Source of the DNA: Novibacillus thermophilus | Lineage (GTDB): Bacteria > Bacillota > Bacilli > Thermoactinomycetales > Novibacillaceae | DNA: 64,000 nucleotides | NCBI RefSeq assembly: GCF_002005165.1 | Contig: NZ_CP019699.1 | Span: forward strand, 496,001 to 560,000 | Direction: 5' to 3' | Shown here: positions 1-64,000 of the stretch, one piece after another | Layout of the letters: each line of letters begins with the position of its first letter | Numbering within the stretch: position 1 is the first letter of the stretch | Made by a program: the position numbers and the translations under genes | Notes under the pieces: model-generated | Databases searched by the model: none | Told to the model about the DNA's origin: nothing | Seen by the model: only the letters and a program-made list of their open reading frames with translations

Positions 1-135
1 TTTTCCTTTTTTGACATGGGCTATGCCTCTGCCATGGCATGGCTGTTGCTGGTCGTGTTGGCGCTGTTGACCTTCATCATATTCTTGTCTTCTAAATATT
101 GGGTTTACTATGAGTATGAGGGGAGATCATCGTGA
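1..135 (+). CDS. ABC sugar transporter permease, C-terminal end (5' truncated by window)
   Basis: The window opens inside this gene. The 44 visible residues include a hydrophobic helix (MAWLLLVVLALLTFIIFL) followed by a short tail with KYWVYYEYE. This is how MalF-type (UgpA/LacF-like) carbohydrate permeases end, with the typical YASAMAW...WVYYE pattern. The stop overlaps the GTG start of the next permease by a GTGA junction, so the two are translationally coupled. The protein would sit in the cytoplasmic membrane as one half of a sugar importer channel. The substrate is unknown. The neighbouring sugar-acid enzymes suggest a uronate, aldonate or oligosaccharide. Confidence 0.75.
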   Translation, partial: FSFFDMGYASAMAWLLLVVLALLTFIIFLSSKYWVYYEYEGRSS

Positions 136-971
136 CGTTTGCGAAAGGTCAAAGACTGGTATTGCACCTGTTTTTACTCGCTTTCGGATTACTGATGATT
201 TACCCGGTCGCGTGGATGTTTTTGAGTTCGTTGAAGCCCGAATACTTGATTTTTTCCGATCCGGGGTTGTGGCCAAAGGAGATCACGTTGGAACATTATG
301 TGAAGGGCTGGCATGTCGTTCGAGATGCGACGTTTGGGATTTTTTTTAAAAACTCGTTTATTATCAGCCTTTTAGCTGTCATCGGGAATCTCGTGACGTG
401 TTCAATGGCAGCTTACGCCTTTGCGAGAATGGACTTTCCGCTCAAAAGGCTCTTATTTGCTTTAATGTTAATGACGATTATGTTGCCGACGCACGTTACG
501 TTGATCCCTCAGTACGCTATTTTTTATCAGTTGGATTGGATTGACACGTTCTTACCTTTAACCGTTCCAAAATTTCTTGCAACCGACGCCTTTTTTATTT
601 TTTTAATGGTTCAATTTTTCAGGGGGATCCCAAAAGAATTAGATGACAGTGCAATCATTGACGGGTGCGGCCCCATTAAAATCTACTACAAGATTATTTT
701 GCCGCTAGCGTCTCCCGCATTGCTGACGACCGCTATTTTTACGTTTATTTGGACGTGGGATGATTTTTTCAGTCAGATTATTTATATAAACTCGGTCCAC
801 AACTTTACCGTGCCGCTAGGGTTGAGGTTGTTTTTAGACGCTCAGGGCGAGTCTTCCTGGGGTTCAGTGTTTGCCATGTCTGTTTTGTCTCTGTTGCCCA
901 TCGTCGTCCTTTTTTTCTTTTTCCAGCGACACATTGTAGAGGGGATTGCCACGACAGGAATAAAAAGATGA
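132..971 (+). CDS. carbohydrate ABC transporter permease (MalG/UgpE-like)
   Basis: This 279-residue membrane protein starts at a GTG that overlaps the upstream stop. It has about six hydrophobic segments, beginning with a helix near residues 12–32. The cytoplasmic EAA loop, where the permease docks on its ATPase, is visible around residues 170–200: PKELDDSAIIDGCGPIKIYY followed by KIILPLASPAL. Length and motif are normal for the MalG family. It pairs with the truncated MalF-like gene before it. The solute-binding protein presumably lies upstream of the window, and no ATPase gene is visible nearby; such importers often share a common MsmX-type ATPase. The downstream genes are sugar-acid enzymes, so uptake of an acidic sugar or oligosaccharide is likely but inferred. 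Confidence 0.9.
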   Translation: MTFAKGQRLVLHLFLLAFGLLMIYPVAWMFLSSLKPEYLIFSDPGLWPKEITLEHYVKGWHVVRDATFGIFFKNSFIISLLAVIGNLVTCSMAAYAFARMDFPLKRLLFALMLMTIMLPTHVTLIPQYAIFYQLDWIDTFLPLTVPKFLATDAFFIFLMVQFFRGIPKELDDSAIIDGCGPIKIYYKIILPLASPALLTTAIFTFIWTWDDFFSQIIYINSVHNFTVPLGLRLFLDAQGESSWGSVFAMSVLSLLPIVVLFFFFQRHIVEGIATTGIKR

Positions 972-1093
972 GACAGAACGTGTTCTTACTGAGTAGGTTC
1001 CAAAATTGAGAATTTATTTCCTGGACTCATAAGATTTCAAAAAGGTCATGAGTTAGATTGGAAGTAGGGAAGTCGCAGGGAGAGGGTCGTAAA

Positions 1094-2259
1094 ATGAAAA
1101 TCGTCGATATTGTGGAAAGAACCGTGCCCATTCAGTCCAATATCCGCAATGCCTATATAGACTTCGGTAAAATGACGTGTTCGGTCGTGGCCATCGTCAC
1201 GGACGTCACGAAGAACGGAAAGAGAGTCGTCGGTTACGGATTTAATTCAAACGGGCGTTACGCCCCGACGGGACTGCTTCGGGAACGTTTCATTCCAAGG
1301 CTTCTAGAGGCAGATGCGGATGACATTTTAAACGATGACGGTACAAATTTAGATCCACACCGCATTTGGGACGTTTTAATGACCGGAGAGAAGCCGGGAG
1401 GGCACGGAGAGAGGTCTGTGGCTGTCGGCGTGCTGGATATGGCGGTTTGGGACATTGTCGCGAAGATCGAGGAAAAACCGCTGTATCAGGTGCTGGCTGA
1501 ACGCTACAGGAGCGGTGAAGTGGATGACAAAGTTTTTGTGTACGCAGCAGGAGGATACTATCAGCCCGGTAAAGACTTAAAACAACTCCAGGAAGAGATG
1601 AAACGCTACCTTGAGCTCGGGTATACCGTAGTCAAGATGAAGATTGGCGGAGCGCCGCTGGAAGACGATTTGCGGCGCATCGAGGCGGTGCTCGAGGTGG
1701 TGCCAGACGGCCAGTCGCTGGCGGTAGACGCGAACGGGCGTTTCGATTTGGAAACAGCTTTGCAGTACGCTGAAAAGCTGGAACCTTATAACCTCCGCTG
1801 GTACGAAGAGGCTGGAGATCCTCTCGATTACGAACTTCAGGCAATGTTAGTCAAGCATTACAGCGGGGCTACAGCGACAGGGGAAAATCTTTTTTCCGTT
1901 CAAGACGCACGCAACCTCATCCGTTACGGCGGGATGCGGCCGGCCCGGGACATTTTGCAATTTGATTGTGCGCTGAGTTACGGGTTGGTGGAGTACATGC
2001 GAATTCTCGAAATGTTGAAAGATGAGGGCTGGTCCCCGCGGCAGTGCATCCCACACGGCGGGCACCAATTGTCCCTTAACATCGCCGCCGGTCTCGGACT
2101 CGGGGAAATGAGTCGTACCCCGGGGTGTTCGAGCCGTTCGGCGGGTTTGCAGACGACATTCCGGTAGAGAACGGATACGTCCGCTTGCCCGATGTCCCGG
2201 GTGTCGGCTTTGAAGCTAAAAGCGATCTGTACACTTTGTTGCGTTCTGTCGCCCATTAA
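1094..2259 (+). pseudogene. mandelate racemase/enolase-superfamily dehydratase, tartrate-dehydratase-like, frameshifted
   Basis: When repaired by one base this encodes about 388 residues of an enolase-superfamily acid-sugar dehydratase. Visible motifs in order are VVKMKIGG (the KxK catalytic lysines), a metal-binding VDANGRFD, EEAGDPLDYE, ATGENLF and the late IPHGGHQLS histidine. The layout and C-terminal pattern resemble D(-)-tartrate dehydratase of the mandelate racemase subgroup; the true substrate is not provable here. The start chosen is the ATG at 1094, behind GGGAGAGGG. The frame breaks at the G-run 2102–2105: a fifth G restores GLGLGGNESYPGVFEPFGGF and reads on to the stop at 2257–2259. 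As given, the protein ends at 2167 with a spurious tail. It sits between ABC permeases and an isomerase, consistent with catabolism of an imported sugar acid. Confidence 0.8.
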
Positions 2260-2296
2260 TCCAGACGTATGGGGCTCGTGACACAGGGGGAGTTTC

Positions 2297-3117
2297 ATGC
2301 ATCAGCTCACTTCGTTTGAACGGTTAAGTTTAAATCAAATGACGACAGAGCAGTGGAATTTGCGGGAGGCCGTCGAAGGTTGCGTCCAGGCTGGCGTTCC
2401 GTGGATCGCTCCGTGGCGTCATAAAATCGCGGAGATCGGACTTTCTGAAAGCAAAAAGCTCATTCGCGAAGCGGGGCTCCGTGTGTCCAGCATTTGCCGC
2501 GGCGGCATGTTTCCGGCGGCGACAGATGCTAAACGCAGAGAAGCCCTGGAAGACAACCGACGAGCGGTAGACGAAGCAGCTGAATTAGAGGCAGAAGTGC
2601 TCGTGCTCGTTTGCGGGCCAGCTGCCGACCGCGACATTTCGGAAGGCAGGAAAATGGTGGAAGAAGGAATCGCAGAACTCGTGCCGTACGCCGAAGAAAG
2701 GGGGTCAAACTGGGAATTGAACCGCTCCATCCGATGTATGCGGCGGAACGATCCGTCATCGTCACGTTAAGTGAGGCTTTGACATTGGCTGAAAAATTCA
2801 CGCCTGACCAGGTAGGCGTCATTGTCGATGTGTTCCACGTCTGGTGGGACCCGGAGCTGTACACACACATTCGGAGGGCGGAAGGGCGCATTTTAGGTTT
2901 TCACGTTTCAGACTGGATTGTGCCGACACCCGATTTATTAAAGGGACGCGGCATGATGGGAGATGGGGTGATAGAAATTCGGCGAATTCGTCAGGCAGTA
3001 GAAGAAGCGGGTTACGACGGTCCCATCGAAGTTGAAATCTTTAACGAAAAAATTTGGAGTACACCGGGAGACGAGGTACTTTCTTTGATGAAAGAGCGCT
3101 ATTTGGAGCACGTTTGA
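2297..3117 (+). pseudogene. sugar phosphate isomerase/epimerase-like TIM-barrel protein, frameshifted
   Basis: Repaired, this is about 273 residues of the AP-endonuclease-2-like TIM barrel (IolE/IolI/xylose isomerase-like) family. Recognisable parts are GVPWIAPWRHK, SSICRGGMFP, VLVLVCGPA, LGIEPLHPM, VGVIVDVFHVWWDPEL, GFHVSDW and a late GPIEVEIFN. These carry the acidic and histidine metal ligands expected at strand ends. ATG 2297 follows a GGGGGAG site. One G is missing from the run 2700–2704: six Gs would join AEERG to VKLGIEPLHPM and give a single frame to 3117. Such proteins epimerise or isomerise free keto sugars or inositol derivatives. The exact substrate cannot be told. It lies in the same transcription unit as the dehydratase and dehydrogenase around it. 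Confidence 0.8.
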
Positions 3118-3149
3118 TAGCCCTAAAGAAGTTTTTTGAAGGTGTGGTC

Positions 3150-4384
3150 ATGATGGTGGATGTTGTTTTAATAGGGCTCAGGGGTACGGAGCCCAATTTT
3201 TTCGAGAGTACGTCCAAAGGGCGGAACAGGGGAAGGTGCGCATCGTAGGGGCAGTGAACCGCAGCGCCCCGGAAGGGGAAACGAAGAAAGACATGGAGCG
3301 TTTGGGGATTCCGTACTTTTCTTCGCTGGATGCGTTTTACCGTGAGAAGAGTGCAGACCTCGTGAACATTTCGTCGCCGATCCAATACCACTGCGAACAA
3401 ACGTGCCTTTCCTTAAAACACGGCAGCCATGTGCTGTGTGAAAAACCGACAGCTGCCACGGTTGAAGAAGTCATGAAAATGATCGATTGTCGGGACGCCT
3501 ATCGGCGAAACGTTCTGATCGGTTACCAATGGGCATTCTCAGACGCCATCCAAGCGTTAAAAAAAGATATACTGCAAGGAAAGTTTGGGAAGCCTTTGCG
3601 GCTTAAAACGGTTGTGCTGTGGCCACGTAACGACGACTATTACGCCAGAGGGTGGGCAGGCAAGATAAAGGACGCATCCGGTAGATGGGTGCTTGACAGT
3701 GTGGCGGCCAACGCGACGGCCCACTTCTTGCAAAACATGTTTTACGTACTGGGGGAATCGTTGGAAAAAAGCGCTTTACCACAATACGTCATTGCGGAGA
3801 CGTACAGGGCGAACCGCATTGAAAATTTCGATACGGCTGCCATCCGCGCGTACACCGAGCGGGGGACAGAACTTCTCTTTCTCGCGTCACATGCCGTTCA
3901 CACACGTGACGTGTACGGGCCGGTGTTCGAGTACGAGTTCGAGGAGGCCGTCATCCACTTTCGCGATGAGCAAAACCGTTTTCAAAAAAATGGCAAGCAA
4001 GATGAAATTACAGCGGTTTACCGGGACGGGAGAGAAGTCCATTACGGTTCTCCTTTCGACAATCCATTCCACAAAATAGATGTCGCCCTGGAGGCGGTTC
4101 AGAAGGACGAACCGTTCGTCCCGTGCGGATTGGAGACGGCCTCCGCTCAGACGTTGTGCATCCACGGTGTGCACGAATCGGTTCCACAACCGGTATCATT
4201 TGCCGAAGACGTGATTCGATACGATGGAGCAGATCGCATCGTTTGGGTGGATGGGCTCGTCGAGGCGTTCAAGCAATGTTATGCAGAGTGGAAGATGCCG
4301 CACGAACTCGGGTGTGACTGGGCCCGCAGGGGGCGAGAAGTGAATCTGTCAAGTAACGCACTGTACAAGAGAATGATTGAATGA
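3150..4384 (+). pseudogene. Gfo/Idh/MocA family NAD(P)-dependent oxidoreductase, frameshifted near the N-terminus
   Basis: The repaired protein is about 411 residues. It starts MMVDVVLIGLRGYGAQFF, a Rossmann dinucleotide-binding start, and continues with the family-typical LVNISSPIQYH and HVLCEKPTAATVEE, where the EKP lysine is the conserved catalytic and nicotinamide-site element. The frame is broken at the G-run 3181–3184: one more G joins IGLRG to YGAQFFREYV. The coding frame from 3236 onward is intact to 4384. The family oxidises or reduces sugar hydroxyls, for example in inositol and scyllo-inositol metabolism. With an IolB-like gene directly downstream and a TIM-barrel isomerase upstream, a cyclitol or sugar-acid pathway is the natural inference, but no substrate is proven. 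Confidence 0.85.
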
Positions 4385-4402
4385 GGAGAGGGAGGTCGAC
4401 AC

Positions 4403-5200
4403 ATGACAGACCGTCTGGTGAAAGCTGTAGAAGGAGAAGGTTATCAAGAGATTATTAGCGAGGAAGATGCACGCCTCGACTACCTGTCGCTCGGCAAATT
4501 GTCGCTTCAATCTCAGCAGACATACTGTGGCGAGACGGGTGGCAATGAAGCCGTTCTCGTCATCTTGTCTGGTGTCGTTGATTTTTCCAGCGGAGATCAG
4601 CACTATACTGAACTGGGCGGCAGAAAGAACGTGTTTGACGGAAAGGCGACAGCGGTCTACGTGCCGTGCCGATCTCAGTATGAGATAAAGGCAAGGACAG
4701 AAGCAGTCCTGGCTGTTTGCAAAGCGAAAGCTTCCGAGCGGTACGAACCGTTTGTCGTGAAACCGGAAGACGTCATCGTCCACCACCGCGGCAAAGACTC
4801 CTGGAAACGTGAAGTGCACGACATTATTACGGATAACGGAGAAGGCCGCGTGCAACGCATTATGATCGGGGAAACATTCAACGAGCCTGGGAACTGGTCG
4901 AGTTATCCGCCGCACAAACATGATCGCGATCACCTCCCTGAAGAGTCAAAACTAGAAGAGATCTACCATTATCAGCTATCCCCTGAACAAGGATTCGGCG
5001 TTCAATTACGGTACAACCAGGACCGAAGCATCGACGAAGCCTACATCGTCAGACACGGGGACAGTTTTGCCATTGATCAAGGGTATCATCCCGTTATCGC
5101 CGCAGGCGGGTACAAAATCTATTACTTGTGGTTTTTAGCAGGAGAGGGAAGGACGTATAAGCTCTACGACGATCCAGAACACAAATGGTTAATGGAGTAG
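4403..5200 (+). CDS. iolB: IolB-family 5-deoxy-glucuronate isomerase-like protein
   Basis: This 265-residue bicupin has the IolB/KduI metal-site signature: SSYPPHKHDRDHLPEES then LEEIYHY, with a late FAIDQGYHPVIAAGGYKIYY. ATG 4403 has GGAGG six bases upstream. In myo-inositol breakdown IolB isomerises 5-deoxy-D-glucuronate to 2-deoxy-5-keto-D-gluconate in the cytoplasm. The rest of that pathway (IolA, C, D, G, J) is not visible in the window. Instead it is flanked by a Gfo/Idh/MocA dehydrogenase and, beyond a terminator, by altronate and tagaturonate genes. It may therefore act on a uronate-type aldehyde or serve a split inositol pathway. Family assignment is firm; the physiological substrate is uncertain. 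Confidence 0.85.
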   Translation: MTDRLVKAVEGEGYQEIISEEDARLDYLSLGKLSLQSQQTYCGETGGNEAVLVILSGVVDFSSGDQHYTELGGRKNVFDGKATAVYVPCRSQYEIKARTEAVLAVCKAKASERYEPFVVKPEDVIVHHRGKDSWKREVHDIITDNGEGRVQRIMIGETFNEPGNWSSYPPHKHDRDHLPEESKLEEIYHYQLSPEQGFGVQLRYNQDRSIDEAYIVRHGDSFAIDQGYHPVIAAGGYKIYYLWFLAGEGRTYKLYDDPEHKWLME

Positions 5201-5224
5201 TTTTGAGGGACGTGACACGGCATT

Positions 5225-5262
5225 CCAAAGTAAACACTGTTTCGTTTACTTTGGGTTTTTTT
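5225..5262 (+). terminator. rho-independent terminator after iolB-like gene
   Basis: An 11-bp perfect stem (CCAAAGTAAAC / GTTTACTTTGG) with an 8-base loop is followed by GTTTTTTT. It lies 25 bases past the IolB-like stop and separates this unit from uxaA. Confidence 0.9.
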
Positions 5263-5289
5263 GTACTCTAACGACGAGGAGGATGCCTT

Positions 5290-6792
5290 GTGACAGACGA
5301 ACCTGTTTTCACCGTCATACAGCCTGATGACTCCGTGTGTGTCGCGCTGAGAGATTTAGCGAAAGGTGACACAGTGGAGGTCAACGGGCACTGCGTCACA
5401 GTCAGAGAAGACGTTCCGTTCGGGCACAAGGTTGCTGTCAAAACCGTTCATCCTGGTGAGGATGTCCTAAAATACGGCTATTCCATCGGCGCAGCGACCC
5501 AAAAAATCGAACCCGGCGAATGGGTGCACACGCACAACGTCAAAACAAAGTTGGAAGGCCATTTAACCTACACGTTTCAACCTCTTCCGAAAAAAAATCT
5601 TAAGCGTCGCGTACCGAATGAAACGTTCGCAGGCTATGTGAGGAAAAACGGAGACGTCGGGATCCGAAACGAAATATGGATCATCAACACCGTCGGTTGC
5701 ATTAACAAAACGGCAGAAGTTTTGGCGAAAATGGCCAATGAGACGTTCAAGGGCGCCAATATTGACGGGGTCTACCATTTTCCACATCCGTATGGCTGTT
5801 CGCAGTTGGGAGATGATCTCCAAAATACACAAAAAGTGTTAAGCAATCTCGTCCAGCATCCAAACGCAGCCGGCGTCCTCGTCTTGGGGCTCGGCTGTGA
5901 GAATAACCACGTCGATGCGTTTAAACGCGCGCTCGGTGAATACGATTCTGAGAGCGTCAAGTTTTTAGTCAGTCAAGAAGTGGATGATGAACTTGAAGCA
6001 GGGATGGCCTTGATTGAAGAATTGGTCGACTACGCCGCTTCGTTTACACGGGAGCCTGTGCCGATTTCTGAGTTGAAAGTTGGGTTAAAATGCGGCGGAT
6101 CGGACGGGTTTTCCGGCATCACCGCCAATCCGTTAGTCGGCCAATACTCCGACATGTTAGTTTCTGCCGGCGGAACGACAGTGTTAACGGAAGTGCCGGA
6201 AATGTTTGGAGCCGAGACGATTTTGATGAACCGTGCCGTCAACGAAGACGTGTTTACCGACATCGTCCGCCTCATTGACGGATTTAAGGACTACTTTATC
6301 AAACACGGTCAAGAAATTTACGAAAATCCTTCACCGGGTAACAAGGATGGCGGGATTACGACCCTCGAAGAGAAATCGCTGGGCTGCGTCCAAAAAGGCG
6401 GTACGGCTCAAGTGGCCGGCGTGTTAAGATATGGTGAACGCGTCAAGGAAAAAGGGTTAAATCTTGTGCAGGGGCCTGGAAACGATTTAGTTTCCGTGAC
6501 GGCACTAGCCGCTGCTGGTGCCCACATCGTACTCTTTACGACCGGAAGGGGAACTCCCTTTGGCGGGCCGGTACCGACGGTAAAAATTTCAACGAATACC
6601 CACCTTTACGACAAAAAGAGGAATTGGATCGACTTCAATGCCGGCAGTTTAATCGAGGGTACCCGCATGGATGCGTTGTCAAACCGTCTGTTTGAATACG
6701 TGACAAAAGTGGCTTCGGGCGAAGTGCAAACGAAAAACGAAGAGCACGGGTTTAAAGAGATCGCGATATTTAAAGACGGTGTCATACTGTAG
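5290..6792 (+). CDS. uxaA: altronate dehydratase UxaA
   Basis: This 500-residue protein has an N-terminal SAF-type domain (about residues 5–80, with DDSVCVALRDLAKGD and VHTHNV), then the long UxaA/GarD catalytic region. Markers include YVRKNGDVGIRNEIWIINTV, VYHFPHPYGCSQLGDD, VLGLGCENN, GLKCGGSDGFSGITANPLVG and TGRGTPFGGPVPTVKIST. It removes water from D-altronate to give 2-keto-3-deoxygluconate, a step of galacturonate breakdown, and is an iron-dependent cytosolic enzyme. GTG 5290 is preceded by GAGGAGGATG. The gene follows a strong terminator and is seven bases from uxaB, so uxaA-uxaB form one operon. UxaA normally needs a KDG kinase and an aldolase; only a broken relic of those follows here, and intact copies lie at 15.9 and 17.8 kb. 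Confidence 0.95.
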   Translation: MTDEPVFTVIQPDDSVCVALRDLAKGDTVEVNGHCVTVREDVPFGHKVAVKTVHPGEDVLKYGYSIGAATQKIEPGEWVHTHNVKTKLEGHLTYTFQPLPKKNLKRRVPNETFAGYVRKNGDVGIRNEIWIINTVGCINKTAEVLAKMANETFKGANIDGVYHFPHPYGCSQLGDDLQNTQKVLSNLVQHPNAAGVLVLGLGCENNHVDAFKRALGEYDSESVKFLVSQEVDDELEAGMALIEELVDYAASFTREPVPISELKVGLKCGGSDGFSGITANPLVGQYSDMLVSAGGTTVLTEVPEMFGAETILMNRAVNEDVFTDIVRLIDGFKDYFIKHGQEIYENPSPGNKDGGITTLEEKSLGCVQKGGTAQVAGVLRYGERVKEKGLNLVQGPGNDLVSVTALAAAGAHIVLFTTGRGTPFGGPVPTVKISTNTHLYDKKRNWIDFNAGSLIEGTRMDALSNRLFEYVTKVASGEVQTKNEEHGFKEIAIFKDGVIL

Positions 6793-6798
6793 GAGGAA

Positions 6799-8346
6799 AT
6801 GATGTTGAAAAGACTGAACCGACAATTGCTTAAACGAGCAGAACTGCCGAAAGACGTTATAGTCGAGTGCCAGACAGATCTTCCGGAACGCGTCATCCAG
6901 TTCGGGGAGGGGAATTTTTTGCGGGGGTTTGTCGACTGGATGATCCACCAGTTGAACCGTGCCGGTAAGTTCAGCGGTCGCATTGTGGCCGTTCAACCGA
7001 CTCCTTTTGGCAAGGTTGTGCCAAAGTTAAATAAACAAGACGGGTTGTACACGGTGGTCCTGCGGGGAGTGGTGAATGGTGACGTCGTCGAAACTTATGA
7101 AATCATTTCCTCCGTTAGCAGAGGTGTCAATCCGTACACCGATTGGCAGGAAGTGTTGAAAGTCGCGGAAAACAAGGAGGCTCAGTTCGTTTTCTCCAAT
7201 ACGACGGAGGCTGGCCTCACGTATCTGAGAGAGGACTATCGTGGATCTTCGCCCCAGTCGTTTCCGGGTAAACTGACGGCATTTTTGTATCACCGCTACC
7301 GTGCCTTTGATGGAGACCCGGAAGCCGGCATGACCGTCATACCTTGTGAACTCGTCGAAGACAATGGCGACACGTTGCGCGACATTGTGTTGCAGATCGC
7401 CCAAGATTGGAATTTCCCAGAAGACTTCATACATTGGATTCAAGCCCACAACCGTTTTTGTAACACGCTCGTCGACCGTATCGTGACGGGGTATCCCGAC
7501 GATGCGGCGGTGTTACACGAGCGGCTCGGATATTATGATGAACTGCTGACCGTTGGGGAACCGTACCACTTGTTTGCCATTGACGCCGATGGGCCCGTTC
7601 AACAGGCGCTCCCTTTTCACGAAATCGGGCTGAATGTGTCATGGGGGGCGTTCGATGTGTTGCGGGATTTAAAAGTGCGCATTCTCAACGGTGCCCATAC
7701 GATGATGTTTGCCGTGGGCTACCTATCAGGGGCCAATACCGTGCGCGACGTTATGGACGACGACCTCTTGAAACAGTTCGTACGGCAGGGCATTTACGAG
7801 GAGGTCCTTCCGTCCCTCAACATAGAGGCGGAACGAAAGACGTCCTTTGCCGACACGGTGTTAGAGAGGTTTTCCAACCCGTTTAATGCCCATTTTCTCG
7901 TCGACATCGGGATGAACGCGACGAACAAATTTAGAACGAGGTTGCTGCCGACACTTGCAGATTGGGTGCGGCACCGGAACACCTTACCTGACGTGACCGT
8001 CTTTTCGCTGGCGGCTCTCATTGCCTACTACCACCCGGTTCGCTTAGAGGAGGCACACCTCATCGGTTCCCGCGGAGAAGAAGAATACCGCATTCGGGAT
8101 GGTGGAGAAGTCATTCGCTTTTTCTACAACGTTTGGGAGGATTATAAAAACGGAAAAACGGATTTGTCCCTGTTCGTCCAAAAAGTTCTAGGGAATCGGA
8201 CGGTATGGGGAACCGACTTGAATGAACTTCCAGGCCTTTCACAAGCGGTTCACGACAACTTGCGTAAGATTGAAAGGACAGGTGTGAAGCAAGCGGTCAA
8301 ACAAATAATAGAGGAGAAAGGGAACGGAACAACATGGACGTCGTGA
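6799..8346 (+). CDS. uxaB: tagaturonate reductase (altronate oxidoreductase) UxaB
   Basis: This is a 515-residue member of the polyol-specific long-chain dehydrogenase (mannitol dehydrogenase) family. The N-terminal VIQFGEGNFLRGFVDWMI nucleotide-binding start and the KVRILNGAHTMM motif, with the catalytic-region lysine and asparagine, identify UxaB. It reduces D-tagaturonate to D-altronate with NADH, feeding UxaA. The start is ambiguous: AGGAGG at 6791–6796 is 2, 5 or 8 bases from ATG 6799, ATG 6802 and TTG 6805. The later ones have better spacing, and the listed start is the outermost. Its last codons overlap the ATG of a degraded sugar-kinase gene, showing that a kinase was once translationally coupled to it. 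Confidence 0.93.
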   Translation: MMLKRLNRQLLKRAELPKDVIVECQTDLPERVIQFGEGNFLRGFVDWMIHQLNRAGKFSGRIVAVQPTPFGKVVPKLNKQDGLYTVVLRGVVNGDVVETYEIISSVSRGVNPYTDWQEVLKVAENKEAQFVFSNTTEAGLTYLREDYRGSSPQSFPGKLTAFLYHRYRAFDGDPEAGMTVIPCELVEDNGDTLRDIVLQIAQDWNFPEDFIHWIQAHNRFCNTLVDRIVTGYPDDAAVLHERLGYYDELLTVGEPYHLFAIDADGPVQQALPFHEIGLNVSWGAFDVLRDLKVRILNGAHTMMFAVGYLSGANTVRDVMDDDLLKQFVRQGIYEEVLPSLNIEAERKTSFADTVLERFSNPFNAHFLVDIGMNATNKFRTRLLPTLADWVRHRNTLPDVTVFSLAALIAYYHPVRLEEAHLIGSRGEEEYRIRDGGEVIRFFYNVWEDYKNGKTDLSLFVQKVLGNRTVWGTDLNELPGLSQAVHDNLRKIERTGVKQAVKQIIEEKGNGTTWTS

Positions 8347-8600
8347 CGTTAGGGGAATCGATGGGACTGCTCCCTCCACGACAACAGGCCCGCTCCGCCC
8401 ACACCTTTTCCCGCGGACTGGGAGGCGCCGAAAGTAACGTGGCCATCGGACTGGCCCGACTGGGAAAAAAAGCGGGCTGCGCGCCGCTTCATTTCCCAGT
8501 CGGACATTGTGCTGCCCGGGTTAGAAGAAGGGAAGTGGCTGTACAGTTGTATGAACAGCGCGTCGTCACACTACATTCATGGCGCGAGTCCAAATTAGTC
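8334..8600 (+). pseudogene. mosaic relic of KDG kinase (PfkB) and probably KDPG aldolase genes
   Basis: Three pieces can be read in different frames. First (from 8334): MDVVTLGESM...GLGGAESNVAIGLARLG, the N-terminus of a PfkB-family 2-keto-3-deoxygluconate kinase. Second (8482 to about 8535, +1 frame): SQSDIVLPGLEEGKWL, matching the middle of the same kinase; compare CDIFLPGLEEAEFL in the intact copy at 15872. Third (from about 8541): VQLYEQRVV, resembling the start of KDPG aldolase (LLRRLYEQRIV at 17797). The simplest reading is that an ancestral uxaA-uxaB-kdgK-eda operon lost most of kdgK and eda by internal deletions. The uxaB overlap at 8334 supports original coupling. The aldolase part rests on few residues. 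Confidence 0.65.
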
Positions 8601-9842
8601 CTGAACCACGCGTTTGTCGAGTACCTTCTCTAAAGGTGTGTTTCCGCTAAAGAGCTCATTGATCCACAATGTGGTCGCTCCGAGCACATTTGCTGCCTCC
8701 CCTAACTTTGACGGAGTCACGTTCAAATCTTTGATGTTTGGTTTTAAAGAATGCTGTTTTACCGATTCGTAAAGAGGTGTCAACACGTGTTTACCCCCCT
8801 TTAGTATTCCGCCCGTTATAAATACTCGCTGGGGATTAAACAGATTCACAAGTGTCGAAATGGCGATTCCGCTAAAGCGACCAGCTGACTCTAATAACTG
8901 TACGGCCATGCGGTCATTTAACTTTGCGGCTTCGTACAAATGCTCGATGGAAATGTTTTCGGGACTTCCCGCCAATTCAAGTATTTTTGTGGGGAATCCT
9001 TTTTTTACCTTTATCACGACTTCCTTCAGCAAAGCAGGTTCACTTGCGATCGCTTCTAAGCAGCCGTAGTTGCCACAGGAACAAAGGGGCCCGTCATCCT
9101 TGACGACAGTGTGACCAATTTGACCAGCCCCATAGTTTCCTCCATAAAATAACTGGTCCCTGAGCATAATGCCCGCTCCGATACCGTAGTCAATGTTTAC
9201 AATGATAAAAGATTCCACATCTTTTCCTTCACCAAACCACCGTTCCGCTAAAGCTTTCGTATTACAATCGTTGTCCACTTTAACAGGTAACTTTAGTTTA
9301 TCTTCAAGGAGTTTAGCGATGGGAACATTACCCCAGTTAAGGTGTGGAGGATAGATCGATATCCCTTTTACGGGATCAACAATTCCGTGCATACCCAACC
9401 CTGCCCCGATCAGATCCCCTCTGGAAAGGTTCGATCTCTCGAACATAATGTGTACGGATCGATAGACCTCATTCACGACTGATTCAGGCGTTTTCAGTGT
9501 GGGAAGGGGGACCGTCACAGACTCGAAGATGTCGCCGTTTAAATTCACAATAGCGGTCTCGATAGTTTCTGATTCAATGGTGATGCCTACTATCTTATAG
9601 GCATCAGCATTCAGCTTTTGTAAAATGGGAAAACGGCCTCTCTTAATTGGAGTTTGGCCGTAATCTTCGATTAAATTGTAATAACTCAACTCTTCCAATA
9701 TGTCGCTAATCGCCGGTATCGTTAACTGCGTGATGTGTGACAGCTGGGTCTTTGATAGAGGTCCGTGATCTTTTAACACTCTCAGTATTAATTTTTGATT
9801 GAATTGGCGCATCATATTCCTGCTAATTTTTTTAGTGTTCAA
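8595..9842 (-). CDS. ROK-family transcriptional regulator (XylR/NagC-like)
   Basis: This 415-residue protein has an N-terminal winged helix-turn-helix (about residues 15–75, LSKTQLSHITQLTIPAISDILEEL). It is followed by a ROK sugar-kinase-like domain with GIVDPVKGI, VDNDCNTKALAE, VNIDYGIGAGI and the zinc-binding cluster GPLCSCGNYGCLEAIAS. These repressors release DNA on binding a sugar. It is transcribed away from the ABC importer at 10141, with a 298-bp shared upstream region containing inverted repeats, so it probably controls the importer/dgoD operon. The kinase-like domain retains the zinc motif; whether it phosphorylates sugar is unknown. Its 3' end runs into the kdgK/eda relic. Confidence 0.92.
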   Translation of the reverse strand: MNTKKISRNMMRQFNQKLILRVLKDHGPLSKTQLSHITQLTIPAISDILEELSYYNLIEDYGQTPIKRGRFPILQKLNADAYKIVGITIESETIETAIVNLNGDIFESVTVPLPTLKTPESVVNEVYRSVHIMFERSNLSRGDLIGAGLGMHGIVDPVKGISIYPPHLNWGNVPIAKLLEDKLKLPVKVDNDCNTKALAERWFGEGKDVESFIIVNIDYGIGAGIMLRDQLFYGGNYGAGQIGHTVVKDDGPLCSCGNYGCLEAIASEPALLKEVVIKVKKGFPTKILELAGSPENISIEHLYEAAKLNDRMAVQLLESAGRFSGIAISTLVNLFNPQRVFITGGILKGGKHVLTPLYESVKQHSLKPNIKDLNVTPSKLGEAANVLGATTLWINELFSGNTPLEKVLDKRVVQD

Positions 9843-9872
9843 ATGATTACTCCCGCCCTTGCATATTTATCT

Positions 9873-9927
9873 AAACTAATTTTAATTAATAAAAAAGTTA
9901 GTTGCAACACCTTGCGGTGAAGTTGCT
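9873..9927. promoter_or_regulatory. candidate ROK operator: two inverted repeats in the divergent promoter region
   Basis: AACTAA (9874–9879) is mirrored by TTAGTT (9898–9903) across 18 A/T bases. Immediately after, GCAACACC (9904–9911) faces GGTGaaGTTGC (9916–9926). ROK/XylR operators in Bacillus contain TTAGTT...AACTAA-type half-sites. The location just upstream of the ROK gene and before the importer fits repression in both directions. No footprint is available. A cre-like but imperfect site (AGAAAGCATTTTCA, 10011–10024) lies further on. Confidence 0.4.
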
Positions 9928-10140
9928 ATAAATTACTATCTTAGATCAAATCCACTTTCACTGTTGACTTATTAAAGTAAGTTAAATAAAATAAATACAG
10001 TACTTTATCAAGAAAGCATTTTCAACACTGATCTTATTTTTGGATTGTGATGATTTCCTCTGACAATCTCATCTACTATCTTAATGGATTGTTAAGGGGT
10101 AAATCATAATAAAATCTATCAAACAAAGGGAGGAAAAGCG

Positions 10141-11466
10141 ATGAGGAAAACTAAATATTTCTATGTCAGTCTTTCTCTCATTTTGGCACTTAGCTTCGTA
10201 ATAGCTGCGTGCGGCAGTGGACAGACGACTGACGAGAGCAGTTCAAATTCTCAATCCGCTGACGAGGAACAGGTCACTATCAAGTTTGCAAACTGGGTAT
10301 CCGCTGAAGATGCGACAAAGGAAAATGTTTCTAAAGTGATTGAAGCGTTTGAACAAGAACACCCGAATGTCACGGTAGAAAACGTTGCTATCCCATTTGA
10401 TCAGATGAGACAGCAGCTTCTAACGATGACAGCAGGGGGTAACCCGCCTGATGTGATGATGTTAAATGGACCGTGGTCCCAGGAACTCGGTGCTCAAGGG
10501 GCGCTCTTGGACCTCACTGAGATCGCGGGTGAAGATTATTTGAATGACAATTGGCCAGGAGCGTTGGATGCTGGGAAGTACAAAGATCAACTGTATGCTG
10601 TACCGTTTGGATTGTCACCACATGCTTTTTGGTATAACAAAGATTTAATGGAGAAAGCTGGCCTGGATCCTGAAAATCCCCCGAAGACGATGGACGAGTT
10701 GAATGAAGCGATGGCACAGATAAAGGACAAATTGGGTCCAGATGGTGTTTACCCCATAGGACTTGATACATCGAAAATCGACTATGCTCTCGTCCATTTT
10801 TGGCCGTGGTTTTACGCTTTTGACGCTCGTCCCCTCTACAATGACGAATCTAACTTTAATACTGCTGAAGTCAAAAATGCTTTAGAGTGGATGCGTCAAG
10901 CCGTCAAAAATGAATACACCCCGACTGGGCTTCAAATTAAAGAGTTACGTGAACTGATGGCAAAAGATAATATCGTTTTTCAAATGGACGGTCCGTACCT
11001 GGTCGGTATTTTGCGGAGTTTAAATCCTGAGCTTGAGGGAGATGCCTTTTACGAAAAATTTGGTGTAACGACCGTCCCAGTAGGGGATAACGGCAAGTCA
11101 GAAACGTTGGCGGATCTGCACCAGCTCGGCATCTCTGCGGAATCAGAACACCAAGAAATTGCATGGGAATTTGTTAAGTTCCTTACATCGAGTGAAACGT
11201 CTATTAACGATTACCAGATACCGTACGGTGTTATTCCGCCGTTAAAGTCGTCCGTTCAGGACAATGAGCAACTGTCTGATCCTGTCAGTCAGGCGTATAT
11301 AAACGAAATTTTCTCAACTATGGTAGGTGGTCCGTACGGTCCAGAGTATGGTCAGGCGCAGCAACTCGTGATACAAGCGATGCAAGAAGCAGCTTTGTCA
11401 GATAAGCCCATTGAAGACATTGTTCGCGAAACAGACGAACAACTGAGTGGCATATATGGACAGTAG
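10141..11466 (+). CDS. extracellular solute-binding lipoprotein of a sugar ABC importer
   Basis: This 441-residue protein has a lipoprotein signal: a basic start, a hydrophobic stretch at residues 8–22 and the lipobox VIAAC with cysteine near residue 24. A Ser/Gln/Glu-rich linker follows. The mature part matches family 1 (MalE/UgpB-like) sugar-binding proteins: ITIKFANW-like beginning, QQLLTMTAGGNPPDVMMLNG, YAVPFGLSPHAFWYNKDL and an AWEFVKFLTS segment. It would be anchored outside the cell membrane and capture a sugar. ATG 10141 follows GGGAGG. It is the first gene of a long unit that continues with two permeases and galactonate-type catabolic enzymes, so its ligand is likely a galactose-related sugar or an oligosaccharide. 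No ATPase is encoded in the unit. Confidence 0.92.
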   Translation: MRKTKYFYVSLSLILALSFVIAACGSGQTTDESSSNSQSADEEQVTIKFANWVSAEDATKENVSKVIEAFEQEHPNVTVENVAIPFDQMRQQLLTMTAGGNPPDVMMLNGPWSQELGAQGALLDLTEIAGEDYLNDNWPGALDAGKYKDQLYAVPFGLSPHAFWYNKDLMEKAGLDPENPPKTMDELNEAMAQIKDKLGPDGVYPIGLDTSKIDYALVHFWPWFYAFDARPLYNDESNFNTAEVKNALEWMRQAVKNEYTPTGLQIKELRELMAKDNIVFQMDGPYLVGILRSLNPELEGDAFYEKFGVTTVPVGDNGKSETLADLHQLGISAESEHQEIAWEFVKFLTSSETSINDYQIPYGVIPPLKSSVQDNEQLSDPVSQAYINEIFSTMVGGPYGPEYGQAQQLVIQAMQEAALSDKPIEDIVRETDEQLSGIYGQ

Positions 11467-11478
11467 AGAGTGAATGGC

Positions 11479-11507
11479 AGATGTCGGCTACATTAACGCC
11501 GGCATCT
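11479..11507 (+). terminator. intercistronic hairpin after the binding-protein gene
   Basis: AGATGTCGGC and GCCGGCATCT form a 10-bp stem with a nine-base loop and no T-run. Such hairpins after binding-protein genes usually protect the upstream mRNA or give partial termination, keeping the binding protein in excess over the permeases. Confidence 0.6.
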
Positions 11508-11533
11508 CGCCATCATTTTGGAGGAGATTGTAG

Positions 11534-12463
11534 ATGGAAAAAACTGAAAGAAGGTTTTCTCATTTCCAAGCATATCGTTCGAAGAAACGTCGAAATGAAG
11601 TGTTGTTCGCCTGGGGCTTAATTCTCCCATCTCTTGCGATTTTAGTGTTAGTGATTTTTTATCCGCTTGTACAATCTCTGTTATTGAGCTTTTCTAATGC
11701 AAACATGCTGAACATTGAAGGCGCACTATTCGTTGGACTGGATAACTTTAAAAAAATTATTCAGGATAGTGTGTTTTGGGTCGCCCTAAAAAACACCGTA
11801 ATCTTTGTCGGTTGCTCAGTAGCAGGTGGTTTAATCATCGGGATGGCATTGGCACTCATACTTAATGAAAACATTCCGTTTCGCAATTTTTTTAGAGGGA
11901 TTGCTCTCATCCCTTGGGTTGTGCCGGGCGTCGTCGTTGCCCTTCTCGTGCTCTACATGTTCAATTCACAAGCTGGAATTGTCAATTGGGTGCTCGTCCA
12001 GTTGGGCCTTGCAGACCAGTTTATTGACTGGTTTGGGTCAACTGAATACGCTTTGTGGGCAGAAATTATTGCAAATATTTGGAACCAAACTCCCTTTTAC
12101 ATGTTAATGATTTTAGCCGGTTTACAGACAGTGCCTCGACATCAGCACGAGGCGGCAATGATAGACGGTGCTTCAAGCATTCAGAGGTTTTTTTATGTGA
12201 CACTGCCTAACATTCGCGGAGTTTTGATGATTGTGACGAGTTTAATGGTCATTTGGAATTTTAATAACTTTGATCTCATATGGACGACTACTCAAGGTGG
12301 ACCCGTCAATGCGACAATGACGCTTTCCGTCTATGTATACCGAAATGCGTTTGTAGGCCTGGATGTTGGTTACGCTGCTGCCATCGGTATGGTGTGGCTT
12401 GCGATACTTCTGAGTTTTTCATCGTTTTACATTCGGGCACTGAAAGGAGCAGATCATCAGTGA
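11534..12463 (+). CDS. sugar ABC transporter permease (MalF/UgpA-like)
   Basis: This 309-residue inner-membrane protein has an N-terminal basic segment and about six hydrophobic helices, the first near residues 28–50 (LILPSLAILVLVIFYPLV). The EAA docking loop is visible: RHQHEAAMIDGASSIQRFFY then VTLPNIRGVL. ATG 11534 has a GGAGGAG site. It forms the heterodimeric channel with the next gene, whose GTG start overlaps this stop. The pair belongs with the solute-binding lipoprotein upstream. Family assignment is secure; the transported sugar is inferred only from downstream enzymes. Confidence 0.93.
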   Translation: MEKTERRFSHFQAYRSKKRRNEVLFAWGLILPSLAILVLVIFYPLVQSLLLSFSNANMLNIEGALFVGLDNFKKIIQDSVFWVALKNTVIFVGCSVAGGLIIGMALALILNENIPFRNFFRGIALIPWVVPGVVVALLVLYMFNSQAGIVNWVLVQLGLADQFIDWFGSTEYALWAEIIANIWNQTPFYMLMILAGLQTVPRHQHEAAMIDGASSIQRFFYVTLPNIRGVLMIVTSLMVIWNFNNFDLIWTTTQGGPVNATMTLSVYVYRNAFVGLDVGYAAAIGMVWLAILLSFSSFYIRALKGADHQ

Positions 12464-13293
12464 TTACGGGGTTCAAGAGAGTAGGCCTTTTCGTTGCCTT
12501 GGCAATTATTTTGCTCTTTATCTTCTTGCCGATCTACTGGATGGTGGTGACATCGATAAAGCCGAATGAAGCGGCTTTTCAAATTCCGCCTGAATTGTTT
12601 CCGTCTGAACCTTCCCTCATGAGCTACATCAACCAATTACAAGATCGGACTGGTTTTTTAACTTATTTTGTCAATACGCTGATCGTTTCTTTAGCGACAA
12701 CTTTGTTGAGTATTGTCGTAGCAGTGTTCGCTGGATATGCTTTTAGTCGTTTTCAGTTTCCAGGCAAAGGCCCACTGTTTATCGTGATCCTTGCGTCACA
12801 AATGTTTCCTCTAACTCTAATCGTCGTTGGCATATATGTACTCTTTAATCAATTAAACCTGTTAGACACTTATTTGGGGTTAATATTGGCATTTACGTCC
12901 TTTTCTCTTCCCTTTGCGATTTGGATGATGGAGGGATTTTTCAACACGATTCCACGAGACCTTGAAGAGGCTGCAATGGTTGACGGATCAGGGCGTTTTG
13001 GGACGCTTTTCAAGGTGATTCTCCCCCTAACTCGACCGGGGATCATTGCGGTAGGCGTTTACTCGTTTCTTAACTCGTGGAACAACTTGTTGTTTGCCCT
13101 AAGTTTAACGAGTAGTCAGGACATGAGGACGATTGCTCCAGGATTTCTGCTCACTTATGTCGGTGAGTTTCAATATTTTTGGGCAGATGCCATGGCGGGT
13201 TCGGTGATCGTCACACTTCCTATGATCGTTATTTTCATTATGTTGCAGCGTCATCTCGTTCAAGGCATGACTGCCGGAGCGGTAAAAGAATAA
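12460..13293 (+). CDS. sugar ABC transporter permease (MalG/UgpE-like)
   Basis: The gene starts at GTG 12460, overlapping the preceding stop (GTGA); an upstream in-frame extension to 12280 is an artefact inside the previous gene. The 277-residue product has six predicted membrane helices starting with LFVALAIILLFIFLPIYWMV and the EAA loop PRDLEEAAMVDGSGRFGTLF with KVILPLTRPG. It is the partner of the MalF-like permease and completes an importer needing an external ATPase, presumably a shared MsmX/UgpC-type protein encoded elsewhere. Spacing to the next gene (13321) is short, so the catabolic genes are probably co-transcribed with it. Confidence 0.93.
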   Translation: MITGFKRVGLFVALAIILLFIFLPIYWMVVTSIKPNEAAFQIPPELFPSEPSLMSYINQLQDRTGFLTYFVNTLIVSLATTLLSIVVAVFAGYAFSRFQFPGKGPLFIVILASQMFPLTLIVVGIYVLFNQLNLLDTYLGLILAFTSFSLPFAIWMMEGFFNTIPRDLEEAAMVDGSGRFGTLFKVILPLTRPGIIAVGVYSFLNSWNNLLFALSLTSSQDMRTIAPGFLLTYVGEFQYFWADAMAGSVIVTLPMIVIFIMLQRHLVQGMTAGAVKE

Positions 13294-13320
13294 CGAAATT
13301 TTGGTTGGAGGGTTTCGCAT

Positions 13321-13860
13321 ATGAAACGCATTACATTACAACCGCAGCCGATCTCCAAAGGTCTGTTGGAGCATCTGGAAGATAAAGGTCTTATTCAGAT
13401 GTTCCGGCCTACGGAACTGACCTTAAATCCGCCTGCAGGAACAAATGTGGGAGAGTCCTTGTATGAATCAGATGAAAAATATGGGCCACATAAACTGATA
13501 GCTGTGGGAATAAACAACCATAATGTGGCGCTCGGATTACATCCGGACAATGAAGAATTTCTGTTGCCTTACTACGATTCAAGTGTTAAACCAGTGTATT
13601 TAGTCATAAGCTACCTCTCTGAGGAAGAAATTAGAGCAAAAGATCGAGAAAACAGTTTGTCGGCTGAAGATTTTGTCTGTCTCAGCTTGTATCCGGCTCC
13701 AAGGGGAGCGGAAATGTTTACGGTGTTAGGCGGAACCGTTCATTGTGAGGTGACTAAACCTGGCGAAGGGGAAATAGGGTGTTTCTTTGTAACAGAATCC
13801 CGGGATTTGCCGCTAATTAGCGTTGATTTGGAAAAGACGATGATTGACGTAGAACAATAA
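13321..13860 (+). CDS. unrecognised 179-residue protein in the sugar-oxidation operon
   Basis: I do not recognise this family. The 179-residue product has no signal peptide or membrane segment. It contains several short beta-like stretches (KPVYLVISYLSEEE, EDFVCLSLYPAP, EMFTVLGGTVHCEV) and a histidine/asparagine-rich centre (HKLIAVGINNHNVALGLHPDN). A compact all-beta, possibly cupin-like fold is one guess. ATG 13321 follows GGAGGG. It lies between the sugar permeases and an SDR dehydrogenase in the same operon. An accessory role such as a mutarotase, isomerase or lactone-handling enzyme would fit the position, but nothing in the sequence proves it. Confidence 0.6.
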   Translation: MKRITLQPQPISKGLLEHLEDKGLIQMFRPTELTLNPPAGTNVGESLYESDEKYGPHKLIAVGINNHNVALGLHPDNEEFLLPYYDSSVKPVYLVISYLSEEEIRAKDRENSLSAEDFVCLSLYPAPRGAEMFTVLGGTVHCEVTKPGEGEIGCFFVTESRDLPLISVDLEKTMIDVEQ

Positions 13861-13886
13861 TTAAGAATGAAAGAGTGGATGACATC

Positions 13887-14669
13887 ATGAAACTAAAACA
13901 TCAAGTTGCCATTGTAACGGGCTCTGGCAGAGGAATTGGTCGTGGCATTGCTGAAGTGTTTTCCCGCGAGGGAGCAAAAGTCGTGATCGCCACACGAACC
14001 GTTGAAGAAGGAAAAGCAGTGGAACACAACATTCGGCAGTCAGGGGGAGAGGCATTTTTTGTACAAACAGACGTTGCTTCTGAAAGTAGCGTCCAACAAA
14101 TGGTTGAACAGACGACTGAAAAATACGGCAAAATTGATGTTCTTGTCAACAATGCAGGAATTACCTTGTTTAAACCGTTGCTCGAGGCCACAGTTGAAGA
14201 TTGGGAACACGTCATTAACATTGATTTGCGCGGGACTTTTTTGTGTAGTAAATATGTTCTACCGGAGATGATGAAACAACAAAAAGGGTCTATCATCAAT
14301 ATCTCTTCAAACCATGCCGTCGCGACGCTTCCGGACACGGAGATTTACGCTGCTGCGAAGGCCGGAGTTAACGGAATGACACGGAGCATGGCGTTGAGTT
14401 TAGGAAAGTACGGCATACGTGTTAATGCCATCTGCCCGGGATTTACTGATACGCCACATTACCAGAACTGGCTTTCTGAAACAGGTGACCCGGACAAAGT
14501 TGAAGAAGAAGTCAAGCATTTTCACGCCACCTCGAGAATCTGTAAACCAGAGGATATTGGAAAGTTAGCCGTCTATTTGGCATCCGATGATTCGGCCATG
14601 ATGACGGGAGAAGCGTTGATTCTTGACGGTGGATTAACTGCACGGCTCTACAAATCAAAAATATGTTAA
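13887..14669 (+). CDS. short-chain dehydrogenase/reductase, candidate sugar 1-dehydrogenase
   Basis: This 260-residue classical SDR has VTGSGRGIGRGIAE (nucleotide loop near residue 12), NNAG, an ISS serine, YAAAKAG catalytic Tyr-Lys and PGFTDTP. ATG 13887 is chosen because AGAGTGG lies about eight bases before it; an in-frame GTG at 13875 would sit on that site. Closest well-known relatives are gluconate 5-dehydrogenase, KduD and sugar 1-dehydrogenases. In this operon the other steps are a lactonase, galactonate dehydratase, KDG kinase and aldolase, so the missing first step, oxidation of galactose (or fucose or a related aldose) to its lactone, would be filled by this protein. That substrate is an inference from context. 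Confidence 0.88.
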   Translation: MKLKHQVAIVTGSGRGIGRGIAEVFSREGAKVVIATRTVEEGKAVEHNIRQSGGEAFFVQTDVASESSVQQMVEQTTEKYGKIDVLVNNAGITLFKPLLEATVEDWEHVINIDLRGTFLCSKYVLPEMMKQQKGSIINISSNHAVATLPDTEIYAAAKAGVNGMTRSMALSLGKYGIRVNAICPGFTDTPHYQNWLSETGDPDKVEEEVKHFHATSRICKPEDIGKLAVYLASDDSAMMTGEALILDGGLTARLYKSKIC

Positions 14670-14685
14670 CTAGGAGCGACTAACA

Positions 14686-15834
14686 ATGAAAATAAAATCG
14701 ATGGAGCTGTTCAAAGTTCCGCCGCGCTGGCTTTTTTTAAAGGTGACGACGGATGACGGCATTGAGGGTTGGGGAGAGCCGATTGTCGAAGGAAAAGCCG
14801 ACACGGTGGAGACGGCGGTACACGAAATGAGTGAATATCTCATCGGTAAAGATGCTTCATGTATTGAAGATTTGTGGCAAGTGTTGTACCGCGGCGGGTT
14901 TTATCGCGGTGGTCCTGTTTTGACAAGTGCTATCTCCGGAATTGAACAAGCCTTGTGGGACATTAAAGGAAAAAGCTTAGGGGTTCCAGTGTACGAGTTG
15001 ATGGGTGGAGCCGTTCGGGACAAAATGCAAGTTTACGCGTGGATAGGTGGTGATAGGCCCGCTGATGTTGTGAACAGCGCAAAAAAACAAGTGGACGCAG
15101 GTTTTCGCGCACTTAAAATGAACGCAACGGAGGAAATGGGATGGATCGATTCTTTCGGAAAAGTACAAAAGGCAGTTGAGCGTGTGGGAAAGGTTCGCGA
15201 AGCTGTCGGCTATGATGTAGGAATAGGAATCGATTTTCACGGCCGTGTTCATAAAGCGATGGCGAAATTGTTGCTCAAAGAACTGGAACCTTTCAAGCCT
15301 CTATTTATTGAAGAACCTGTATTACCGGAAAACAACGAGGCGTTGCTGGAAATATCTAGGCATTCTGTCATCCCCATTGCAACAGGAGAAAGGATGTACA
15401 CGAGATGGGGATTTAAGACAGTCCTCACCCAAGGTTGTGTCGATATCGTCCAACCAGATATCAGTCATACGGGAGGTATTTGGGAAACGCGGAAAATTGC
15501 GGCGATGGCTGAATCATTTGATGTGGCAGTTGCGCCCCACTGTCCTCTCGGCCCCATTGCACTGGCTGCTTCCCTTCAATTGGACTTTTGCACACCTAAT
15601 GCTTTTATACAGGAACAAAGTTTGGGGATCCATTACAATCAGGAATCAGATTTATTGGACTACCTCGCTGAACCTGAGGTGTTTGAATACAAAGACGGGT
15701 ACGTCAGTCGACTGACGAAGCCCGGTCTCGGCATCGAGATTGACGAACAAAAGGTAAGGAATATGGCCTTACAGGGGCACAACTGGCGCAACCCTGTATG
15801 GCGGAACGAGGACGGGAGTGTCACGGAGTGGTAA
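14686..15834 (+). CDS. dgoD: D-galactonate dehydratase DgoD
   Basis: This 382-residue enolase-superfamily enzyme has the same length as E. coli DgoD and strongly similar landmarks: PPRWLFLKVTTDDGI, WGEPIVEGKADTVE, FYRGGPVLTSAISGIEQALW, YAWIGGDRPADV, GIDFHGRVH, PLFIEEPVLPE, IATGERMYTR, PHCPLGPIALAA and a late WRNPVWRNEDGSVTEW. It dehydrates D-galactonate to 2-keto-3-deoxygalactonate with Mg2+ in the cytosol. Acidic metal ligands and the PHCPLGP histidine are present. It lies 16 bases after the SDR gene. Galactonate or a close epimer such as fuconate are the possible substrates. This is the strongest pointer to the pathway encoded by the operon. Confidence 0.95.
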   Translation: MKIKSMELFKVPPRWLFLKVTTDDGIEGWGEPIVEGKADTVETAVHEMSEYLIGKDASCIEDLWQVLYRGGFYRGGPVLTSAISGIEQALWDIKGKSLGVPVYELMGGAVRDKMQVYAWIGGDRPADVVNSAKKQVDAGFRALKMNATEEMGWIDSFGKVQKAVERVGKVREAVGYDVGIGIDFHGRVHKAMAKLLLKELEPFKPLFIEEPVLPENNEALLEISRHSVIPIATGERMYTRWGFKTVLTQGCVDIVQPDISHTGGIWETRKIAAMAESFDVAVAPHCPLGPIALAASLQLDFCTPNAFIQEQSLGIHYNQESDLLDYLAEPEVFEYKDGYVSRLTKPGLGIEIDEQKVRNMALQGHNWRNPVWRNEDGSVTEW

Positions 15835-15871
15835 GACGCAGAAGAAAATAGACGATGAGCGGAGGAGAACA

Positions 15872-16858
15872 GTGAAAGCTGATGTCGTAACAGTTGGGGA
15901 AAGTATGGTATTATTTCAACCGATGCAGGAAGGATCTCTTGCATATGTTCCGCTGTTTACTCGGACGATAGCGGGTGCAGAGTCCAACGTCGCTATTGCC
16001 CTCACGAGGCTGGGCATCAAAACCAGATGGATCAGTCGGGTTGGCAAGGATCCCTTCGGAGATGCGATTATTTCCACATTAGCTGGCGAAGGAGTGGACA
16101 CATCGCTTGTCATACGAGACGGGTCGGCACCGACATCTGTCTTTTTCAAAGAGTACAAGGGTTATGGGGATCCAAATGTTTATTACTATCGCCAAAATTC
16201 GGCGGCCAGTCGCTTATCTGTCGAAGATGTTTCGGAAAACTGGTTTAAAGGTGCGAGATTGCTCCACGTGACAGGAATTACGCCTGCATTAGGATCCAAT
16301 GCGAGAGACATGGTCATGAAGACTATGAAATTAGCGCGCAAGATGGGATTAATTGTATCATTCGATCCCAATATACGCCGTAAACTTTGGAGCGAAACAA
16401 CTGCAAGAAAAACGTTGCTCTCGTTAGTACCGCTGTGTGACATTTTCTTACCTGGATTGGAAGAGGCGGAATTTCTCTTAGGTGCACGATCGATCGATGA
16501 TTATGGCTCGTGTTTTTTAGAGATGGGAGCCAAAGTCGTCGCACTTAAATTAGGAACAGCTGGATCAAAAGCGTTTATACAGGATGCTGCGGTAAAAGCG
16601 GACAGCTATCCCGCTGACAGAGTATTGGATACGGTCGGTGCAGGAGATGCCTTTGCTGCAGGATTTTTGTCTACTTTGTTGGACGAAAATGCCATGCTGG
16701 ACGAGGTCACAAGACTAAAAGATCTCCTGAAACCTGCTTTGGAACGCGCTAACCTAATGGGATCGCTGGCTGTTCGATACCGTGGGGACTGGGAAGGGTA
16801 TCCGAGATTAGACGAAGTGAGAAGAATACAAGCCGGGTCTTGTCAGACGACACGTTGA
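15872..16858 (+). CDS. kdgK: 2-keto-3-deoxy-sugar-acid kinase, PfkB family
   Basis: This 328-residue PfkB kinase has VVTVGESMVLF at the N-terminus, GAESNVAIALTRLG substrate-site region, SFDPNIRRKLW, IFLPGLEEAEFLLG, and the C-terminal anion-hole/catalytic-base motif DTVGAGDAFAAGF. GTG 15872 is preferred because GGAGGAG lies five bases upstream; the longer in-frame start at 15818 sits within dgoD. It phosphorylates 2-keto-3-deoxygluconate or -galactonate with ATP. The 3' end extends past the preceding frame of the next gene but does not reach its TTG start. This is the intact copy that can replace the broken kinase after uxaB. Confidence 0.9.
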   Translation: MKADVVTVGESMVLFQPMQEGSLAYVPLFTRTIAGAESNVAIALTRLGIKTRWISRVGKDPFGDAIISTLAGEGVDTSLVIRDGSAPTSVFFKEYKGYGDPNVYYYRQNSAASRLSVEDVSENWFKGARLLHVTGITPALGSNARDMVMKTMKLARKMGLIVSFDPNIRRKLWSETTARKTLLSLVPLCDIFLPGLEEAEFLLGARSIDDYGSCFLEMGAKVVALKLGTAGSKAFIQDAAVKADSYPADRVLDTVGAGDAFAAGFLSTLLDENAMLDEVTRLKDLLKPALERANLMGSLAVRYRGDWEGYPRLDEVRRIQAGSCQTTR

Positions 16859-16905
16859 TGTACCGATATTTTCAGGCAGAACAAACAAGAGGAGGGGATG
16901 GCGGA

Positions 16906-17784
16906 TTGAACGAAAAATTGGAATTGATCGTCGATGCAAAAGCTGACCTTGCTGAGGGCCCTTGTTGGGATCGTGAGCGGAAGGTGCTTTACTGGGTCGA
17001 TATCGTTGGGAAAAAAGTACACATGTACGATCCGACTCAACTTCAAAGTCGAACCATCGAGGTTGGACAGTACGTAGGGGCCGTGGTTCCGCGGAAATCT
17101 GGAGGCCTGATGCTCGCCATGCACCACGGTTTTTATTCATTGGATTTGGAAACGGAAGCACTGGTTCCGATCGCTGATCCCGAAAGAGAAAAAGAAAACA
17201 ACCGTTTTAACGATGGGAAGTGTGATGCTTCCGGCCGTTTCTGGGCAGGGACGATGGAGCTAGACGGGAAAAAGGGCGAGGGTTCCCTTTACTGTTTGGA
17301 TCGAAACCTTGACGTCCGAACCGTCTTGCAGAACGTCAGTATTTCTAATGGGCTAGGGTGGAGCCCCGATCATAAGACCATGTACTACATCGACACACCT
17401 ACACGACAGGTTGCCGCATTTGATTATGACTTAGATACAGGAACGATATCGAATAAGAGGACGGTCGTGTCTATTCCAGAAGGCGATGGAGATCCTGATG
17501 GTATGACAGTAGATGAGGAAGGCATGATTTGGGTCGCCCATTGGGGAGGGTCCCGGGTTTCTAGATGGAATCCTAGTACAGGCGAATGTCTTGAAGAGAT
17601 TCCCGTCCCGGCGTCTCAAGTCACGTCATGTGCTTTTGGGGGAGACCATTTAGACGAGTTGTATATTACGACGGCTCGGTTAGGCCTTGGACAGAATGAC
17701 CTGCTAAATGAACCGCATGCAGGTGGACTTTTTCGTATCAAGGTGAATGTCAGAGGGCTACCATCACATCCTTTTGCGGGGTAG
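16906..17784 (+). CDS. SMP-30/gluconolactonase family sugar lactone hydrolase
   Basis: This 292-residue beta-propeller of the SMP-30/regucalcin/LRE family has AEGPCWD (metal-binding glutamate), NRFNDGKCDASGRFWAGTM with its conserved Asn/Asp, SNGLGWSPD, YIDTP, DPDGMTVDEEGMIWVAHW and an ITTAR end. TTG 16906 is chosen because GAGGAGGGG precedes it by about nine bases; an upstream extension to 16840 overlaps the kinase gene. The family hydrolyses aldono-lactones to aldonic acids using a divalent metal. Here it would open the lactone made by the SDR dehydrogenase, giving the substrate of DgoD. Confidence 0.9.
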   Translation: MNEKLELIVDAKADLAEGPCWDRERKVLYWVDIVGKKVHMYDPTQLQSRTIEVGQYVGAVVPRKSGGLMLAMHHGFYSLDLETEALVPIADPEREKENNRFNDGKCDASGRFWAGTMELDGKKGEGSLYCLDRNLDVRTVLQNVSISNGLGWSPDHKTMYYIDTPTRQVAAFDYDLDTGTISNKRTVVSIPEGDGDPDGMTVDEEGMIWVAHWGGSRVSRWNPSTGECLEEIPVPASQVTSCAFGGDHLDELYITTARLGLGQNDLLNEPHAGGLFRIKVNVRGLPSHPFAG

Positions 17785-17796
17785 GAGGTTGACATC

Positions 17797-18435
17797 GTGA
17801 AGCAGAGATTGCTCCGTCGGTTGTACGAACAGCGCATCGTCGCCATCATTCGCGGCATCACAGGGGAAGGGTTGGACAGTCTCGTCGGCACCTTGGTAGA
17901 GAGCGGCATTCGCATTATGGAGGTGACGGTCGACACCCCCGGGGTGTACGACAAAATCCAGAAAATTAAAGACGAGTACGGCGACGAAGTGGCCGTAGGA
18001 GCGGGGACGGTGTTGGACAGCGAGACAGCGCGCACCGCCATCAGTGCGGGAGCGGAGTTTCTCGTTTCCCCGTCGCTCAATGTGGACGTAATCAAAACAG
18101 CGAAGCGTTACGGGAAGGCGGTCTTTCCCGGATGTATGACGCCGACAGAGATCGTGCAGGCGTTTGAGGCTGGGGCCGATGTGATCAAAGTGTTTCCGGC
18201 CAGTGTGGTAGGGCCGCGGTATTTCCGCGAGTTGTCGGGGCCGTTGGGCCACATTCCGCTCATGCCCACCGGCGGGGTCAACCTAGACAACGCCCTGGCC
18301 TATGTGGAGGCCGGCGCAGCTGCTGTCGGCCTTGGAAGCGCCCTGGTCGGGCGCGGCGGACGGCAGGTGGACCTGGCGGACGTGAAAGAGAGAGCCCAGG
18401 CGTTTCGCGATTTACTGCGCACGAGATTCGGCTAA
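17797..18435 (+). CDS. eda: KDPG/KDPGal aldolase (Eda family)
   Basis: This 212-residue class I aldolase has IVAIIRG, the EVTVDTPG catalytic-glutamate region, VGAGTVLD, AEFLVSPS, FPGCMTPTEI, DVIKVFPAS with the Schiff-base lysine, and PTGGVNLDNA. GTG 17797 follows TAGGAGG. It cleaves 2-keto-3-deoxy-6-phosphogluconate or -galactonate to pyruvate and glyceraldehyde-3-phosphate. It is the last gene of the sugar-oxidation operon, 12 bases after the lactonase gene. Base composition here is clearly more GC-rich than the adjoining bacteriocin block. It also supplies the aldolase missing after uxaA-uxaB. Confidence 0.95.
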   Translation: MKQRLLRRLYEQRIVAIIRGITGEGLDSLVGTLVESGIRIMEVTVDTPGVYDKIQKIKDEYGDEVAVGAGTVLDSETARTAISAGAEFLVSPSLNVDVIKTAKRYGKAVFPGCMTPTEIVQAFEAGADVIKVFPASVVGPRYFRELSGPLGHIPLMPTGGVNLDNALAYVEAGAAAVGLGSALVGRGGRQVDLADVKERAQAFRDLLRTRFG

Positions 18436-18459
18436 AGAAATACCAATGTTGATGAGGGA

Positions 18460-18610
18460 AAGAAATTGTGAACCGGCACATTGGCAAGATGGCCTGGACG
18501 AAGTCGACCACCTGCGTCACACTCGGGAAAATCGAGCATCTCTACCATGCGGAAAGGAACGATTGAACGGGTCTATGCCAACCGTGGCGTGCGTTGGAGG
18601 TTTATCTGCA
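18460..18610 (+). pseudogene. IS1182-like transposase C-terminal remnant
   Basis: Combining two frames gives LDEVDHLRHTRENRA followed by MRKGTIERVYA and RGVRW. These fit the C-terminal region of IS1182-type transposases, usually near 'HLRHTxENrxlYxxRKeTIERVFAD...KHGMRW'. Only this piece is left, with frame changes and no ends visible, so it is a dead fragment. It marks the downstream edge of the AT-rich bacteriocin island. Confidence 0.55.
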
Positions 18611-18717
18611 GTCTGGGCGAGTGAAAGGCTCGCCTTCGGCAAACCGTACGTTCAGCATAAATCTGATACAAATCTATCTAAAGGGGGAGAGACATATTCA
18701 CAACAGGATTAGCGTTA

Positions 18718-18735
18718 CAGAATCCGCCGATTCTG
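18718..18735 (-). terminator. possible terminator at the end of the bacteriocin operon
   Basis: CAGAATC and GATTCTG form a 7-bp stem with a four-base loop, 25 bases beyond the stop of the last small gene. There is no good T-run on the minus strand, so it would be weak. Confidence 0.35.
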
Positions 18736-18760
18736 ATCAACTTTAAATCCACCGTATGAC

Positions 18761-18862
18761 TTAACCCTGTAAACTAATATAGCGTGCCACTGCAACAATT
18801 CCCAAAATGATAGAAATAATTAACACGACTATACTAATCCGAAACGACTTTTTCGGGTCCAT
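18761..18862 (-). CDS. 33-residue membrane peptide, candidate circular-bacteriocin immunity protein
   Basis: This small gene starts at ATG 18862 with a perfect AGGAGG about nine bases upstream and encodes a basic N-terminus (MDPKKSFR), one long hydrophobic helix (ISIVVLIISIILGIVAVA) and a short polar tail ending in SLQG. Circular-bacteriocin clusters such as circularin A, uberolysin and carnocyclin A carry a short, cationic, single-helix immunity peptide (roughly 45–55 residues) near the end of the operon. This peptide has the right character and position, though it is shorter. It would sit in the membrane and protect the producer. The assignment is by context. Confidence 0.65.
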   Translation of the reverse strand: MDPKKSFRISIVVLIISIILGIVAVARYISLQG

Positions 18863-18895
18863 ATGCGTCTTCCTCCTCTTATTTGAAAAATCAAC

Positions 18896-19441
18896 TTACC
18901 CAACAATACGAAAAAATGATAGTAGTAAAACACCCGGTAAATACGTCACAGCAAGATAAACCCCGCCCACAGTCAACCACTCCAACGGCCTTTTGGAAAT
19001 AAGACCTTGTTGGTACAGAAGGAACAGCACCACGAGAGGCTTCAGCAAATAATTGACTGGCGAAGCGATCACAATTCGGTACACCGTCTCAACATCATCT
19101 ACCAAAGGTAAGTAATAGAGGGAAATAAAGATATTTATCACATAGACAAGCACCATACTCAACAGTACCACATTCACATATTGCCCTAAGTAACTATCTC
19201 TTTTCAAAAAAAGAGTTACGGCAAGGAAAAGTGAAAAGGTTTCAATCCCTAGCACTATCAACAAAATAAACAGTTGTATAACAACGGAAACAAGCAAAAT
19301 TGAGATCAAATATTCTTGTATAAAATCGCTGAATTGCGGCAAAAATTTTTCATAGATCCCCATTTGGATATACGTGGAGATGCTGATCAAAACGAGCAGA
19401 ATCAAGAGGATGTAACGCCCCTGAATTTTGTCAATTCTCAT
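18896..19441 (-). CDS. integral membrane protein of the bacteriocin cluster
   Basis: This 181-residue protein is mostly hydrophobic, with about five predicted membrane helices (residues roughly 10–28, 42–66, 68–85, 92–112 and 140–178). It has a central SLYYLPLVDDVETVYRIVIASPVNYLL segment reminiscent of Yip1-type small membrane proteins. I cannot place it in a named family with confidence. It starts 11 bases after the SpoIIM-like gene stop and is followed by the small basic peptide, so it belongs to the same operon. Likely roles are help with export or maturation, or added self-protection. The low GC content matches the rest of the cluster. Confidence 0.7.
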   Translation of the reverse strand: MRIDKIQGRYILLILLVLISISTYIQMGIYEKFLPQFSDFIQEYLISILLVSVVIQLFILLIVLGIETFSLFLAVTLFLKRDSYLGQYVNVVLLSMVLVYVINIFISLYYLPLVDDVETVYRIVIASPVNYLLKPLVVLFLLYQQGLISKRPLEWLTVGGVYLAVTYLPGVLLLSFFRIVG

Positions 19442-19452
19442 ATTTCACACCT

Positions 19453-19977
19453 TCAGATTCTGATGAAATGTGGTGATACAAACGTCTCGACTATTGCAGC
19501 AATGAATGTCAGGACGATGATAATGGCAACGAAATAAACGATCTTTTTGATTTCTTCCACCACGACTTTCTTCTTTAGAATCATCAGAACGACTTTGGAG
19601 GGGATATAAAAACCTACAGCAGCTGAAAGCAACATCGCCGGCACTTCGAAAACTCCATGAATGACAAATGCGCTTAGCGCATCCAGCCAAGTATGCTCCG
19701 TTCTCAAATGAGAGACGATTAGACCCATTGAAAAAAAGTTCAATACGAGATAAATAAGAGCGTAAATACCTAATGTTATTGGACTAAAAACCACACAGTA
19801 TAGATTCACTTTCAAATTGTGAAAAAACAGTTCGATGAAAACAGGTGAAGAATCGATTTCTAATCCACTACTAGCTTCTTTCAAATACAGAGGAGAATAA
19901 TACCCCACCGTGAAAAAGAGACAAGCCAACAACAAAACGACCCGACCTATGTTTTTAAACGAAAACATCCCGAACAT
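19453..19977 (-). CDS. SpoIIM/DUF95-family membrane protein (circular bacteriocin BacC-type)
   Basis: This 174-residue protein has about four or five membrane helices and the hallmark SpoIIM/DUF95 motif FVIHGVFEVPAMLLSAAVGF near residues 105–125. Every well-described circular bacteriocin cluster (AS-48, circularin A, uberolysin, carnocyclin A) encodes one DUF95 protein, needed for production and partly for immunity. The start ATG 19977 lies inside the end of the ATPase gene (overlap of 23 bases), showing translational coupling. The combination DUF95 + ABC ATPase + tiny hydrophobic precursor is what identifies the cluster. Confidence 0.88.
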   Translation of the reverse strand: MFGMFSFKNIGRVVLLLACLFFTVGYYSPLYLKEASSGLEIDSSPVFIELFFHNLKVNLYCVVFSPITLGIYALIYLVLNFFSMGLIVSHLRTEHTWLDALSAFVIHGVFEVPAMLLSAAVGFYIPSKVVLMILKKKVVVEEIKKIVYFVAIIIVLTFIAAIVETFVSPHFIRI

Positions 19978-20659
19978 CCCGATCTTTTCTTATTTCGGTA
20001 ACCGTTATCGTTCTTGCATCTTTAATATGAAGGTTGTGGGTAATGACCTGCTGAATTCGATGGTCTTGGGAGTGAGTAGAGAAAATGGTAATCGCTTGTT
20101 TCTGTAAGAGATAATCACGAATAAAACGTAACACCACCTTTAACGATTTTTGGTCAAAATTCACAAACGGTTCATCCATCAAAATTAACTGGGGTTCATC
20201 CAAATAAGCTGTGACTATTGCCACTTTCTGTTGTGTCCCGAGAGACATGTTCTTAATGAGAACGTGCTCATACTCTGTCAAAGCTAGCTCCTCCAGCAAA
20301 TTTTGCAGGTAGGTCGGCGGTTGTTTCCTTCCGGAAACGGTCAACAGTAATTCCACCATCTCGGATAATGTTAAGTAAGGATAAAGAAACGGATCATTGG
20401 GAATGTATGCTGTCTTTTCGATGTATTTTTCCATACACTGGTCATATTGGTCAGAAGATGTTTGCAAACAAATATCGGCAAAAACAAACTCACCCTCAAA
20501 AGATGTTATACCGGCCAAGATATTAAGCAGTGTCGTCTTTCCGATTCCGTTTTTTCCAGTAAGGGACACAAAAGAACCAGCAGGTAACGAAAACGAAACA
20601 CTCTCGAATACTTTTTTCCCCTGTTCGTAACTTTTATTCAAATGGGTGACCTTTAACAT
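19955..20659 (-). CDS. ABC transporter ATP-binding protein of the circular bacteriocin cluster
   Basis: This 234-residue ATPase has Walker A GKNGIGKTT (about residues 35–43), a signature-like MSLGTQQKVAIVTAYLD, Walker B LILMDEPFVNFD and a FSTHS switch. The signature is degenerate compared with LSGGQ, as is common in bacteriocin immunity and export ATPases. It would energise a transporter made with the DUF95 protein and/or the large membrane protein, exporting the ring peptide or pumping it out of the membrane. ATG 20659 overlaps the end of the repaired upstream gene, and its own 3' end overlaps the DUF95 gene. Confidence 0.9.
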   Translation of the reverse strand: MLKVTHLNKSYEQGKKVFESVSFSLPAGSFVSLTGKNGIGKTTLLNILAGITSFEGEFVFADICLQTSSDQYDQCMEKYIEKTAYIPNDPFLYPYLTLSEMVELLLTVSGRKQPPTYLQNLLEELALTEYEHVLIKNMSLGTQQKVAIVTAYLDEPQLILMDEPFVNFDQKSLKVVLRFIRDYLLQKQAITIFSTHSQDHRIQQVITHNLHIKDARTITVTEIRKDRDVRDVFV

Positions 20660-22204
20660 GATCCCTCTCCCTACTCTTAAGATTGAATCGAATCAGTAAA
20701 CGGTATAAACCGATATATAAAGTCAGTCCGATAAAGCCAAAATAAAGCAGATCATTCCACTGTTGCGTGATATAGAGGACTAACAGGGCCCAGCCAAAAT
20801 GACAGGAACCCCGAAAAGAATGACCGTGTCCATAAAATTGGTTGTGACCATTTGTGGAGTTAGTGCGACAAACTGTTCAATCGAATACCTTTCCAGTTGA
20901 TACATTCTCACAATCATGATACGCACCAACAACAGGTAACTGATAGAATAACAAATGATCCCAAGCCACATAGACGCATTGAAAGGATGATACAAGACAA
21001 CTAAGAGGAATGTCGGCAAGACCGTAAACGGGGCTGTCTTCTTTACCGTCATACGGAAAACTAGGGGAGAAGCGAATTTGTAAAAGTTATACTTTTTTTG
21101 CAAATAGTAAGTGGCATACGTGTTTTTTTTCTCCATTAAATCTTCGTACAAGTAATGCGTAAGTAAAATATAAAGCCCATAGGGAGTATAGCAGAACAGC
21201 ACAAGGATTGCAGATCCGGTTATGTACGGGCGTTCAGACAGCCAAGGATACAGTATAGCTACCAGCAAAGTCAAACCCAAACTACCTAATCGAAATTTAA
21301 TCAGTCTACCTTGATATTGAAGGGACTTCATTAACAGTTTCTCATACGGAAACTTGGCTGCACTTGTCAAACTTTTACTATGTTCAGCCATGTGCAAGGG
21401 GCAGATGTTGCTTTGGGATATCAGTCGGGGAGTCACACTAACCGCTAGATAGACCAAGAGGAATGCCAACAAACTCATCATAGACCAATGACGGGCAGAA
21501 ATCTTTTGAGTTTCAAAACCCGTAATATCTAGCGGGCTGAATTTGAAAAAAGGGGAATAATCTAATAGCGACAACAGTATAAAGAAAATAATAACAGAAG
21601 GAACCACTCCAACCGTCATCGGTAACCACTGGCGTCGATGATGGTACAAAAGAGAATGCAGCAGTAACAGTGCAAGAAAATAATGGATGAACACAATAAT
21701 AACAACATTTAACCATATCCACCATACAGAACTGAAAGGTACAATGACAGCAAGTAACGTTGACGACAACACCAAGGGCGAAACAGTCAAACACAAGCAT
21801 TCTTTTGCAATTTCATAAGAAAGTTTTTCAACGACGAACCTCTTTTTTCCATGAAATTTCAACCTCAGCAAAAAGTTTAGCTCTGAATACAAATACTCTA
21901 TTTTCCCTTGATGGAATCGATGGTTCATCATATACAGGGTGTGAATGACGCTTAGAAAACCAACTATAAAAATGACTTCCATGTAACTGTAAACCAAAAA
22001 TAACATGATGTAGATCAGTGTAAACAAAGCAATCGTAAAAATGTTCGTAAACTTTGACAAACGCCATAACAACGGGAAAATCCACTTGCGATCCTTTTCC
22101 ATGAACAAATTAAGAAACGGCGCCAACACAATTTGCAGGGATTCTTTCTGTTTACGGTGGTCCATTAAACGGTCAAGTTGAATATACTGCATCAGCCTGT
22201 TCAA
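20634..22204 (-). pseudogene. large multi-spanning membrane protein (circular bacteriocin BacB-type), frameshifted near the C-terminus
   Basis: As read, the frame runs from ATG 22204 to a stop at 20780 (474 residues) and ends in GVPVILAGPC. Adding one base at the run 20789–20791 (C on plus, G on minus) continues the protein as VILAGALLVLYITQQWNDLL, then more hydrophobic sequence, to a stop at 20634–20636. That gives about 523 residues and an overlap with the ATPase start. It has roughly ten or more membrane helices and no clear soluble domain. Circular-bacteriocin operons normally place a large hydrophobic protein of about 500–600 residues directly after the precursor gene; it is implicated in maturation or secretion. 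Order, size and overlap all fit. The frameshift may be a sequencing error. Confidence 0.75.
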
Positions 22205-22240
22205 AGGGTTTCCCGCCTTTATCCACCAATTAATTTATAA

Positions 22241-22276
22241 AAGATACGGAAGAGCATTGTGATTCTTCCGTATCTT
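22241..22276 (-). terminator. hairpin between bacteriocin precursor gene and the membrane-protein gene
   Basis: A 13-bp perfect stem (AAGATACGGAAGA / TCTTCCGTATCTT) with a ten-base loop lies 40 bases after the precursor stop; on the minus strand it is followed by a T/A-rich TTTATAAATTAATT. It should terminate partially or stabilise the short message, giving much more precursor than machinery. Confidence 0.75.
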
Positions 22277-22315
22277 CCGTCCATTTAGTTACTTTGAAAT
22301 TAAAAATTCTCCCCA

Positions 22316-22507
22316 TTACAAAGCAATAGCGGCCTGCTTCGACAAGTTTCGAATTGTCGCACGGTAAGCTATTATAGCAGAAGCAGCTGTCAGGCCGATA
22401 CCCGTAAGAGACATCAATAATCCAACTGTAGAAGCGACATCAATAAACAGCAAAACAACCCCGGCAGCTTGAGCAGATAGACCCGTCAACTCCATAATTC
22501 GAGCCAT
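22316..22507 (-). CDS. circular bacteriocin precursor (predicted 57-residue head-to-tail ring)
   Basis: This is a 63-residue peptide starting at ATG 22507 behind a very strong GGAAAGGAGGGAG site. It reads MARIME, then LTGLSAQAAGVVLLFIDVAS, TVGLLMSLTGIGLTAASAII and AYRATIRNLSKQAAIAL. A short leader ending in Glu, followed by a core beginning with Leu and ending in a hydrophobic residue, matches uberolysin (leader MDILLE, core starting Leu). The core is nearly all Ala/Val/Leu/Ile/Gly helices, with positive charges grouped late (R49, R53, K57) and one acidic residue (D23), net +2, as in saposin-fold circular bacteriocins. The pattern IDxAST...GI...AxxAT recalls amylocyclicin, but the sequence is not one I know. 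The ring bond would join L7 to L63. It would permeabilise membranes of related bacteria. Confidence 0.85.
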   Translation of the reverse strand: MARIMELTGLSAQAAGVVLLFIDVASTVGLLMSLTGIGLTAASAIIAYRATIRNLSKQAAIAL

Positions 22508-22614
22508 GATACTCCCTCCTTTCCCTACAGCGTTAGAAATATATCATCCGGTTACACGTCTATTCTATTAAATATTTTGTGAACCGTTTGATATATTATA
22601 TATTCCTAAAATAC

Positions 22615-22643
22615 ATTATAGTAAAATATAGATATAATTTCAA
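22615..22643 (-). promoter_or_regulatory. sigma-A promoter of the bacteriocin operon
   Basis: Read on the minus strand: TTGAAA (22643–22638), a 17-base spacer and a perfect TATAAT (22620–22615). It gives a leader of about 100 bases before the precursor start. The promoter lies only about 30 bases from the ISNCY-type left end. Confidence 0.8.
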
Positions 22644-22664
22644 TAATTTTCCCAATATAATGTT

Positions 22665-23985
22665 AAACGTCCGTGATATTGTCATATTGTAACGCGTCAG
22701 TGAAAATGTCACATATGGGAGAGAACATATTCATGAGCAAACAAGAGCTGAAGCATTACACCGTCATGGACAGATGGATGAAAGGTCTGGTCACAGGAGG
22801 TGAAGCTACTGAACTCCTTGGGTTAAGTTACCGCCAGGTTTGTCGCCTCAAAAAACGGGGGCTTCAGGAGGGGAAACTGGAATCATTCACAAAAACAGAG
22901 GTCGCAAACCGGCACATGCGCTTTCTGACGATACGCGCCAAAGGTTCCGGATCTCCACCAAAGCGATGCGTCTCAAGGGTGCAATGATGTGCACTTCGCT
23001 GAACGACTAGCCAGGCATGAAGGGATTCACGTCAGTCCGTCAACCGTGCGTCGTATTCGCTCTGAGGCCGGCATCAAACCGAAACGCAAACGGCGCCCGC
23101 CGAAAGTGCATCGCCCGCGACAGCGCAAACCGCAGCCAGGCATGTTGGTCCAAATGGACGGCAGTCCTCACCCTTGGCTGGAAGATCGGGCAGAACCGAT
23201 GTCCCTGCTTGCCGCCATTGATGATGCCACCGGTCACATTGTGGCTGCGCTTTTCCGGCCACAAGAAGACACGGAAGGTTATTTCAGGCTCACACAACAG
23301 ATGATCGAGCAGAAAGGTATTCCGATGAGTGTGTATTCGGATCAACACATGATTTTCCGTTCCCCTCACGAAAAGCAAACGATCGAGCAGGAATTGGCGG
23401 GAGAACCCGTTCCGTTGTCGCCATTCGGACAAGCTTTGGAGGAGTTAGGCATAACCCACATCAAGGCCTTAACCCCCCAAGCCAAAGGTCGGATTGAACG
23501 GCTGTTTCAAACGCTACAAGACCGTTGGATTGTCGAATTGCGCCTCCGGGGGATTTACACCATTGAGGAGGCCAACACGGTGCTGCAGGAGTTCATCGAA
23601 GCCCATAATCCACAGTTTGCTGTTGCGCCACGTGATACGGAAAGTGCCTTTGTCCCCTTAGAACCAGGGCAGTCTTTAGATTTGATTCTTTGCTACCGTG
23701 ATCAACGGACACTCTCCGCTGGAGAAACGATTGCTTTCGAAGGAAAAACATACAAGATCGACCGGGCAAGTGACCAACAAATGATTCCGATTAAAACGCG
23801 TGTCGAAGTGCGAGAAACATTAGACGGAAGACTATTTGTCCGGCACAAAGGGGTGGATTACCCCCTAAAGGAAACCGTACCACCAAAACGCCAGTCGCTG
23901 CCAAAACAAAAGGCGAGCTCGGAGAAACAACCTCACAAGCCCGCACTCAATCATCATCGCCTTCGGCAAACCGCACATTTTTTTG
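22665..23985 (+). mobile_element. decayed ISNCY-family insertion sequence
   Basis: The left end contains the spaced motifs GTGATATTGTCA (22671–22682) and GTCAGTGAAAATGTCAC (22697–22713). Similar motifs recur at 29592–29640 and next to the fragment at 32376, so they are probably terminal transposase-binding repeats. The transposase follows from 22733. No matching right end is visible before the ABC gene at 24040, so the right side has been lost or rearranged near the repeat at 23957–23973. The left boundary is approximate. Confidence 0.6.
22733..23985 (+). pseudogene. ISNCY-family transposase with two frameshifts and an abnormal C-terminus
   Basis: Three consecutive frames give MSKQELKHYTVMDRWMKGLV, AELLGLSYRQVCRLKKR-type helix-turn-helix, then IIHKNRGRKPAHALSDD, then HFAERLARHEGIHVSPSTVR, VQMDGSPHPWLED, AAIDDATGHIVAALFRPQED, YSDQHMIFRSPHEK and QAKGRIERLFQTLQDRW. 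These are the rve-type catalytic landmarks (D, D, E) of the ISNCY/ISDol1-like group. One G is missing in the run 22870–22873 and one A near 22982–22984. The last coding stretch runs into unrelated sequence after about 23955, so the natural C-terminus is gone. It should not be able to move by itself. Confidence 0.75.
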
Positions 23986-23997
23986 CATACATCTGCT

Positions 23998-24022
23998 ACA
24001 ATGTCTATAGGGTAGACATTGT
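23998..24022. promoter_or_regulatory. 10-bp palindromic operator overlapping the -10 box of the ygaD-like gene
   Basis: ACAATGTCTA and TAGACATTGT are perfect inverted repeats five bases apart. The left arm overlaps a TACAAT -10 hexamer (23997–24002), and the AGGAGAGG ribosome site follows at 24025. Position and symmetry indicate a repressor binding site, perhaps for a TetR, MarR or GntR-type protein. No regulator gene is adjacent. Confidence 0.65.
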
Positions 24023-24039
24023 GCAGGAGAGGATTGCCC

Positions 24040-25794
24040 ATGGACAGTATAAAGGCGTACATGCGTTTTGTGCGCCCGTATACGAAGCAGATTGTGCTTA
24101 CGCTATTCATAGGGATCTTGAAATTCGGGATCCCTTTACTCATACCTCTGTTACTCAAATACGTCGTTGATGATATCTTGCTGGAAGATCTGCCGAATGC
24201 GGTAAAGTTGGAACGTCTCGCATGGGTCATGGCAGGGGCTTTTGTTGTAATTGGCATTTTGAGGGGACCGATTGAGTACTACCGGCAATACTTTGCCCAG
24301 TGGATTGCCAGCAAGGTGTTGTACGATATACGGGACCGGCTGTTTGCCCACATTCAGAAACTGTCGTTACGCTACTACAACAATCACAAAGTCGGCGAAA
24401 TTATTTCCCGGGTCATAAACGACGTCGAACAGACGAAAGATTTCGTCGTCACTGGAATGATGAACATTTGGCTCGACCTCGTCACGTTGCTGATCGCGGT
24501 AGGCGTGATGATGTACATTGACGTCAAGTTGACCCTTGTATCGATTGCTATCTTTCCGCTGTACGGTTTTGCCGTTAAGTTTTTTTACCAGCGCTTGCGC
24601 ATGTATACGCGGGACCGTTCGAAAGCGTTGGCCGCCTTGCAAGGGCATTTGCACGAACGGGTACAGGGCATGTCCGTCGTGCGTTCGTTTAACTTGGAAG
24701 ACTACGAGCAAGAGCGCTTTAAAGAGCGGAATGGCCACTTTTTGCATAAAGCCTTGGTCCACACGCGGTGGAACGCCCACACGTTTGCTGTGGTGAACAC
24801 GTTGACCGACATCGCGCCGCTGTTCATGATTGCGTACTCGGGCTACGGAGTCATTCAGGGGACGATCACAGTGGGGACAATGGTCGCCTTTTACGGGTAT
24901 TTGGAGCGCATTTACGGCCCGTTGCGCCGGTTGGTCAACTCGTCGACGACGCTGACGCAGGCGATCGCGTCGATGGACCGGGTACACGAATTTTTCACAG
25001 AACCTTACGATATTACGGACCGGGAGGATGCGCAAGAGGTGCCATTTGTCCGCGGCGAGATCCGGTTTGACAACGTCGGGTTTCGCTATGAAGTAGACGG
25101 GGAGCAAGTGTTGCGAAACATTAACCTCACCATCCTCCCTGGGGAAACGGTGGCATTTGTCGGCATGAGCGGTGGGGGAAAATCGTCCCTCGTCAGTTTG
25201 GTGCCGCGCTTTTACGACGTGACGGAAGGGCGGGTCTTGATCGACAATGTGGACATTCGCGAGATGACGTTGTCCAGCTTGCGGGATAAAATCGGGATTG
25301 TGTTGCAGGACAATATTCTGTTCAGCGGTACAGTGAAGGAAAACATTTTAATGGGAAATCCGGAAGCGGACATGGAGGAGATCGTGGAAGCGGCGAAAGC
25401 GGCCAACGCACACGATTTTGTGATGCAGTTGCCCCATGGCTACGACACGGAAATCGGCGAACGCGGGGTGAAACTGTCCGGTGGACAGAAGCAGCGTCTG
25501 GCCATTGCCCGTGTATTTTTGAAGGATCCGCGCATTCTCATTTTGGATGAAGCGACGTCGGCCCTCGATATGGAATCGGAACACTTGATTCAGCAGTCAC
25601 TGGAGAGACTGGCGAAGGACCGGACGACGTTGATTGTCGCCCACCGCTTGTCTACGATAACGCACGCGGACAAAATTTGCCTGATTGAAGACGGTGAAAT
25701 TCAAGAGTTGGGAACACACGAGGAACTGATGCGGCTCGACGGACATTACGCCCGTTTGTTCAATGTGCAAAATCTGGAGGCAGTTAAGGTGTAG
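24040..25794 (+). CDS. ABC exporter, fused membrane and ATPase domains (YgaD-like)
   Basis: This 584-residue half-transporter has an N-terminal six-helix exporter domain (about residues 1–300), then an ATPase domain with Walker A GMSGGGKSS (about 373), Q-loop LQDNILF, signature LSGGQKQRLAIAR (about 480), Walker B ILILDEATSALD and the H-loop IVAHRLSTI. ATG 24040 is chosen because AGGAGAGG lies eight bases upstream. Homodimers of this family export lipids or drugs. The order ygaD – ygaE – gsaB is also found in Bacillus subtilis, and this gene, the one at 26906 and the one at 28129 follow that order, with an extra gene inserted. The palindrome over its promoter suggests inducible expression. Confidence 0.92.
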   Translation: MDSIKAYMRFVRPYTKQIVLTLFIGILKFGIPLLIPLLLKYVVDDILLEDLPNAVKLERLAWVMAGAFVVIGILRGPIEYYRQYFAQWIASKVLYDIRDRLFAHIQKLSLRYYNNHKVGEIISRVINDVEQTKDFVVTGMMNIWLDLVTLLIAVGVMMYIDVKLTLVSIAIFPLYGFAVKFFYQRLRMYTRDRSKALAALQGHLHERVQGMSVVRSFNLEDYEQERFKERNGHFLHKALVHTRWNAHTFAVVNTLTDIAPLFMIAYSGYGVIQGTITVGTMVAFYGYLERIYGPLRRLVNSSTTLTQAIASMDRVHEFFTEPYDITDREDAQEVPFVRGEIRFDNVGFRYEVDGEQVLRNINLTILPGETVAFVGMSGGGKSSLVSLVPRFYDVTEGRVLIDNVDIREMTLSSLRDKIGIVLQDNILFSGTVKENILMGNPEADMEEIVEAAKAANAHDFVMQLPHGYDTEIGERGVKLSGGQKQRLAIARVFLKDPRILILDEATSALDMESEHLIQQSLERLAKDRTTLIVAHRLSTITHADKICLIEDGEIQELGTHEELMRLDGHYARLFNVQNLEAVKV

Positions 25795-25875
25795 GTGACC
25801 CGACACATAACGTGTGGGCGACCCCCCATATAAATAAATTAAACGATTGGAAGGCACCAAAGGGGGTGCGGGGTG

Positions 25876-26895
25876 ATGTCCAGATTCACGTGTGCCGATT
25901 GTCGGGCGCACCTCCCACGTTTTCGTGAGCGGACGTTGAGTTGGCGCCTTAGCCGGCAGGTGGTGGCGCATTTGCGCCAGTGCGACGACTGTTTGCGGCG
26001 GGCCGAACAGGAAAAAGTGAAACCGGTGTTGTCAGCGGGAACGACTCCTCACACGATGAAACCGCATGCTTCTGGAACCGGACAGGGTTGGGTAACGTGG
26101 GGAGTTGTTCTCTTTGTCCTTACGTATGTTGTCGTATCCCTCATTTGCTTCGCGGTTGATCGAGGTACAGAGGAGGCAGTGGAAAAGCGTGTGCGGGACT
26201 GGGCGATATTGCGCTATCCCCACGGAGCCTTGGGAGAACGGGAAATTGACTGGACCAGTTGGCTGCCGTACTACAGGCGCGAAGTACACTATCCGCTTTT
26301 GGAACAGACCGATACCGGGTCAAACCGTCGCGGCACAGTGGTCGTCACACATCGGGCGTGGCAGCGTCTGGTGGACGTTCGGCTAGATCAAACGGAACCG
26401 GCGTTCGTCTTACGTTTGCCTGGAGAAGCTGGGGAGCGTGAGACGGAGTCGACGTGGGCGGCACTGGAGCAACTGCCCCAGTCGGTTCAAGTCGACATGG
26501 CTGTTTCCACCCGCCATTTTCTTACACCGCTCGCCATGGCGGACATGTTTGAACGGTACAGCTTCCAGTTGTCCCACATTTACACGTACGGAGGAGAAAC
26601 GCTGGACGAGAGGCGAATGTTTCCACCCCTCGCTCTCGTGCTGCGGACGCCGCAAGGGGATTTGACGCTCGAGGAAAGTAGGGATACACTGCTGGCGCGA
26701 CTTCAGTCCGTCGCCCGCCATCCTGTCATCGCAGAGGAACATTCCACCTGGCAAAAGCGCCATGCGTACATGGTCGAGCACGGCTTTCGGGCGTACGGTG
26801 CTCTCGTGCGGGGGACGCCTGACGAGTTAATGCGTTTGAGAGAAGTGTTGGAGTTGCAGCAAGCGTTCATTATCCGCATTGACTGGGTATACTGA
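25876..26895 (+). CDS. zinc-finger anti-sigma-like membrane protein without a partner sigma gene
   Basis: This 339-residue protein has an N-terminal zf-HC2-like domain (CADCRAHLPRF ... VVAHLRQCDDC, residues about 6–40), a Ser/Thr-rich linker, one membrane helix (about residues 76–97, VTWGVVLFVLTYVVVSLICF) and a 240-residue outer domain. The latter contains repeated 'sigma regulator C-terminal'-like elements (VQVDMAVSTRHFLTPLAMAD, LSHIYTYGGE, FIIRIDWVY). Such proteins bind and inhibit an ECF sigma factor and release it on outside stress. No sigma gene is adjacent, which is unusual. It sits between the ygaD-like and ygaE-like genes as an insertion in the conserved order. GTG 25873 or ATG 25876 are both possible starts. 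Confidence 0.75.
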   Translation: MSRFTCADCRAHLPRFRERTLSWRLSRQVVAHLRQCDDCLRRAEQEKVKPVLSAGTTPHTMKPHASGTGQGWVTWGVVLFVLTYVVVSLICFAVDRGTEEAVEKRVRDWAILRYPHGALGEREIDWTSWLPYYRREVHYPLLEQTDTGSNRRGTVVVTHRAWQRLVDVRLDQTEPAFVLRLPGEAGERETESTWAALEQLPQSVQVDMAVSTRHFLTPLAMADMFERYSFQLSHIYTYGGETLDERRMFPPLALVLRTPQGDLTLEESRDTLLARLQSVARHPVIAEEHSTWQKRHAYMVEHGFRAYGALVRGTPDELMRLREVLELQQAFIIRIDWVY

Positions 26896-26905
26896 CCGAT
26901 TGCAG

Positions 26906-27952
26906 TTATGTTGCCGTTTGGTTGTGAAACTTATAGTACTGTTCCACAGTACGGTTTAATTCTTCCACTTGTTCCCTGTAGTCGTGAATTTTAAACAAGA
27001 CTGGCAGTACGTGGACGAACAGTGTTTCGTTGTCTTTAAATGCGGCAATCCCTTTTTCAACGGGGAGAATGGGTTCGTCGTACGCCGCATCTTCGTGATT
27101 CGCTAAGTGCGGTGTCAATTTTCCTGCATATTTCAAAAAGACCCTTTCTTGAAAAGAGGCCAGTTTTTCCAACTCGGTGCCGACGAGCTGACGTGCCGTT
27201 TCATCTGCCTGCAACACGTCGTGGTGTTTTTCCAACAGACGCAGTAAATCGAGACCTTCTTCGCACGTGTGGACCATACTCCGAAACACGACTAACTTTC
27301 GGGTGCGGGGGAACACTTTGTGATATTTGTACCGGTTTTCTTCCCGGTGCAAGGTGTACAGTTCTTTCAACTCGGACACGCGTTTTGCAAGTTGCTCTAA
27401 ATCGGCGCGCACATGGTGTATTTCGCGGTCGGTTTCCACCATAAACCGCAAGTTCAGGGCAATGTTGTCTTGGATGTCGAATAGCTGTTTTCGCAGCCTT
27501 TTTTCATAGTGAGGCGGTATGAAAATGTTGATTAAAATGGAGGAAGCCACTCCGATAAATATGAGTAAAAAGCGGTCAGTGGCAATTTCCCAAAAATTGT
27601 CAGACGGACTGCTCATAATCGCCAACACGGTGACCATCGCCAGGGGAATACTTTTGTTGAATTTTAACTGTATGTTGAGGCTGGTGGCGACGATGACGCC
27701 GAGGGCGATAACGTATGGCTCAGTCCCGAGCAAAACAGCCAAAACAACACCGACGATGGCTCCGACGACGTTTGCCTGTATTTGTTGCAAACTGTTCTGC
27801 CAGGAGCGGTAAAGCGACGGCTGGACTGTGACGGTCGCGGCGATCCCGGCAAAAATAATCGGTTCCAGTCCGAGAAACCGGCTGATGTAGAGAGCTAAAC
27901 CGACGGCGACTCCCGTTTTCAGAATGCGTGCGCCAATTTTCACGTTCAACAC
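26906..27952 (-). CDS. aromatic-acid-exporter-family (ArAE/FUSC-like) membrane protein, YgaE-like
   Basis: This 348-residue protein has an N-terminal membrane half with about five to six helices (MLNVKIGARILKTGVAVGLA, AGIAATVTVQPSLYRSW, VVGAIVGVVLAVLLG, SLNIQLKFNKSIPLAMVTVL, FIGVASSILINIFIPPHYE) and a C-terminal cytosolic helical half rich in charged residues (about 165–348). This is the ArAE_1 pattern of B. subtilis YgaE/YqjA-type proteins. Efflux of aromatic acids is the family suggestion; no direct evidence of substrate. It converges tightly with the anti-sigma-like gene (10 bases between stops) and is followed on the same strand by gsaB, as in Bacillus. Confidence 0.88.
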   Translation of the reverse strand: MLNVKIGARILKTGVAVGLALYISRFLGLEPIIFAGIAATVTVQPSLYRSWQNSLQQIQANVVGAIVGVVLAVLLGTEPYVIALGVIVATSLNIQLKFNKSIPLAMVTVLAIMSSPSDNFWEIATDRFLLIFIGVASSILINIFIPPHYEKRLRKQLFDIQDNIALNLRFMVETDREIHHVRADLEQLAKRVSELKELYTLHREENRYKYHKVFPRTRKLVVFRSMVHTCEEGLDLLRLLEKHHDVLQADETARQLVGTELEKLASFQERVFLKYAGKLTPHLANHEDAAYDEPILPVEKGIAAFKDNETLFVHVLPVLFKIHDYREQVEELNRTVEQYYKFHNQTAT

Positions 27953-28128
27953 CTTTTTGCCATATCGTCAATGACGACTTTGTGAACAAACGTTAAGATA
28001 TGGGATACTTTTGGCTGTTGCGTATGCTATTAGACGTAATATCAGTATACCGCACCTGTCAATACTTTTCTAAATAGACGTTTATGCCGTTTCCCATTTT
28101 ATTTTAAACCCGGGATGCGGCGAAACAG

Positions 28129-29424
28129 TCAACGGCACATGCGCTGAAATGCTTTTTCTACGGCGGAAATCGTCACGTTCACATCTTCTTCTGTATGGGC
28201 TAATGTCAAAAACCAGGCTTCGTATTTGGACGGAGCCAAGTAGATCCCCTGCTTCAGCATGAGTTGGTGGAATTGAGCGAAGCGTTCGCTGTCACTTCGT
28301 TCCACGGCTCCGTACTCGCGAATCGGCTCGCGGGAAAAGTATACGGTTAGAGCGCCACCTAAGCGGTTAATTTGGACGGGGATGTCGGGGACGTTGTCGG
28401 CTGCCTGCCGGATGCCGGATTCCAGCATCGCTCCGAGACGCTCAAGGTGCTCATACGTTTCCGGATGAGAGAGTGTTTCCAGACAGGCAATGCCGGCCGC
28501 CATGGACGCCGGGTTGCCGGCCATCGTCCCTGCCTGGTAGACAGGGCCGAGGGGTGCCACGTTGTCCATAATGTCGGCGCGGCCTCCGTATGCGCCGATA
28601 GGCAAGCCGCCGCCTATAATTTTGCCTAGTGCCGTCAGGTCGGGGAAGACATTGAGCAGATTTTGCGCTCCCCCGTAATGAAAGCGAAAAGCGGTAATGA
28701 CTTCATCGTAAATGACGAGGGCACCGGCCTTACGGGTCCATTCGTTCACGGTCTCCAAAAATCCTTCCTCTGGCATGACGATTCCGAAGTTGCCGACAAT
28801 GGGTTCGACGAGTACGGCTGCGATGTCGTCTCCCCACTGTTTCAGTGCCTGTTTAAACGCGGACAAGTCATTGTACGGGACGGTAATGACGTCTCGAGCG
28901 ATGCTTTCAGGGATACCGGCACTGTCCGGTACGCCGAGTGTCGACGGGCCAGACCCTGCGGCGACAAGCACCAAGTCGGCGTGGCCGTGGTAACATCCGG
29001 AAAACTTTACAATTTTGTCCCGCCCCGTATAAGCGCGTGCGACGCGGATACTGCTCATGACCGCCTCAGTGCCGGAGTTGACAAAACGGATTTTTTCACA
29101 AGACGAAATGCTGTCCCGAAGCATGCGTGCCAACTGATTTTCCAACCGGGTCGGTGTGCCGTACAGCACTCCGTTCTCTGCCGCTCGCTGAATGGCCTTT
29201 GTCACGTGGGGATGGGCGTGGCCAAGAATGATCGGACCGAAAGCTCCCAAGTAGTCGATGTAGCGGTTGTCGTCTTCGTCCCAGAAATACGCGCCGCGGG
29301 CGCGTTTCATAAAAATGGGATAGTCACCGCCGACAGCCTTAAATGAGCGGGACGGACTGTTAACGCCGCCGACGATGACGTCCTGAGCTTCTTGGTACAG
29401 TTCTCTGGATTTTTCGTGTCGCAT
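28129..29424 (-). CDS. gsaB: glutamate-1-semialdehyde 2,1-aminomutase (HemL/GsaB)
   Basis: This 431-residue class III PLP aminotransferase has [88 protein letters not shown] and [17 protein letters not shown] with the PLP lysine at about residue 267. It converts glutamate-1-semialdehyde to 5-aminolevulinate for heme synthesis. ATG 29424 has AGTAGGAG upstream. It is the GsaB-type copy found beside ygaE in Bacillus rather than the hemL of the hemAXCDBL operon. That second copy is outside this window, if present. Confidence 0.95.
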
Positions 29425-29577
29425 GTGAAAAACACTCCTACTGTCAACAGTTTGCTTGCAGGTGGTGGGCGAATCCCTAGGTGCGATGTACAGGAACTAT
29501 TGTATCACACGGGAGAAAGTCCGCCGCCTTTATCTGACATTTTTAAAATCGTTGCCTGTCGTCAGCACTACAGACGT

Positions 29578-29640
29578 TTTTTTCAAAGTGATGTCAAACG
29601 TCAGTGAAAATGTCACCTAAATTCTTCTGAGAAAATGTCA
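29578..29640. repeat. solitary ISNCY-type terminal repeat cluster
   Basis: Contains CAGTGAAAATGTCAC (29602–29616), the same 15-mer found in the left end of the IS at 22699–22713. A second GAGAAAATGTCAC follows about 20 bases on, and TTTTTTCAAAGTGAT at the start also occurs at 32541–32555 beside another ISNCY fragment. No transposase gene is attached, so it is a leftover end. Confidence 0.55.
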
Positions 29641-29785
29641 CGTGTGTAGTCGGCGACGATGGGTTGACAGGGAACGTCTGGCAGTCAAGTGAAAAGGAGG
29701 GCGCTGCGGCTCCTCATGAGAGCCGCCTAAAAAAATGTGGGTATCATGTGGAAAAATGGTGCGACTTCTGAATGTTTAATGCAAT

Positions 29786-29820
29786 GAAACAGGGATAGAG
29801 AGCCTCTTTATCCCTGTTTC
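29786..29820. terminator. strong hairpin, bidirectional terminator candidate
   Basis: GAAACAGGGATA and TATCCCTGTTTC form a perfect 12-bp stem around an 11-base loop. Flanking sequence is A/T-rich without a clean T-run on either side. It may be the end of a lost gene or of a lost IS. Confidence 0.45.
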
Positions 29821-29989
29821 ACTGTTAAAAATGTGCTATACGTATTTCTAGTCTCAACTATTTGCAAGATTTTGATATAACGGTTACTCAACTTTCTCAC
29901 AGTAAATTGGATTTCTAAGCCTTACGGTTAATGGGTTTGTTGGTTGTTTCGAATACTTCTTGACATAAAAATTTGCAAAAAAAAACACC

Positions 29990-31419
29990 TCAACTTTTGG
30001 TATAGTTTAATTGTCCAGAAAAAACATTACCAAAAGCAGGTGAGGTGTCTCTTATTATGATAACGAATAACAGACTGAACAATCAACTACCAAAAGAAGT
30101 AAAAGCTATATTTGATGAACTTGAAATCTTAAAATATTTAAGGAAAGTGGGAATTAACAAGGGTTTCGGTTATTCCTGCGCCTATTTATTCCAGCTAGTT
30201 TTTAGTTTGGTTTTTGAAGGCAAAAATTTGTTTCGACTTCTTCAAAGTAAAAAAGCTAAAGATTTGCCGGAAAAAAACGCTATTTATCGCTTCTTAAATA
30301 ACCCTCAATACAATTGGCGCAGGTTTTTACTTGTTTTGAGTACTTTCACCATTATGAAGGTAAGTAGTTTAACGAGACACGACCGTCCGAAAGTGCTGAT
30401 CGTGGACGACTCATCTTATGAACGAAATCGCAGTAAAAAGGTTGAACTGCTTGCTCGCTGTTTCGATCATTCTTCTCAAAAAATGCGTTATTACAAAGGA
30501 TTTCGTATGCTTACACTCGGCTGGTCAGATGGTGCTACATTTTTGCCTATTGATTTTGCTTTATTAAGCTCTACGAATTCCCAAATCAATGGGATTGATA
30601 ACCGAATCGATAAGCGTACATCCGGTTATAAGCGGCGTGTCGAAGCTTTACAAAAAGCGCCGGAAGTTATTCCCAATATGATTAAACGGGCACTTTCTCA
30701 AGGAATCGATGCCTCATACGTTTTAATGGATACATGGTTTACCCAACAGCCTTTGATCAAGTCCATTGTGGATCAAGGGTTGGATGTTATTGGAATGGTG
30801 AAGGATACAAAACAAAGATATCAAGTGAACGGTGAATGGGTGAGCCTAAAAAAACTATACCAAACAGCTAAACCATCACAACATCAAAAGGGTATTTTGC
30901 GCTCTATTCACACAACGATGGCAAATGGCGTACCTGTTAAAGTGGTATTTATCCGTAATCGTAATAAAAAGAGACAGTGGCTAGCTATTTTGAGTACAGA
31001 CTGTACTTTATCGGATCAAGAAATCATTCGTATTTATGGGATACGTTGGGATATTGAAGTATTCTTCAAAACAGTCAAATCCTTATTGAAACTCCAAAAA
31101 GAGTTCCAAGGAAGATCTTATGATTCCATGATCAGCCATACCACTATTGTGTTTACAAGGTACATTGTTTTGTCTTGGCAAAACCGAGTAAGTACAGATT
31201 ATCGAACATTAGGCGGCATTTTTTATGAACTTTGTGATGAAATCGATGAACTAGATTGGGCCTTTGCACTTCAACTACTCATTGAAATTCTTGAAGATGC
31301 ACTTCAAAATGTAAATCAAAAGATTAAAAAATTCATCGAAAGTCAATTACGTAAATGGATTGTAGTTTTGCCTAATTATATCAAGGCTTATTTACCAAAA
31401 TTGAGCTGCGAAAGTTGAG
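29990..31419 (+). mobile_element. IS4-family insertion sequence, apparently complete
   Basis: Nine-base inverted ends CTCAACTTT (29990–29998) and AAAGTTGAG (31411–31419) enclose a single intact transposase gene. The right end overlaps the transposase stop codon, a common economy in IS elements. No clear target-site duplication is visible next to the ends, so exact borders are tentative. Confidence 0.75.
30057..31418 (+). CDS. IS4-family transposase
   Basis: The intact 453-residue DDE transposase has a first catalytic aspartate in VLIVDDSSYER, the second in YVLMDTWFTQQ, and the IS4 signature Y-(2)-R-(3)-E-(6)-K in YGIRWDIEVFFKTVK. ATG 30057 is preferred, with AGGTGAGGTG upstream; a GTG at 30045 is possible. 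The lower GC content and lysine-rich composition differ from the chromosomal genes. It is likely still functional. The element lies between gsaB and the DUF2089 gene pair. Confidence 0.9.
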   Translation: MITNNRLNNQLPKEVKAIFDELEILKYLRKVGINKGFGYSCAYLFQLVFSLVFEGKNLFRLLQSKKAKDLPEKNAIYRFLNNPQYNWRRFLLVLSTFTIMKVSSLTRHDRPKVLIVDDSSYERNRSKKVELLARCFDHSSQKMRYYKGFRMLTLGWSDGATFLPIDFALLSSTNSQINGIDNRIDKRTSGYKRRVEALQKAPEVIPNMIKRALSQGIDASYVLMDTWFTQQPLIKSIVDQGLDVIGMVKDTKQRYQVNGEWVSLKKLYQTAKPSQHQKGILRSIHTTMANGVPVKVVFIRNRNKKRQWLAILSTDCTLSDQEIIRIYGIRWDIEVFFKTVKSLLKLQKEFQGRSYDSMISHTTIVFTRYIVLSWQNRVSTDYRTLGGIFYELCDEIDELDWAFALQLLIEILEDALQNVNQKIKKFIESQLRKWIVVLPNYIKAYLPKLSCES

Positions 31420-31423
31420 ACGG

Positions 31424-31705
31424 TTATAAATCCTTTTTTTTCATTTTATTCATTTCTTCTTGACGACGGTTACGGAGTACTTTTCTACCTTTTGCCCACT
31501 CCTCGATCAATAAAATTAATCCAACAATGAGTAAAACAATATACATAATATTATTTTCGATTCTGTTTGTAATAAACAACCACGTCATAACACCTATAAA
31601 TGTTACAGGCATAATGACACCCAGTATAAATGGATTTCTAGTAGCCATAAAATACTGAATGGCTGACATCCCCACAATCATGAAGAACACCGTTAACTCT
31701 GTCAT
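31424..31705 (-). CDS. small membrane protein paired with a DUF2089 regulator
   Basis: This 93-residue protein has three hydrophobic segments (residues about 4–20, 27–46, 52–68) and a highly basic tail (EEWAKGRKVLRNRRQEEM ... KMKKKDL). It begins immediately after the DUF2089 gene stop, so the two are one operon. I do not recognise a specific family. Regulator plus small membrane protein pairs often act as a sensor or inhibitor system, but no function can be stated. The IS4 element lies five bases past its stop and may have removed downstream genes. Confidence 0.7.
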   Translation of the reverse strand: MTELTVFFMIVGMSAIQYFMATRNPFILGVIMPVTFIGVMTWLFITNRIENNIMYIVLLIVGLILLIEEWAKGRKVLRNRRQEEMNKMKKKDL

Positions 31706-32005
31706 TTAATTCCCATCCTTTTCTGCTTTATATTTTTTTATAATAAGTCGTGCATCTTCCAATGTTATACGCTCTTCAATGGCAAGTTTTTTTATAAAAT
31801 CAACTAACGGTTCTGGTTGATTATGGTGGGATATTTTTATTTTTTGGATTAACCTATCTAACCTGAGTCGGACAGTAGGGTAAGATACACCATACTCTTT
31901 GGCAAGACTTTTCAAGGAACCAGAATTCACAATAAATTTACGTATAAATTCAATATCCTCGGAATCTAGTGATAAAATCCACGAAGGAATATCTCTTTCA
32001 CTCAT
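31706..32005 (-). CDS. DUF2089-family helix-turn-helix regulator
   Basis: This 99-residue protein begins MSERDIPSWILSLDSEDIEF. It carries a helix-turn-helix (SLKSLAKEYGVSYPTVRLRL, about residues 30–49), followed by a leucine-rich connector and an ERITLEDARLIIKKYK end typical of DUF2089. ATG 32005 has AGGAGGG upstream; a longer start at 32038 would lie on the ribosome site. The protein should bind DNA and probably controls its own operon. The upstream region has several copies of ATAATGTT-type motifs that are candidate targets. Confidence 0.8.
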   Translation of the reverse strand: MSERDIPSWILSLDSEDIEFIRKFIVNSGSLKSLAKEYGVSYPTVRLRLDRLIQKIKISHHNQPEPLVDFIKKLAIEERITLEDARLIIKKYKAEKDGN

Positions 32006-32038
32006 CCACTTCCCTCCTCGCTTCCAATGATAACACAA

Positions 32039-32125
32039 TGTTTTAATAATGTAAATAATTATTGTCCATTATTTTTAATTTCCTTAAACATTATTTAATA
32101 TAATATTGAACATTATGTTTATAGA
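32039..32125 (-). promoter_or_regulatory. AT-rich promoter region with repeated ATAATGTT-like motifs
   Basis: On the minus strand the motifs ATAATGTT, AATAATGTT, AATAATGGA and, inverted, TACATTATT and AACATTG recur within about 85 bases upstream of the DUF2089 gene. Regular repetition in a promoter region suggests an autoregulatory binding array. The block 32126–32375 beyond holds no gene that I can support. Confidence 0.4.
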
Positions 32126-32375
32126 TGCGTTTATTAACTAAATAATACCATCCCTTTAGAAAGTATAAGGACATACAAACACTTATGTACCAGCATTTTT
32201 ATGAGGCGAACCATAATTCAACAGATTTGCTATTGGATTTAAAGATTTCAAATTTTTATTCAAAAGTTTTAAATCATTAATTATTGTAGGCATTACTTTA
32301 GGTTTAACGTTGGATCTGCTAAGCGAATCAGTCTGTTTCACAGTCAACTTCAGCAATTAGGAATGGAAGATAGAC

Positions 32376-32520
32376 CTATGCGACATTAGCTCGTCCTTTA
32401 ATACCTTGTGCTCCTTCCGTCAGATATCGTTTTTTTAAACGCAGCAACTGTCGGGTAGAGAGTTCCAACAGCTCTGCCCCTTCCCGAACGGTGAGTGGAT
32501 GGTCGATGACATTTTTTGAC
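32376..32520 (-). pseudogene. ISNCY-family transposase N-terminal fragment
   Basis: The minus strand reads VIDHPLTVREGAELLELSTR then QLLRLKKRYLTEGAQGIKGR and stops at 32376. This is the N-terminal helix-turn-helix of an ISNCY transposase, comparable to EATELLGLSYRQVCRLKKR in the element at 22733 but diverged, so it is a separate copy. Just upstream lies GTGATATTGTCA, the same end motif as at 22671. Only about 48 codons remain. Confidence 0.65.
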
Positions 32521-32554
32521 AATATCACTGCCATTTAACATTTTTTCAAAGTGA

Positions 32555-32583
32555 TTGCACTTTTTTGTCTAACAGACTATAAT
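32555..32583 (+). promoter_or_regulatory. sigma-A promoter of the riboflavin transporter gene
   Basis: TTGCAC, a 17-base spacer and a perfect TATAAT (32578–32583) lie just before the FMN riboswitch. The -35 box directly abuts the ISNCY fragment's end motifs, so the insertion stopped just short of this promoter. Confidence 0.85.
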
Positions 32584-32611
32584 AGGTGTACGGAATCGCA
32601 TAACGTTTCGA

Positions 32612-32740
32612 ATCCTTCGGGGCAGGGTGAAATTCCCGACCGGCGGTGATGGTGTAGCGACACCTCAGCCCGTGACCCGCGCAAGCGGTGGACTCGGTGA
32701 AATTCCGGGGCCGACAGTATAGTCTGGATGGGAGAAGGAT
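32612..32740 (+). ncRNA. FMN riboswitch (RFN element)
   Basis: Conserved RFN landmarks appear in order: ATCCTTCGGGGCAGGGTGAA, ATTCCCGACCGGCGGT, the variable arm, AGCCCGTGACCCGC, GGACTCGGTGAAATTCCGGG, GCCGACAGTATAGTCTGGAT and the closing GGGAGAAGGA. It binds flavin mononucleotide and shuts off the downstream gene through the terminator at 32832. Confidence 0.97.
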
Positions 32741-32831
32741 GATAACGCGTACGAGTGGGGTAACGCATAGAGGGAGGAGTCTACTCTTTTTAAGAGAGAG
32801 TTTGTCCCTGCGTTACGCCTGTTATCTAATG

Positions 32832-32869
32832 CCCGAAGGAAGCGGAAATCCGCTGACTTCGGGTTTTTT
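32832..32869 (+). terminator. riboswitch-controlled terminator
   Basis: CCCGAAG...AGCGGA and TCCGCT...CTTCGGG form a long stem followed by TTTTTT. TAACGCA near 32761 and TGCGTTA near 32811 could form a competing pairing. The switch ends transcription before ribU when FMN is abundant. Confidence 0.9.
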
Positions 32870-32921
32870 AGATGGCGTACGGTTGTCATCAGATACACAA
32901 GTAAGGGAGTGTGTTCATCTG

Positions 32922-33503
32922 ATGCAGCGGTCGTCTTCACACGTGTTAAAGCTTGTCGTGATCTCGCTTTTGTCTGCAGTAGCCTTCATCATGCAGTATT
33001 TGGATTTCCCGCTTCCAGCTTTTCCGTCCTTTTTAAAGGTTGACTTCAGCGATGTGCCCGCCCTTGTGGCTGGATTTATCTTTGGCCCGTGGATTGCCGT
33101 TCTCGTTCAGCTGATAAAGAACGGACTACACTTTATTTTTACCGGAAGCGAAGCGGGGATCCCCATTGGAGAAATGGCCAATTTTGTCGCCGGGAGTATT
33201 TTTGTCGTCTGTACCGTCCTCATAGCGCGGCAAATTTCCGGTCTCAAAGGTCTCTTGGCGGGACTTTTGACGGGGACGCTGATGATGGCTGCTGTGTTGA
33301 GTGTGTTGAATTACTTTGTGATTCTTCCGGCTTACGCCTTTTTGATTAACTGGACTGTGGAGGGGCCGGAGAAAACGGCCCTCGTCTTATTCGGCATTGC
33401 GCCGTTTAACGTCATAAAGGGACTGTTGATTGCATTCGTGTTCCTTCCCCTTTACGTGCGATTGAAACCGAAATTGGAACAACAGTTTCAAATGATCCGC
33501 TGA
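32922..33503 (+). CDS. ribU: riboflavin ECF transporter substrate-binding subunit RibU
   Basis: This 193-residue membrane protein has about six helices. It carries RibU marks: AVAFIMQYLDFPLPAFPSFL, KVDFSDVPALVAGFIFGPW, VQLIKNGLHFIFTGSEAG, PIGEMANFVAGSIFV and APFNVIKGLLIAFVF. It binds riboflavin in the membrane and works with a shared ECF energising module encoded elsewhere. ATG 32922 is the first sensible start after the riboswitch terminator; the AAGGGAG site is about 12 bases away, somewhat far. The FMN riboswitch upstream directly confirms the vitamin link. Confidence 0.95.
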   Translation: MQRSSSHVLKLVVISLLSAVAFIMQYLDFPLPAFPSFLKVDFSDVPALVAGFIFGPWIAVLVQLIKNGLHFIFTGSEAGIPIGEMANFVAGSIFVVCTVLIARQISGLKGLLAGLLTGTLMMAAVLSVLNYFVILPAYAFLINWTVEGPEKTALVLFGIAPFNVIKGLLIAFVFLPLYVRLKPKLEQQFQMIR

Positions 33504-33536
33504 AGGGCTTGAAGAAGTCCAAACGCGATTCCGTCC

Positions 33537-33558
33537 GCGGCCGGGACGTCCCGGCCGC
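33537..33558. terminator. 22-bp perfect GC-rich palindrome downstream of ribU
   Basis: GCGGCCGGGAC is followed directly by its inverted copy GTCCCGGCCGC. It can extrude a very stable hairpin and lies 34 bases past the ribU stop. Only a short T-stretch follows (TGTTTACG), so termination is plausible but not classical. Confidence 0.5.
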
Positions 33559-33704
33559 TGTTTACGTTGAACGGGGGAAGACCCGGAAATCTCTTGTGTG
33601 AAAGTGGAGAACGCTGTATCATATGTGGAGGGTTGTTAGGCGAAAAGGGGTCGTGAAAATGTTCCATACACGCTGTCATAACACAGCGATTGGAGAACGA
33701 TTCG

Positions 33705-34181
33705 ATGCGAGCTGAACCGAGTGGGCGTTTAGACGTCCGCGCCCTGAAAGTATGGCGCATAACGGGCGGAATTGTTTCTTTGTTCGCCTGGTTGATCGCG
33801 ATCGGGGTAACGGGTTTAACGATGGCCTTTGACTGGTACTGGATTTTTCCGGCTTTGGCGGGAGCTGGAGCTTTAGTGTTGACCGTTTGCCTCATGGTCA
33901 TTGTCCCGCCTGTTCGTTGGCGCAGATGGCGGTACGAGGTGAGCGAGCAGGAAGTAGATCTCAAACGCGGGGTCATTGTGATCAAGCGAACGCTGATTCC
34001 GATGGCGCGCGTCCAGCACGTTGACACCGAACAAGGGCCGATCTTGCGCCGTTACAACCTTGCGACTGTATCGGTGTCGACGGCAGCGGGCCTTCACGAA
34101 ATCCCGGCCCTCCCAGTCGAAGAAGCGGACGCCCTGCGTGACAACATTGCAAGACTGGCGGGGATTGCGGATGATGTCTGA
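33705..34181 (+). CDS. ydbS: bacterial PH-domain membrane protein YdbS-like
   Basis: This 158-residue protein has two membrane helices (about residues 20–65: IVSLFAWLIAIGVTGLTMAF and IFPALAGAGALVLTVCLMVI) and then one bPH2 domain with RWRYEVSEQEVDLKRG, RTLIPMARVQHVDTEQGP and LRRYNLATVSVSTAAGLHEI. ATG 33705 is chosen for the GGAG eight bases before it; an in-frame TTG at 33690 is less likely. Its stop overlaps the next gene, and the ydbS-ydbT pair is found widely in Bacillales. The function is not well defined; related proteins have been tied to resistance to membrane-active bacteriocins, which is of interest beside a bacteriocin locus. Confidence 0.88.
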   Translation: MRAEPSGRLDVRALKVWRITGGIVSLFAWLIAIGVTGLTMAFDWYWIFPALAGAGALVLTVCLMVIVPPVRWRRWRYEVSEQEVDLKRGVIVIKRTLIPMARVQHVDTEQGPILRRYNLATVSVSTAAGLHEIPALPVEEADALRDNIARLAGIADDV

Positions 34182-35712
34182 ACCGCGTCGTCTCCATCCC
34201 GCCACAGTCTTGATGTATACATTGAGGTTAGTCCGCCAGTTCATCATCCCCGTTGCACTTTTCGTGTTTTTTCAGGCGAACGGAGAGGACGGTCCAGTCC
34301 TCGCCTCCGTCGCCATGGGTGTCGTCTGGTTTGCCGTTGGAGTGATCGTACTTATTGCTGGGTCCGCCGCGTGGGGATACATCGCATGGCGACACTACAC
34401 GTACCGGATTGAGAACGGCGAGTTTCGCATTGAACACGGCGTGCTCAATAAGAAACGGCGTTATATCCCGCTGGAGCGCATTCAAACCGTTGACTTCGTC
34501 GAAGGCATTGTTCACCGCCTGTTCCGTGTGGTGAAAGTGCGGGTCGAGACAGCGGGAGGGACAGAACCGGAGGCGAACCTTGAGGCAGTGGCCCGTCCGG
34601 AGGCGGAACAACTTCGGCACTTCTTGAACGCGATGCGTAATGAACCGGACAGTCCATCAGCCTTTGACGGCGCCGCAGCGGGAGAACAAGGTGAAACAGA
34701 TGGGCAATCTTCCGCAGCCTTCGGAGCCGATTCATGTGAACGGCGCATCACACTGCGGGAATTGCTCATAGCAGGGGTGACATCCGGAAGTGTTGGCGTG
34801 ATTTTCTCCCTCGTCGGTGGGGCCTTCTCGTTTTTCGACGACTTATTGCCGCTGGACGATGTGGTAGACCGTATCGGAAACTACGTGAGCGGTCAAGTGA
34901 CAGTTCCGTTTATCGCACTCATCGCCGTCACTGCCCTCGTCGTCGCGTGGCTGGCAGCGACCTTGTCCGTCGCGCTTAAGTTCGGCAATTTTCGCGTCAA
35001 GCGGGCGGGAGACTATTTATCGGTTGAGAGAGGCCTACTTGAACGGAGACGTTCGACTCTTCCAATCAAGCGGATCCAGTCGGTGCGGCTGGTAGAAGGT
35101 GTTTTGCGGCAGCCTTTCGGGTACGTCACGGTTCACGTCGTCAGCGCGGGTTACGGAGGCAGTGGGAGTGATTCATACGAAGAAGATGCGACGGTCATTT
35201 TTCCATTAATGGCCAAAAAGGACGTCGTTCCGTTTTTAGACCGTTTTGTACCGGAGTTTGCCCCGGAAGATGTGAAGTTAGAACGCTTGCCGCGTCGGGC
35301 GTGGCGCCGTTTTGTCGTTCCTGGGGTCGCGGTGTCCGCGTTGGTTGCTCTGTTGCTGTCTTATTTTTTCGATCCGTGGGGATGGCTGTCGTGGATACTT
35401 GTTCCTTTGGCAGTCGGTTACGGAACGATGTGCTACTCTGACGAAGGGTGGCACCTGGCGTACCATCACTTAGTCGTGCGCTCCCGGAGCATCGCCCGGA
35501 CGACAGCTGTTGTGACGCGCCGACGGATTCAGTCCAGCACACTAAAACAGTCGCCGTTCCAGCTGAAAGCCGACCTTGCGACGTTTCAGGTGAATGTCGC
35601 TTCCGGTTCGACGGGAAAACGATTCAGCGTGAGGCACGTCGATCGGCGTGACGGCGAGCGTTTGCTAGAATGGGCGAGTCATCGTCGGAACCGCCAGGTA
35701 AAACGAAGCTGA
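34171..35712 (+). CDS. ydbT: bacterial PH-domain membrane protein YdbT-like
   Basis: This 513-residue protein has repeated units, each made of paired membrane helices and a bPH2 domain. PH domains begin at ENGEFRIEHGVLNKKRRYIP with LERIQTVDFVEGIVHRLF, at GDYLSVERGLLERRRSTLPI with KRIQSVRLVEGVLRQPFGYV, and at HLAYHHLVVRSRSIARTTAV. The last ends in ATFQVNVASGSTGKRFSVRH. ATG 34171 (or 34174) overlaps the ydbS stop, so the pair is translationally coupled. A longer upstream frame is a shadow inside ydbS. It acts in the cytoplasmic membrane, probably as a complex with YdbS. Confidence 0.9.
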   Translation: MMSEPRRLHPATVLMYTLRLVRQFIIPVALFVFFQANGEDGPVLASVAMGVVWFAVGVIVLIAGSAAWGYIAWRHYTYRIENGEFRIEHGVLNKKRRYIPLERIQTVDFVEGIVHRLFRVVKVRVETAGGTEPEANLEAVARPEAEQLRHFLNAMRNEPDSPSAFDGAAAGEQGETDGQSSAAFGADSCERRITLRELLIAGVTSGSVGVIFSLVGGAFSFFDDLLPLDDVVDRIGNYVSGQVTVPFIALIAVTALVVAWLAATLSVALKFGNFRVKRAGDYLSVERGLLERRRSTLPIKRIQSVRLVEGVLRQPFGYVTVHVVSAGYGGSGSDSYEEDATVIFPLMAKKDVVPFLDRFVPEFAPEDVKLERLPRRAWRRFVVPGVAVSALVALLLSYFFDPWGWLSWILVPLAVGYGTMCYSDEGWHLAYHHLVVRSRSIARTTAVVTRRRIQSSTLKQSPFQLKADLATFQVNVASGSTGKRFSVRHVDRRDGERLLEWASHRRNRQVKRS

Positions 35713-35740
35713 CCACATGCTAAAAGCGGTCAGCTTTTTT
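35706..35740. terminator. terminator between convergent ydbT and sodF-like genes
   Basis: AAGCTGACC and GGTCAGCTT form a 9-bp stem with a 13-base loop, followed by TTTT for plus-strand transcripts. The stem starts inside the ydbT stop region. It can also act, less well, on transcripts from the convergent superoxide dismutase gene. Confidence 0.9.
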
Positions 35741-35769
35741 AGTGCGAACCATCCCCTTTGCTACAAGAA

Positions 35770-36804
35770 CTAATACGGCCTCCACCTCACCTTCTGAGCT
35801 TCCTTGTAACGCTTGTTGACATTTTCCCAGTTGACGACATGCCACCACGCTTTAATGTAATCCTTTCGGTTGTTGTTGTACTTTAAATAATAAGCGTGCT
35901 CCCACACGTCCAGGACGAGCAGCGGGATGATGTCCTGCTGGGACAAGTTTTGGTGCTTTTCCACTTGCAAAATTTCCACCCGGTGCGAGCGCGGGGCCCA
36001 GACGAGCATAGCCCAACCTCCACCCTCAACTTTGTCGGCAGCGTGGGAGAAGTGCTGTTTGAATTTGTGAAAACTGCCGAACGTGCGGTTGATTTCCCGG
36101 GCAATCTCCCCTTGCGCTTGCCCTCCTCCCTTCGGTTTCATGTTATGCCAGAATATGGTGTGCAAATAGTGGCCAGCCCCGTTAAACGCTGCTTCCCGCT
36201 CCCAATGTTTAATGAGGGAAAAATTTCCGCTGCGCCGCGCTTTGGCCATTTCTTTTTCTGCTTTATTCAATCCTTCGACATACGATCGGTGGTGTCTGTC
36301 GTGATGCAAACGCATCGTTTTTTCATCAATGTGCGGTTCTAGCGCGTCGTACGGATAAGGAAGTGGCGGCAACACATGCTCCCCGATTGGGACGGGTTCT
36401 AACGTTACATCCCTTCTTTTTTCACCTTCCGTTTGGGCCTCTTCTCCTGCCTTCGCATCGTTCTCGTTTGCGTAGCTTGCCGTTATCGCCCTTTGCTCCA
36501 ACAGCCGATCTTGCAAAAAGCGGGAAAAGTGGTAGTGCAATTGATGCGATTGTTGCAGCAAATAAGATGAGGGGTACGGTGGTTGACGGTGAAAGGACCC
36601 TTGAACGGAGGCGGATCTTTGCTGTTTTGCGCTTTGCCTCAACTGTTCGAAACGCTTTTGCCACTTTGCGTACTGTTCCTTCTTTTCAGGAGAGTCAGCT
36701 GCTTCGTTCTGTAAGATAGCGATGTACTGTTCCTGGTTACGGCTCCACTGCTCAATTTGGTAAAGGGATTCGTGTTCCCGTACCGGGTCGCCCATCGGAT
36801 ACAA
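35770..36804 (-). CDS. Fe/Mn superoxide dismutase with a long N-terminal extension (SodF-like)
   Basis: This 344-residue protein has a C-terminal half (about residues 140–344) that is a full Fe/Mn SOD: LPPLPYPYDALEPHIDEKTM, RLHHDRHHRSYVEGLN, GAGHYLHTIFWHNM, GGGWAMLVWAP and LVLDVWEHAYYLKYNNNRKD. Metal ligands are His (near 165), His (near 212), and Asp and His in DVWEH (near 298–302). The first 140 residues are hydrophilic, Gln/Glu/Lys-rich and helical, and are not part of ordinary SODs of about 200 residues. B. subtilis SodF also carries an extension. No signal peptide is seen. It destroys superoxide; the extension could direct it to a spore or cell-surface structure, which is speculation. 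Confidence 0.93.
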   Translation of the reverse strand: MYPMGDPVREHESLYQIEQWSRNQEQYIAILQNEAADSPEKKEQYAKWQKRFEQLRQSAKQQRSASVQGSFHRQPPYPSSYLLQQSHQLHYHFSRFLQDRLLEQRAITASYANENDAKAGEEAQTEGEKRRDVTLEPVPIGEHVLPPLPYPYDALEPHIDEKTMRLHHDRHHRSYVEGLNKAEKEMAKARRSGNFSLIKHWEREAAFNGAGHYLHTIFWHNMKPKGGGQAQGEIAREINRTFGSFHKFKQHFSHAADKVEGGGWAMLVWAPRSHRVEILQVEKHQNLSQQDIIPLLVLDVWEHAYYLKYNNNRKDYIKAWWHVVNWENVNKRYKEAQKVRWRPY

Positions 36805-36881
36805 CGGATTACCTCCTTTCTGGTTAAAAGCCTATACCTCTACTGTATGCAGCGAACAGGGAGATGGGGATCACAAATTAA

Positions 36882-36899
36882 ATTGACCGTTAGGTCAAT
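36882..36899. promoter_or_regulatory. TetR-type operator candidate between sodF-like and FAH genes
   Basis: ATTGACC and GGTCAAT are perfect inverted repeats four bases apart. This is the usual shape of a TetR-family site. It lies 78 bases upstream of the SOD start and 100 bases upstream of the FAH-family gene. No TetR gene is nearby. Confidence 0.5.
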
Positions 36900-36998
36900 A
36901 AGAGTACACATTTTGAAAATGTTACTTTACTGTAGCCATTGATTCCGACTAAACTGTTTTTAGGGTCATTGTGTTAAAAAAAAAGCGAGGTTCATGCG

Positions 36999-37880
36999 AT
37001 GAAACTGTTAACTTTTCGCCAAGGTGAGAGGTTGGCATTGGGGATCAAAACAGACCGAGGGATCTTGCCTGTTCCTGACCGTGAGGGGATGGATGCTGGC
37101 CATACCGTGAAACAGTTGATCGAAAAAGGCGAGGCAGGGTTAGACGAACTAAACCGGCTGCTTGACGAGGCGGCAGGGAAAGGTGTGGAATATTTAAACG
37201 AAGCCGAACTGGACTTGGGACCGTGTGTACCAGGGCCTGGCAAAATCGTGTGTGTCGGTCTCAACTACCGCAAACACGCGGAAGAATCCAACATGGATAT
37301 TCCAAAGCATCCGATTTTGTTCAACAAGTACAACAACTCCCTCGCCGGACACGGAGACCGGATTGCGTTGCCCGCTGATTCCGATCAAGTCGATTACGAG
37401 GCTGAGCTCGCCATCGTCATCGGACGTACAGCGAAGAACGTCTCCAAAGAGAATGCCCTGGACTACGTGTTCGGCTATTGTGCTGCAAACGATCTGTCCG
37501 CCCGCGATTTGCAATTCAGGTCACAGCAGTGGTTGCTCGGCAAGTCCCTCGACGGTTTTTGTCCCTTAGGACCGTATTTGGTGACGGCGGATGAAGTGGG
37601 CAATCCGAACGACTTGAACATTCGCTGTATGGTTAACGGAGAAATGCGGCAGCAGTCGAATACGTCGGATATGATTTTTCACTGCGACGACATCGTCAGC
37701 TACATCTCCCGCTACATGACGCTCGCCCCGGGCGACGTTATTTTAACCGGAACACCTGAAGGGGTCGTATTGGGCTATCCCGAAGCGGAGCGGGTCTGGT
37801 TGAAGGACGGGGATGAAGTCACCGTCGAAATCGAGGGGCTGGGCCGTCTACGCAATGTCATGGTGGCTGAGGAAACATAA
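36999..37880 (+). CDS. fumarylacetoacetate hydrolase family protein
   Basis: This 293-residue protein has a short N-terminal domain (MKLLTFRQGERLALGIKTDR) and the FAH catalytic domain. Typical elements are VGLNYRKHAEESNMDIPKHP, NKYNNSLAGHGDRIALP, DYEAELAIVIGRTAKNVSKE (metal-binding acidic residues), YCAANDLSARDLQFRSQQWL, GKSLDGFCPLGP and LTGTPEGVVLGYP. The family includes acylpyruvate hydrolases, 2-keto-3-deoxy-sugar-acid lyases or dehydratases and oxaloacetate decarboxylases, using Mg2+ or Mn2+. The substrate cannot be told. It stands alone, with a TetR-like site upstream. Downstream, 37881–38148 has no gene; a weak hairpin (CTCC...CTACGGAG) lies near 37895–37920. Confidence 0.9.
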   Translation: MKLLTFRQGERLALGIKTDRGILPVPDREGMDAGHTVKQLIEKGEAGLDELNRLLDEAAGKGVEYLNEAELDLGPCVPGPGKIVCVGLNYRKHAEESNMDIPKHPILFNKYNNSLAGHGDRIALPADSDQVDYEAELAIVIGRTAKNVSKENALDYVFGYCAANDLSARDLQFRSQQWLLGKSLDGFCPLGPYLVTADEVGNPNDLNIRCMVNGEMRQQSNTSDMIFHCDDIVSYISRYMTLAPGDVILTGTPEGVVLGYPEAERVWLKDGDEVTVEIEGLGRLRNVMVAEET

Positions 37881-38148
37881 CGCCAGAAAAAACCTCCCGT
37901 AGAAAGATCGCACTACGGAGTTGTCAAAAAAGCAAACTGGAGACCAAACGTCGTGGCATTGTGGGAACAGGCCGTGCTGTGGAAGTGTTTAAATAGTCCT
38001 CTGGAGTCAATCGGGTGGAGAGAAACGGTTTGTTTTTCTCCACCTGAGTTGTATGGTGCACCGAAAACAGGAACGACATGGAAAAGATGACGAGAATGAT
38101 AAGACGCTTTCCAGTTTGAACACGTTTTATTTATTCTTTTTGTCGCCG

Positions 38149-38838
38149 CTAGCCGTACAACTCCCGCATCCATTCCACAAGATTTTTTCCCTTCGTTTCG
38201 CGGATGTCTTCCACATCAGCCACTTTGAGCACCTTTCCATCGCGAATGACGGCTACCGTGTCGATCACCTGTTCCAGCTCTTGAATTTCGTGTGTGGAGA
38301 CGATAAGGGTTTGTCGCGATAAATCGAGGAAAGACAGTAAGCTTTCCGCTACCGCTTCACGAACGAATGGATCGAGGCCGGAGAGCGGTTCGTCCAATAG
38401 CACGAACGGCGCATTCCGGGCGAGGGTGACCGTCATTTTCAGGCGGGCGACTCCACCTTTGGACAAATGCTTCACCCGTTGTTGCGGCTTCAAGGACATA
38501 AAGCGCATCAACTTTTCCGCTTTTTCCCGGTCGAAATCAGGGAACTGGCTAGCAAAGAATGCAATCGTCTCGCGAACCGTGAAACAATCGTACAACTCCT
38601 CCCGCTCTGATAGATAGGCGACTTTCTTGCTCGCTTTTCGTGTGACGGGTCCCCCGTCTATCGTTATGTTCCCTCGCGTCGGACTCACAAGCCCGGCCAT
38701 CAGCTTCAGCAGAGTGGACTTGCCACTCCCGTTTTCCCCGATGATCCCAATGATATTCCCTGGATGAAACGTGACCGTCACATCGTCCAATGCCACTTTT
38801 CTTAAGTACCGTTTTGTCACGTGCTCGAGCTTAATCAT
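38149..38838 (-). CDS. ABC transporter ATP-binding protein, YtrB-like
   Basis: This 229-residue ATPase has Walker A GENGSGKST (about residues 34–42), a degenerate signature HLSKGGVARLKMTVTLA, Walker B FVLLDEPLSGLDP and the IVSTHEI switch. The 'SKG' signature and small size are typical of YtrB/EcsA-type antibiotic-stress ATPases. It is the last gene of a three-gene unit (permease – GntR regulator – ATPase), overlapping the regulator by eight bases. It presumably drives the permease at 39206. In B. subtilis the ytr operon responds to cell-wall antibiotics. Confidence 0.88.
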   Translation of the reverse strand: MIKLEHVTKRYLRKVALDDVTVTFHPGNIIGIIGENGSGKSTLLKLMAGLVSPTRGNITIDGGPVTRKASKKVAYLSEREELYDCFTVRETIAFFASQFPDFDREKAEKLMRFMSLKPQQRVKHLSKGGVARLKMTVTLARNAPFVLLDEPLSGLDPFVREAVAESLLSFLDLSRQTLIVSTHEIQELEQVIDTVAVIRDGKVLKVADVEDIRETKGKNLVEWMRELYG

Positions 38839-39202
38839 CGACTTCCTCCTCCCACATTCGCTTTACACTCTCCTTCATCTCCTGAAGGGTAAACCCCATT
38901 TCCCGCATATCCCGTACGAATGTTGCAACGTACTCCTGTTTCAGCGTTTCGCGCAATCTCTGGATGATCTCGTCGTCTTCGATGACGAACGTTCCTTGTC
39001 CGCGCCGCACTTCTACCACTCCTTCTTGTTCAAGCTCGCGATACGTACGCTGCACTGTATTTGGATTGACGGTATACCGAATCGCCAGTTCTCTGACGGA
39101 AGGCAGCTTGTCTCCCGGGCGGAGCTGTCCGCGCACAATTTGCTTTTTCAATAAATCAGCCAACTGGGTGTAAATCGGTTGCGAAGTCAGGAATGATTCC
39201 AT
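38831..39202 (-). CDS. GntR-family regulator, YtrA subfamily
   Basis: This 123-residue protein is an N-terminal winged helix (PIYTQLADLLKKQIVRGQLR, PGDKLPSVRELAIRYTVNPN, TVQRTYRELEQEGVVEVRRG, QGTFV) with a short C-terminal helical tail. That is the YtrA size class, with no ligand domain. It starts three bases after the permease stop. These regulators repress their own operon through palindromes of AGTGTA...TACACT type. Exactly such a palindrome lies at 40033–40068 upstream of the first gene, so autoregulation is strongly suggested. Confidence 0.9.
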   Translation of the reverse strand: MESFLTSQPIYTQLADLLKKQIVRGQLRPGDKLPSVRELAIRYTVNPNTVQRTYRELEQEGVVEVRRGQGTFVIEDDEIIQRLRETLKQEYVATFVRDMREMGFTLQEMKESVKRMWEEEVDD

Positions 39203-39205
39203 GTG

Positions 39206-39997
39206 TTACACCTCGACTTCTCTGTCAATGAGACGACATGACAGAATAAACAGCAGGCAAGCTATCCCGATGTGGAAAAACAAGTGAAGCGCGTTGACAT
39301 CTCCTGGTGACACTTTTATTTCTAACGCTTCTAACGCTCCGCTAGAGCTTTCCACGTTCCCTTCAATCACCATTGGAAAATGGAATGTCGTACCTGTCCA
39401 GTGGGCCAGTTGGGCAAACCATCCGCTCGTCTCAATATGGACGATGAGCACAATGGCAGTCGCCAGTAGCCCGATCGTCACGGGCAGGCTCATTTTCTTT
39501 AAAAATCGGTTGAACACGTGAAAGACCACCCATCCGAACGTCAGCCAGATCGCGACATAACTGCCTGCGAGAAGTGTGCCAAAACCTAGTGAGACAACGT
39601 GCCGCCAATCTCGTAACAAATGGAGTTCGCTATCAAACAAAAATAGCGCGTGATACGTAGAGATGCCCATGATGACGAGGACGTTCAAGGCAATACTCGT
39701 GCCTATAGCGACGACGAACTTTGCACCTAATAACGTCCACGCAGATTGCGGGCTGTGTAGCCACAGGTGCAGTTTTTTGCGTTCGGCTTCAAAACTCTGC
39801 ATCAACGTGATTGGCACAAACCAAATGCTCAACGCCACCGGAATCATGACAAAAAAACGAACATATTCTGGCTTGTAATACGTAGAGGCGACAAACAGAC
39901 TGACAAAGTACAGAAATAAAACGCCAGCCGCGACCGCTGTGGCTGTCTGGACGAGGCGAAACTCCTTCTTGAGCAAGCCGCTTAAGGCCGTCATCAC
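39206..39997 (-). CDS. ABC transporter permease of the ytr-like operon
   Basis: This 263-residue integral membrane protein has about six helices. These include LVQTATAVAAGVLFLYFVSL, FVMIPVALSIWFVPITLMQS, FVVAIGTSIALNVLVIMGIS and a C-terminal LFFHIGIACLLFILSCRLID. The FEAERKKLHLWLHSPQSAW loop is typical of ABC-2-like permeases that pair with YtrB-type ATPases. It is the first gene after the palindromic operator and is followed without a gap by the GntR regulator and then the ATPase. The exported or sensed compound is unknown. Confidence 0.82.
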   Translation of the reverse strand: MMTALSGLLKKEFRLVQTATAVAAGVLFLYFVSLFVASTYYKPEYVRFFVMIPVALSIWFVPITLMQSFEAERKKLHLWLHSPQSAWTLLGAKFVVAIGTSIALNVLVIMGISTYHALFLFDSELHLLRDWRHVVSLGFGTLLAGSYVAIWLTFGWVVFHVFNRFLKKMSLPVTIGLLATAIVLIVHIETSGWFAQLAHWTGTTFHFPMVIEGNVESSSGALEALEIKVSPGDVNALHLFFHIGIACLLFILSCRLIDREVEV

Positions 39998-40032
39998 ATG
40001 AATCTCCCACTTTCCTTTTATGTCCTTGTGTA

Positions 40033-40078
40033 CCAGTGTACTAATTTAATAATACACTAGTACACTGGCAGGAGTCAA
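40033..40078 (-). promoter_or_regulatory. promoter and YtrA-type operator of the permease–gntR–ATPase operon
   Basis: CCAGTGTACTA (40033–40043) and TAGTACACTGG (40058–40068) are a perfect 11-bp inverted repeat. On the minus strand TTGACT (40078–40073), 18 bases and TATTAT (40054–40049) form a promoter whose -10 lies between the operator arms. Binding of the GntR protein would block RNA polymerase. Confidence 0.8.
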
Positions 40079-40333
40079 CATGTCTTCTGTTTAAACCTGT
40101 CTTCGGGTTGACGAACCGCTCTCTATAAATACTCGGGAAAGGCATTACTGGAGGCGTTTTCTCACGTTCTTTAAGCTGGAGGGAAAACAATCACAAGCTG
40201 CTCATGACAATTCGTGATGGTTCGGATTACCTACAGTTTGTAACATGATTCCGAACTCTTAACCCCACAGGAGGGAAACAGAAGGCGTTTCGTGTACATT
40301 TAATAGGAGTGTGGTAACGGAAGGGGATGGAAT

Positions 40334-41296
40334 GTGATTGAACTGGAACGCGTGTCCAAGTATTACGGCAACCGCGTTGGAGTGGATGATCTCAACTTGA
40401 GTGTACCGAAAGGACAGATCCTCGGTCTTCTCGGTCCGAACGGTGCCGGGAAAACGACGACGATGCGCCTGATTACCGGCTATCTGGAACCGACGAAGGG
40501 AAAGATTACGATCGCCGGTTACGATGTGGTGGAAGACGGCCTGAAGGCGCGGCGCCGCATCGGCTATTTGCCTGAAAATCCGCCGGTGTATCCGGACATG
40601 TCGGTAGAAGGATATTTGACGTTTGTGGCCCGCATCCGGGAAGTGCCGCGGTCTGAAGTCACACAAGCAGTACAGCACGTCATGGGCCGCTTAGAACTGA
40701 CCAACGTCCGGAAACGGCTCATCGGGAGGTTGTCCAAAGGGTACAAACAGCGGGTCGGCTTGGCGCAAGCTATCGTTCACACCCCGGATGTGCTCGTGTT
40801 GGACGAGCCGTCTTCCGGGTTGGACCCGAAACAGATCACGGAAATTCGCGAACTCATACGTGAACTGGGAAAGGAACACACCGTCATTTTGAGTTCGCAC
40901 ATTCTCCCGGAAGTGAGCGCCCTGTGCGAACAAGTGGCGATTATTAATAAAGGAAAGATCGTCGCCGTTGACCGCCCGAAATCACTAGCTCAGCACATCC
41001 AAGGTTCTGCGACACTGAAGGCGACCGTGAAAGGTCCGCGGGAGGACGTGGTGCGCACAGTGCAGCAGGTAGAAGGCGTGTTGGCGGTCAAGGTGACGAA
41101 GGAAGGGGAAGGCTACGTGAGTCTGAGCCTGGACGTCGTAAAAGGAAGCGATCCGCGTGAAGAGCTGTTCTACACGTTAGCCGGACGGGACTGGCCGCTG
41201 TTGGAGCTCACTCGCCAGGAAGCCAATTTGGAAGATGTGTTCCTGCAACTGACGACAGAAGAGGCCGGAGCGAAGGAGGGACAGCGTCGTGCGTAA
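40334..41296 (+). CDS. ABC transporter ATP-binding protein, GldA-like
   Basis: This 320-residue ATPase has Walker A GPNGAGKTTT (about residues 34–43), signature LSKGYKQRVGLAQAI, Walker B VLVLDEPSSGLDP, ILSSHILPE and an extra C-terminal domain of about 100 residues (GSATLKATVKGPREDVVRTV and on). The length and domain match the ATPase of the 'gliding-motility-type' ABC export modules that also occur in non-gliding Firmicutes. GTG 40334 follows GGAAGGGGATGG. Its stop overlaps the next permease gene by eight bases. Upstream, 40079–40333 has no gene or regulatory signal that I can support. Confidence 0.92.
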   Translation: MIELERVSKYYGNRVGVDDLNLSVPKGQILGLLGPNGAGKTTTMRLITGYLEPTKGKITIAGYDVVEDGLKARRRIGYLPENPPVYPDMSVEGYLTFVARIREVPRSEVTQAVQHVMGRLELTNVRKRLIGRLSKGYKQRVGLAQAIVHTPDVLVLDEPSSGLDPKQITEIRELIRELGKEHTVILSSHILPEVSALCEQVAIINKGKIVAVDRPKSLAQHIQGSATLKATVKGPREDVVRTVQQVEGVLAVKVTKEGEGYVSLSLDVVKGSDPREELFYTLAGRDWPLLELTRQEANLEDVFLQLTTEEAGAKEGQRRA

Positions 41297-41999
41297 AACG
41301 TGGGCAGTCGCTCAGAAAGAACTCGTGTCGTACTTTTCTTCGCCCGTCGCTTATGTCATCATGGCCGTCTTTTTCCTCATCGTCAGTTACTTCTTTGTGG
41401 TGCAGCTGTTAGGAAGCCAAGTGGCGGAACCGGAATTTTTGTTTGGCAACATGAGTACCATCGTTCTGTTCATGGCACCGTTTTTGACGATGCGCCTCTT
41501 TTCTGAGGAATTCCGCAGGGGAACGGACGAGCTGCTCATGACGTCACCGCTCTCGAGCGTCCAGCTCGTCCTCGGGAAGTATTTAGCGGTGGAAATTTTG
41601 TGGGTGATCATGTTAGTCATTTCGGGAATTTATCCGATCATTATGTCCATCGTCGGCAATCCCGAAAGAGGTCAGGTGATCGGTGGGTTTGTCGGCATGT
41701 TTTTGCTGGGCAGTGCCCTTCTCGCCATCGGCTTGTTCGCCTCTGCGTTGAGCAACCACCAGATGATTGCCGGCGGCGTGGCGTTCATGTTCATGCTTTT
41801 GCTGTGGCTCATCGATACAGCGACCGGCTCCTTTTTGGGAGAGGCCCGGGACATTCTGCAGCGCTTGTCCATTTTTGAGCATTTCGACGACTTTTTAAAA
41901 GGGGTTCTCGACCTGACCCACGTCTTTTATTTCGTCAGTTTGACTATCGTATTTCTCATACTGACTTACGTCATGGTGGAACGGAAACGTTGGCAATAA
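41289..41999 (+). CDS. ABC-2 type permease, GldF-like
   Basis: This 236-residue permease begins with the typical TWAVAQKELVSYFSSPVAYV and has six helices. Landmarks are MAPFLTMRLFSEEFRRGTDE, LLMTSPLSSVQLVLGKYLAV, LFASALSNHQMIAGGVAFMF and a late ILTYVMVERKRW. This pattern is that of GldF/NosY-type ABC-2 permeases. GTG 41289 overlaps the ATPase gene and the next gene follows after 12 bases, so ATPase, permease, auxiliary protein and DUF4340 protein form a four-gene operon. Confidence 0.92.
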   Translation: MRKTWAVAQKELVSYFSSPVAYVIMAVFFLIVSYFFVVQLLGSQVAEPEFLFGNMSTIVLFMAPFLTMRLFSEEFRRGTDELLMTSPLSSVQLVLGKYLAVEILWVIMLVISGIYPIIMSIVGNPERGQVIGGFVGMFLLGSALLAIGLFASALSNHQMIAGGVAFMFMLLLWLIDTATGSFLGEARDILQRLSIFEHFDDFLKGVLDLTHVFYFVSLTIVFLILTYVMVERKRWQ

Positions 42000-42011
42000 G
42001 GGGGGTAAGCC

Positions 42012-43430
42012 GTGAAAGCATTTTTGAAGAAGACGAATGTCGTCGTGTTGGCCGTCGTCTTGATCGGAATTTTAGTGTTGGCCAACGTGGCGGTCGGAGA
42101 AGTGTCCATGCGCTACGACTTGACGGAAAATAAGGAGCATTCGCTTTCAGAGCAGACAAAAGAGACGCTGGCACAGTTGTCGCAGCCGGTGAACGTGTAC
42201 TTCTTTAGCGGCGGTAGTGCCGAAGATGAAGAGATTGAATCGCTGTTGAAAGAGTACGAGAAGCTGAGCGACGACATCCACCTCGATGTCGTCGACCCGA
42301 ACGAAAACCCGTCCCTCGCACAAAAATACGAAGTTCAATCGTACGGGACGACCGTCTTTGAAAGCGGAGATGAGACGAAAAAAATTGAAGCTTACGCCCT
42401 TTACACGATGGGGAGTGACCAGTTTAGCTACAACTTTACCGGGGAACAGCAATTCACCCAAGCGATCATACAAGTGACGCAAGGAGAGAGGACGACTGTG
42501 TCGTTCTTACAGGGGCACGGTGAACCGGATCCGAGACAGGCGTTCGCCCAAGCGGTGCAAATGATGGAAGGTGAGGCGTACCAGGTCGAAACGTTAAACT
42601 TGGCAACGGAAGGCAGCGTACCGGAAAATGCCGGCGTGCTCGTCATCGCTGGGCCCACTCAAGATATCGCAGCGGAAGAAGTGGAGCTGATCGACGCGTA
42701 TGTGCAGGAGGGCGGACAACTCATGGTCTTCCTTCCGCCGACGGAGAGTGAACAGCCGCTGGAAAATTTAAACCGATTGTTGTCCCAGTGGGGGATTGAG
42801 CCAGAGCACAATCTGGTCATCGACCCGGAGCGCAGTTATTTCAATGATCCGCTCACCCCGATACCGGTCTTTGAGCCGCACACGATTACTCAGGAACTAG
42901 AAAGTCAGCAGCGGGCCCTCATTTTGCCGCAATCCCGGAGCCTTTCAACACAGGAAGTAGAAGGGTTGACGGTCTCACCGCTGTTGACGACGAGTGAAGC
43001 GGCCTGGGGAGAGACGGATTTCAACACTGCCGATGCGAAAAAAAGTGACGACGATATGGAAGGTCCGTTAACCCTCGCTTACGCTGTCGAATCCGATGGG
43101 GGCACTGCCACTGGAGAGACAAAAGAGGAAGGCGGGGAAGCTTCCGATGAAACGGCTAGCACGCCAAAGCTTGTCGTCCTCGGAAACGTGACAGTGCTCG
43201 ATTCACAGTTGTTCACCTTGCAAGGGAACGCCGATTTTGTGTTGAACAGTTTGCACTGGCTGAGCGGAGAAGAAGACAATATCACGATTCGCCCTAAAGA
43301 GAAAACCGTTGAACCCATCACCTTGACGCCAGGACAAGCAGACGGCATTTTCCTGGCCACCGTCGTCGGGCTGCCGGCCGTCATCTTGATCAGCGGCGGC
43401 ATTGTGTGGTGGAGGAGGCGAAAAATGTGA
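42012..43430 (+). CDS. GldG-like ABC auxiliary protein
   Basis: This 472-residue protein has an N-terminal membrane helix (about 7–28, TNVVVLAVVLIGILVLANVA), a large extracytoplasmic region and a C-terminal helix (GIFLATVVGLPAVILISGGI) ending in WWRRRKM. Motifs of the ABC_transp_aux/IFT52-like domain are RYDLTENKEHSLSEQTKETL, VYFFSGG, VSFLQGHGEPDP, AGVLVIAGPTQDIAAEEVEL and GGQLMVFLPPT. It partners the GldF-like permease. Its GTG start lies in GGGGGGTAAGCCGTG. Its last bases overlap the DUF4340 gene (GTGA). Confidence 0.9.
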   Translation: MKAFLKKTNVVVLAVVLIGILVLANVAVGEVSMRYDLTENKEHSLSEQTKETLAQLSQPVNVYFFSGGSAEDEEIESLLKEYEKLSDDIHLDVVDPNENPSLAQKYEVQSYGTTVFESGDETKKIEAYALYTMGSDQFSYNFTGEQQFTQAIIQVTQGERTTVSFLQGHGEPDPRQAFAQAVQMMEGEAYQVETLNLATEGSVPENAGVLVIAGPTQDIAAEEVELIDAYVQEGGQLMVFLPPTESEQPLENLNRLLSQWGIEPEHNLVIDPERSYFNDPLTPIPVFEPHTITQELESQQRALILPQSRSLSTQEVEGLTVSPLLTTSEAAWGETDFNTADAKKSDDDMEGPLTLAYAVESDGGTATGETKEEGGEASDETASTPKLVVLGNVTVLDSQLFTLQGNADFVLNSLHWLSGEEDNITIRPKEKTVEPITLTPGQADGIFLATVVGLPAVILISGGIVWWRRRKM

Positions 43431-44352
43431 AAAAGTTTATACCGACAGTGCTCGCCATCGCCGTTTTTGTCGCCTTGTTTGTCTGGGTCAAGGTGAGCGG
43501 AATGGACGGTGAAGTGGACGAGGAAGAGGAGACGCCCGAGGAAGAAGCAGTATGGAAGGTTGACGCCCAAGACATTGAAGCGATCCGTGTCGAACGGGAA
43601 GACGGAATGCTGGTGTTCAATAAAGAAAAGGGGGGTGGCAGGCGACGGAGCCGCAGCCGTTTCCGGTGGACGGAGCGTCCCTCGATGCCGTGGCGTCCTC
43701 CATGGCGTCTCTCACGGGGAAACGCATCGAACAGTCGGATCAGGCCTTGGCTGACTTTGGCCTTGAAGACCCGTCGACTGCCGTTACGTTGCGCTTGAGC
43801 GACGGGCAAACGTACACGCTGTCACTAGGAGATGAAACGCCGGTAGACAATATGCGCTATGTGCAAGTAGAGGGCGTTTCCGCCATCTACACCGTTGACG
43901 CGTTCGCGTTGGAGGAGCTGTCGCAACCTGCCGACACCTTTATGGACAGAACGCTCTGGTCCGTCGAGGAAGACGACGTGACGTCGATCGCCCTGACGTG
44001 GGGAGACGAAGAGATCCAGATCGCCCGAGATGGTGACGAGTGGAAAGTTAACGGAAAACAGCTGTCAACCGAACAAGCAGGGGCCATCTTCAGCCAAATG
44101 AACGCTGTGACGGCCCAAGGGTTGCCTGTGGAAGCCATGCCGGACGGCTCAGACTTTCAGCTGACGATTGAAACAGAAGAAGGAGCGGAAACGTGGACCG
44201 GGGCCCGTAAGGAGGACCGGCTCTTCGTTCAAAAGGAGGGCGGGGAGTGGATTTACCCCGTTGTCCCGGCGGACATCGACCAGTTGATAGAAGACGTGCA
44301 CAGTGTCCGAGAACAGAAAGAAGGGGAAAGGGAAGGTAAGGATCACGATTGA
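43427..44352 (+). pseudogene. DUF4340 domain protein of the GldFG-type operon, frameshifted
   Basis: The gene starts at GTG 43427, overlapping the previous stop, behind GGAGGAGG. The N-terminus is one membrane helix (FIPTVLAIAVFVALFVWVKV) and an acidic linker. The frame breaks at the G-run 43630–43635: one more G links FNKEKGG to WQATEPQPFPVDGASLDAVA and reads to 44352, about 308 residues in total. The DUF4340 repeats are recognisable (LADFGLEDPSTAVTLRLSDG, TYTLSLGDETPVDNMRYVQV, YTVDAFALEEL, DTFMDRTL). Such lipid-side proteins follow gldG in many genomes. Whether the break is real is open. Confidence 0.8.
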
Positions 44353-44408
44353 GACACATAGTGCAACAGGAAAATACAATAAAAATCAGTGTCGCATAAC
44401 GTTCAAGA

Positions 44409-44450
44409 AGGCCCGTTTCACTTATAATGTGAAGGGCCTATTATACTTTT
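44409..44450 (+). terminator. terminator after the GldFG-type operon
   Basis: AGGCCC...TTCAC and GTGAA...GGGCCT form a stem, and TTTTT follows after a short ATTATAC. Between it and the next gene (44581) nothing else is supported. Confidence 0.65.
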
Positions 44451-44580
44451 TGTTCAGAGAATCGATTAAAGTGATAGATTTTCGTGTATAATGGCGATTA
44501 AGGCGAGCTTTTTTAAAGCTTCTTAACGTGAGCGGACAGGGAGACTTTGTCCACGAACTTTTAAGGTAGGGATAGATGAT

Positions 44581-45654
44581 ATGGAAGTCGTTAAGGAGCG
44601 GTGGTTCCGCGTTGCTGTCGGTATCATTTTATTTTTAGTTATCATTTGGCTCCTGAACGAAGTGAAATTCATTTTTACGCCTGTCGTAATTTTTGTCCAA
44701 ACACTGTTTTTGCCGTTTCTCATCGCGGGCATTCTCTTCTATTTGTGCCGTCCGCTCATTGAAATGCTTGAGAGGTGGCGGGTGCCGCGGACGATTGCGA
44801 TTTTGCTCATTTTTTTGGTGGGGCTCGGGTTGTTGGTTTTGGTAGTGTCGCTCATTGGCCCCACTGTCCAGGACCAAGTCACCCGTTTAATCGACAATAT
44901 TCCGGCGATGGTGAGAGCCGTCGAACAGGCCGTCGCTTACTGGCAGACAAACCAGGAGGTGATCCCCGATTTCGTGAAGGATGCTGTGAGCGACATCGGC
45001 GGGCGTCTGCAGGACATTGCTTCCCGCACCGGCGTCATGATCGCCCACTTCCTTGGAAATGTGTTCAACTTTGTCTTCGCATTAGTCGTCGTCCCCTTCA
45101 TTCTCTTTTACTTGTTGAAAGATAAAGAGAAGTTTGCCCAAGGTGTGACGCGTTTTTTTCCTCGATCGAAAGAGCGGGAAATCCGCCACGTACTGCAGGA
45201 TATGGACCACGCCCTGAGCAGTTACATAAAAGGACAGCTCATCGTCAGTGTGTGTGTCGGCCTTTTGCTCTTGGTCGGTTACATTTTGATCGGCCTCGAT
45301 TACGCCCTGTTACTGGCGCTCATCGGGATGGTCACGAACGTCATTCCGTTTTTGGGGCCATTTTTGGCTGTAACACCAGCGGTCATCGTTGCGTGGTTTC
45401 AAGAGCCGATCATGGTACTTTTCGTCATCGTCGTCATGGTTGCAGCTCAGCAGATCGAGAGCAATCTCGTCTCCCCCCGTGTAATGGGGAAAGTGTTGAG
45501 CGTTCACCCGCTGACGATTATCCTGCTCATCCTCGTCGGAGGCAACCTCGCCGGTGTGTTGGGGATGATCCTCATGATTCCGACGTATGCCGTGGTAAAA
45601 GTCGTGGTGAAACACAGCTATCAGCTGTTGTCCATCCGCCGCAGTGAAGATTGA
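44581..45654 (+). CDS. AI-2E family transporter-like membrane protein
   Basis: This 357-residue protein has about eight helices. Family landmarks are LFLPFLIAGILFYLCRPLIE, the periplasmic helical region around IDNIPAMVRAVEQAVAYW, VVVPFILFYLLKDKEKFAQG, the IKGQLIVSVCVGLLLLVGYI segment, YALLLALIGMVTNVIPFLGP and QIESNLVSPRVMGKVLSVHP. This superfamily (TqsA/YdbI/YtvI) includes exporters of autoinducer-2 in E. coli and Na+/H+ exchangers in some Bacillales; the role here is unknown. It has a single-gene layout, with a terminator before it and the potassium channel gene 64 bases after. Confidence 0.9.
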   Translation: MEVVKERWFRVAVGIILFLVIIWLLNEVKFIFTPVVIFVQTLFLPFLIAGILFYLCRPLIEMLERWRVPRTIAILLIFLVGLGLLVLVVSLIGPTVQDQVTRLIDNIPAMVRAVEQAVAYWQTNQEVIPDFVKDAVSDIGGRLQDIASRTGVMIAHFLGNVFNFVFALVVVPFILFYLLKDKEKFAQGVTRFFPRSKEREIRHVLQDMDHALSSYIKGQLIVSVCVGLLLLVGYILIGLDYALLLALIGMVTNVIPFLGPFLAVTPAVIVAWFQEPIMVLFVIVVMVAAQQIESNLVSPRVMGKVLSVHPLTIILLILVGGNLAGVLGMILMIPTYAVVKVVVKHSYQLLSIRRSED

Positions 45655-45718
45655 ACAGAAGGACGGCTCGTCTTCAGCTTGTGAGCGTGTTAAGATAGAG
45701 GGCATGAGGTGAGCCGTG

Positions 45719-47038
45719 ATGAAATTTGTCAACAAGCTGAAGCCGATCCAGGTGATCGTCGGGGGCTATCTCGTGCTGACATTGTTGGCGGCACTTTTGT
45801 TGTACTTGCCGTTCTCGCGAAAACCTGGGCAATCTTTGAGCTTCATTGACGCGTTATTCACTTCTGCCAGCGCCATTAGCGTCACTGGTCTCACTGTGAC
45901 GAACACGGCAGAGACCTTTAGTTTGTTCGGCCAGATCGTGCTGCTCGTGACGATCCAGCTCGGCGGGATAGGGATTATGACTTTAGGAACGATGATATGG
46001 CTCGTATTAGGCCGAAAAATCGGCTTGCGCGACCGGTTGCTGATCCAGTTGGACCAGAACCAAATCTCGTTGGCCGGTCTCGTCCGCCTCGTTCGTAGTA
46101 TTTTGGTCATCGTCCTCGTTATCGAAGCCGTCGGTGCGTTTATCCTCGGAACGTACTTTATGCGATTTTATCCGTGGCACGAAGCGCTGTACATGGGTTT
46201 GTTCCACGCTGTGGCAGGTTTTACCCACGCCGGATTCGATTTGTTTGACAACAGTTTTCTGGTGTTTCGCCACGACTACGTAGTCAATGTGACGATGATG
46301 GCGTTAATTTTTTGCGGGGCCATTGGGTTTCCCGTTCTGATCGAGTTGCTCCAGTACCCTTCCCGCAGGAGGTTGTCTTTACATAGTAAACTGTCTTTGA
46401 TCGTGTATGTTCTTTTGTGGATCATCGGTACGCTCTTTATTCTCGTTATAGAGTTCGATGGAAACTTGAAACACGACGCGTGGCATGAGAAGATACTTGT
46501 CTCCGCTTTCCAATCACTGACGACGCGCAGCGCCGGTTTCGCTACAGCGGATGTGCGCACGTTTCAACTGCCGACCCTGTTGATGATGTCGTTGCTCATG
46601 TTTATCGGCGCTTCCCCTTCTTCCAGCGGCGGCGGCATTCGCACGACGACTCTTGCCACCGTGTTTTTCGCGGTGAGGAGTTTCGCCAAAGGAACGAAGG
46701 AAGTGAGTGTGTTCGGGCGGCAATTTGATCCGGCCGATGTGAGAAAAGCGTTTGTCGTCGCCGTCTTCGGGGTCTCCCTCCTCGTCACGGCACTCCTCAT
46801 CCTGTCTGTGACAGAGCCGTTTGAACTGAAATGGCTCGCCTTTGAAATCGCCTCTGCGTTCGGAACGTGCGGGCTGTCTGTCGGGATCACCGGGGAACTG
46901 AGCAGTGTGGGAAAAGTCGTGCTCATGGTGATCATGCTCACGGGAAGGATCGGATTTGGCGCGATCTTACTCATGTGGCGGGACAAGGAGAAAAAGGCGC
47001 TGTACAGTTACCCGAAGGAGCGGCTCATTATCGGATAA
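45719..47038 (+). CDS. TrkH/KtrB-family potassium uptake channel
   Basis: This 439-residue membrane protein has the four-fold M1-P-M2 channel plan. Pore-loop glycines occur in SASAISVTGLTVTNTAETFS, AVAGFTHAGFDLFDNSF, FQSLTTRSAGFATADV and FGTCGLSVGITGELS. Other markers are GGIGIMTLGTMIWLVLGRKI and SSGGGIRTTTLATVF. It conducts K+ (with Na+) across the membrane, normally gated by a KtrA/KtrC RCK subunit. None is adjacent, as also for B. subtilis ktrD. ATG 45719 is preferred to GTG 45716. After it, 47039–47270 is non-coding. Confidence 0.92.
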   Translation: MKFVNKLKPIQVIVGGYLVLTLLAALLLYLPFSRKPGQSLSFIDALFTSASAISVTGLTVTNTAETFSLFGQIVLLVTIQLGGIGIMTLGTMIWLVLGRKIGLRDRLLIQLDQNQISLAGLVRLVRSILVIVLVIEAVGAFILGTYFMRFYPWHEALYMGLFHAVAGFTHAGFDLFDNSFLVFRHDYVVNVTMMALIFCGAIGFPVLIELLQYPSRRRLSLHSKLSLIVYVLLWIIGTLFILVIEFDGNLKHDAWHEKILVSAFQSLTTRSAGFATADVRTFQLPTLLMMSLLMFIGASPSSSGGGIRTTTLATVFFAVRSFAKGTKEVSVFGRQFDPADVRKAFVVAVFGVSLLVTALLILSVTEPFELKWLAFEIASAFGTCGLSVGITGELSSVGKVVLMVIMLTGRIGFGAILLMWRDKEKKALYSYPKERLIIG

Positions 47039-47270
47039 ATCCGGATGCCGTGTGTCCGGTAGTCGGCGGGTGAGAGTCTTCCAAAAGGGACGGCCGATGT
47101 GTAGTCAGGCTCATCAAGACCACTTTCCCGCGCCTCTCTCGTCCGCTATTTCGGTTGTGTTAAAGCACGTAGTTGCAAAGTCATTTTAGAAATTTCTCTC
47201 ATCGAGGCAGGAATCTCTTTTCCTTTCTTGAATTGTTTAGTAAGCGCATACAATGGTGGGAGGGATACGA

Positions 47271-48856
47271 GTGGACCATCAGTTTCACATTCCGAGTGTT
47301 TACAACATGGCGGACGACATCGACCGGCATGCAGAAGATCCGGGAAAAACGGCAATCGTGTGGGAGGATGCCAAAGGGCGGACTGGAGAGGTGACGTATG
47401 CAGAATTAAAGGAACGGTCTGACCGTTTGGCGCAGGGGTTCTGCCAGATGGGTCTCACGAAGGGAAGCAAATTGTTCATCTTGTTACCCCGGGGGCGGAA
47501 ACGTACGTCGTCTATTTGGCGGCGTTAAAAGCAGGGTGCATCGTGATGCCCGGTTCAGAGATGCTCCGAAGCGGGGATATCGCATACCGGGTGAAACACG
47601 CCGGCGCGCAGGCAGTCATCGTGTTTGACGGCATCTGGGACCGGGTAGCAAACATTCGAGGGGAATGCCCCAGTTTAAAACACGTCATTGTGACCGGGGA
47701 GAAAATGCCGGACAGTCTCCACATTGACGAAGTGGCGGCACTGGCACGAAATCAGCCGCTGCCCCGTACTCACAGTGACGACATCGCTTTTATTTCTTAC
47801 ACATCGGGGACGACCGGCGGACCGAAAGGGGTCATTCACCACCACAGCTGGGCGATACCGCACCGGGAAGTGGCCGGCAAACAGTGGATGGGAATCGGGG
47901 ACGGTGACCGCGTTTGGGCGACAGCGGGGCCCGGATGGGCGAAATGGGTGTGGAGCCCGTTTATTTCGACCCTTGCGCTCGGTGCAACAGCTTTCGTTTA
48001 CGCAGGAAAGTTTGATCCGGAAAAATACTTGTCCCTGATGCAAAAATACGACATTAACGTGCTTTGCTGCACGCCCACGGAATACCGCATGATGGCGAAA
48101 GTAGACAGGTTGGACCAGTACGACCTCTCTTCGCTCCGCCAGGCCGTCAGTGCAGGAGAGCCCTTGAACCGGGAAGTGATTGACACATTCCGGCGCTATT
48201 TCGGCGTGGAGGTGCGAGACGGGTACGGACAGACGGAAAATTCACTGCTCATCGGAACGTTAGCTGGCATGGCGATCAAACCGGGATCGATGGGGAAACC
48301 GTCGCCGGGGAACCGCGTGCAGATCATTGACGGGGAAGGGCGTCCAGTTCCCCCTGGCACCGTAGGAGACATTGCCGTGCACCGCAGTGCACCGACCTTG
48401 TTTCAAGGGTACTACCGCGATCCGGAACGGACAAAGCAAGCGTTTCGCGGCGACTGGTACGTGACCGGTGACCAAGCGAAGGAGGATGAAGACGGTTATT
48501 TTTGGTTTGAAGGTCGTGCTGACGACATCATCCTTAGTTCTGGTTACACGATCGGCCCGTTTGAAGTCGAAGACGCCCTTGTCCGCCATCCGGCCGTGCG
48601 CGAGTGTGCCGTCGTAGCCAGCCCGGATGACGTACGGGGGTCTGTCGTCAAAGCGTTCGTCGTGTTGAAAGAGCCGGAGGACGCTGGAGGGGACATGGTA
48701 AAAATGCTGCAAGACCACGTCAAACAAGTAACGGCCCCCTATAAGTATCCACGGGAGATCGAGTTCGTACCTGACTTGCCGAAAACGGCGAGTGGAAAAA
48801 TACGGCGGGTTGAACTGAGGGCGCTAGAGGAGGAGAGAAAATTGAGGGGTGTTTAA
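47271..48856 (+). pseudogene. AMP-forming acyl-CoA synthetase (MACS-like), frameshifted
   Basis: GTG 47271 has GGGAGGG six bases upstream. The N-terminus reads MDHQFHIPSVYNMADDIDRH, then YAELKERSDRLAQGFCQMGL. At the G-run 47491–47495 one G is missing; a sixth joins LFILLPRG to AETYVVYLAALKAGCIVMPG and gives about 528 residues. Then come the AMP-binding motif FISYTSGTTGGPKGVIHHH, GYGQTEN, YVTGDQAKEDEDGYFWFEGR, DDIILSSGYTIGPFEVEDAL and the C-terminal catalytic lysine in LPKTASGKIRRVELR. It activates a medium-chain or short-chain carboxylic acid to its CoA thioester. The substrate is unknown, and there is no partner operon. The downstream frame alone lacks the N-terminal third of the large domain. 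Confidence 0.82.
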
Positions 48857-48997
48857 CCGAGGTGTGTTAGCATCGAGGTTAGGCGTCCAATCGATCGGCG
48901 CATGATCGTATCCCGTGTGCACGGCACTTCCCTCGAGCGCGTGCTTTCCCGCTGGAGGCGTCTATTCTTAAATTTAACTTAATTTCCTGCGATATAT

Positions 48998-49026
48998 TTG
49001 ATTGGCTCGCATTGCTGACTTACAAT
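48998..49026 (+). promoter_or_regulatory. sigma-A promoter of the two-component operon
   Basis: TTGATT, a 17-base spacer and TACAAT lie about 110 bases before the response regulator start. The rest of the 48857–49137 gap has no visible gene. Confidence 0.6.
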
Positions 49027-49137
49027 GTGGAGTAAACAAACGCCGTACATGTCGGCTTGTGTGGAGATAAAGGTGTCTCTGCCGCATCGAAGGCGAAGTG
49101 AATGAGCGCCGTATATGCAGGAAAGTTGGATTGACTG

Positions 49138-49809
49138 ATGAAACACATCTTGTACGTTGAAGACGAAAGGGAAATAGGCGAGTGGGTGGAGCGGGATTTA
49201 ACTGAGCGCGGTTACCGGGTGACGTGGTTAACCGACGGGAACCGCGTGTTGGAACATTTGGACGGTGTAGATCTGGTCATATTGGACGTGATGCTGCCGG
49301 GCTTGGACGGGTTCACTGTCGGGCACAGAATTAAACAGCGCGATCCCGACCTTCCCGTCTTGATGCTCTCAGCCCGTACCGCCGTAGAGGACAAGGTGGA
49401 AGGGTTGTCGTTCGCCGACGACTACTTGACGAAGCCGTTTCACCCAGACGAACTGGCTGCGAGGGTGGAGGTGCTGTTGCGGCGGTGCGGCACCCCTTCC
49501 GCACAGCCTGTCAAACTGCAGCACTTGGACGTTTACATGCAAGAAAACCGTGTCGTGGACAGGGAAACAGGGCGAGAGGTGACTCTGACAGGGAAGGAGT
49601 ACCGCCTGCTGGACTTTTTTCTCCGCCACCCTAACCAAATTTTGACCAAGGAGCAGCTGTATGAGGCCGTCTGGGAAGAACCGTTTGCCGGCGGGGAAAA
49701 TACGCTCATGGTCCACATCCGCCATTTACGGGAAAAAATTGAGCGAAACCCCAGCCGACCGACGATCATACAGACTGTGCGTGGACTCGGTTACCGGGTG
49801 AAACGATGA
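49138..49809 (+). CDS. OmpR-family response regulator
   Basis: This 223-residue protein has a receiver domain (ILYVEDEREIGEW; phospho-acceptor Asp50 in LVILDVMLPGLDGF; Ser/Thr in MLSART; Lys in YLTKPFHPDEL). Its C-terminal winged helix has VTLTGKEYRLLDFFLRHPNQ, ILTKEQLYEAVW, LMVHIRHLREKIE and TVRGLGYRVKR. It binds DNA on phosphorylation by the partner kinase, whose ATG overlaps this stop (ATGA). The nearby ABC transporter and UppP genes are plausible targets, but no binding repeats were proven. Confidence 0.95.
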   Translation: MKHILYVEDEREIGEWVERDLTERGYRVTWLTDGNRVLEHLDGVDLVILDVMLPGLDGFTVGHRIKQRDPDLPVLMLSARTAVEDKVEGLSFADDYLTKPFHPDELAARVEVLLRRCGTPSAQPVKLQHLDVYMQENRVVDRETGREVTLTGKEYRLLDFFLRHPNQILTKEQLYEAVWEEPFAGGENTLMVHIRHLREKIERNPSRPTIIQTVRGLGYRVKR

Positions 49810-51194
49810 GCGAGCGCAAATGGCGAAAGTCGCTGTTAGCGAAGTATCTCGTCGTTGTCGTCATTTTTATTGCCCTCGTACCCCTGATCAACAGTGCGAT
49901 TGTATGGGGTTATAACCGGTTTCTAGCTGTAGAACACGGTATCACGCCCAAATACGAGTATCGCGAGATTGAAAAGATGTGGCATGAGGCGGCGAGAAAG
50001 ATGGCCGATGATTCCGATGCGGTACGGGTGGAGAAGCTGAAACGACTGAAGGAAACATACCCTGAAGCGACTGTGTTCTGGGTTGACGGAGAAGGAGTTA
50101 CCCGGTTAAAACTGCCGCAAGACGCTGACGTCCCGGATGAGTGGACGGCTTCGATGGCGGTCGATTTTATGAAATCGAGTGTGGCTGCAGATCCGTTCAC
50201 CGTCGTCGCTTTACTCGGTGAGGACGAGCAAGACGGGTTCATGACGATTCAAATACCCCTTTCCTTATTCAGCGTACCGGTCGAACAGAACATGTACACC
50301 ATGCTTACGCCCATTGTGGCGTTTTTCGTCATCGTCGGTCTGAATGTCGGGTTGTTCGTCTTTCTGTCCTGGCTGTTTTTCACCCGCATTCGGCGACGGC
50401 TGACGACGCTGCAGCAGGCGATGCGGGAAGCGGAAATGACGGGGGACTTCGTGACAGTTCCAGTCAGGCGGGACGATGAAATCGCCGACTTGGAACGTTC
50501 CTTCAACCGCATGGCTGAACAGTTGAAGGAGAGCCGGGAGCGCGAACAAGCGGAAGAACAGTTGCGCCGGGAGCTGATCGCCAACTTGTCCCACGATTTG
50601 CGCACCCCCTTGACAGTGATCAGGGGCCACGCCTACTCCCTGGCCCAGGAAGAGCTGTCGGAAAAAGGAGCTCGGTCCCTCGCTGTCATCGACGATAAAA
50701 TTCGCTATCTCGGCGAACTGATCGACAATTTGTTGTCCTTTTCTCTCCTCTCGGCGGGAAAATACCCGTACCGTCCAGAACGGTTAGATGTTGTACGGTT
50801 GTTGCGCGCAATCACCGCTTCGTGGTACCCCCTTTTGGAGAGAGAAGGCTTTGACATTGAGGTCACCCTCCCCGAACAAGAAATTTATTGGGAAGTCGAC
50901 AGGCAGTGGTTTCAACGCATTTGGGACAATTTGTTCCAAAACGCACTGCGCTACGCCAAGGAAGGGAAATACGTCGGTGTTTCAGCCCAAATCGGAAACG
51001 AACGGACGTGTTTGACGCTGGAAGACCGCGGTCCGGGCTTAGAGAATACGCGGACGGCCTCTAAAGGGGCGGGAATCGGCCTTTCCATCGTGTCGCTGAT
51101 GGCCGAAACGATGGACTTAAAATGGCACATAGAAAGCAGTGAACAAGGAACGCGCTGCTTTCTGTGCAAGGACAGTCCGTACAGCAGGAGCTAG
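49806..51194 (+). CDS. sensor histidine kinase
   Basis: This 462-residue kinase has a first membrane helix near residues 12–34, an extracytoplasmic sensor region of about 130 residues and a second helix near 163–195 (MLTPIVAFFVIVGLNVGLFV). A HAMP linker and dimerisation/phosphoacceptor domain follow (ANLSHDLRTPLTVIRGHAYS, His at about 262). The ATPase domain has an N-box FQRIWDNLFQNALRYA, G1 LEDRGPGL and G2 GAGIGLSIVSLMAE. The outer loop contains many acidic residues and a PAS-like size. It forms an operon with the response regulator. A cell-envelope signal is likely, given the BcrA-type transporter and UppP downstream. Confidence 0.95.
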   Translation: MSERKWRKSLLAKYLVVVVIFIALVPLINSAIVWGYNRFLAVEHGITPKYEYREIEKMWHEAARKMADDSDAVRVEKLKRLKETYPEATVFWVDGEGVTRLKLPQDADVPDEWTASMAVDFMKSSVAADPFTVVALLGEDEQDGFMTIQIPLSLFSVPVEQNMYTMLTPIVAFFVIVGLNVGLFVFLSWLFFTRIRRRLTTLQQAMREAEMTGDFVTVPVRRDDEIADLERSFNRMAEQLKESREREQAEEQLRRELIANLSHDLRTPLTVIRGHAYSLAQEELSEKGARSLAVIDDKIRYLGELIDNLLSFSLLSAGKYPYRPERLDVVRLLRAITASWYPLLEREGFDIEVTLPEQEIYWEVDRQWFQRIWDNLFQNALRYAKEGKYVGVSAQIGNERTCLTLEDRGPGLENTRTASKGAGIGLSIVSLMAETMDLKWHIESSEQGTRCFLCKDSPYSRS

Positions 51195-51278
51195 TCTCTC
51201 CACACTCCTCTGTCAGGTTTTTATTCCTTCTCTCCGGTGTCTGTACTGTTGAAACTCTTTCACGAAGACCACACAAGA

Positions 51279-51314
51279 AAACTCCTCGGACACAAAATCC
51301 GGGGAGTTTCTCTT
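51279..51314. terminator. bidirectional terminator between the kinase and malY-like gene
   Basis: AAACTCCTCGGA and TCCGGGGAGTTT pair over 12 bases with one G-U. It is followed by CTCTTTT on the plus side and TTTCTTG on the minus side. It separates two convergent units. Confidence 0.8.
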
Positions 51315-51333
51315 TTCCATCAGGAGATAATCC

Positions 51334-52509
51334 TTACGATAACATTTTGACCGCCTGTGCAATGCGTGTCAGTCCTTCCTCTAAGGTGCTCCTCGGACAG
51401 GCGATGTTGATCCGTTCAAACCCTTCTCCCCCTGTGCCAAAAATGTACCCTTCGTCGAGGGCGACTCTCGCTTTATCCCGCATCAGCGACTCTAACTCCT
51501 TGGGCGACAGTCCGAGAGAGCGAAAGTCGAGCCAGACGAGGTACGTTCCTTCCGGTTGGATGACCTTAACTTGGGGGATGTTCTGCCGGATAAAGTCTGT
51601 TAAGAACCGAATGTTTCCCTCCAAATAGTCGAGCAGTTGATCGAGCCACGCTTCGCCGTGTCGGTAGGCCGCCTCCACGGCCGGTATGGCAAACGTGTTG
51701 CCTAAATCGAGGGCAAGGGTTTTAATCGCTGTTTTAAACGTCCTTCTGTGCCGTTCGTTAGGGATGATGATGTGCGACGCCTGCAGTCCGGCCAAATTAA
51801 ACGTTTTGCTCGGAGACGTGCACGTTATCGACTGCAGGGCGAGCGATTCGGAAAGGGAGGCGATCGGGGTATGGCGGTACCCTTTCCGGATGAGGTCGCA
51901 GTGAATGTCGTCGGAGACGATGAGGACATTGTGCTTGAGGCACAGTTGTCCCAGCTGTTCCAGTTCTTTCTTTGTCCACACACGGCCGACGGGGTTGTGC
52001 GGGTTGCACAAAATGAGGAGCTTTACTCCCGTTACGAGCTTCTGTTCCAGGTCGTCAAAATCGATCGTGTAACGCTCTCCGTCGAAGGCGAGGGGATTTT
52101 CTACAAGGGTCCGGCCGTTCCGCTTCACGGCCTGGGCGAACGGGTAGTAAACTGGCGGTTGAATCACGATGCTGTCACCCGGTTCTGTAAACGCTTGAAC
52201 GATGACGTTCAAGGCGGGAACGATCCCGGGGCTGAACACGAGCCATTCCCGTTTCACCTCAAAGTGGTGACGCCTTTTAAACCACTGCACCACGGCGTCG
52301 TCATACGAATCGGGCCGCATCGCATAACCGTAAATGCCGTGTTCGGCTTGTCGTTTCAATGCTTCGATCACGGCCGGCGGCGCTTTGAAGTCCATATCGG
52401 CCACCCACATGGGCAGTAAGTCGGCATCCCCGAAAAATTTCCCCACCCCGTCCCACTTTACCGAATACGTATTCTTCCGGTCCCATACGCGGTCAAAGTC
52501 GTACGTCAT
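51334..52509 (-). CDS. patB: PLP-dependent cystathionine beta-lyase-like enzyme (MalY/PatB family)
   Basis: This 391-residue fold-type I PLP enzyme of the MalY/PatB group has LPMWVADMDFKAPPAVIEAL, GIYGYAMRPDSYDDAVVQWF, VFSPGIVPALNVIVQAFTEP, PPVYYPF, LILCNPHNPVGRVWTKKELE, SDDIHCDL, the PLP-lysine motif SPSKTFNLAG and FERINIACPRSTLEEGL. It cleaves C–S bonds of cystathionine, cysteine or cysteine conjugates, releasing pyruvate, ammonia and a thiol. ATG 52509 is the natural start. It lies between the two-component operon and the ABC transporter, but on the other strand, so no shared regulation is evident. Confidence 0.93.
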   Translation of the reverse strand: MTYDFDRVWDRKNTYSVKWDGVGKFFGDADLLPMWVADMDFKAPPAVIEALKRQAEHGIYGYAMRPDSYDDAVVQWFKRRHHFEVKREWLVFSPGIVPALNVIVQAFTEPGDSIVIQPPVYYPFAQAVKRNGRTLVENPLAFDGERYTIDFDDLEQKLVTGVKLLILCNPHNPVGRVWTKKELEQLGQLCLKHNVLIVSDDIHCDLIRKGYRHTPIASLSESLALQSITCTSPSKTFNLAGLQASHIIIPNERHRRTFKTAIKTLALDLGNTFAIPAVEAAYRHGEAWLDQLLDYLEGNIRFLTDFIRQNIPQVKVIQPEGTYLVWLDFRSLGLSPKELESLMRDKARVALDEGYIFGTGGEGFERINIACPRSTLEEGLTRIAQAVKMLS

Positions 52510-52678
52510 CCCGCGCTCACTCCTTCCTCCATTTATATTATCAAAAAATGCGATAGAGAGCCCTGGCCCTGGGGAGAAATTGGACTCTCAAGGAAGGGTT
52601 TGCATTTAAGCTATTTTTAAGGAGTGGATAAGGCGCAGTTAAAGGTGTCCATGTACGATAGAGCGTGAGGTGAACAGT

Positions 52679-53593
52679 ATGAGTGAGATGGTGATTGAAA
52701 CGAACGCATTGACACGCCGTTACGGCAAGCGCACCGCCGTTGACCGTGTGGATCTCTGCGTGCCCCGCGGCGAAATTTACGGATTTTTAGGGCCTAACGG
52801 TGCAGGGAAGACGACGACGATCCGCATGCTGCTCGGCTTAATCCGCCCGACGGCGGGCACGGTGCGCCTTTTTGGCGAAAATTTTCATCGACACCGCATG
52901 TCCGTCTTGCGCCGGGTCGGCTCACTCGTAGAGTCGCCGTCGTATTACGGACACTTGACCGGAGCGGAGAATCTGGAAGTCGTGAGGCGGTTACTCGGTG
53001 CACCGAAGAAACGCATCGCGGAAGCACTGGAAATCGTGCGCTTGACAGAGGCGGCCGACCGCCCAGTGAAAGGGTACTCCCTCGGCATGAAGCAACGGCT
53101 GGGCATTGCAATCGCACTGCTCGGTCATCCGGAACTGCTCATTTTAGACGAGCCGACGAACGGACTCGATCCGGCCGGCATTCAGGAAATGCGCCGTTTA
53201 ATTAAAGACATGCCCCGGAAGTACGGGATGACGGTGCTCGTCTCAAGTCATTTGCTCAGTGAGATCGACCAAATCTCGACGCAAGTCGGGATCATCCACG
53301 AGGGGAGATTAATTTTTCAAGACCGCATCGAAGCGCTCCGCCAGAAAAGCGGGCCGCGTACAGCCATTGGCGTGGATCGGATGCGTGAGGCCAGTGCCGT
53401 GCTGGAAGGGAGCGGATGGCGACCGCACATAGAAGACGGTTTGCTCTGGTTGGATGAAACGGAACCGGAGCAGGTGAGCCGGGTGAATGCCTTGCTCGTG
53501 AAGAACGGCTTTTCTGTTTACCGGCTTGAGGAAGTGAAACCGTCCCTTGAAGAGGTGTTCCTCGAATTGACGGGAAAGGGGAACAGCCTATGA
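52679..53593 (+). CDS. ABC transporter ATP-binding protein, BcrA-type
   Basis: This 304-residue ATPase has Walker A GPNGAGKTTT (about residues 36–45), signature YSLGMKQRLGIAIALL, Walker B LLILDEPTNGLDPAGIQEMR and LVSSHLLSEIDQI. These are the marks of the BcrA/NukF/SpaF group that exports bacitracin or lantibiotics. The C-terminal 90 residues form the usual regulatory tail ending in SLEEVFLELTGKG. ATG 52679 is preferred to GTG 52670 because GTGAGGTG precedes it. Its stop overlaps the first permease gene (ATGA). With two permeases and UppP downstream it forms a likely antibiotic-resistance operon. Confidence 0.93.
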   Translation: MSEMVIETNALTRRYGKRTAVDRVDLCVPRGEIYGFLGPNGAGKTTTIRMLLGLIRPTAGTVRLFGENFHRHRMSVLRRVGSLVESPSYYGHLTGAENLEVVRRLLGAPKKRIAEALEIVRLTEAADRPVKGYSLGMKQRLGIAIALLGHPELLILDEPTNGLDPAGIQEMRRLIKDMPRKYGMTVLVSSHLLSEIDQISTQVGIIHEGRLIFQDRIEALRQKSGPRTAIGVDRMREASAVLEGSGWRPHIEDGLLWLDETEPEQVSRVNALLVKNGFSVYRLEEVKPSLEEVFLELTGKGNSL

Positions 53594-54318
53594 TGGGGCG
53601 CATTTTGTCGGCAGACCGGTTGAAGGCAAAGCGGACGTGGATCGGGATTTTAGTCGTGCTCGGCCCGTTGGGGGTCATCAGTTTACAGGCGGTGAACTAC
53701 GGCTTACGCTATGACTTCTTGGTTACACCCGGTTCGGACGTGTGGGGGGATCTGGTCCGAAACATACATCAGATACTCGTTCCGACGCTGCTCCTCGGCA
53801 TCACCCTGTTAGCCTCGATGTTGGCCGGGCTTGAACACCAGGCGCAGGCGTGGAAACTGATATTAGCCTTGCCCGTTTCGAAGGTTCACGTCTACGTGGG
53901 GAAATTTCTGCGACTTGCAGTCCTGTTGTTGATCTCAGCCTCCCTGGCAGGAATCGGGACGGTTTTGCTCGGTGTAAGTTTAGGATTTGGCCCGGAGATT
54001 CCGTGGGTGATGGCGTTAGGTGAAGGGTATTTCCCTTACCTTGCGGCGTTTCCGGTCATGGCCCTGCAACTTTGGGTATCTATGCTCGTGCGAAATCAAG
54101 CCTTTCCGATGACACTCGGGATTATTGGGGTTATGATGTCGTCGTCTCTGTCGTTTAATGCGTCGTTGAACTGGGTTCCGTGGGCATATCCCGTACTTGC
54201 AGCTCCTTTGGAAGCAGGACGCTACAATCCGGAAAAATGGATAGCGGTCGGGCTCGTTGTAGGTGCGGCCTTGTTGTTGATCGGGGCGCTTCACTTTGCC
54301 AAGCGAGACGTGAAGTAG
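53590..54318 (+). CDS. ABC-2 permease of the BcrA-type transporter (first)
   Basis: This 242-residue protein begins GRILSADRLKAKRTWIGILV and has six helices. Typical permease elements of the lantibiotic/bacitracin immunity group are LLASMLAGLEHQAQAWKLIL then ALPVSKVHVYVGKFLRLAVL, and the ending ALLLIGALHFAKRDVK. It overlaps the ATPase stop. The product is homologous to the next permease; both share the HQ/HLNGGWK...LPVS.SHVY pattern. The two probably form a heterodimer. Confidence 0.9.
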   Translation: MMGRILSADRLKAKRTWIGILVVLGPLGVISLQAVNYGLRYDFLVTPGSDVWGDLVRNIHQILVPTLLLGITLLASMLAGLEHQAQAWKLILALPVSKVHVYVGKFLRLAVLLLISASLAGIGTVLLGVSLGFGPEIPWVMALGEGYFPYLAAFPVMALQLWVSMLVRNQAFPMTLGIIGVMMSSSLSFNASLNWVPWAYPVLAAPLEAGRYNPEKWIAVGLVVGAALLLIGALHFAKRDVK

Positions 54319-54394
54319 TGCACTTGCGGGCTACAACTTAATTTATTGACATGCTTAAATGTATGAACAACGACGGAATGAAAGGGTGAATTCG

Positions 54395-55132
54395 ATGTTT
54401 GGACGTGTACTCGCTGCGGAGCTGATGAAAACGAAACGTTCCCTCGTGTGGGTGCTGGTCTTAATCGGTCCGTTACTCACTTCCTTGCAAATGATGGGGA
54501 TAGACCCGTCAAACCAGGTAGACGGGATGAATGAGTGGGAGACGTTGTACACTTTCTCGGTCCTTCTGTACGCCATGCTGTTCCTTCCCCTCTTGACCGG
54601 CGTGCTGTCTGCTTTTGTCTGCCGCTTTGAACATTTAAACGGCGGGTGGAAACAAGTGCTTGCCCTTCCCGTGTCCCGTTCCCACGTTTATTTGGCTAAA
54701 CTGCTTGTCGTTGCCGGTTTGCTGGGAGCGACACAGTCTGTTTTCCTTCTTCTCATTCTACTCGTTGGAGTCGTAAAAGGGATCGATGTCCCTATCCCGT
54801 GGGATTTCTTGTTGAGGGGAATTGCAGGCGGTTGGATCGCCGCTCTGCCGCTAGCCGCCTTGCAAATGTGGGTTTCCGCCATCTGGCGCAGCTTCGGTGC
54901 GCCGTTAGCTCTCAACGTCGTGTTGACTCTGCCCGCGGTTCTCATCGCCAATTCGGAAACATTCGGCCCCTTTTATCCGTGGGCCCAGCCGCTTTTGGCC
55001 ATGAGTCCGCAAGAAGGTGACGCCATGTTCAACGTATCGCTGGAAACGTTGTTTATCGTCATGATCGGGGGATTTCTGACGGCCCTGATCGGGGGCTGGT
55101 GGACGTTTGTGCGGCGAGATGTGACGGCTTAG
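54395..55132 (+). CDS. ABC-2 permease of the BcrA-type transporter (second)
   Basis: This 245-residue protein starts MFGRVLAAELMKTKRSLVWV, with GAAAGGGTG upstream of ATG 54395; an earlier in-frame ATG at 54359 is not supported by a ribosome site. Six helices are predicted, with FVCRFEHLNGGWKQVLALPV, SRSHVYLAKLLVVAGLLGAT, LAALQMWVSAIWRSFGAPLA and the end GGWWTFVRRDV. It is a paralogue of the permease at 53590. The 76-base gap before it has no terminator, so the three genes are one operon. Confidence 0.9.
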   Translation: MFGRVLAAELMKTKRSLVWVLVLIGPLLTSLQMMGIDPSNQVDGMNEWETLYTFSVLLYAMLFLPLLTGVLSAFVCRFEHLNGGWKQVLALPVSRSHVYLAKLLVVAGLLGATQSVFLLLILLVGVVKGIDVPIPWDFLLRGIAGGWIAALPLAALQMWVSAIWRSFGAPLALNVVLTLPAVLIANSETFGPFYPWAQPLLAMSPQEGDAMFNVSLETLFIVMIGGFLTALIGGWWTFVRRDVTA

Positions 55133-55156
55133 ACCTAACTACAATTAGACTAATGA

Positions 55157-55243
55157 CTTTTGGAGTCACAGAGTCGTGTTAGGCCAACCCGCTTAATCAA
55201 TTTGACTATCGCGGTTACAATCTTTTGGAGCCACAGAGTCGTG
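55157..55243 (+). repeat. pair of 22-bp direct repeats, 65 bases apart
   Basis: CTTTTGGAGTCACAGAGTCGTG (split for brevity: CTTTTGGAGT then CACAGAGTCGTG, 55157–55178) recurs at 55222–55243 with one change (T to C at the tenth base). They lie between the ABC transporter and uppP. They could bind a regulator or be the trace of a small repeat family; no other copies were noticed in the window. Confidence 0.6.
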
Positions 55244-55349
55244 CGAGACCTCCCACGACGCTTCACGTTAGATGCAGTTCTCACAAGAATAGAAGGTGAT
55301 ATGTAATATGGATAAATCGAATCACATTCTAACTGAATGCATGCGGACA

Positions 55350-55358
55350 TGCTATAAT
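55350..55358 (+). promoter_or_regulatory. extended -10 promoter upstream of uppP
   Basis: TGCTATAAT is a perfect extended -10 box. No good -35 lies at the usual distance, which extended -10 promoters tolerate. The start of uppP is 90 bases downstream. Confidence 0.5.
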
Positions 55359-55447
55359 GGGAAAAGATTAGAGTCCAGAATCTATGAATATTGCGTGAAA
55401 TTAAAAGATAGGATGTAACAGAAGCAAAAAGTTCGCGGAGGCGCCAC

Positions 55448-56266
55448 ATGACAGACGGATTCATGATCATCGTCAAGTACTTGTTTTTAGGGTTGATACA
55501 GGGAGTGACCGAGCCGATTCCCATCTCGTCCAGCGGTCACCTTGTCATTGTAGAAGCGTTGCTCGGTTTGAGAATCGAAGGGTTGAGTTTTGAAGTATTT
55601 GTCAACTTCGCTTCCCTCATTGCGGTGTTAATCGTGTTTCGGGAGGACATCGCTCGCATTGTACGCCACACGGTACGTTACAGTTTGACGCGGGACAAGG
55701 AATCGAGGTCAGAGTTTTCGTTTGCGATGTATATCGTCATCGGCACGATTCCGGCAGCCGTATTGGGGATTCTGTTTGAGGATTGGATCGAGAGCTCGGT
55801 GAAAGGCGGAGTGAAAATCGTCGGGGTGACGCTCCTCATCACAGGTGTGGCGCTCTGGCTCATTCGGAAACTGAGGGGACACAAAGGGGAAAAACATTTA
55901 ACCGTCAAAGACGCCTTCATCGTCGGTCTTGCGCAAGCTGTCGCCCTCATCCCCGGCGTCAGCCGTTCCGGCGCGACGATCGTCGGCGCCATGGCCTTAG
56001 GGTTGGATCGCGATACGGCCTTAAGGTATTCCTTCTTGCTGTACATCCCGGTCAGTCTCGGCGGCATGGTCTTGAAAGCGTCGGACATCGTGACGGATCC
56101 GCTGATGGCGACGCTCGCTATTCCGTATGCGGTGGCGTTTATCGCCTCGTTTATCGCCTCGTACTTTGCCCTAAAGTGGTTTATTGACATTATGCGCAGC
56201 GGCAAGCTAGGTTATTTTTCCATTTACTGTTGGGTCGTCGGACTGCTCGTCGTCCTGTTTTTGTAA
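55448..56266 (+). CDS. uppP: undecaprenyl-diphosphate phosphatase UppP/BacA
   Basis: This 272-residue membrane enzyme has the two active-site motifs of the BacA family: [19 protein letters not shown] (near residues 19–37) and [19 protein letters not shown] (near 167–190), and about eight helices. It removes a phosphate from undecaprenyl pyrophosphate to recycle the cell-wall lipid carrier, and extra UppP gives bacitracin resistance. The location directly after a BcrA-type transporter, and downstream of a two-component system, makes a bacitracin-like defence role likely. ATG 55448 has GCGGAGGCG upstream. Confidence 0.95.
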
Positions 56267-56453
56267 TGCGGACTGTAATAACATGTCGTTCCTAAGGCAA
56301 TTTCTAATGTGTGGCCTTTATGAGATCAGAACTCTGCCGGTGGATGTAAACCGTTCCTCATCGGGACCTATCTCTTCAGCTGGGGTGTCGTACAACCAGG
56401 CATCGGCGGGACCCCAGAGCATTTGTGTTCCTCGACACACTATTTCACAAAAC

Positions 56454-56481
56454 TTGGCGGCGCCTTGAGACGTGTTATAAT
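56454..56481 (+). promoter_or_regulatory. sigma-A promoter of ispG
   Basis: TTGGCG, a 16-base spacer and TATAAT are followed by an 80-base leader before ispG. Elsewhere the gap 56267–56560 shows no gene. Confidence 0.65.
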
Positions 56482-56560
56482 GGGAGGGGTGATTCAATAC
56501 AGAAAGAAGGACCTTTTTTACTATATAGATGTCTCGATTTTATGGGAAAGGGCGGTCGCT

Positions 56561-57649
56561 ATGTATCATCGCACCGAAACACGTCCAGTCCGGGTCGGAG
56601 ATCTGACCATCGGGGGAAACGACCAGGTGATCATTCAAAGTATGACGACGACGAAGACGGAAGACGTGGAAGCCACGGTGGCAGAGATTCACCGACTGGA
56701 AGAAGCCGGCTGTCAAATCGTTCGCGTGGCGTGCCCAAACATGCGGGCGGCCGAGGCCATACCCGAAATTAAGAAGCGCATCCACATTCCGCTCGTCGCC
56801 GACATTCACTTTGATTACCGTTTGGCGTTAAAGGCGATTGAAGGCGGAGTGGATAAGATCCGCATCAATCCGGGCAACATCGGGAAGCGCGAACGGGTGG
56901 AAGCAGTAGTCAGAGCCGCGAAAGAGAAGGGCATCCCGATCCGCATCGGGGTTAACGCTGGTTCGCTGGAGAAGCGTATTCTAGACAAATACGGGTACCC
57001 GACGGCAGACGGGATGGTGGAAAGCGCCTTGTTCCACATCGGTATCTTGGAGGAACTCGATTTTCACGATATCGTCGTGTCACTGAAGGCGTCCCACGTT
57101 CCCTTGGCCATTGAAGCGTACGAAAAGGCGGCCGAAGCGTTTAATTATCCACTGCACCTAGGAATTACGGAATCGGGGACCCTCTTTTCCGGAACGGTTA
57201 AAAGTGCCGCCGGTTTGGGAGCCATTTTGTCGAGGGGCATCGGATCGACGATACGCATCTCCTTAAGCGCGGATCCAGTAGAAGAAGTGAAAGTCGCTCG
57301 GGAACTGTTGAAATCGTTCGGTCTCGTGTCCAATGCCGCCACCCTCGTCTCTTGTCCGACGTGCGGCCGGATCGAGATCGATTTGATTAAAGTGGCCAAC
57401 GAAGTAGAAGAGTACATCGCCAATTTGCAGGTGCCATTGAAAGTGTCCGTCCTCGGCTGTGCCGTGAACGGCCCGGGGGAAGCCCGGGAAGCCGATATCG
57501 GCATCGCCGGCGGCCGGGGTGAAGGGCTATTGTTCCGTCACGGCAAAATCATCCGCAAAGTACCGGAGGAAACGATGGTGGAAGAGTTGAAAAAGGAAAT
57601 CGATAAAATGGCGGAGGAGTATGCCCAGAAAAAGGAAAAAAAAGCCTAA
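56561..57649 (+). CDS. ispG: 4-hydroxy-3-methylbut-2-enyl diphosphate synthase IspG (GcpE)
   Basis: This 362-residue enzyme of the non-mevalonate isoprenoid pathway has [71 protein letters not shown] and [20 protein letters not shown]. The iron–sulfur cysteines lie in [13 protein letters not shown] and [23 protein letters not shown] 56561 is chosen because GAAAGGGCGG precedes it; the 46 upstream in-frame residues are not protein-like. It makes HMBPP in the cytosol with a [4Fe-4S] cluster. It stands alone, followed by pgi 125 bases later. Confidence 0.96.
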
Positions 57650-57774
57650 TAACGCCTTAGTGCGGACTGCTGTTGTCCCAGCCGCATTCTCTTGACGTTG
57701 AGCTGTTCGCTCGTGGGAAGGCGGCTCTTCCTTCCCCCCTTTGTTCCCCGTTATTAAATTCGGAAGGTGGTTTC

Positions 57775-59129
57775 ATGACAAAAACATTGCGCTTTGATTA
57801 CCAAACGGCCCTTCCTTTTTTTAGTGAGCACGAATTAGAGTACTTGGCCCCGCTGTCGCGTTGGCTCACGACCAACTGCACCAGCAGTCTGGGGCCGGGC
57901 GCGACTTTCTCGGATGGGTCGAGTGGCCGAACGAGTACGACCGCGATGAGTTTATGCGCATTCAACAAGCGGCGGAGCGCATCAGGCGTGACTCCGATGC
58001 CGTGGTCGTCATCGGCATTGGCGGGTCTTACCTCGGAGCAAAAGCCGCGATTGAGATGCTCACCCACTCCTTCCACAATCAACTGCCAAAAGAAAAGCGC
58101 AACACACCGGAAGTGTACTTCGCCGGACAGAACATCAGCTCGACGTACATCTCCCACTTGTTTGACGTTCTTCACGAAAAGGACGTCTCTGTCATCGTCA
58201 TTTCTAAGTCGGGAACGACGACAGAACCGGCCATTGCCTTCCGGCTGTTTCGCAAATTTATGGAGCACAAATACGGCGTCGAAGAGTCGCGCAAACGGAT
58301 TTACGCGACGACAGACCGCAAGCGGGGCGCTTTGAAACAGCTGGCAGATGCGGAAGGGTATGAGACGTTTGTCATCCCTGACGACATCGGCGGACGTTTC
58401 TCCGTGCTGACCCCCGTCGGAATGCTCCCGATCGCGGCGGCGGGCATTGACATCGGAGCCATCATGGAAGGAGCGAGGGAAGCCGCTGAACGCTACCGCA
58501 ACCCTTCGCTAGATGAGAATGACTGTTATCAATATGCGGCCTTGCGCAACGTGTTATACCGTAAAGGCAAGACGACCGAGCTATTGGTCAATTACGAACC
58601 GGCGCTACACTACGTGGCTGAATGGTGGAAGCAACTGTACGGGGAGAGCGAGGGGAAAGACGGGAAAGGCATTTTCCCTGCTGCTGCCGACTTTTCCACC
58701 GATTTACACTCATTGGGCCAGTACATACAGGAAGGGATGCGCCACCTATTTGAAACCGTGCTGTTCGTGCAGAACGTCCGTGAACCGGTGACGATTGAAG
58801 AGGATGAAGGCAATTTAGACAAGTTAAACTACTTGGCCGGCGAGACGATGGAACATGTCAACAAGAAGGCGTTTGAAGGAACGCTCTTGGCCCACACGGA
58901 CGGAGGGGTGCCGAATGTCGTCCTCGAGCTTCCGGATGTGAGCCCCCGCACGTTCGGACAACTCGTATACTTTTTTGAAAAAGCCTGCGGCGTCAGCGGA
59001 TACCTTCTCGGGGTCAATCCGTTCGACCAGCCCGGCGTCGAAGCGTACAAGAGAAACATGTTTGCACTCCTCGGCAAACCGGGATTTGAACAGGAAAAGG
59101 CGGCTTTGCACAATCGGTTGGGCAGGTAA
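57775..59129 (+). pseudogene. pgi: glucose-6-phosphate isomerase, frameshifted near the N-terminus
   Basis: ATG 57775 follows GGAAGGTGG and gives [20 protein letters not shown] then APLSR; at about 57858–57861 one base is lacking. The next frame continues [95 protein letters not shown] and [20 protein letters not shown] to the stop at 59129. The repaired length of about 451 residues equals Bacillus/Geobacillus-type Pgi. It converts glucose-6-phosphate to fructose-6-phosphate. As this is a core enzyme, the break is probably a sequencing error or is compensated elsewhere; the stretch around it is not a long G-run. Confidence 0.88.
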
Positions 59130-59529
59130 TGAGGATACAACCCCAGCTTGCTCTCCACTACCGTCATACCACTTCTGGCATTTTGGGGCTTTTTGCATGG
59201 GAATGGCCATCGAGAAAGAGTCGTTAAGGTTGCACCGTCAGGGCAGCCTTTTTTGTGTCGTCACCCCCCCACTGTCTGCGGGTCTTACAGCAGCGACGGT
59301 GTGGCTACCTTTTTCGTGGAGCATGTCCTTAACTCGCTCCATGTGATCGGCAGCTGTAGCCGCTGACTTTTCCGCCGTAAGTGGACCCGTCCGTTCCGTC
59401 GGGTGTCTCGTTTGTATTGACGGCTTCTCTTTCATAGGATATGATAGCAGTAAATATAATTAATTAATTTAATAAAGAATTTTGTACGACGGTTAAACTT
59501 AGTGGTTTAGTCGGAGAGGAGGGCCTGTA
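59130..59529. other. 400-base non-coding region between pgi and galT
   Basis: I see no convincing gene. A reverse-strand frame of 65 codons (59238–59435) has a plain hydrophilic product but no ribosome site. The last 80 bases are AT-rich (TAATTAATTAATTTAATAAAG) and probably hold the gal promoter. Confidence 0.55.
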
Positions 59530-60516
59530 GTGGCGGAATTGCGATACAACCCTTTGTTGAGAGACTGGACGATTGTCGCTTCCAATCGTCAAAAACGGCC
59601 GCATCTGCCGAAAGATTTTTGTCCGTTTTGTCCCGGATCGGGTCAAGTGCCAGACCGTTATGACGTTTACAAGTACGACAACGACTTTCCGGCTTTAATG
59701 CCTGACCCGCCTGAGCCCGACCCTGTCGGCACTCCTTTGTACAAGGCGGAGCCATCGTACGGAAAGTGTGAAGTCATTCTGTACTCTCCCGATCACACGG
59801 CGGCGTTGTCGGATTTACCCGTAGAGCACGTCGAAAAAATCGTCGCTCTCTGGACGGAACGCTTCGCTGAACTATGCCAGGACCCGCGCCACAAATACGT
59901 CATGATTTTTGAAAACCGCGGCGAGGAAGTCGGGGTGACGATGCCCCATCCACACGGGCAAATTTATGCCTACCCGGTCATACCGCTCAAAATCAAAACA
60001 GAATTAGCCAGTTGCCAAGCGCACTATGAGCAGACGGGACACTGCCTGTTGTGCGACATGAATGAAGAGGAGAAGCGCTTTGGACAGCGCATCGTTGCCG
60101 AGAACGAGCATTTTATCTGCTATTTGCCTTACTTTACCGACTACCCTTACGGCGTCTTTATCGTCAGTCGGGCGCACAAGACGGCAATTACTGATTTTAA
60201 TAAGGCGGAGAGAAAAAGTCTGGCTGAGATGCTGAAGAATGTGACCGGGGCCATGGATCTTATCTACGACCGCCTGTTTCCGTACATGATGGTCATGCAC
60301 CAACGCCCTGTCAGCAGTGATGTCGAAGACTACTATCACTTTCACATTGAATTTTATCCGCCCCTTAGGGACAAAGACAAGATCAAGTACTACGCGTCGT
60401 CAGAAATGGGGGCTTGGGCGGCGACCAACCCCCGTTCGGTAGAGGAAACGGCACCTGTGTTAAGGGAAGCTTATCGCCGCTTTCTGAACAGAACCGAGGG
60501 GGAGGGAGAAAGGTGA
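59530..60516 (+). CDS. galT: galactose-1-phosphate uridylyltransferase GalT
   Basis: This 328-residue enzyme of the HIT-like GalT class has ELRYNPLLRDWTIVASNRQK, the zinc-binding CPFCPGSG pair and CLLC, the catalytic VTMPHPHGQIYAYP (His-Pro-His near residue 140), and late HQRP and YHFHIEFYPP. It swaps UMP between UDP-glucose and galactose-1-phosphate. GTG 59530 follows GGAGAGGAGG. It is the first gene of a galT-galK pair with galE close by; the stop overlaps galK by a GTGA. This is the standard Leloir route, alongside the oxidative route at 13.9–18.4 kb. Confidence 0.95.
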   Translation: MAELRYNPLLRDWTIVASNRQKRPHLPKDFCPFCPGSGQVPDRYDVYKYDNDFPALMPDPPEPDPVGTPLYKAEPSYGKCEVILYSPDHTAALSDLPVEHVEKIVALWTERFAELCQDPRHKYVMIFENRGEEVGVTMPHPHGQIYAYPVIPLKIKTELASCQAHYEQTGHCLLCDMNEEEKRFGQRIVAENEHFICYLPYFTDYPYGVFIVSRAHKTAITDFNKAERKSLAEMLKNVTGAMDLIYDRLFPYMMVMHQRPVSSDVEDYYHFHIEFYPPLRDKDKIKYYASSEMGAWAATNPRSVEETAPVLREAYRRFLNRTEGEGER

Positions 60517-61724
60517 CGACGGGAGAAGTGAGAGAGGCGTTGCGAGAACGCTTTATACAGACGTTTGACACCCCAGAGCTGACACGCGCTGCCAATGGGC
60601 ACCGCGATGACATCAGAGTGTTTTTTGCGCCGGGGCGAGTCAACTTGATCGGAGAACACACGGACTACACGGGGGGGTATGTGTTTCCGGCGGCCTTAAC
60701 GCTCGGGACGTGGGCTGCTGTTCGTCCGAGACAGGACGGAATTTACCGCTTGGCTTCTGTTCAGTTTGGCGGAGTGGTAGAATGCGGTGTTCACGATATC
60801 GCTTACAGACGGGAAGATGGCTGGGCCAATTATCCGAAAGGCGTGTTGGACGAACTCGTCAGGCGACTTGGAGCGGGCGTTTTTTCAGGGGCGGACATTT
60901 TGTACGATGGGAACATTCCGAACGGGGCCGGGCTGTCGTCGTCGGCGTCCATTGAACTCGTCACCGCAGTGGCGGTAACGACCATCGCTTCGGTTCACAT
61001 CTCGATGATGGAACTAGTGAAGTTGGCGCAACGGGCAGAAAGCGAATTCGTCGGAGTAAACTGTGGCATTATGGACCAGTTTGCCGTCGGCATGGGGAAA
61101 AAGGGACGCGCCATGCTGTTGAAATGTGATACGCTTGAGTATGAGTACGTCCCCTTTGATGCAGCCGATCTCCAGCTGATCATCACGAATACGAACAAGC
61201 GGCGGGGTTTAGCCGACTCTCAATACAACACACGGCGCCGCGAGTGTGAAGAAGGACTGATGCAAGTACAACAGGTGCTGCCCCACGTTAAGTCGCTGGG
61301 ACGTTTGCGGTACCGGGAGTGGGAGCGCATTCGCGACAAGATCCCACCAGGGGCCGTGCGCGACCGGGTGGAACACGTAACGGGCGAAAACGCACGCGTT
61401 TTGGCAGCTGTTGAAAGCTTGAAACAAAATGATTTTGAGACGTTCGGACACCTGATGAAAGAGTCCCACGCCTCGTTGCGCGATTTGTTTGACGTCACAG
61501 GGAAGGAGCTGGATGCCCTTTACGAAGCTGCATGCCGCGTGGACGGGTGTATGGGGACGCGCATGACGGGAGCGGGATTTGGCGGGTGTACAGTGAGTCT
61601 CGTCCGAGAGGACAGCGTCGATCGCTTTAAAGAGCAAGTAGCCGACGTATACACAGAAAGAACGGGTTTAACCCCCACATTTTATACGTGTGACATCGGC
61701 GGCGGCGCACGGGAAATAACGTAG
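60513..61724 (+). CDS. galK: galactokinase GalK
   Basis: This 403-residue GHMP kinase has the galactokinase signature GRVNLIGEHTDYTGGYVFP (near residues 40–58), the ATP-loop PNGAGLSSSASIELVTAV, NCGIMDQFAVGMGKKGRAML with catalytic Asp, and the C-terminal GTRMTGAGFGGCTVSLVRED. It phosphorylates galactose at C1. GTG 60513 has GGAGGGAGAAAG before it and overlaps galT. An upstream in-frame extension is a shadow within galT. A seven-G run (from about 60670) is intact here, showing that not all G-runs in this sequence are damaged. Confidence 0.96.
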   Translation: MTTGEVREALRERFIQTFDTPELTRAANGHRDDIRVFFAPGRVNLIGEHTDYTGGYVFPAALTLGTWAAVRPRQDGIYRLASVQFGGVVECGVHDIAYRREDGWANYPKGVLDELVRRLGAGVFSGADILYDGNIPNGAGLSSSASIELVTAVAVTTIASVHISMMELVKLAQRAESEFVGVNCGIMDQFAVGMGKKGRAMLLKCDTLEYEYVPFDAADLQLIITNTNKRRGLADSQYNTRRRECEEGLMQVQQVLPHVKSLGRLRYREWERIRDKIPPGAVRDRVEHVTGENARVLAAVESLKQNDFETFGHLMKESHASLRDLFDVTGKELDALYEAACRVDGCMGTRMTGAGFGGCTVSLVREDSVDRFKEQVADVYTERTGLTPTFYTCDIGGGAREIT

Positions 61725-61770
61725 GGGAGTTTCTTTGACGCTTTGGGTCCGCGACGGAATGCGTTGCGAC

Positions 61771-61791
61771 AACAGCGAGTTTCGCTGTTTT
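61771..61791 (+). terminator. terminator between galK and galE
   Basis: AACAGCGA and TCGCTGTT form an 8-bp stem with a three-base loop, followed by TTTCCC. It would reduce read-through into galE, which has its own strong ribosome site 120 bases on. Confidence 0.6.
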
Positions 61792-61915
61792 CCCGGCCCA
61801 CTTTCGTTCGTCGCCTCACTTTGTTGTCCCGTCAAGGAGCAGAAAGTTCTACCTGCCCCTTCGCTGACTGGTAGCTCATGACTAGAATTCCATTGGCAGC
61901 ACAGGAGGTGTATCC

Positions 61916-62902
61916 GTGGCTGTTTTAGTGACAGGAGGTGCCGGCTACATCGGCAGCCATACGACAATCGAGTTGCTCGAGCGGGGAGAAGACGTCATCG
62001 TCGTGGACAATTTACAAACTGGTCACGAAAAGGCCGTCGTCGGAGGCACTTTTTACCTGGGAGACATACGGGACCGTTCGTTTTTAGATCGAGTATTCAG
62101 TCAGCATGAAATTGAAGCCGTCCTTCACTTCGCCGCCAGTTCGTTAGTCGGCGAAAGTGTAGAACAGCCGCTCGTTTACTACGAAAACAACGTCATCGCC
62201 GCCCACACCCTCCTCTCGGTTATGTTGGATCACGGCGTAAAGTGTATCGTGTATTCGTCCACGGCGGCTACTTACGGAGAACCGGGACAACTCCCTATTC
62301 GGGAAGAGAGCGCGACAGTGCCGACCAATCCGTACGGCGAGACAAAATTAGCCGTAGAAAACATGTTTCGCTGGTGTGACCGAGCTTATGGATTGAAGTC
62401 GATTTCGCTCCGCTACTTCAATGCGGCAGGCGCCCACCCGGACGGGACGATCGGGGAAGATCACGACCCTGAAACTCACCTCATCCCGATCGTCATGCAA
62501 GCGGCACTCGGACAGCGCGAAAAGGTACACATCTTCGGCGATGACTATCCGACCGAAGACGGAACGTGCATACGCGACTACATTCACGTGACGGATTTGG
62601 CGAACGCCCACTGGCTGGCGCTTGAACACTTGCGCCGCCACCACAGGAGCGGCGTGTACAACCTGGGGAACGGCCGAGGATTCTCGGTGAAAGAAGTCAT
62701 TGAGACAGTGAGGGATGTCACCGGACAACCGATTCAGGCGGACATTTCACCGCGAAGGTCGGGAGATCCGGCGATCTTAATTGCATCGCCAGAAAGAGCG
62801 ATAAGAGAACTCAACTGGAAGCCGAAATACGACAACTTGCACACGATTGTCGAAACGGCGTGGAAGTGGCACAAAGCCCATCCGAACGGGTACGGGGATT
62901 AA
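61916..62902 (+). CDS. galE: UDP-glucose 4-epimerase GalE
   Basis: This 328-residue extended SDR has VTGGAGYIGSHTTIELLERG (NAD loop), HFAASSLVGESVEQPLVYYE, YSSTAATYGEP with catalytic Ser/Thr, and NPYGETKLAVEN with the Tyr-x3-Lys pair. LRYFNAAGAHPDG, FGDDYPTEDGTCIRDYIHVT and late RRSGDPAILIASPERA follow. It interconverts UDP-galactose and UDP-glucose. GTG 61916 follows ACAGGAGGTG. It completes the Leloir genes, and also supplies UDP-galactose for envelope sugars. The next gene belongs to a different function. Confidence 0.96.
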   Translation: MAVLVTGGAGYIGSHTTIELLERGEDVIVVDNLQTGHEKAVVGGTFYLGDIRDRSFLDRVFSQHEIEAVLHFAASSLVGESVEQPLVYYENNVIAAHTLLSVMLDHGVKCIVYSSTAATYGEPGQLPIREESATVPTNPYGETKLAVENMFRWCDRAYGLKSISLRYFNAAGAHPDGTIGEDHDPETHLIPIVMQAALGQREKVHIFGDDYPTEDGTCIRDYIHVTDLANAHWLALEHLRRHHRSGVYNLGNGRGFSVKEVIETVRDVTGQPIQADISPRRSGDPAILIASPERAIRELNWKPKYDNLHTIVETAWKWHKAHPNGYGD

Positions 62903-63056
62903 ATAGACCACCACTGTGCCCGTCTCAAATGAACATCATGTAACGCGGTGTGGGGAGGGGGTTGTCGGAAGACATGATGTAACTGAAAAGTGATCGCAAC
63001 AGATGACGTAATGCGAGATAAGGTTGGCTTCGATCAAGTAATGGGAGGGGATGAGT

Positions 63057-64000
63057 ATGACGTTCACTGTAAGTGAACCGTTGGAGAAAGTTCGGGCATT
63101 TTTAACTGAACAGGCGTTGGACGGTGTCCTTTTACGGACGCGTCGCAACTTTTCCTGGGTCACGGGAGGGAGGGACAACCACATCGAGTTGGCGACTGAG
63201 CTCGGAGTTGCCGACTTACTGATTTTTCGCGACATCCAGTACTGCGTTACGACAAAAATGGAATCTCTCCGTCTCTACGAAGAGGAACTTGAAGGGTTGG
63301 GTTACGAATTCGTCACACCTGAGTGGTACGAAGGTACCGAAGGCGCCATCCTCCAACTGTGTAAAGGGAAAAGGGTCGGGAGCGACGTCCCGTTTGCCCA
63401 CTTTCCCCATGTGGAGCAAGAGCTGGCACCCCTTCGGTACAGCCTTTCCACCGGAGAAATCGACCGCTACCGCTGGCTGTCGCAAAAGGCCGCCCGGGCG
63501 GTAGAGGCGACGTGCCGTGACATCGAACCAGGTTGGACGGAGCACCAAATCGCGGCTAGTCTGGCGGCCAGAGTGTTGCAAGACGGCATTCAGCCGACGG
63601 TGTTGCTCGTGGCGACTGACGACCGCATCTTTAAATACCGGCACCCAATCCCGACGGACAAACGGTTGCAGTCGTACGCGATGCTTGTCCTGTGCGCAGA
63701 AAAGTGGGGCCTGATCAGCAATGTGACCCGCTTTGTTCACTTTGGAACACTTCCGCAAGAACTGGAGGAAAACAAGTGGAAACTGGCACAGATTGATGCC
63801 GCGATGAATGCCGCGACCAGGCCGGGCGTTCCGATTAAAGATGTGTTTCAAACCGGCCTCGATACATACGCCAAAGTGGGTCACGGAGACGACTGGCGTT
63901 ATTTACACCAAGGTGGGCCGACGGGGTATAAGGCGCGGGAGTTTTTCGCCACACCAGAAGTGTCTGGAAACGTAGAGCTTAACCAGGCGTTCGCCTGGAA
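63057..64000 (+). CDS. M24-family (Xaa-Pro aminopeptidase-like) metallopeptidase, 3' truncated by window
   Basis: The gene starts at ATG 63057 (or 63051) behind GGGAGGGG and runs out of the window after 314 codons. The N-terminal creatinase-like domain covers about residues 1–140 (LEKVRAFLTEQALDGVLLRT, NFSWVTGG). The start of the pita-bread catalytic domain is ATCRDIEPGWTEHQIAASLA, VLLVATDDRIFKYRHPIPTD and YAMLVLCAEKWGLISNVTRF, with a late HQGGPTGYKAREFFA. The catalytic metal ligands are mostly beyond the end or in degenerate form: expected Asp positions read as Cys-Ala and Ser-Asn (LVLCAEKWGLISNVTRF). Some M24 relatives lack metal and peptidase activity. Function remains open. Confidence 0.85.
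   Translation, partial: MTFTVSEPLEKVRAFLTEQALDGVLLRTRRNFSWVTGGRDNHIELATELGVADLLIFRDIQYCVTTKMESLRLYEEELEGLGYEFVTPEWYEGTEGAILQLCKGKRVGSDVPFAHFPHVEQELAPLRYSLSTGEIDRYRWLSQKAARAVEATCRDIEPGWTEHQIAASLAARVLQDGIQPTVLLVATDDRIFKYRHPIPTDKRLQSYAMLVLCAEKWGLISNVTRFVHFGTLPQELEENKWKLAQIDAAMNAATRPGVPIKDVFQTGLDTYAKVGHGDDWRYLHQGGPTGYKAREFFATPEVSGNVELNQAFAW

Follow-up and report, generated by a model that had tools for sequence, protein, structure and literature searches.

A short open reading frame in the genome of Novibacillus thermophilus raises the question of whether it encodes the precursor of a head-to-tail cyclised, or circular, bacteriocin. Circular bacteriocins are wanted as heat- and protease-stable antibacterials. 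The frame lies in a 64,000-nucleotide stretch of contig NZ_CP019699.1, referred to here as the window, and the original prediction read it as a 57-residue ring peptide preceded by a six-residue leader and as a possible new member of the family. The results presented here indicate that the frame is very likely the precursor of a circular bacteriocin. Its product is very probably divergent and new, a remote relative of amylocyclicin and carnocyclin A, and it probably founds a subfamily of its own.

The precursor gene

The frame at 22316..22507 is real and lies on the minus strand, which the original prediction had left unstated; stops interrupt the plus-strand reading of the same interval. It encodes 63 residues and is preceded by a Shine-Dalgarno sequence, AAAGGAGG (Table 1). 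Codon 5 is a second in-frame ATG, 19 nt from AAAGGAGG. The late basic residues noticed at the outset (R49, R53 and K57, in precursor numbering) are present, as is the C-terminal AAIAL. The promoter-like match upstream should be read as suggestive, since the surrounding 4.5-kb region contains 16 promoter-like sites against 11.2 +/- 3.4 in shuffled sequence. The inverted repeat between this match and the gene is possibly an operator or a structure in the 5' leader. The hairpin that follows the gene is likely a processing or attenuation signal. Its stability is marked over a 66-nt stretch (z -5.5, with none of 200 shuffles equally stable) and smaller over a 116-nt stretch (z -1.7, 12 of 200).

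An ISNCY-type transposase (NF033594), split over two reading frames, lies beside the precursor gene at 22673-24170 (+). The insertion sequence (IS) copy spans about 22668 to 23955 and adjoins the promoter, with approximately 16-25 nt separating its end from the -35-like hexamer downstream. Twelve other matches to it occur in the genome, ten of them 1186-1299 bp long, one 906 bp and one 46 bp. A KDPG-aldolase-like gene, named from a reading of its sequence, is located at 17797-18435 (+) and has three genomic paralogues with 96%, 78% and 39% identity.

Table 1. Features of the precursor gene and its operon in the window.
Feature	Position	Strand	Detail	Basis
Precursor ORF	22507 to 22316	minus	ATG start, 63 aa, MARIMELTGLSAQAAG...AAIAL	ORF translation
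Stop codon of precursor ORF	22316-22318	minus
Shine-Dalgarno sequence	22515..22522	minus	AAAGGAGG, 7 nt 5' of the ATG, graded strong	read from sequence
Sigma-70-like promoter	22615..22643	minus	TTGAAA-17-TATAAT, 11/12	consensus match only
Imperfect inverted repeat	22538..22597	minus	16-nt arms, 88% complementary, spacing 28 nt; between promoter and precursor gene
Hairpin	22239..22278	minus	15-bp stem; between precursor gene and 474-aa gene
Predicted leader	22490..22507	minus	MARIME, given a cut after Glu6	published short leaders with final Glu
Predicted core	22319..22489	minus	57 residues, Leu to Leu, for head-to-tail joining; 59 or 60 residues if the start is Met5 or Ile4
474-aa membrane protein	20780..22204	minus	TTG start, 10 predicted TM segments	simple hydropathy count
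ABC transporter ATPase	19955..20659	minus	234 aa, PF00005 E = 3.9e-23	Pfam
SpoIIM/DUF95 membrane protein	19453..19977	minus	174 aa, PF01944 E = 9.2e-23	Pfam
181-aa membrane protein	18896..19441	minus	6 predicted TM segments, no family

A five-gene operon

The precursor gene heads a run of five genes on the same strand, the others encoding a 474-aa membrane protein, an ABC ATPase, a SpoIIM (DUF95) protein and a 181-aa membrane protein. The frames of all five are open. The ATPase and SpoIIM genes overlap by 23 nt (19955-19977), which suggests translational coupling, and translationally coupled genes are a criterion for circular bacteriocin clusters (PMC7132975). The GC content of 18896-22507 is 39.5%, compared to 50.0% for the window, suggesting that the operon was gained by transfer.

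According to the available part of PMC8534725, all (putative) circular bacteriocin clusters hold genes for a precursor, a DUF95 protein and an ATP-binding protein. Available parts of other reports describe a precursor, SpoIIM and a transporter as the minimal gene set used in mining (PMC8659200) and a mining filter on PF01944 (PMC5695211). The published set of precursor, SpoIIM/DUF95 and ATP-binding protein is present in the window on a single strand. A precursor accompanied by an ATPase and SpoIIM is the signature of head-to-tail cyclised bacteriocins; it is the strongest support for a circular product, and the original prediction had not made use of it. The assignment made from the peptide is thus borne out by the downstream genes, as well as by the pairwise core homology described below.

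The two remaining proteins are of a different kind. Neither has a Pfam match at E up to 1. Of the 42 genomes of the order, the other 41 lack any match to the 474-aa protein at E up to 0.001, and a search of 348 class genomes produced scattered weak matches in five others (E 0.001 to 0.0095), four of which contain internal stops. The plasmid collection holds no relative of the 474-aa protein or of SpoIIM, and the viral contig collection no relative of the 474-aa protein. AlphaFold2 on its single sequence gave a mean pLDDT of 46.4. The protein sits where other clusters carry a membrane protein of roughly 550 aa; the large membrane proteins of the listed clusters measure 543-602 aa in ten cases and 736-755 aa in three. 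The proposal that it is a divergent form of this partner found no support, the hhalign probability of 0.1 being at the level of the controls (0.1-1.4 for reversed sequences and 0-0.5 for decoy proteins). Nine of ten left-out rows scored 36 to 99.9 in the same comparison, L102 being the lowest cited at 36, and the tenth, L097, scored 0.1. A Yip1-like identity of the 181-aa protein was likewise unsupported (probability 0.5 and 0.9, compared to 0.3 and 1.0 for the reversed control). Homology between fast-evolving membrane proteins can escape a comparison of single sequences, as the value of only 36 for L102 illustrates, and these results are therefore no proof of different machinery. From its place in the operon, the 181-aa protein is a candidate immunity protein or export accessory.

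Homology of the core

Curated profiles miss the peptide. PF09221 (Bacteriocin_IId) scores it at 10.8 bits (E 0.6), below the cut-off of 23.6, and TIGR03651 is absent from its NCBIfam matches at E up to 1. A PF09221 search of 398 class genomes, including that of N. thermophilus, found 26 with a match at E up to 0.01 and 19 with one above the cut-off; the genome carrying the window is not among the 26. Nineteen of the 29 places found were taken as family cores, with the omission of seven below the cut-off, two with an internal stop (L047 and L049) and one weak partial match (L050). Two repeats of another core (L035 and L059) were dropped, leaving 17. An HMM built from these 17 cores ranks the peptide first among the 1253 window frames of at least 30 aa, but with an E value of 0.72, 66 shuffled cores out of 5000 doing at least as well.

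The precursors at two loci, L091 and L092, are referred to here as amylocyclicin-type, which we take them to be from their core sequence. Pairwise alignment to known circular bacteriocins, by which the original prediction proposed to check itself, upholds the assignment. The core aligns with the amylocyclicin-type core at z 7.1 over 50 ungapped residues, the best value over all 17 cores and one attained by 1 of 1000 shuffles. The resemblance to amylocyclicin recognised at the outset (IDVAST / IDAAST and GI...A...AT) is seen in this alignment. End to end, z is 5.5 for AS-48, 5.3 for NKR-5-3B and 4.1 for carnocyclin A, with 0, 0 and 2 of 5000 shuffles as good, the AS-48 and NKR-5-3B pieces used being short of one and three N-terminal residues, respectively. 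Local alignments with the same three are weaker and were equalled by 10, 28 and 71 of 5000 shuffles. The mean pairwise z over the 17 cores is 2.3, and the value for L039 is negative. Judged by the pairwise tests, the core is homologous to known circular bacteriocins; HMM-based support is weak.

Outside its own genome, the peptide finds its best matches among the 398 class genomes in two amylocyclicin-type precursors, with per-genome E values of 0.0059 and 0.0064. This ranking is weak when taken alone because matches in frames of 223-482 codons of other genomes, at E 0.0069 to 0.021, come close behind. The original prediction had named homologues forming part of a longer membrane protein as evidence against itself; the long-frame matches, at these E values, do not clearly represent such homologues and are taken as chance local matches of hydrophobic stretches. 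At E up to 1, the peptide is unmatched in the only other genome of the family. The plasmid collection gave two gluconate-transporter matches (E 8 and 10), the genome contig collection a single match resembling a helix-hairpin-helix (HHH) protein (L101), and the viral contig collection no relative of the peptide or of two relative cores. Three phrases of the peptide sequence had no match in the literature searched. Novibacillus is unnamed in the main texts of PMC8534725, PMC7132975, PMC8659200 and PMC5695211; it may still be listed in supplementary tables. The suggestion of a new member is thus sustained, and a divergent one, as the curated profiles miss the peptide and the collections searched hold no close relative.

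Related clusters

A precursor was found in 17 of the 22 stretches examined, using an HMM built from those same precursors. The next same-strand gene listed encodes at least 480 residues with at least nine predicted TM segments in 12 of these 17, the listing comprising tagged genes and those with at least two TM segments. Both amylocyclicin-type loci have the gene order of the window (precursor, 551-aa protein, ATPase, SpoIIM). Their precursor matches TIGR03651 at 4.2e-19, and its core matches enterocin NKR-5-3B (2mp8) at 2.2e-16. The window ATPase matches those of L091 and L092 at E 1.3e-25 and 1.2e-26, and that of L093, a cluster of the same order of genes, at 2.2e-29. A hairpin with a stem of about 10 pairs or more lies 3' of the precursor gene in six of the ten relatives tried among these 17 (L091, L092, L093, L098, L099 and L110, of which L091 and L092 are near kin); no such hairpin follows the precursor gene in L102, L107, L108 and L112.

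SpoIIM proteins provide a separate comparison. Three of the six best non-self matches (G163, G069 and G382) adjoin a PF09221 precursor. A tree of 29 rows was built with the window, eight rows from PF09221-precursor clusters, three from bacteriocin-like loci in which no precursor was found, and 17 others, "other" standing for loci where any neighbouring precursor was either not sought or not observed. Loci L065-L090 contributed with the exception of four omitted beforehand (three present in other rows and one 752-aa fusion) and five lost by length or score. The window protein groups with all eight bacteriocin rows, two of the candidates and one other row, with a support of 83/91, below the star threshold of the tool, in a midpoint-rooted tree that has some long branches and leaves the branching inside this group unresolved. 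By path, the closest row is L094, which belongs to the same taxonomic order. The tree gives moderate support to the placement of the window SpoIIM with those of bacteriocin clusters.

Three of the comparison loci deserve separate mention. L097 contains a 107-aa ORF (3359-3682, +) with an LASW end, upstream of genes for a 462-aa membrane protein, SpoIIM, an ABC ATPase and a weakly Yip1-like protein. No NCBIfam model matches the ORF at E up to 0.1, and it is possibly another undescribed circular bacteriocin precursor. In L096, genes for SpoIIM, a Yip1-like protein (weak phmmer matches), a 574-aa membrane protein and an ATPase are consecutive (1085-4746, +), and the HMM found no precursor. L094 (285-4795, +), from a genome of the same order as the window, has SpoIIM near the contig start, followed by Yip1-like and ABC exporter-like genes; a precursor could be located beyond the contig.

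Predicted processing of the precursor

The leaders of circular bacteriocins range from 2 to 48 residues in the available text of PMC8659200 and PMC8534725. With 63 aa, a predicted leader of six residues (three or four with alternative core starts) and a hydrophobic core, the precursor fits the published description. The original prediction placed the cut after Glu6 by analogy with the uberolysin leader MDILLE. That leader is in print, and four of the nine short leaders in the available part of PMC10028692 end in Glu (uberolysin MDILLE, carnocyclin A MLYE, bacicyclicin XIN-1 MLFE and aureocyclicin 4185 MLLE), which favours the proposed site. The exact cut and the length of 57 residues, in contrast, are not fixed by alignment. 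With the Glu6 cut, the Gly aligned to the first conserved Gly of the family is core residue 3; the three solved members AS-48, carnocyclin A and NKR-5-3B have it at position 5 or 6. In alignment with AS-48, a core of 59 residues beginning at Met5 scores 44 and one beginning at Leu7 scores 35; with carnocyclin A the values are 43 and 38. Leu7 does better with the NKR-5-3B piece (46, compared to 35 for Met5). By analogy with the published leaders a cut after Glu6 is plausible. It is possible that the leader is MARI or MAR instead, with the core starting anywhere from Ile4 to Leu7.

Confirmed circular bacteriocin cores have 58-70 residues (PMC7132975), compared to 57 here with the Glu6 cut and 59 or 60 from Met5 or Ile4. 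The core lacks an aromatic C-terminus and ends in Leu, like carnocyclin A (2kjf). Circularin A is reported to require an aromatic last residue (PMC10028692), and the groups described in the available part of PMC8659200 mostly end in Trp or Tyr, and two in Ala. With the Glu6 cut, the computed GRAVY of 1.235 is above, and the net charge of +2 below, the group i rows compared (GRAVY 0.539-1.058), and group ii is described as more hydrophobic and less charged (both from the available part of PMC6131525). By these measures the core leans to group ii; its nearest relatives by sequence appear to be members of group i.

A likely course of events can be proposed. The short leader (MARIME if the cut follows Glu6) would be removed and the ends of the hydrophobic core joined head to tail, giving with that cut a ring of 57 residues, about 5653.7 Da, with a net charge of +2. 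A ring starting at Met5 would weigh 5914.0 Da and one starting at Ile4 6027.1 Da (average masses), and each linear form 18 Da more. Maturation and export, together with some of the immunity, would fall to SpoIIM, the ABC ATPase and the 474-aa protein; the 181-aa protein would complete the immunity or assist export. Once folded, the ring would enter the membranes of competing Gram-positive bacteria and cause leakage.

Alternative explanations

The product could instead be a leaderless or otherwise linear saposin-like bacteriocin, a 63-residue peptide exported by the ABC transporter and active without leader removal or cyclisation. In favour of this reading are the brevity of the leader and the uncertainty of its cut site, the saposin fold described for leaderless bacteriocins as well (PMC6131525, in part), and an AlphaFold2 model made without an alignment, in which the precursor forms one long helix (residues 2-62, pTM 0.57) in place of the four helices of the saposin-like fold suggested by the original prediction. 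This model is weak evidence, as it derives from a single sequence; Foldseek found no match to it in the PDB. However, SpoIIM/DUF95 marks circular clusters in the available parts of PMC8659200, PMC8534725 and PMC5695211, the core is homologous to circular members, and leaderless peptides are described as markedly less hydrophobic than circular ones (PMC6131525, in part), whereas the GRAVY of the window core exceeds even the group i rows. A linear product is thus very unlikely. Less probable still is a ComEA-like helix-hairpin-helix fragment, or a small membrane protein, with a chance resemblance to bacteriocins. TIGR00426 (ComEA helix-hairpin-helix) outscores Bacteriocin_IId on the peptide (8.4e-5, 22.6 bits, residues 20-50), PF12836 matches it at E 0.0035, and the contig match L101 appears to be of the same kind. 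The TIGR00426 score, however, is far under the cut-off of 53.1 bits, the match takes in roughly half the peptide, around GIG..A..II.YR, and a fragment of this type leaves the operon and the end-to-end match to circular bacteriocins unexplained. It can be considered extremely improbable.

A circular bacteriocin operon could also have decayed or fallen silent. The IS copy adjoins the promoter, and the 474-aa protein falls short of its counterparts in length and, in the profile comparison, is unrelated to those tested. Yet the IS ends short of the -35-like hexamer, the Shine-Dalgarno sequence is intact, the five frames are open, and the ATPase/SpoIIM overlap is preserved, so that loss of function is unlikely. 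A functional circular bacteriocin operon could, finally, represent a new subfamily with really different machinery, in which SpoIIM and the ATPase alone are common to known clusters, the two membrane components are unrelated to theirs, and the ring, at 57 residues, is maybe the smallest. The claim of a smallest ring depends on the Glu6 cut, which lowers the probability of this proposal, and it is regarded as rather doubtful. No enzyme is known for leader cleavage and ring closure in circular bacteriocins, according to the available parts of PMC8659200 and PMC8534725; were the machinery really different, the search for the cyclase would narrow to SpoIIM or a host enzyme.

A circular bacteriocin precursor therefore accounts best for the locus. 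A member below both curated profile cut-offs tried points to a family broader than mining for precursors detects. A five-gene cluster in which the membrane proteins show no homology to those compared would also be useful for testing the need for each gene.

Comparison with known circular bacteriocins

The closest parallels are the amylocyclicin-type clusters. They share with the window the order of precursor, large membrane protein, ABC ATPase and SpoIIM, a hairpin 3' of the precursor gene and the 50-residue ungapped core alignment, and one of them gives the best non-self SpoIIM match (30% identity). Unlike these clusters, the window encodes a short rather than a long leader, a shorter core and a C-terminal Leu instead of Trp, and its large membrane protein has no detectable homology to theirs. 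No counterpart was recognised in the window for their 88-89-aa protein (PF19395 in L092) or their upstream, weakly Yip1-like protein.

Carnocyclin A (2kjf) resembles the window peptide in its short leader with a final Glu (MLYE; PMC10028692, in part) and in a core that ends in Leu (AIQL there, AIAL here), the end-to-end alignment having 17 identities in 60 columns. It differs in its 60 residues and net charge of +4, and overall identity is low, as the frequency with which shuffles equal the local alignment (71 of 5000) indicates, the comparison being one of the peptides alone. Uberolysin has a longer core of 70 residues and is likened here by description, the alignments having used family members found with PF09221. 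It shares with the predicted peptide a six-residue leader with a final Glu (MDILLE) and a hydrophobic, cationic core (PMC6131525 and PMC10028692, in part).
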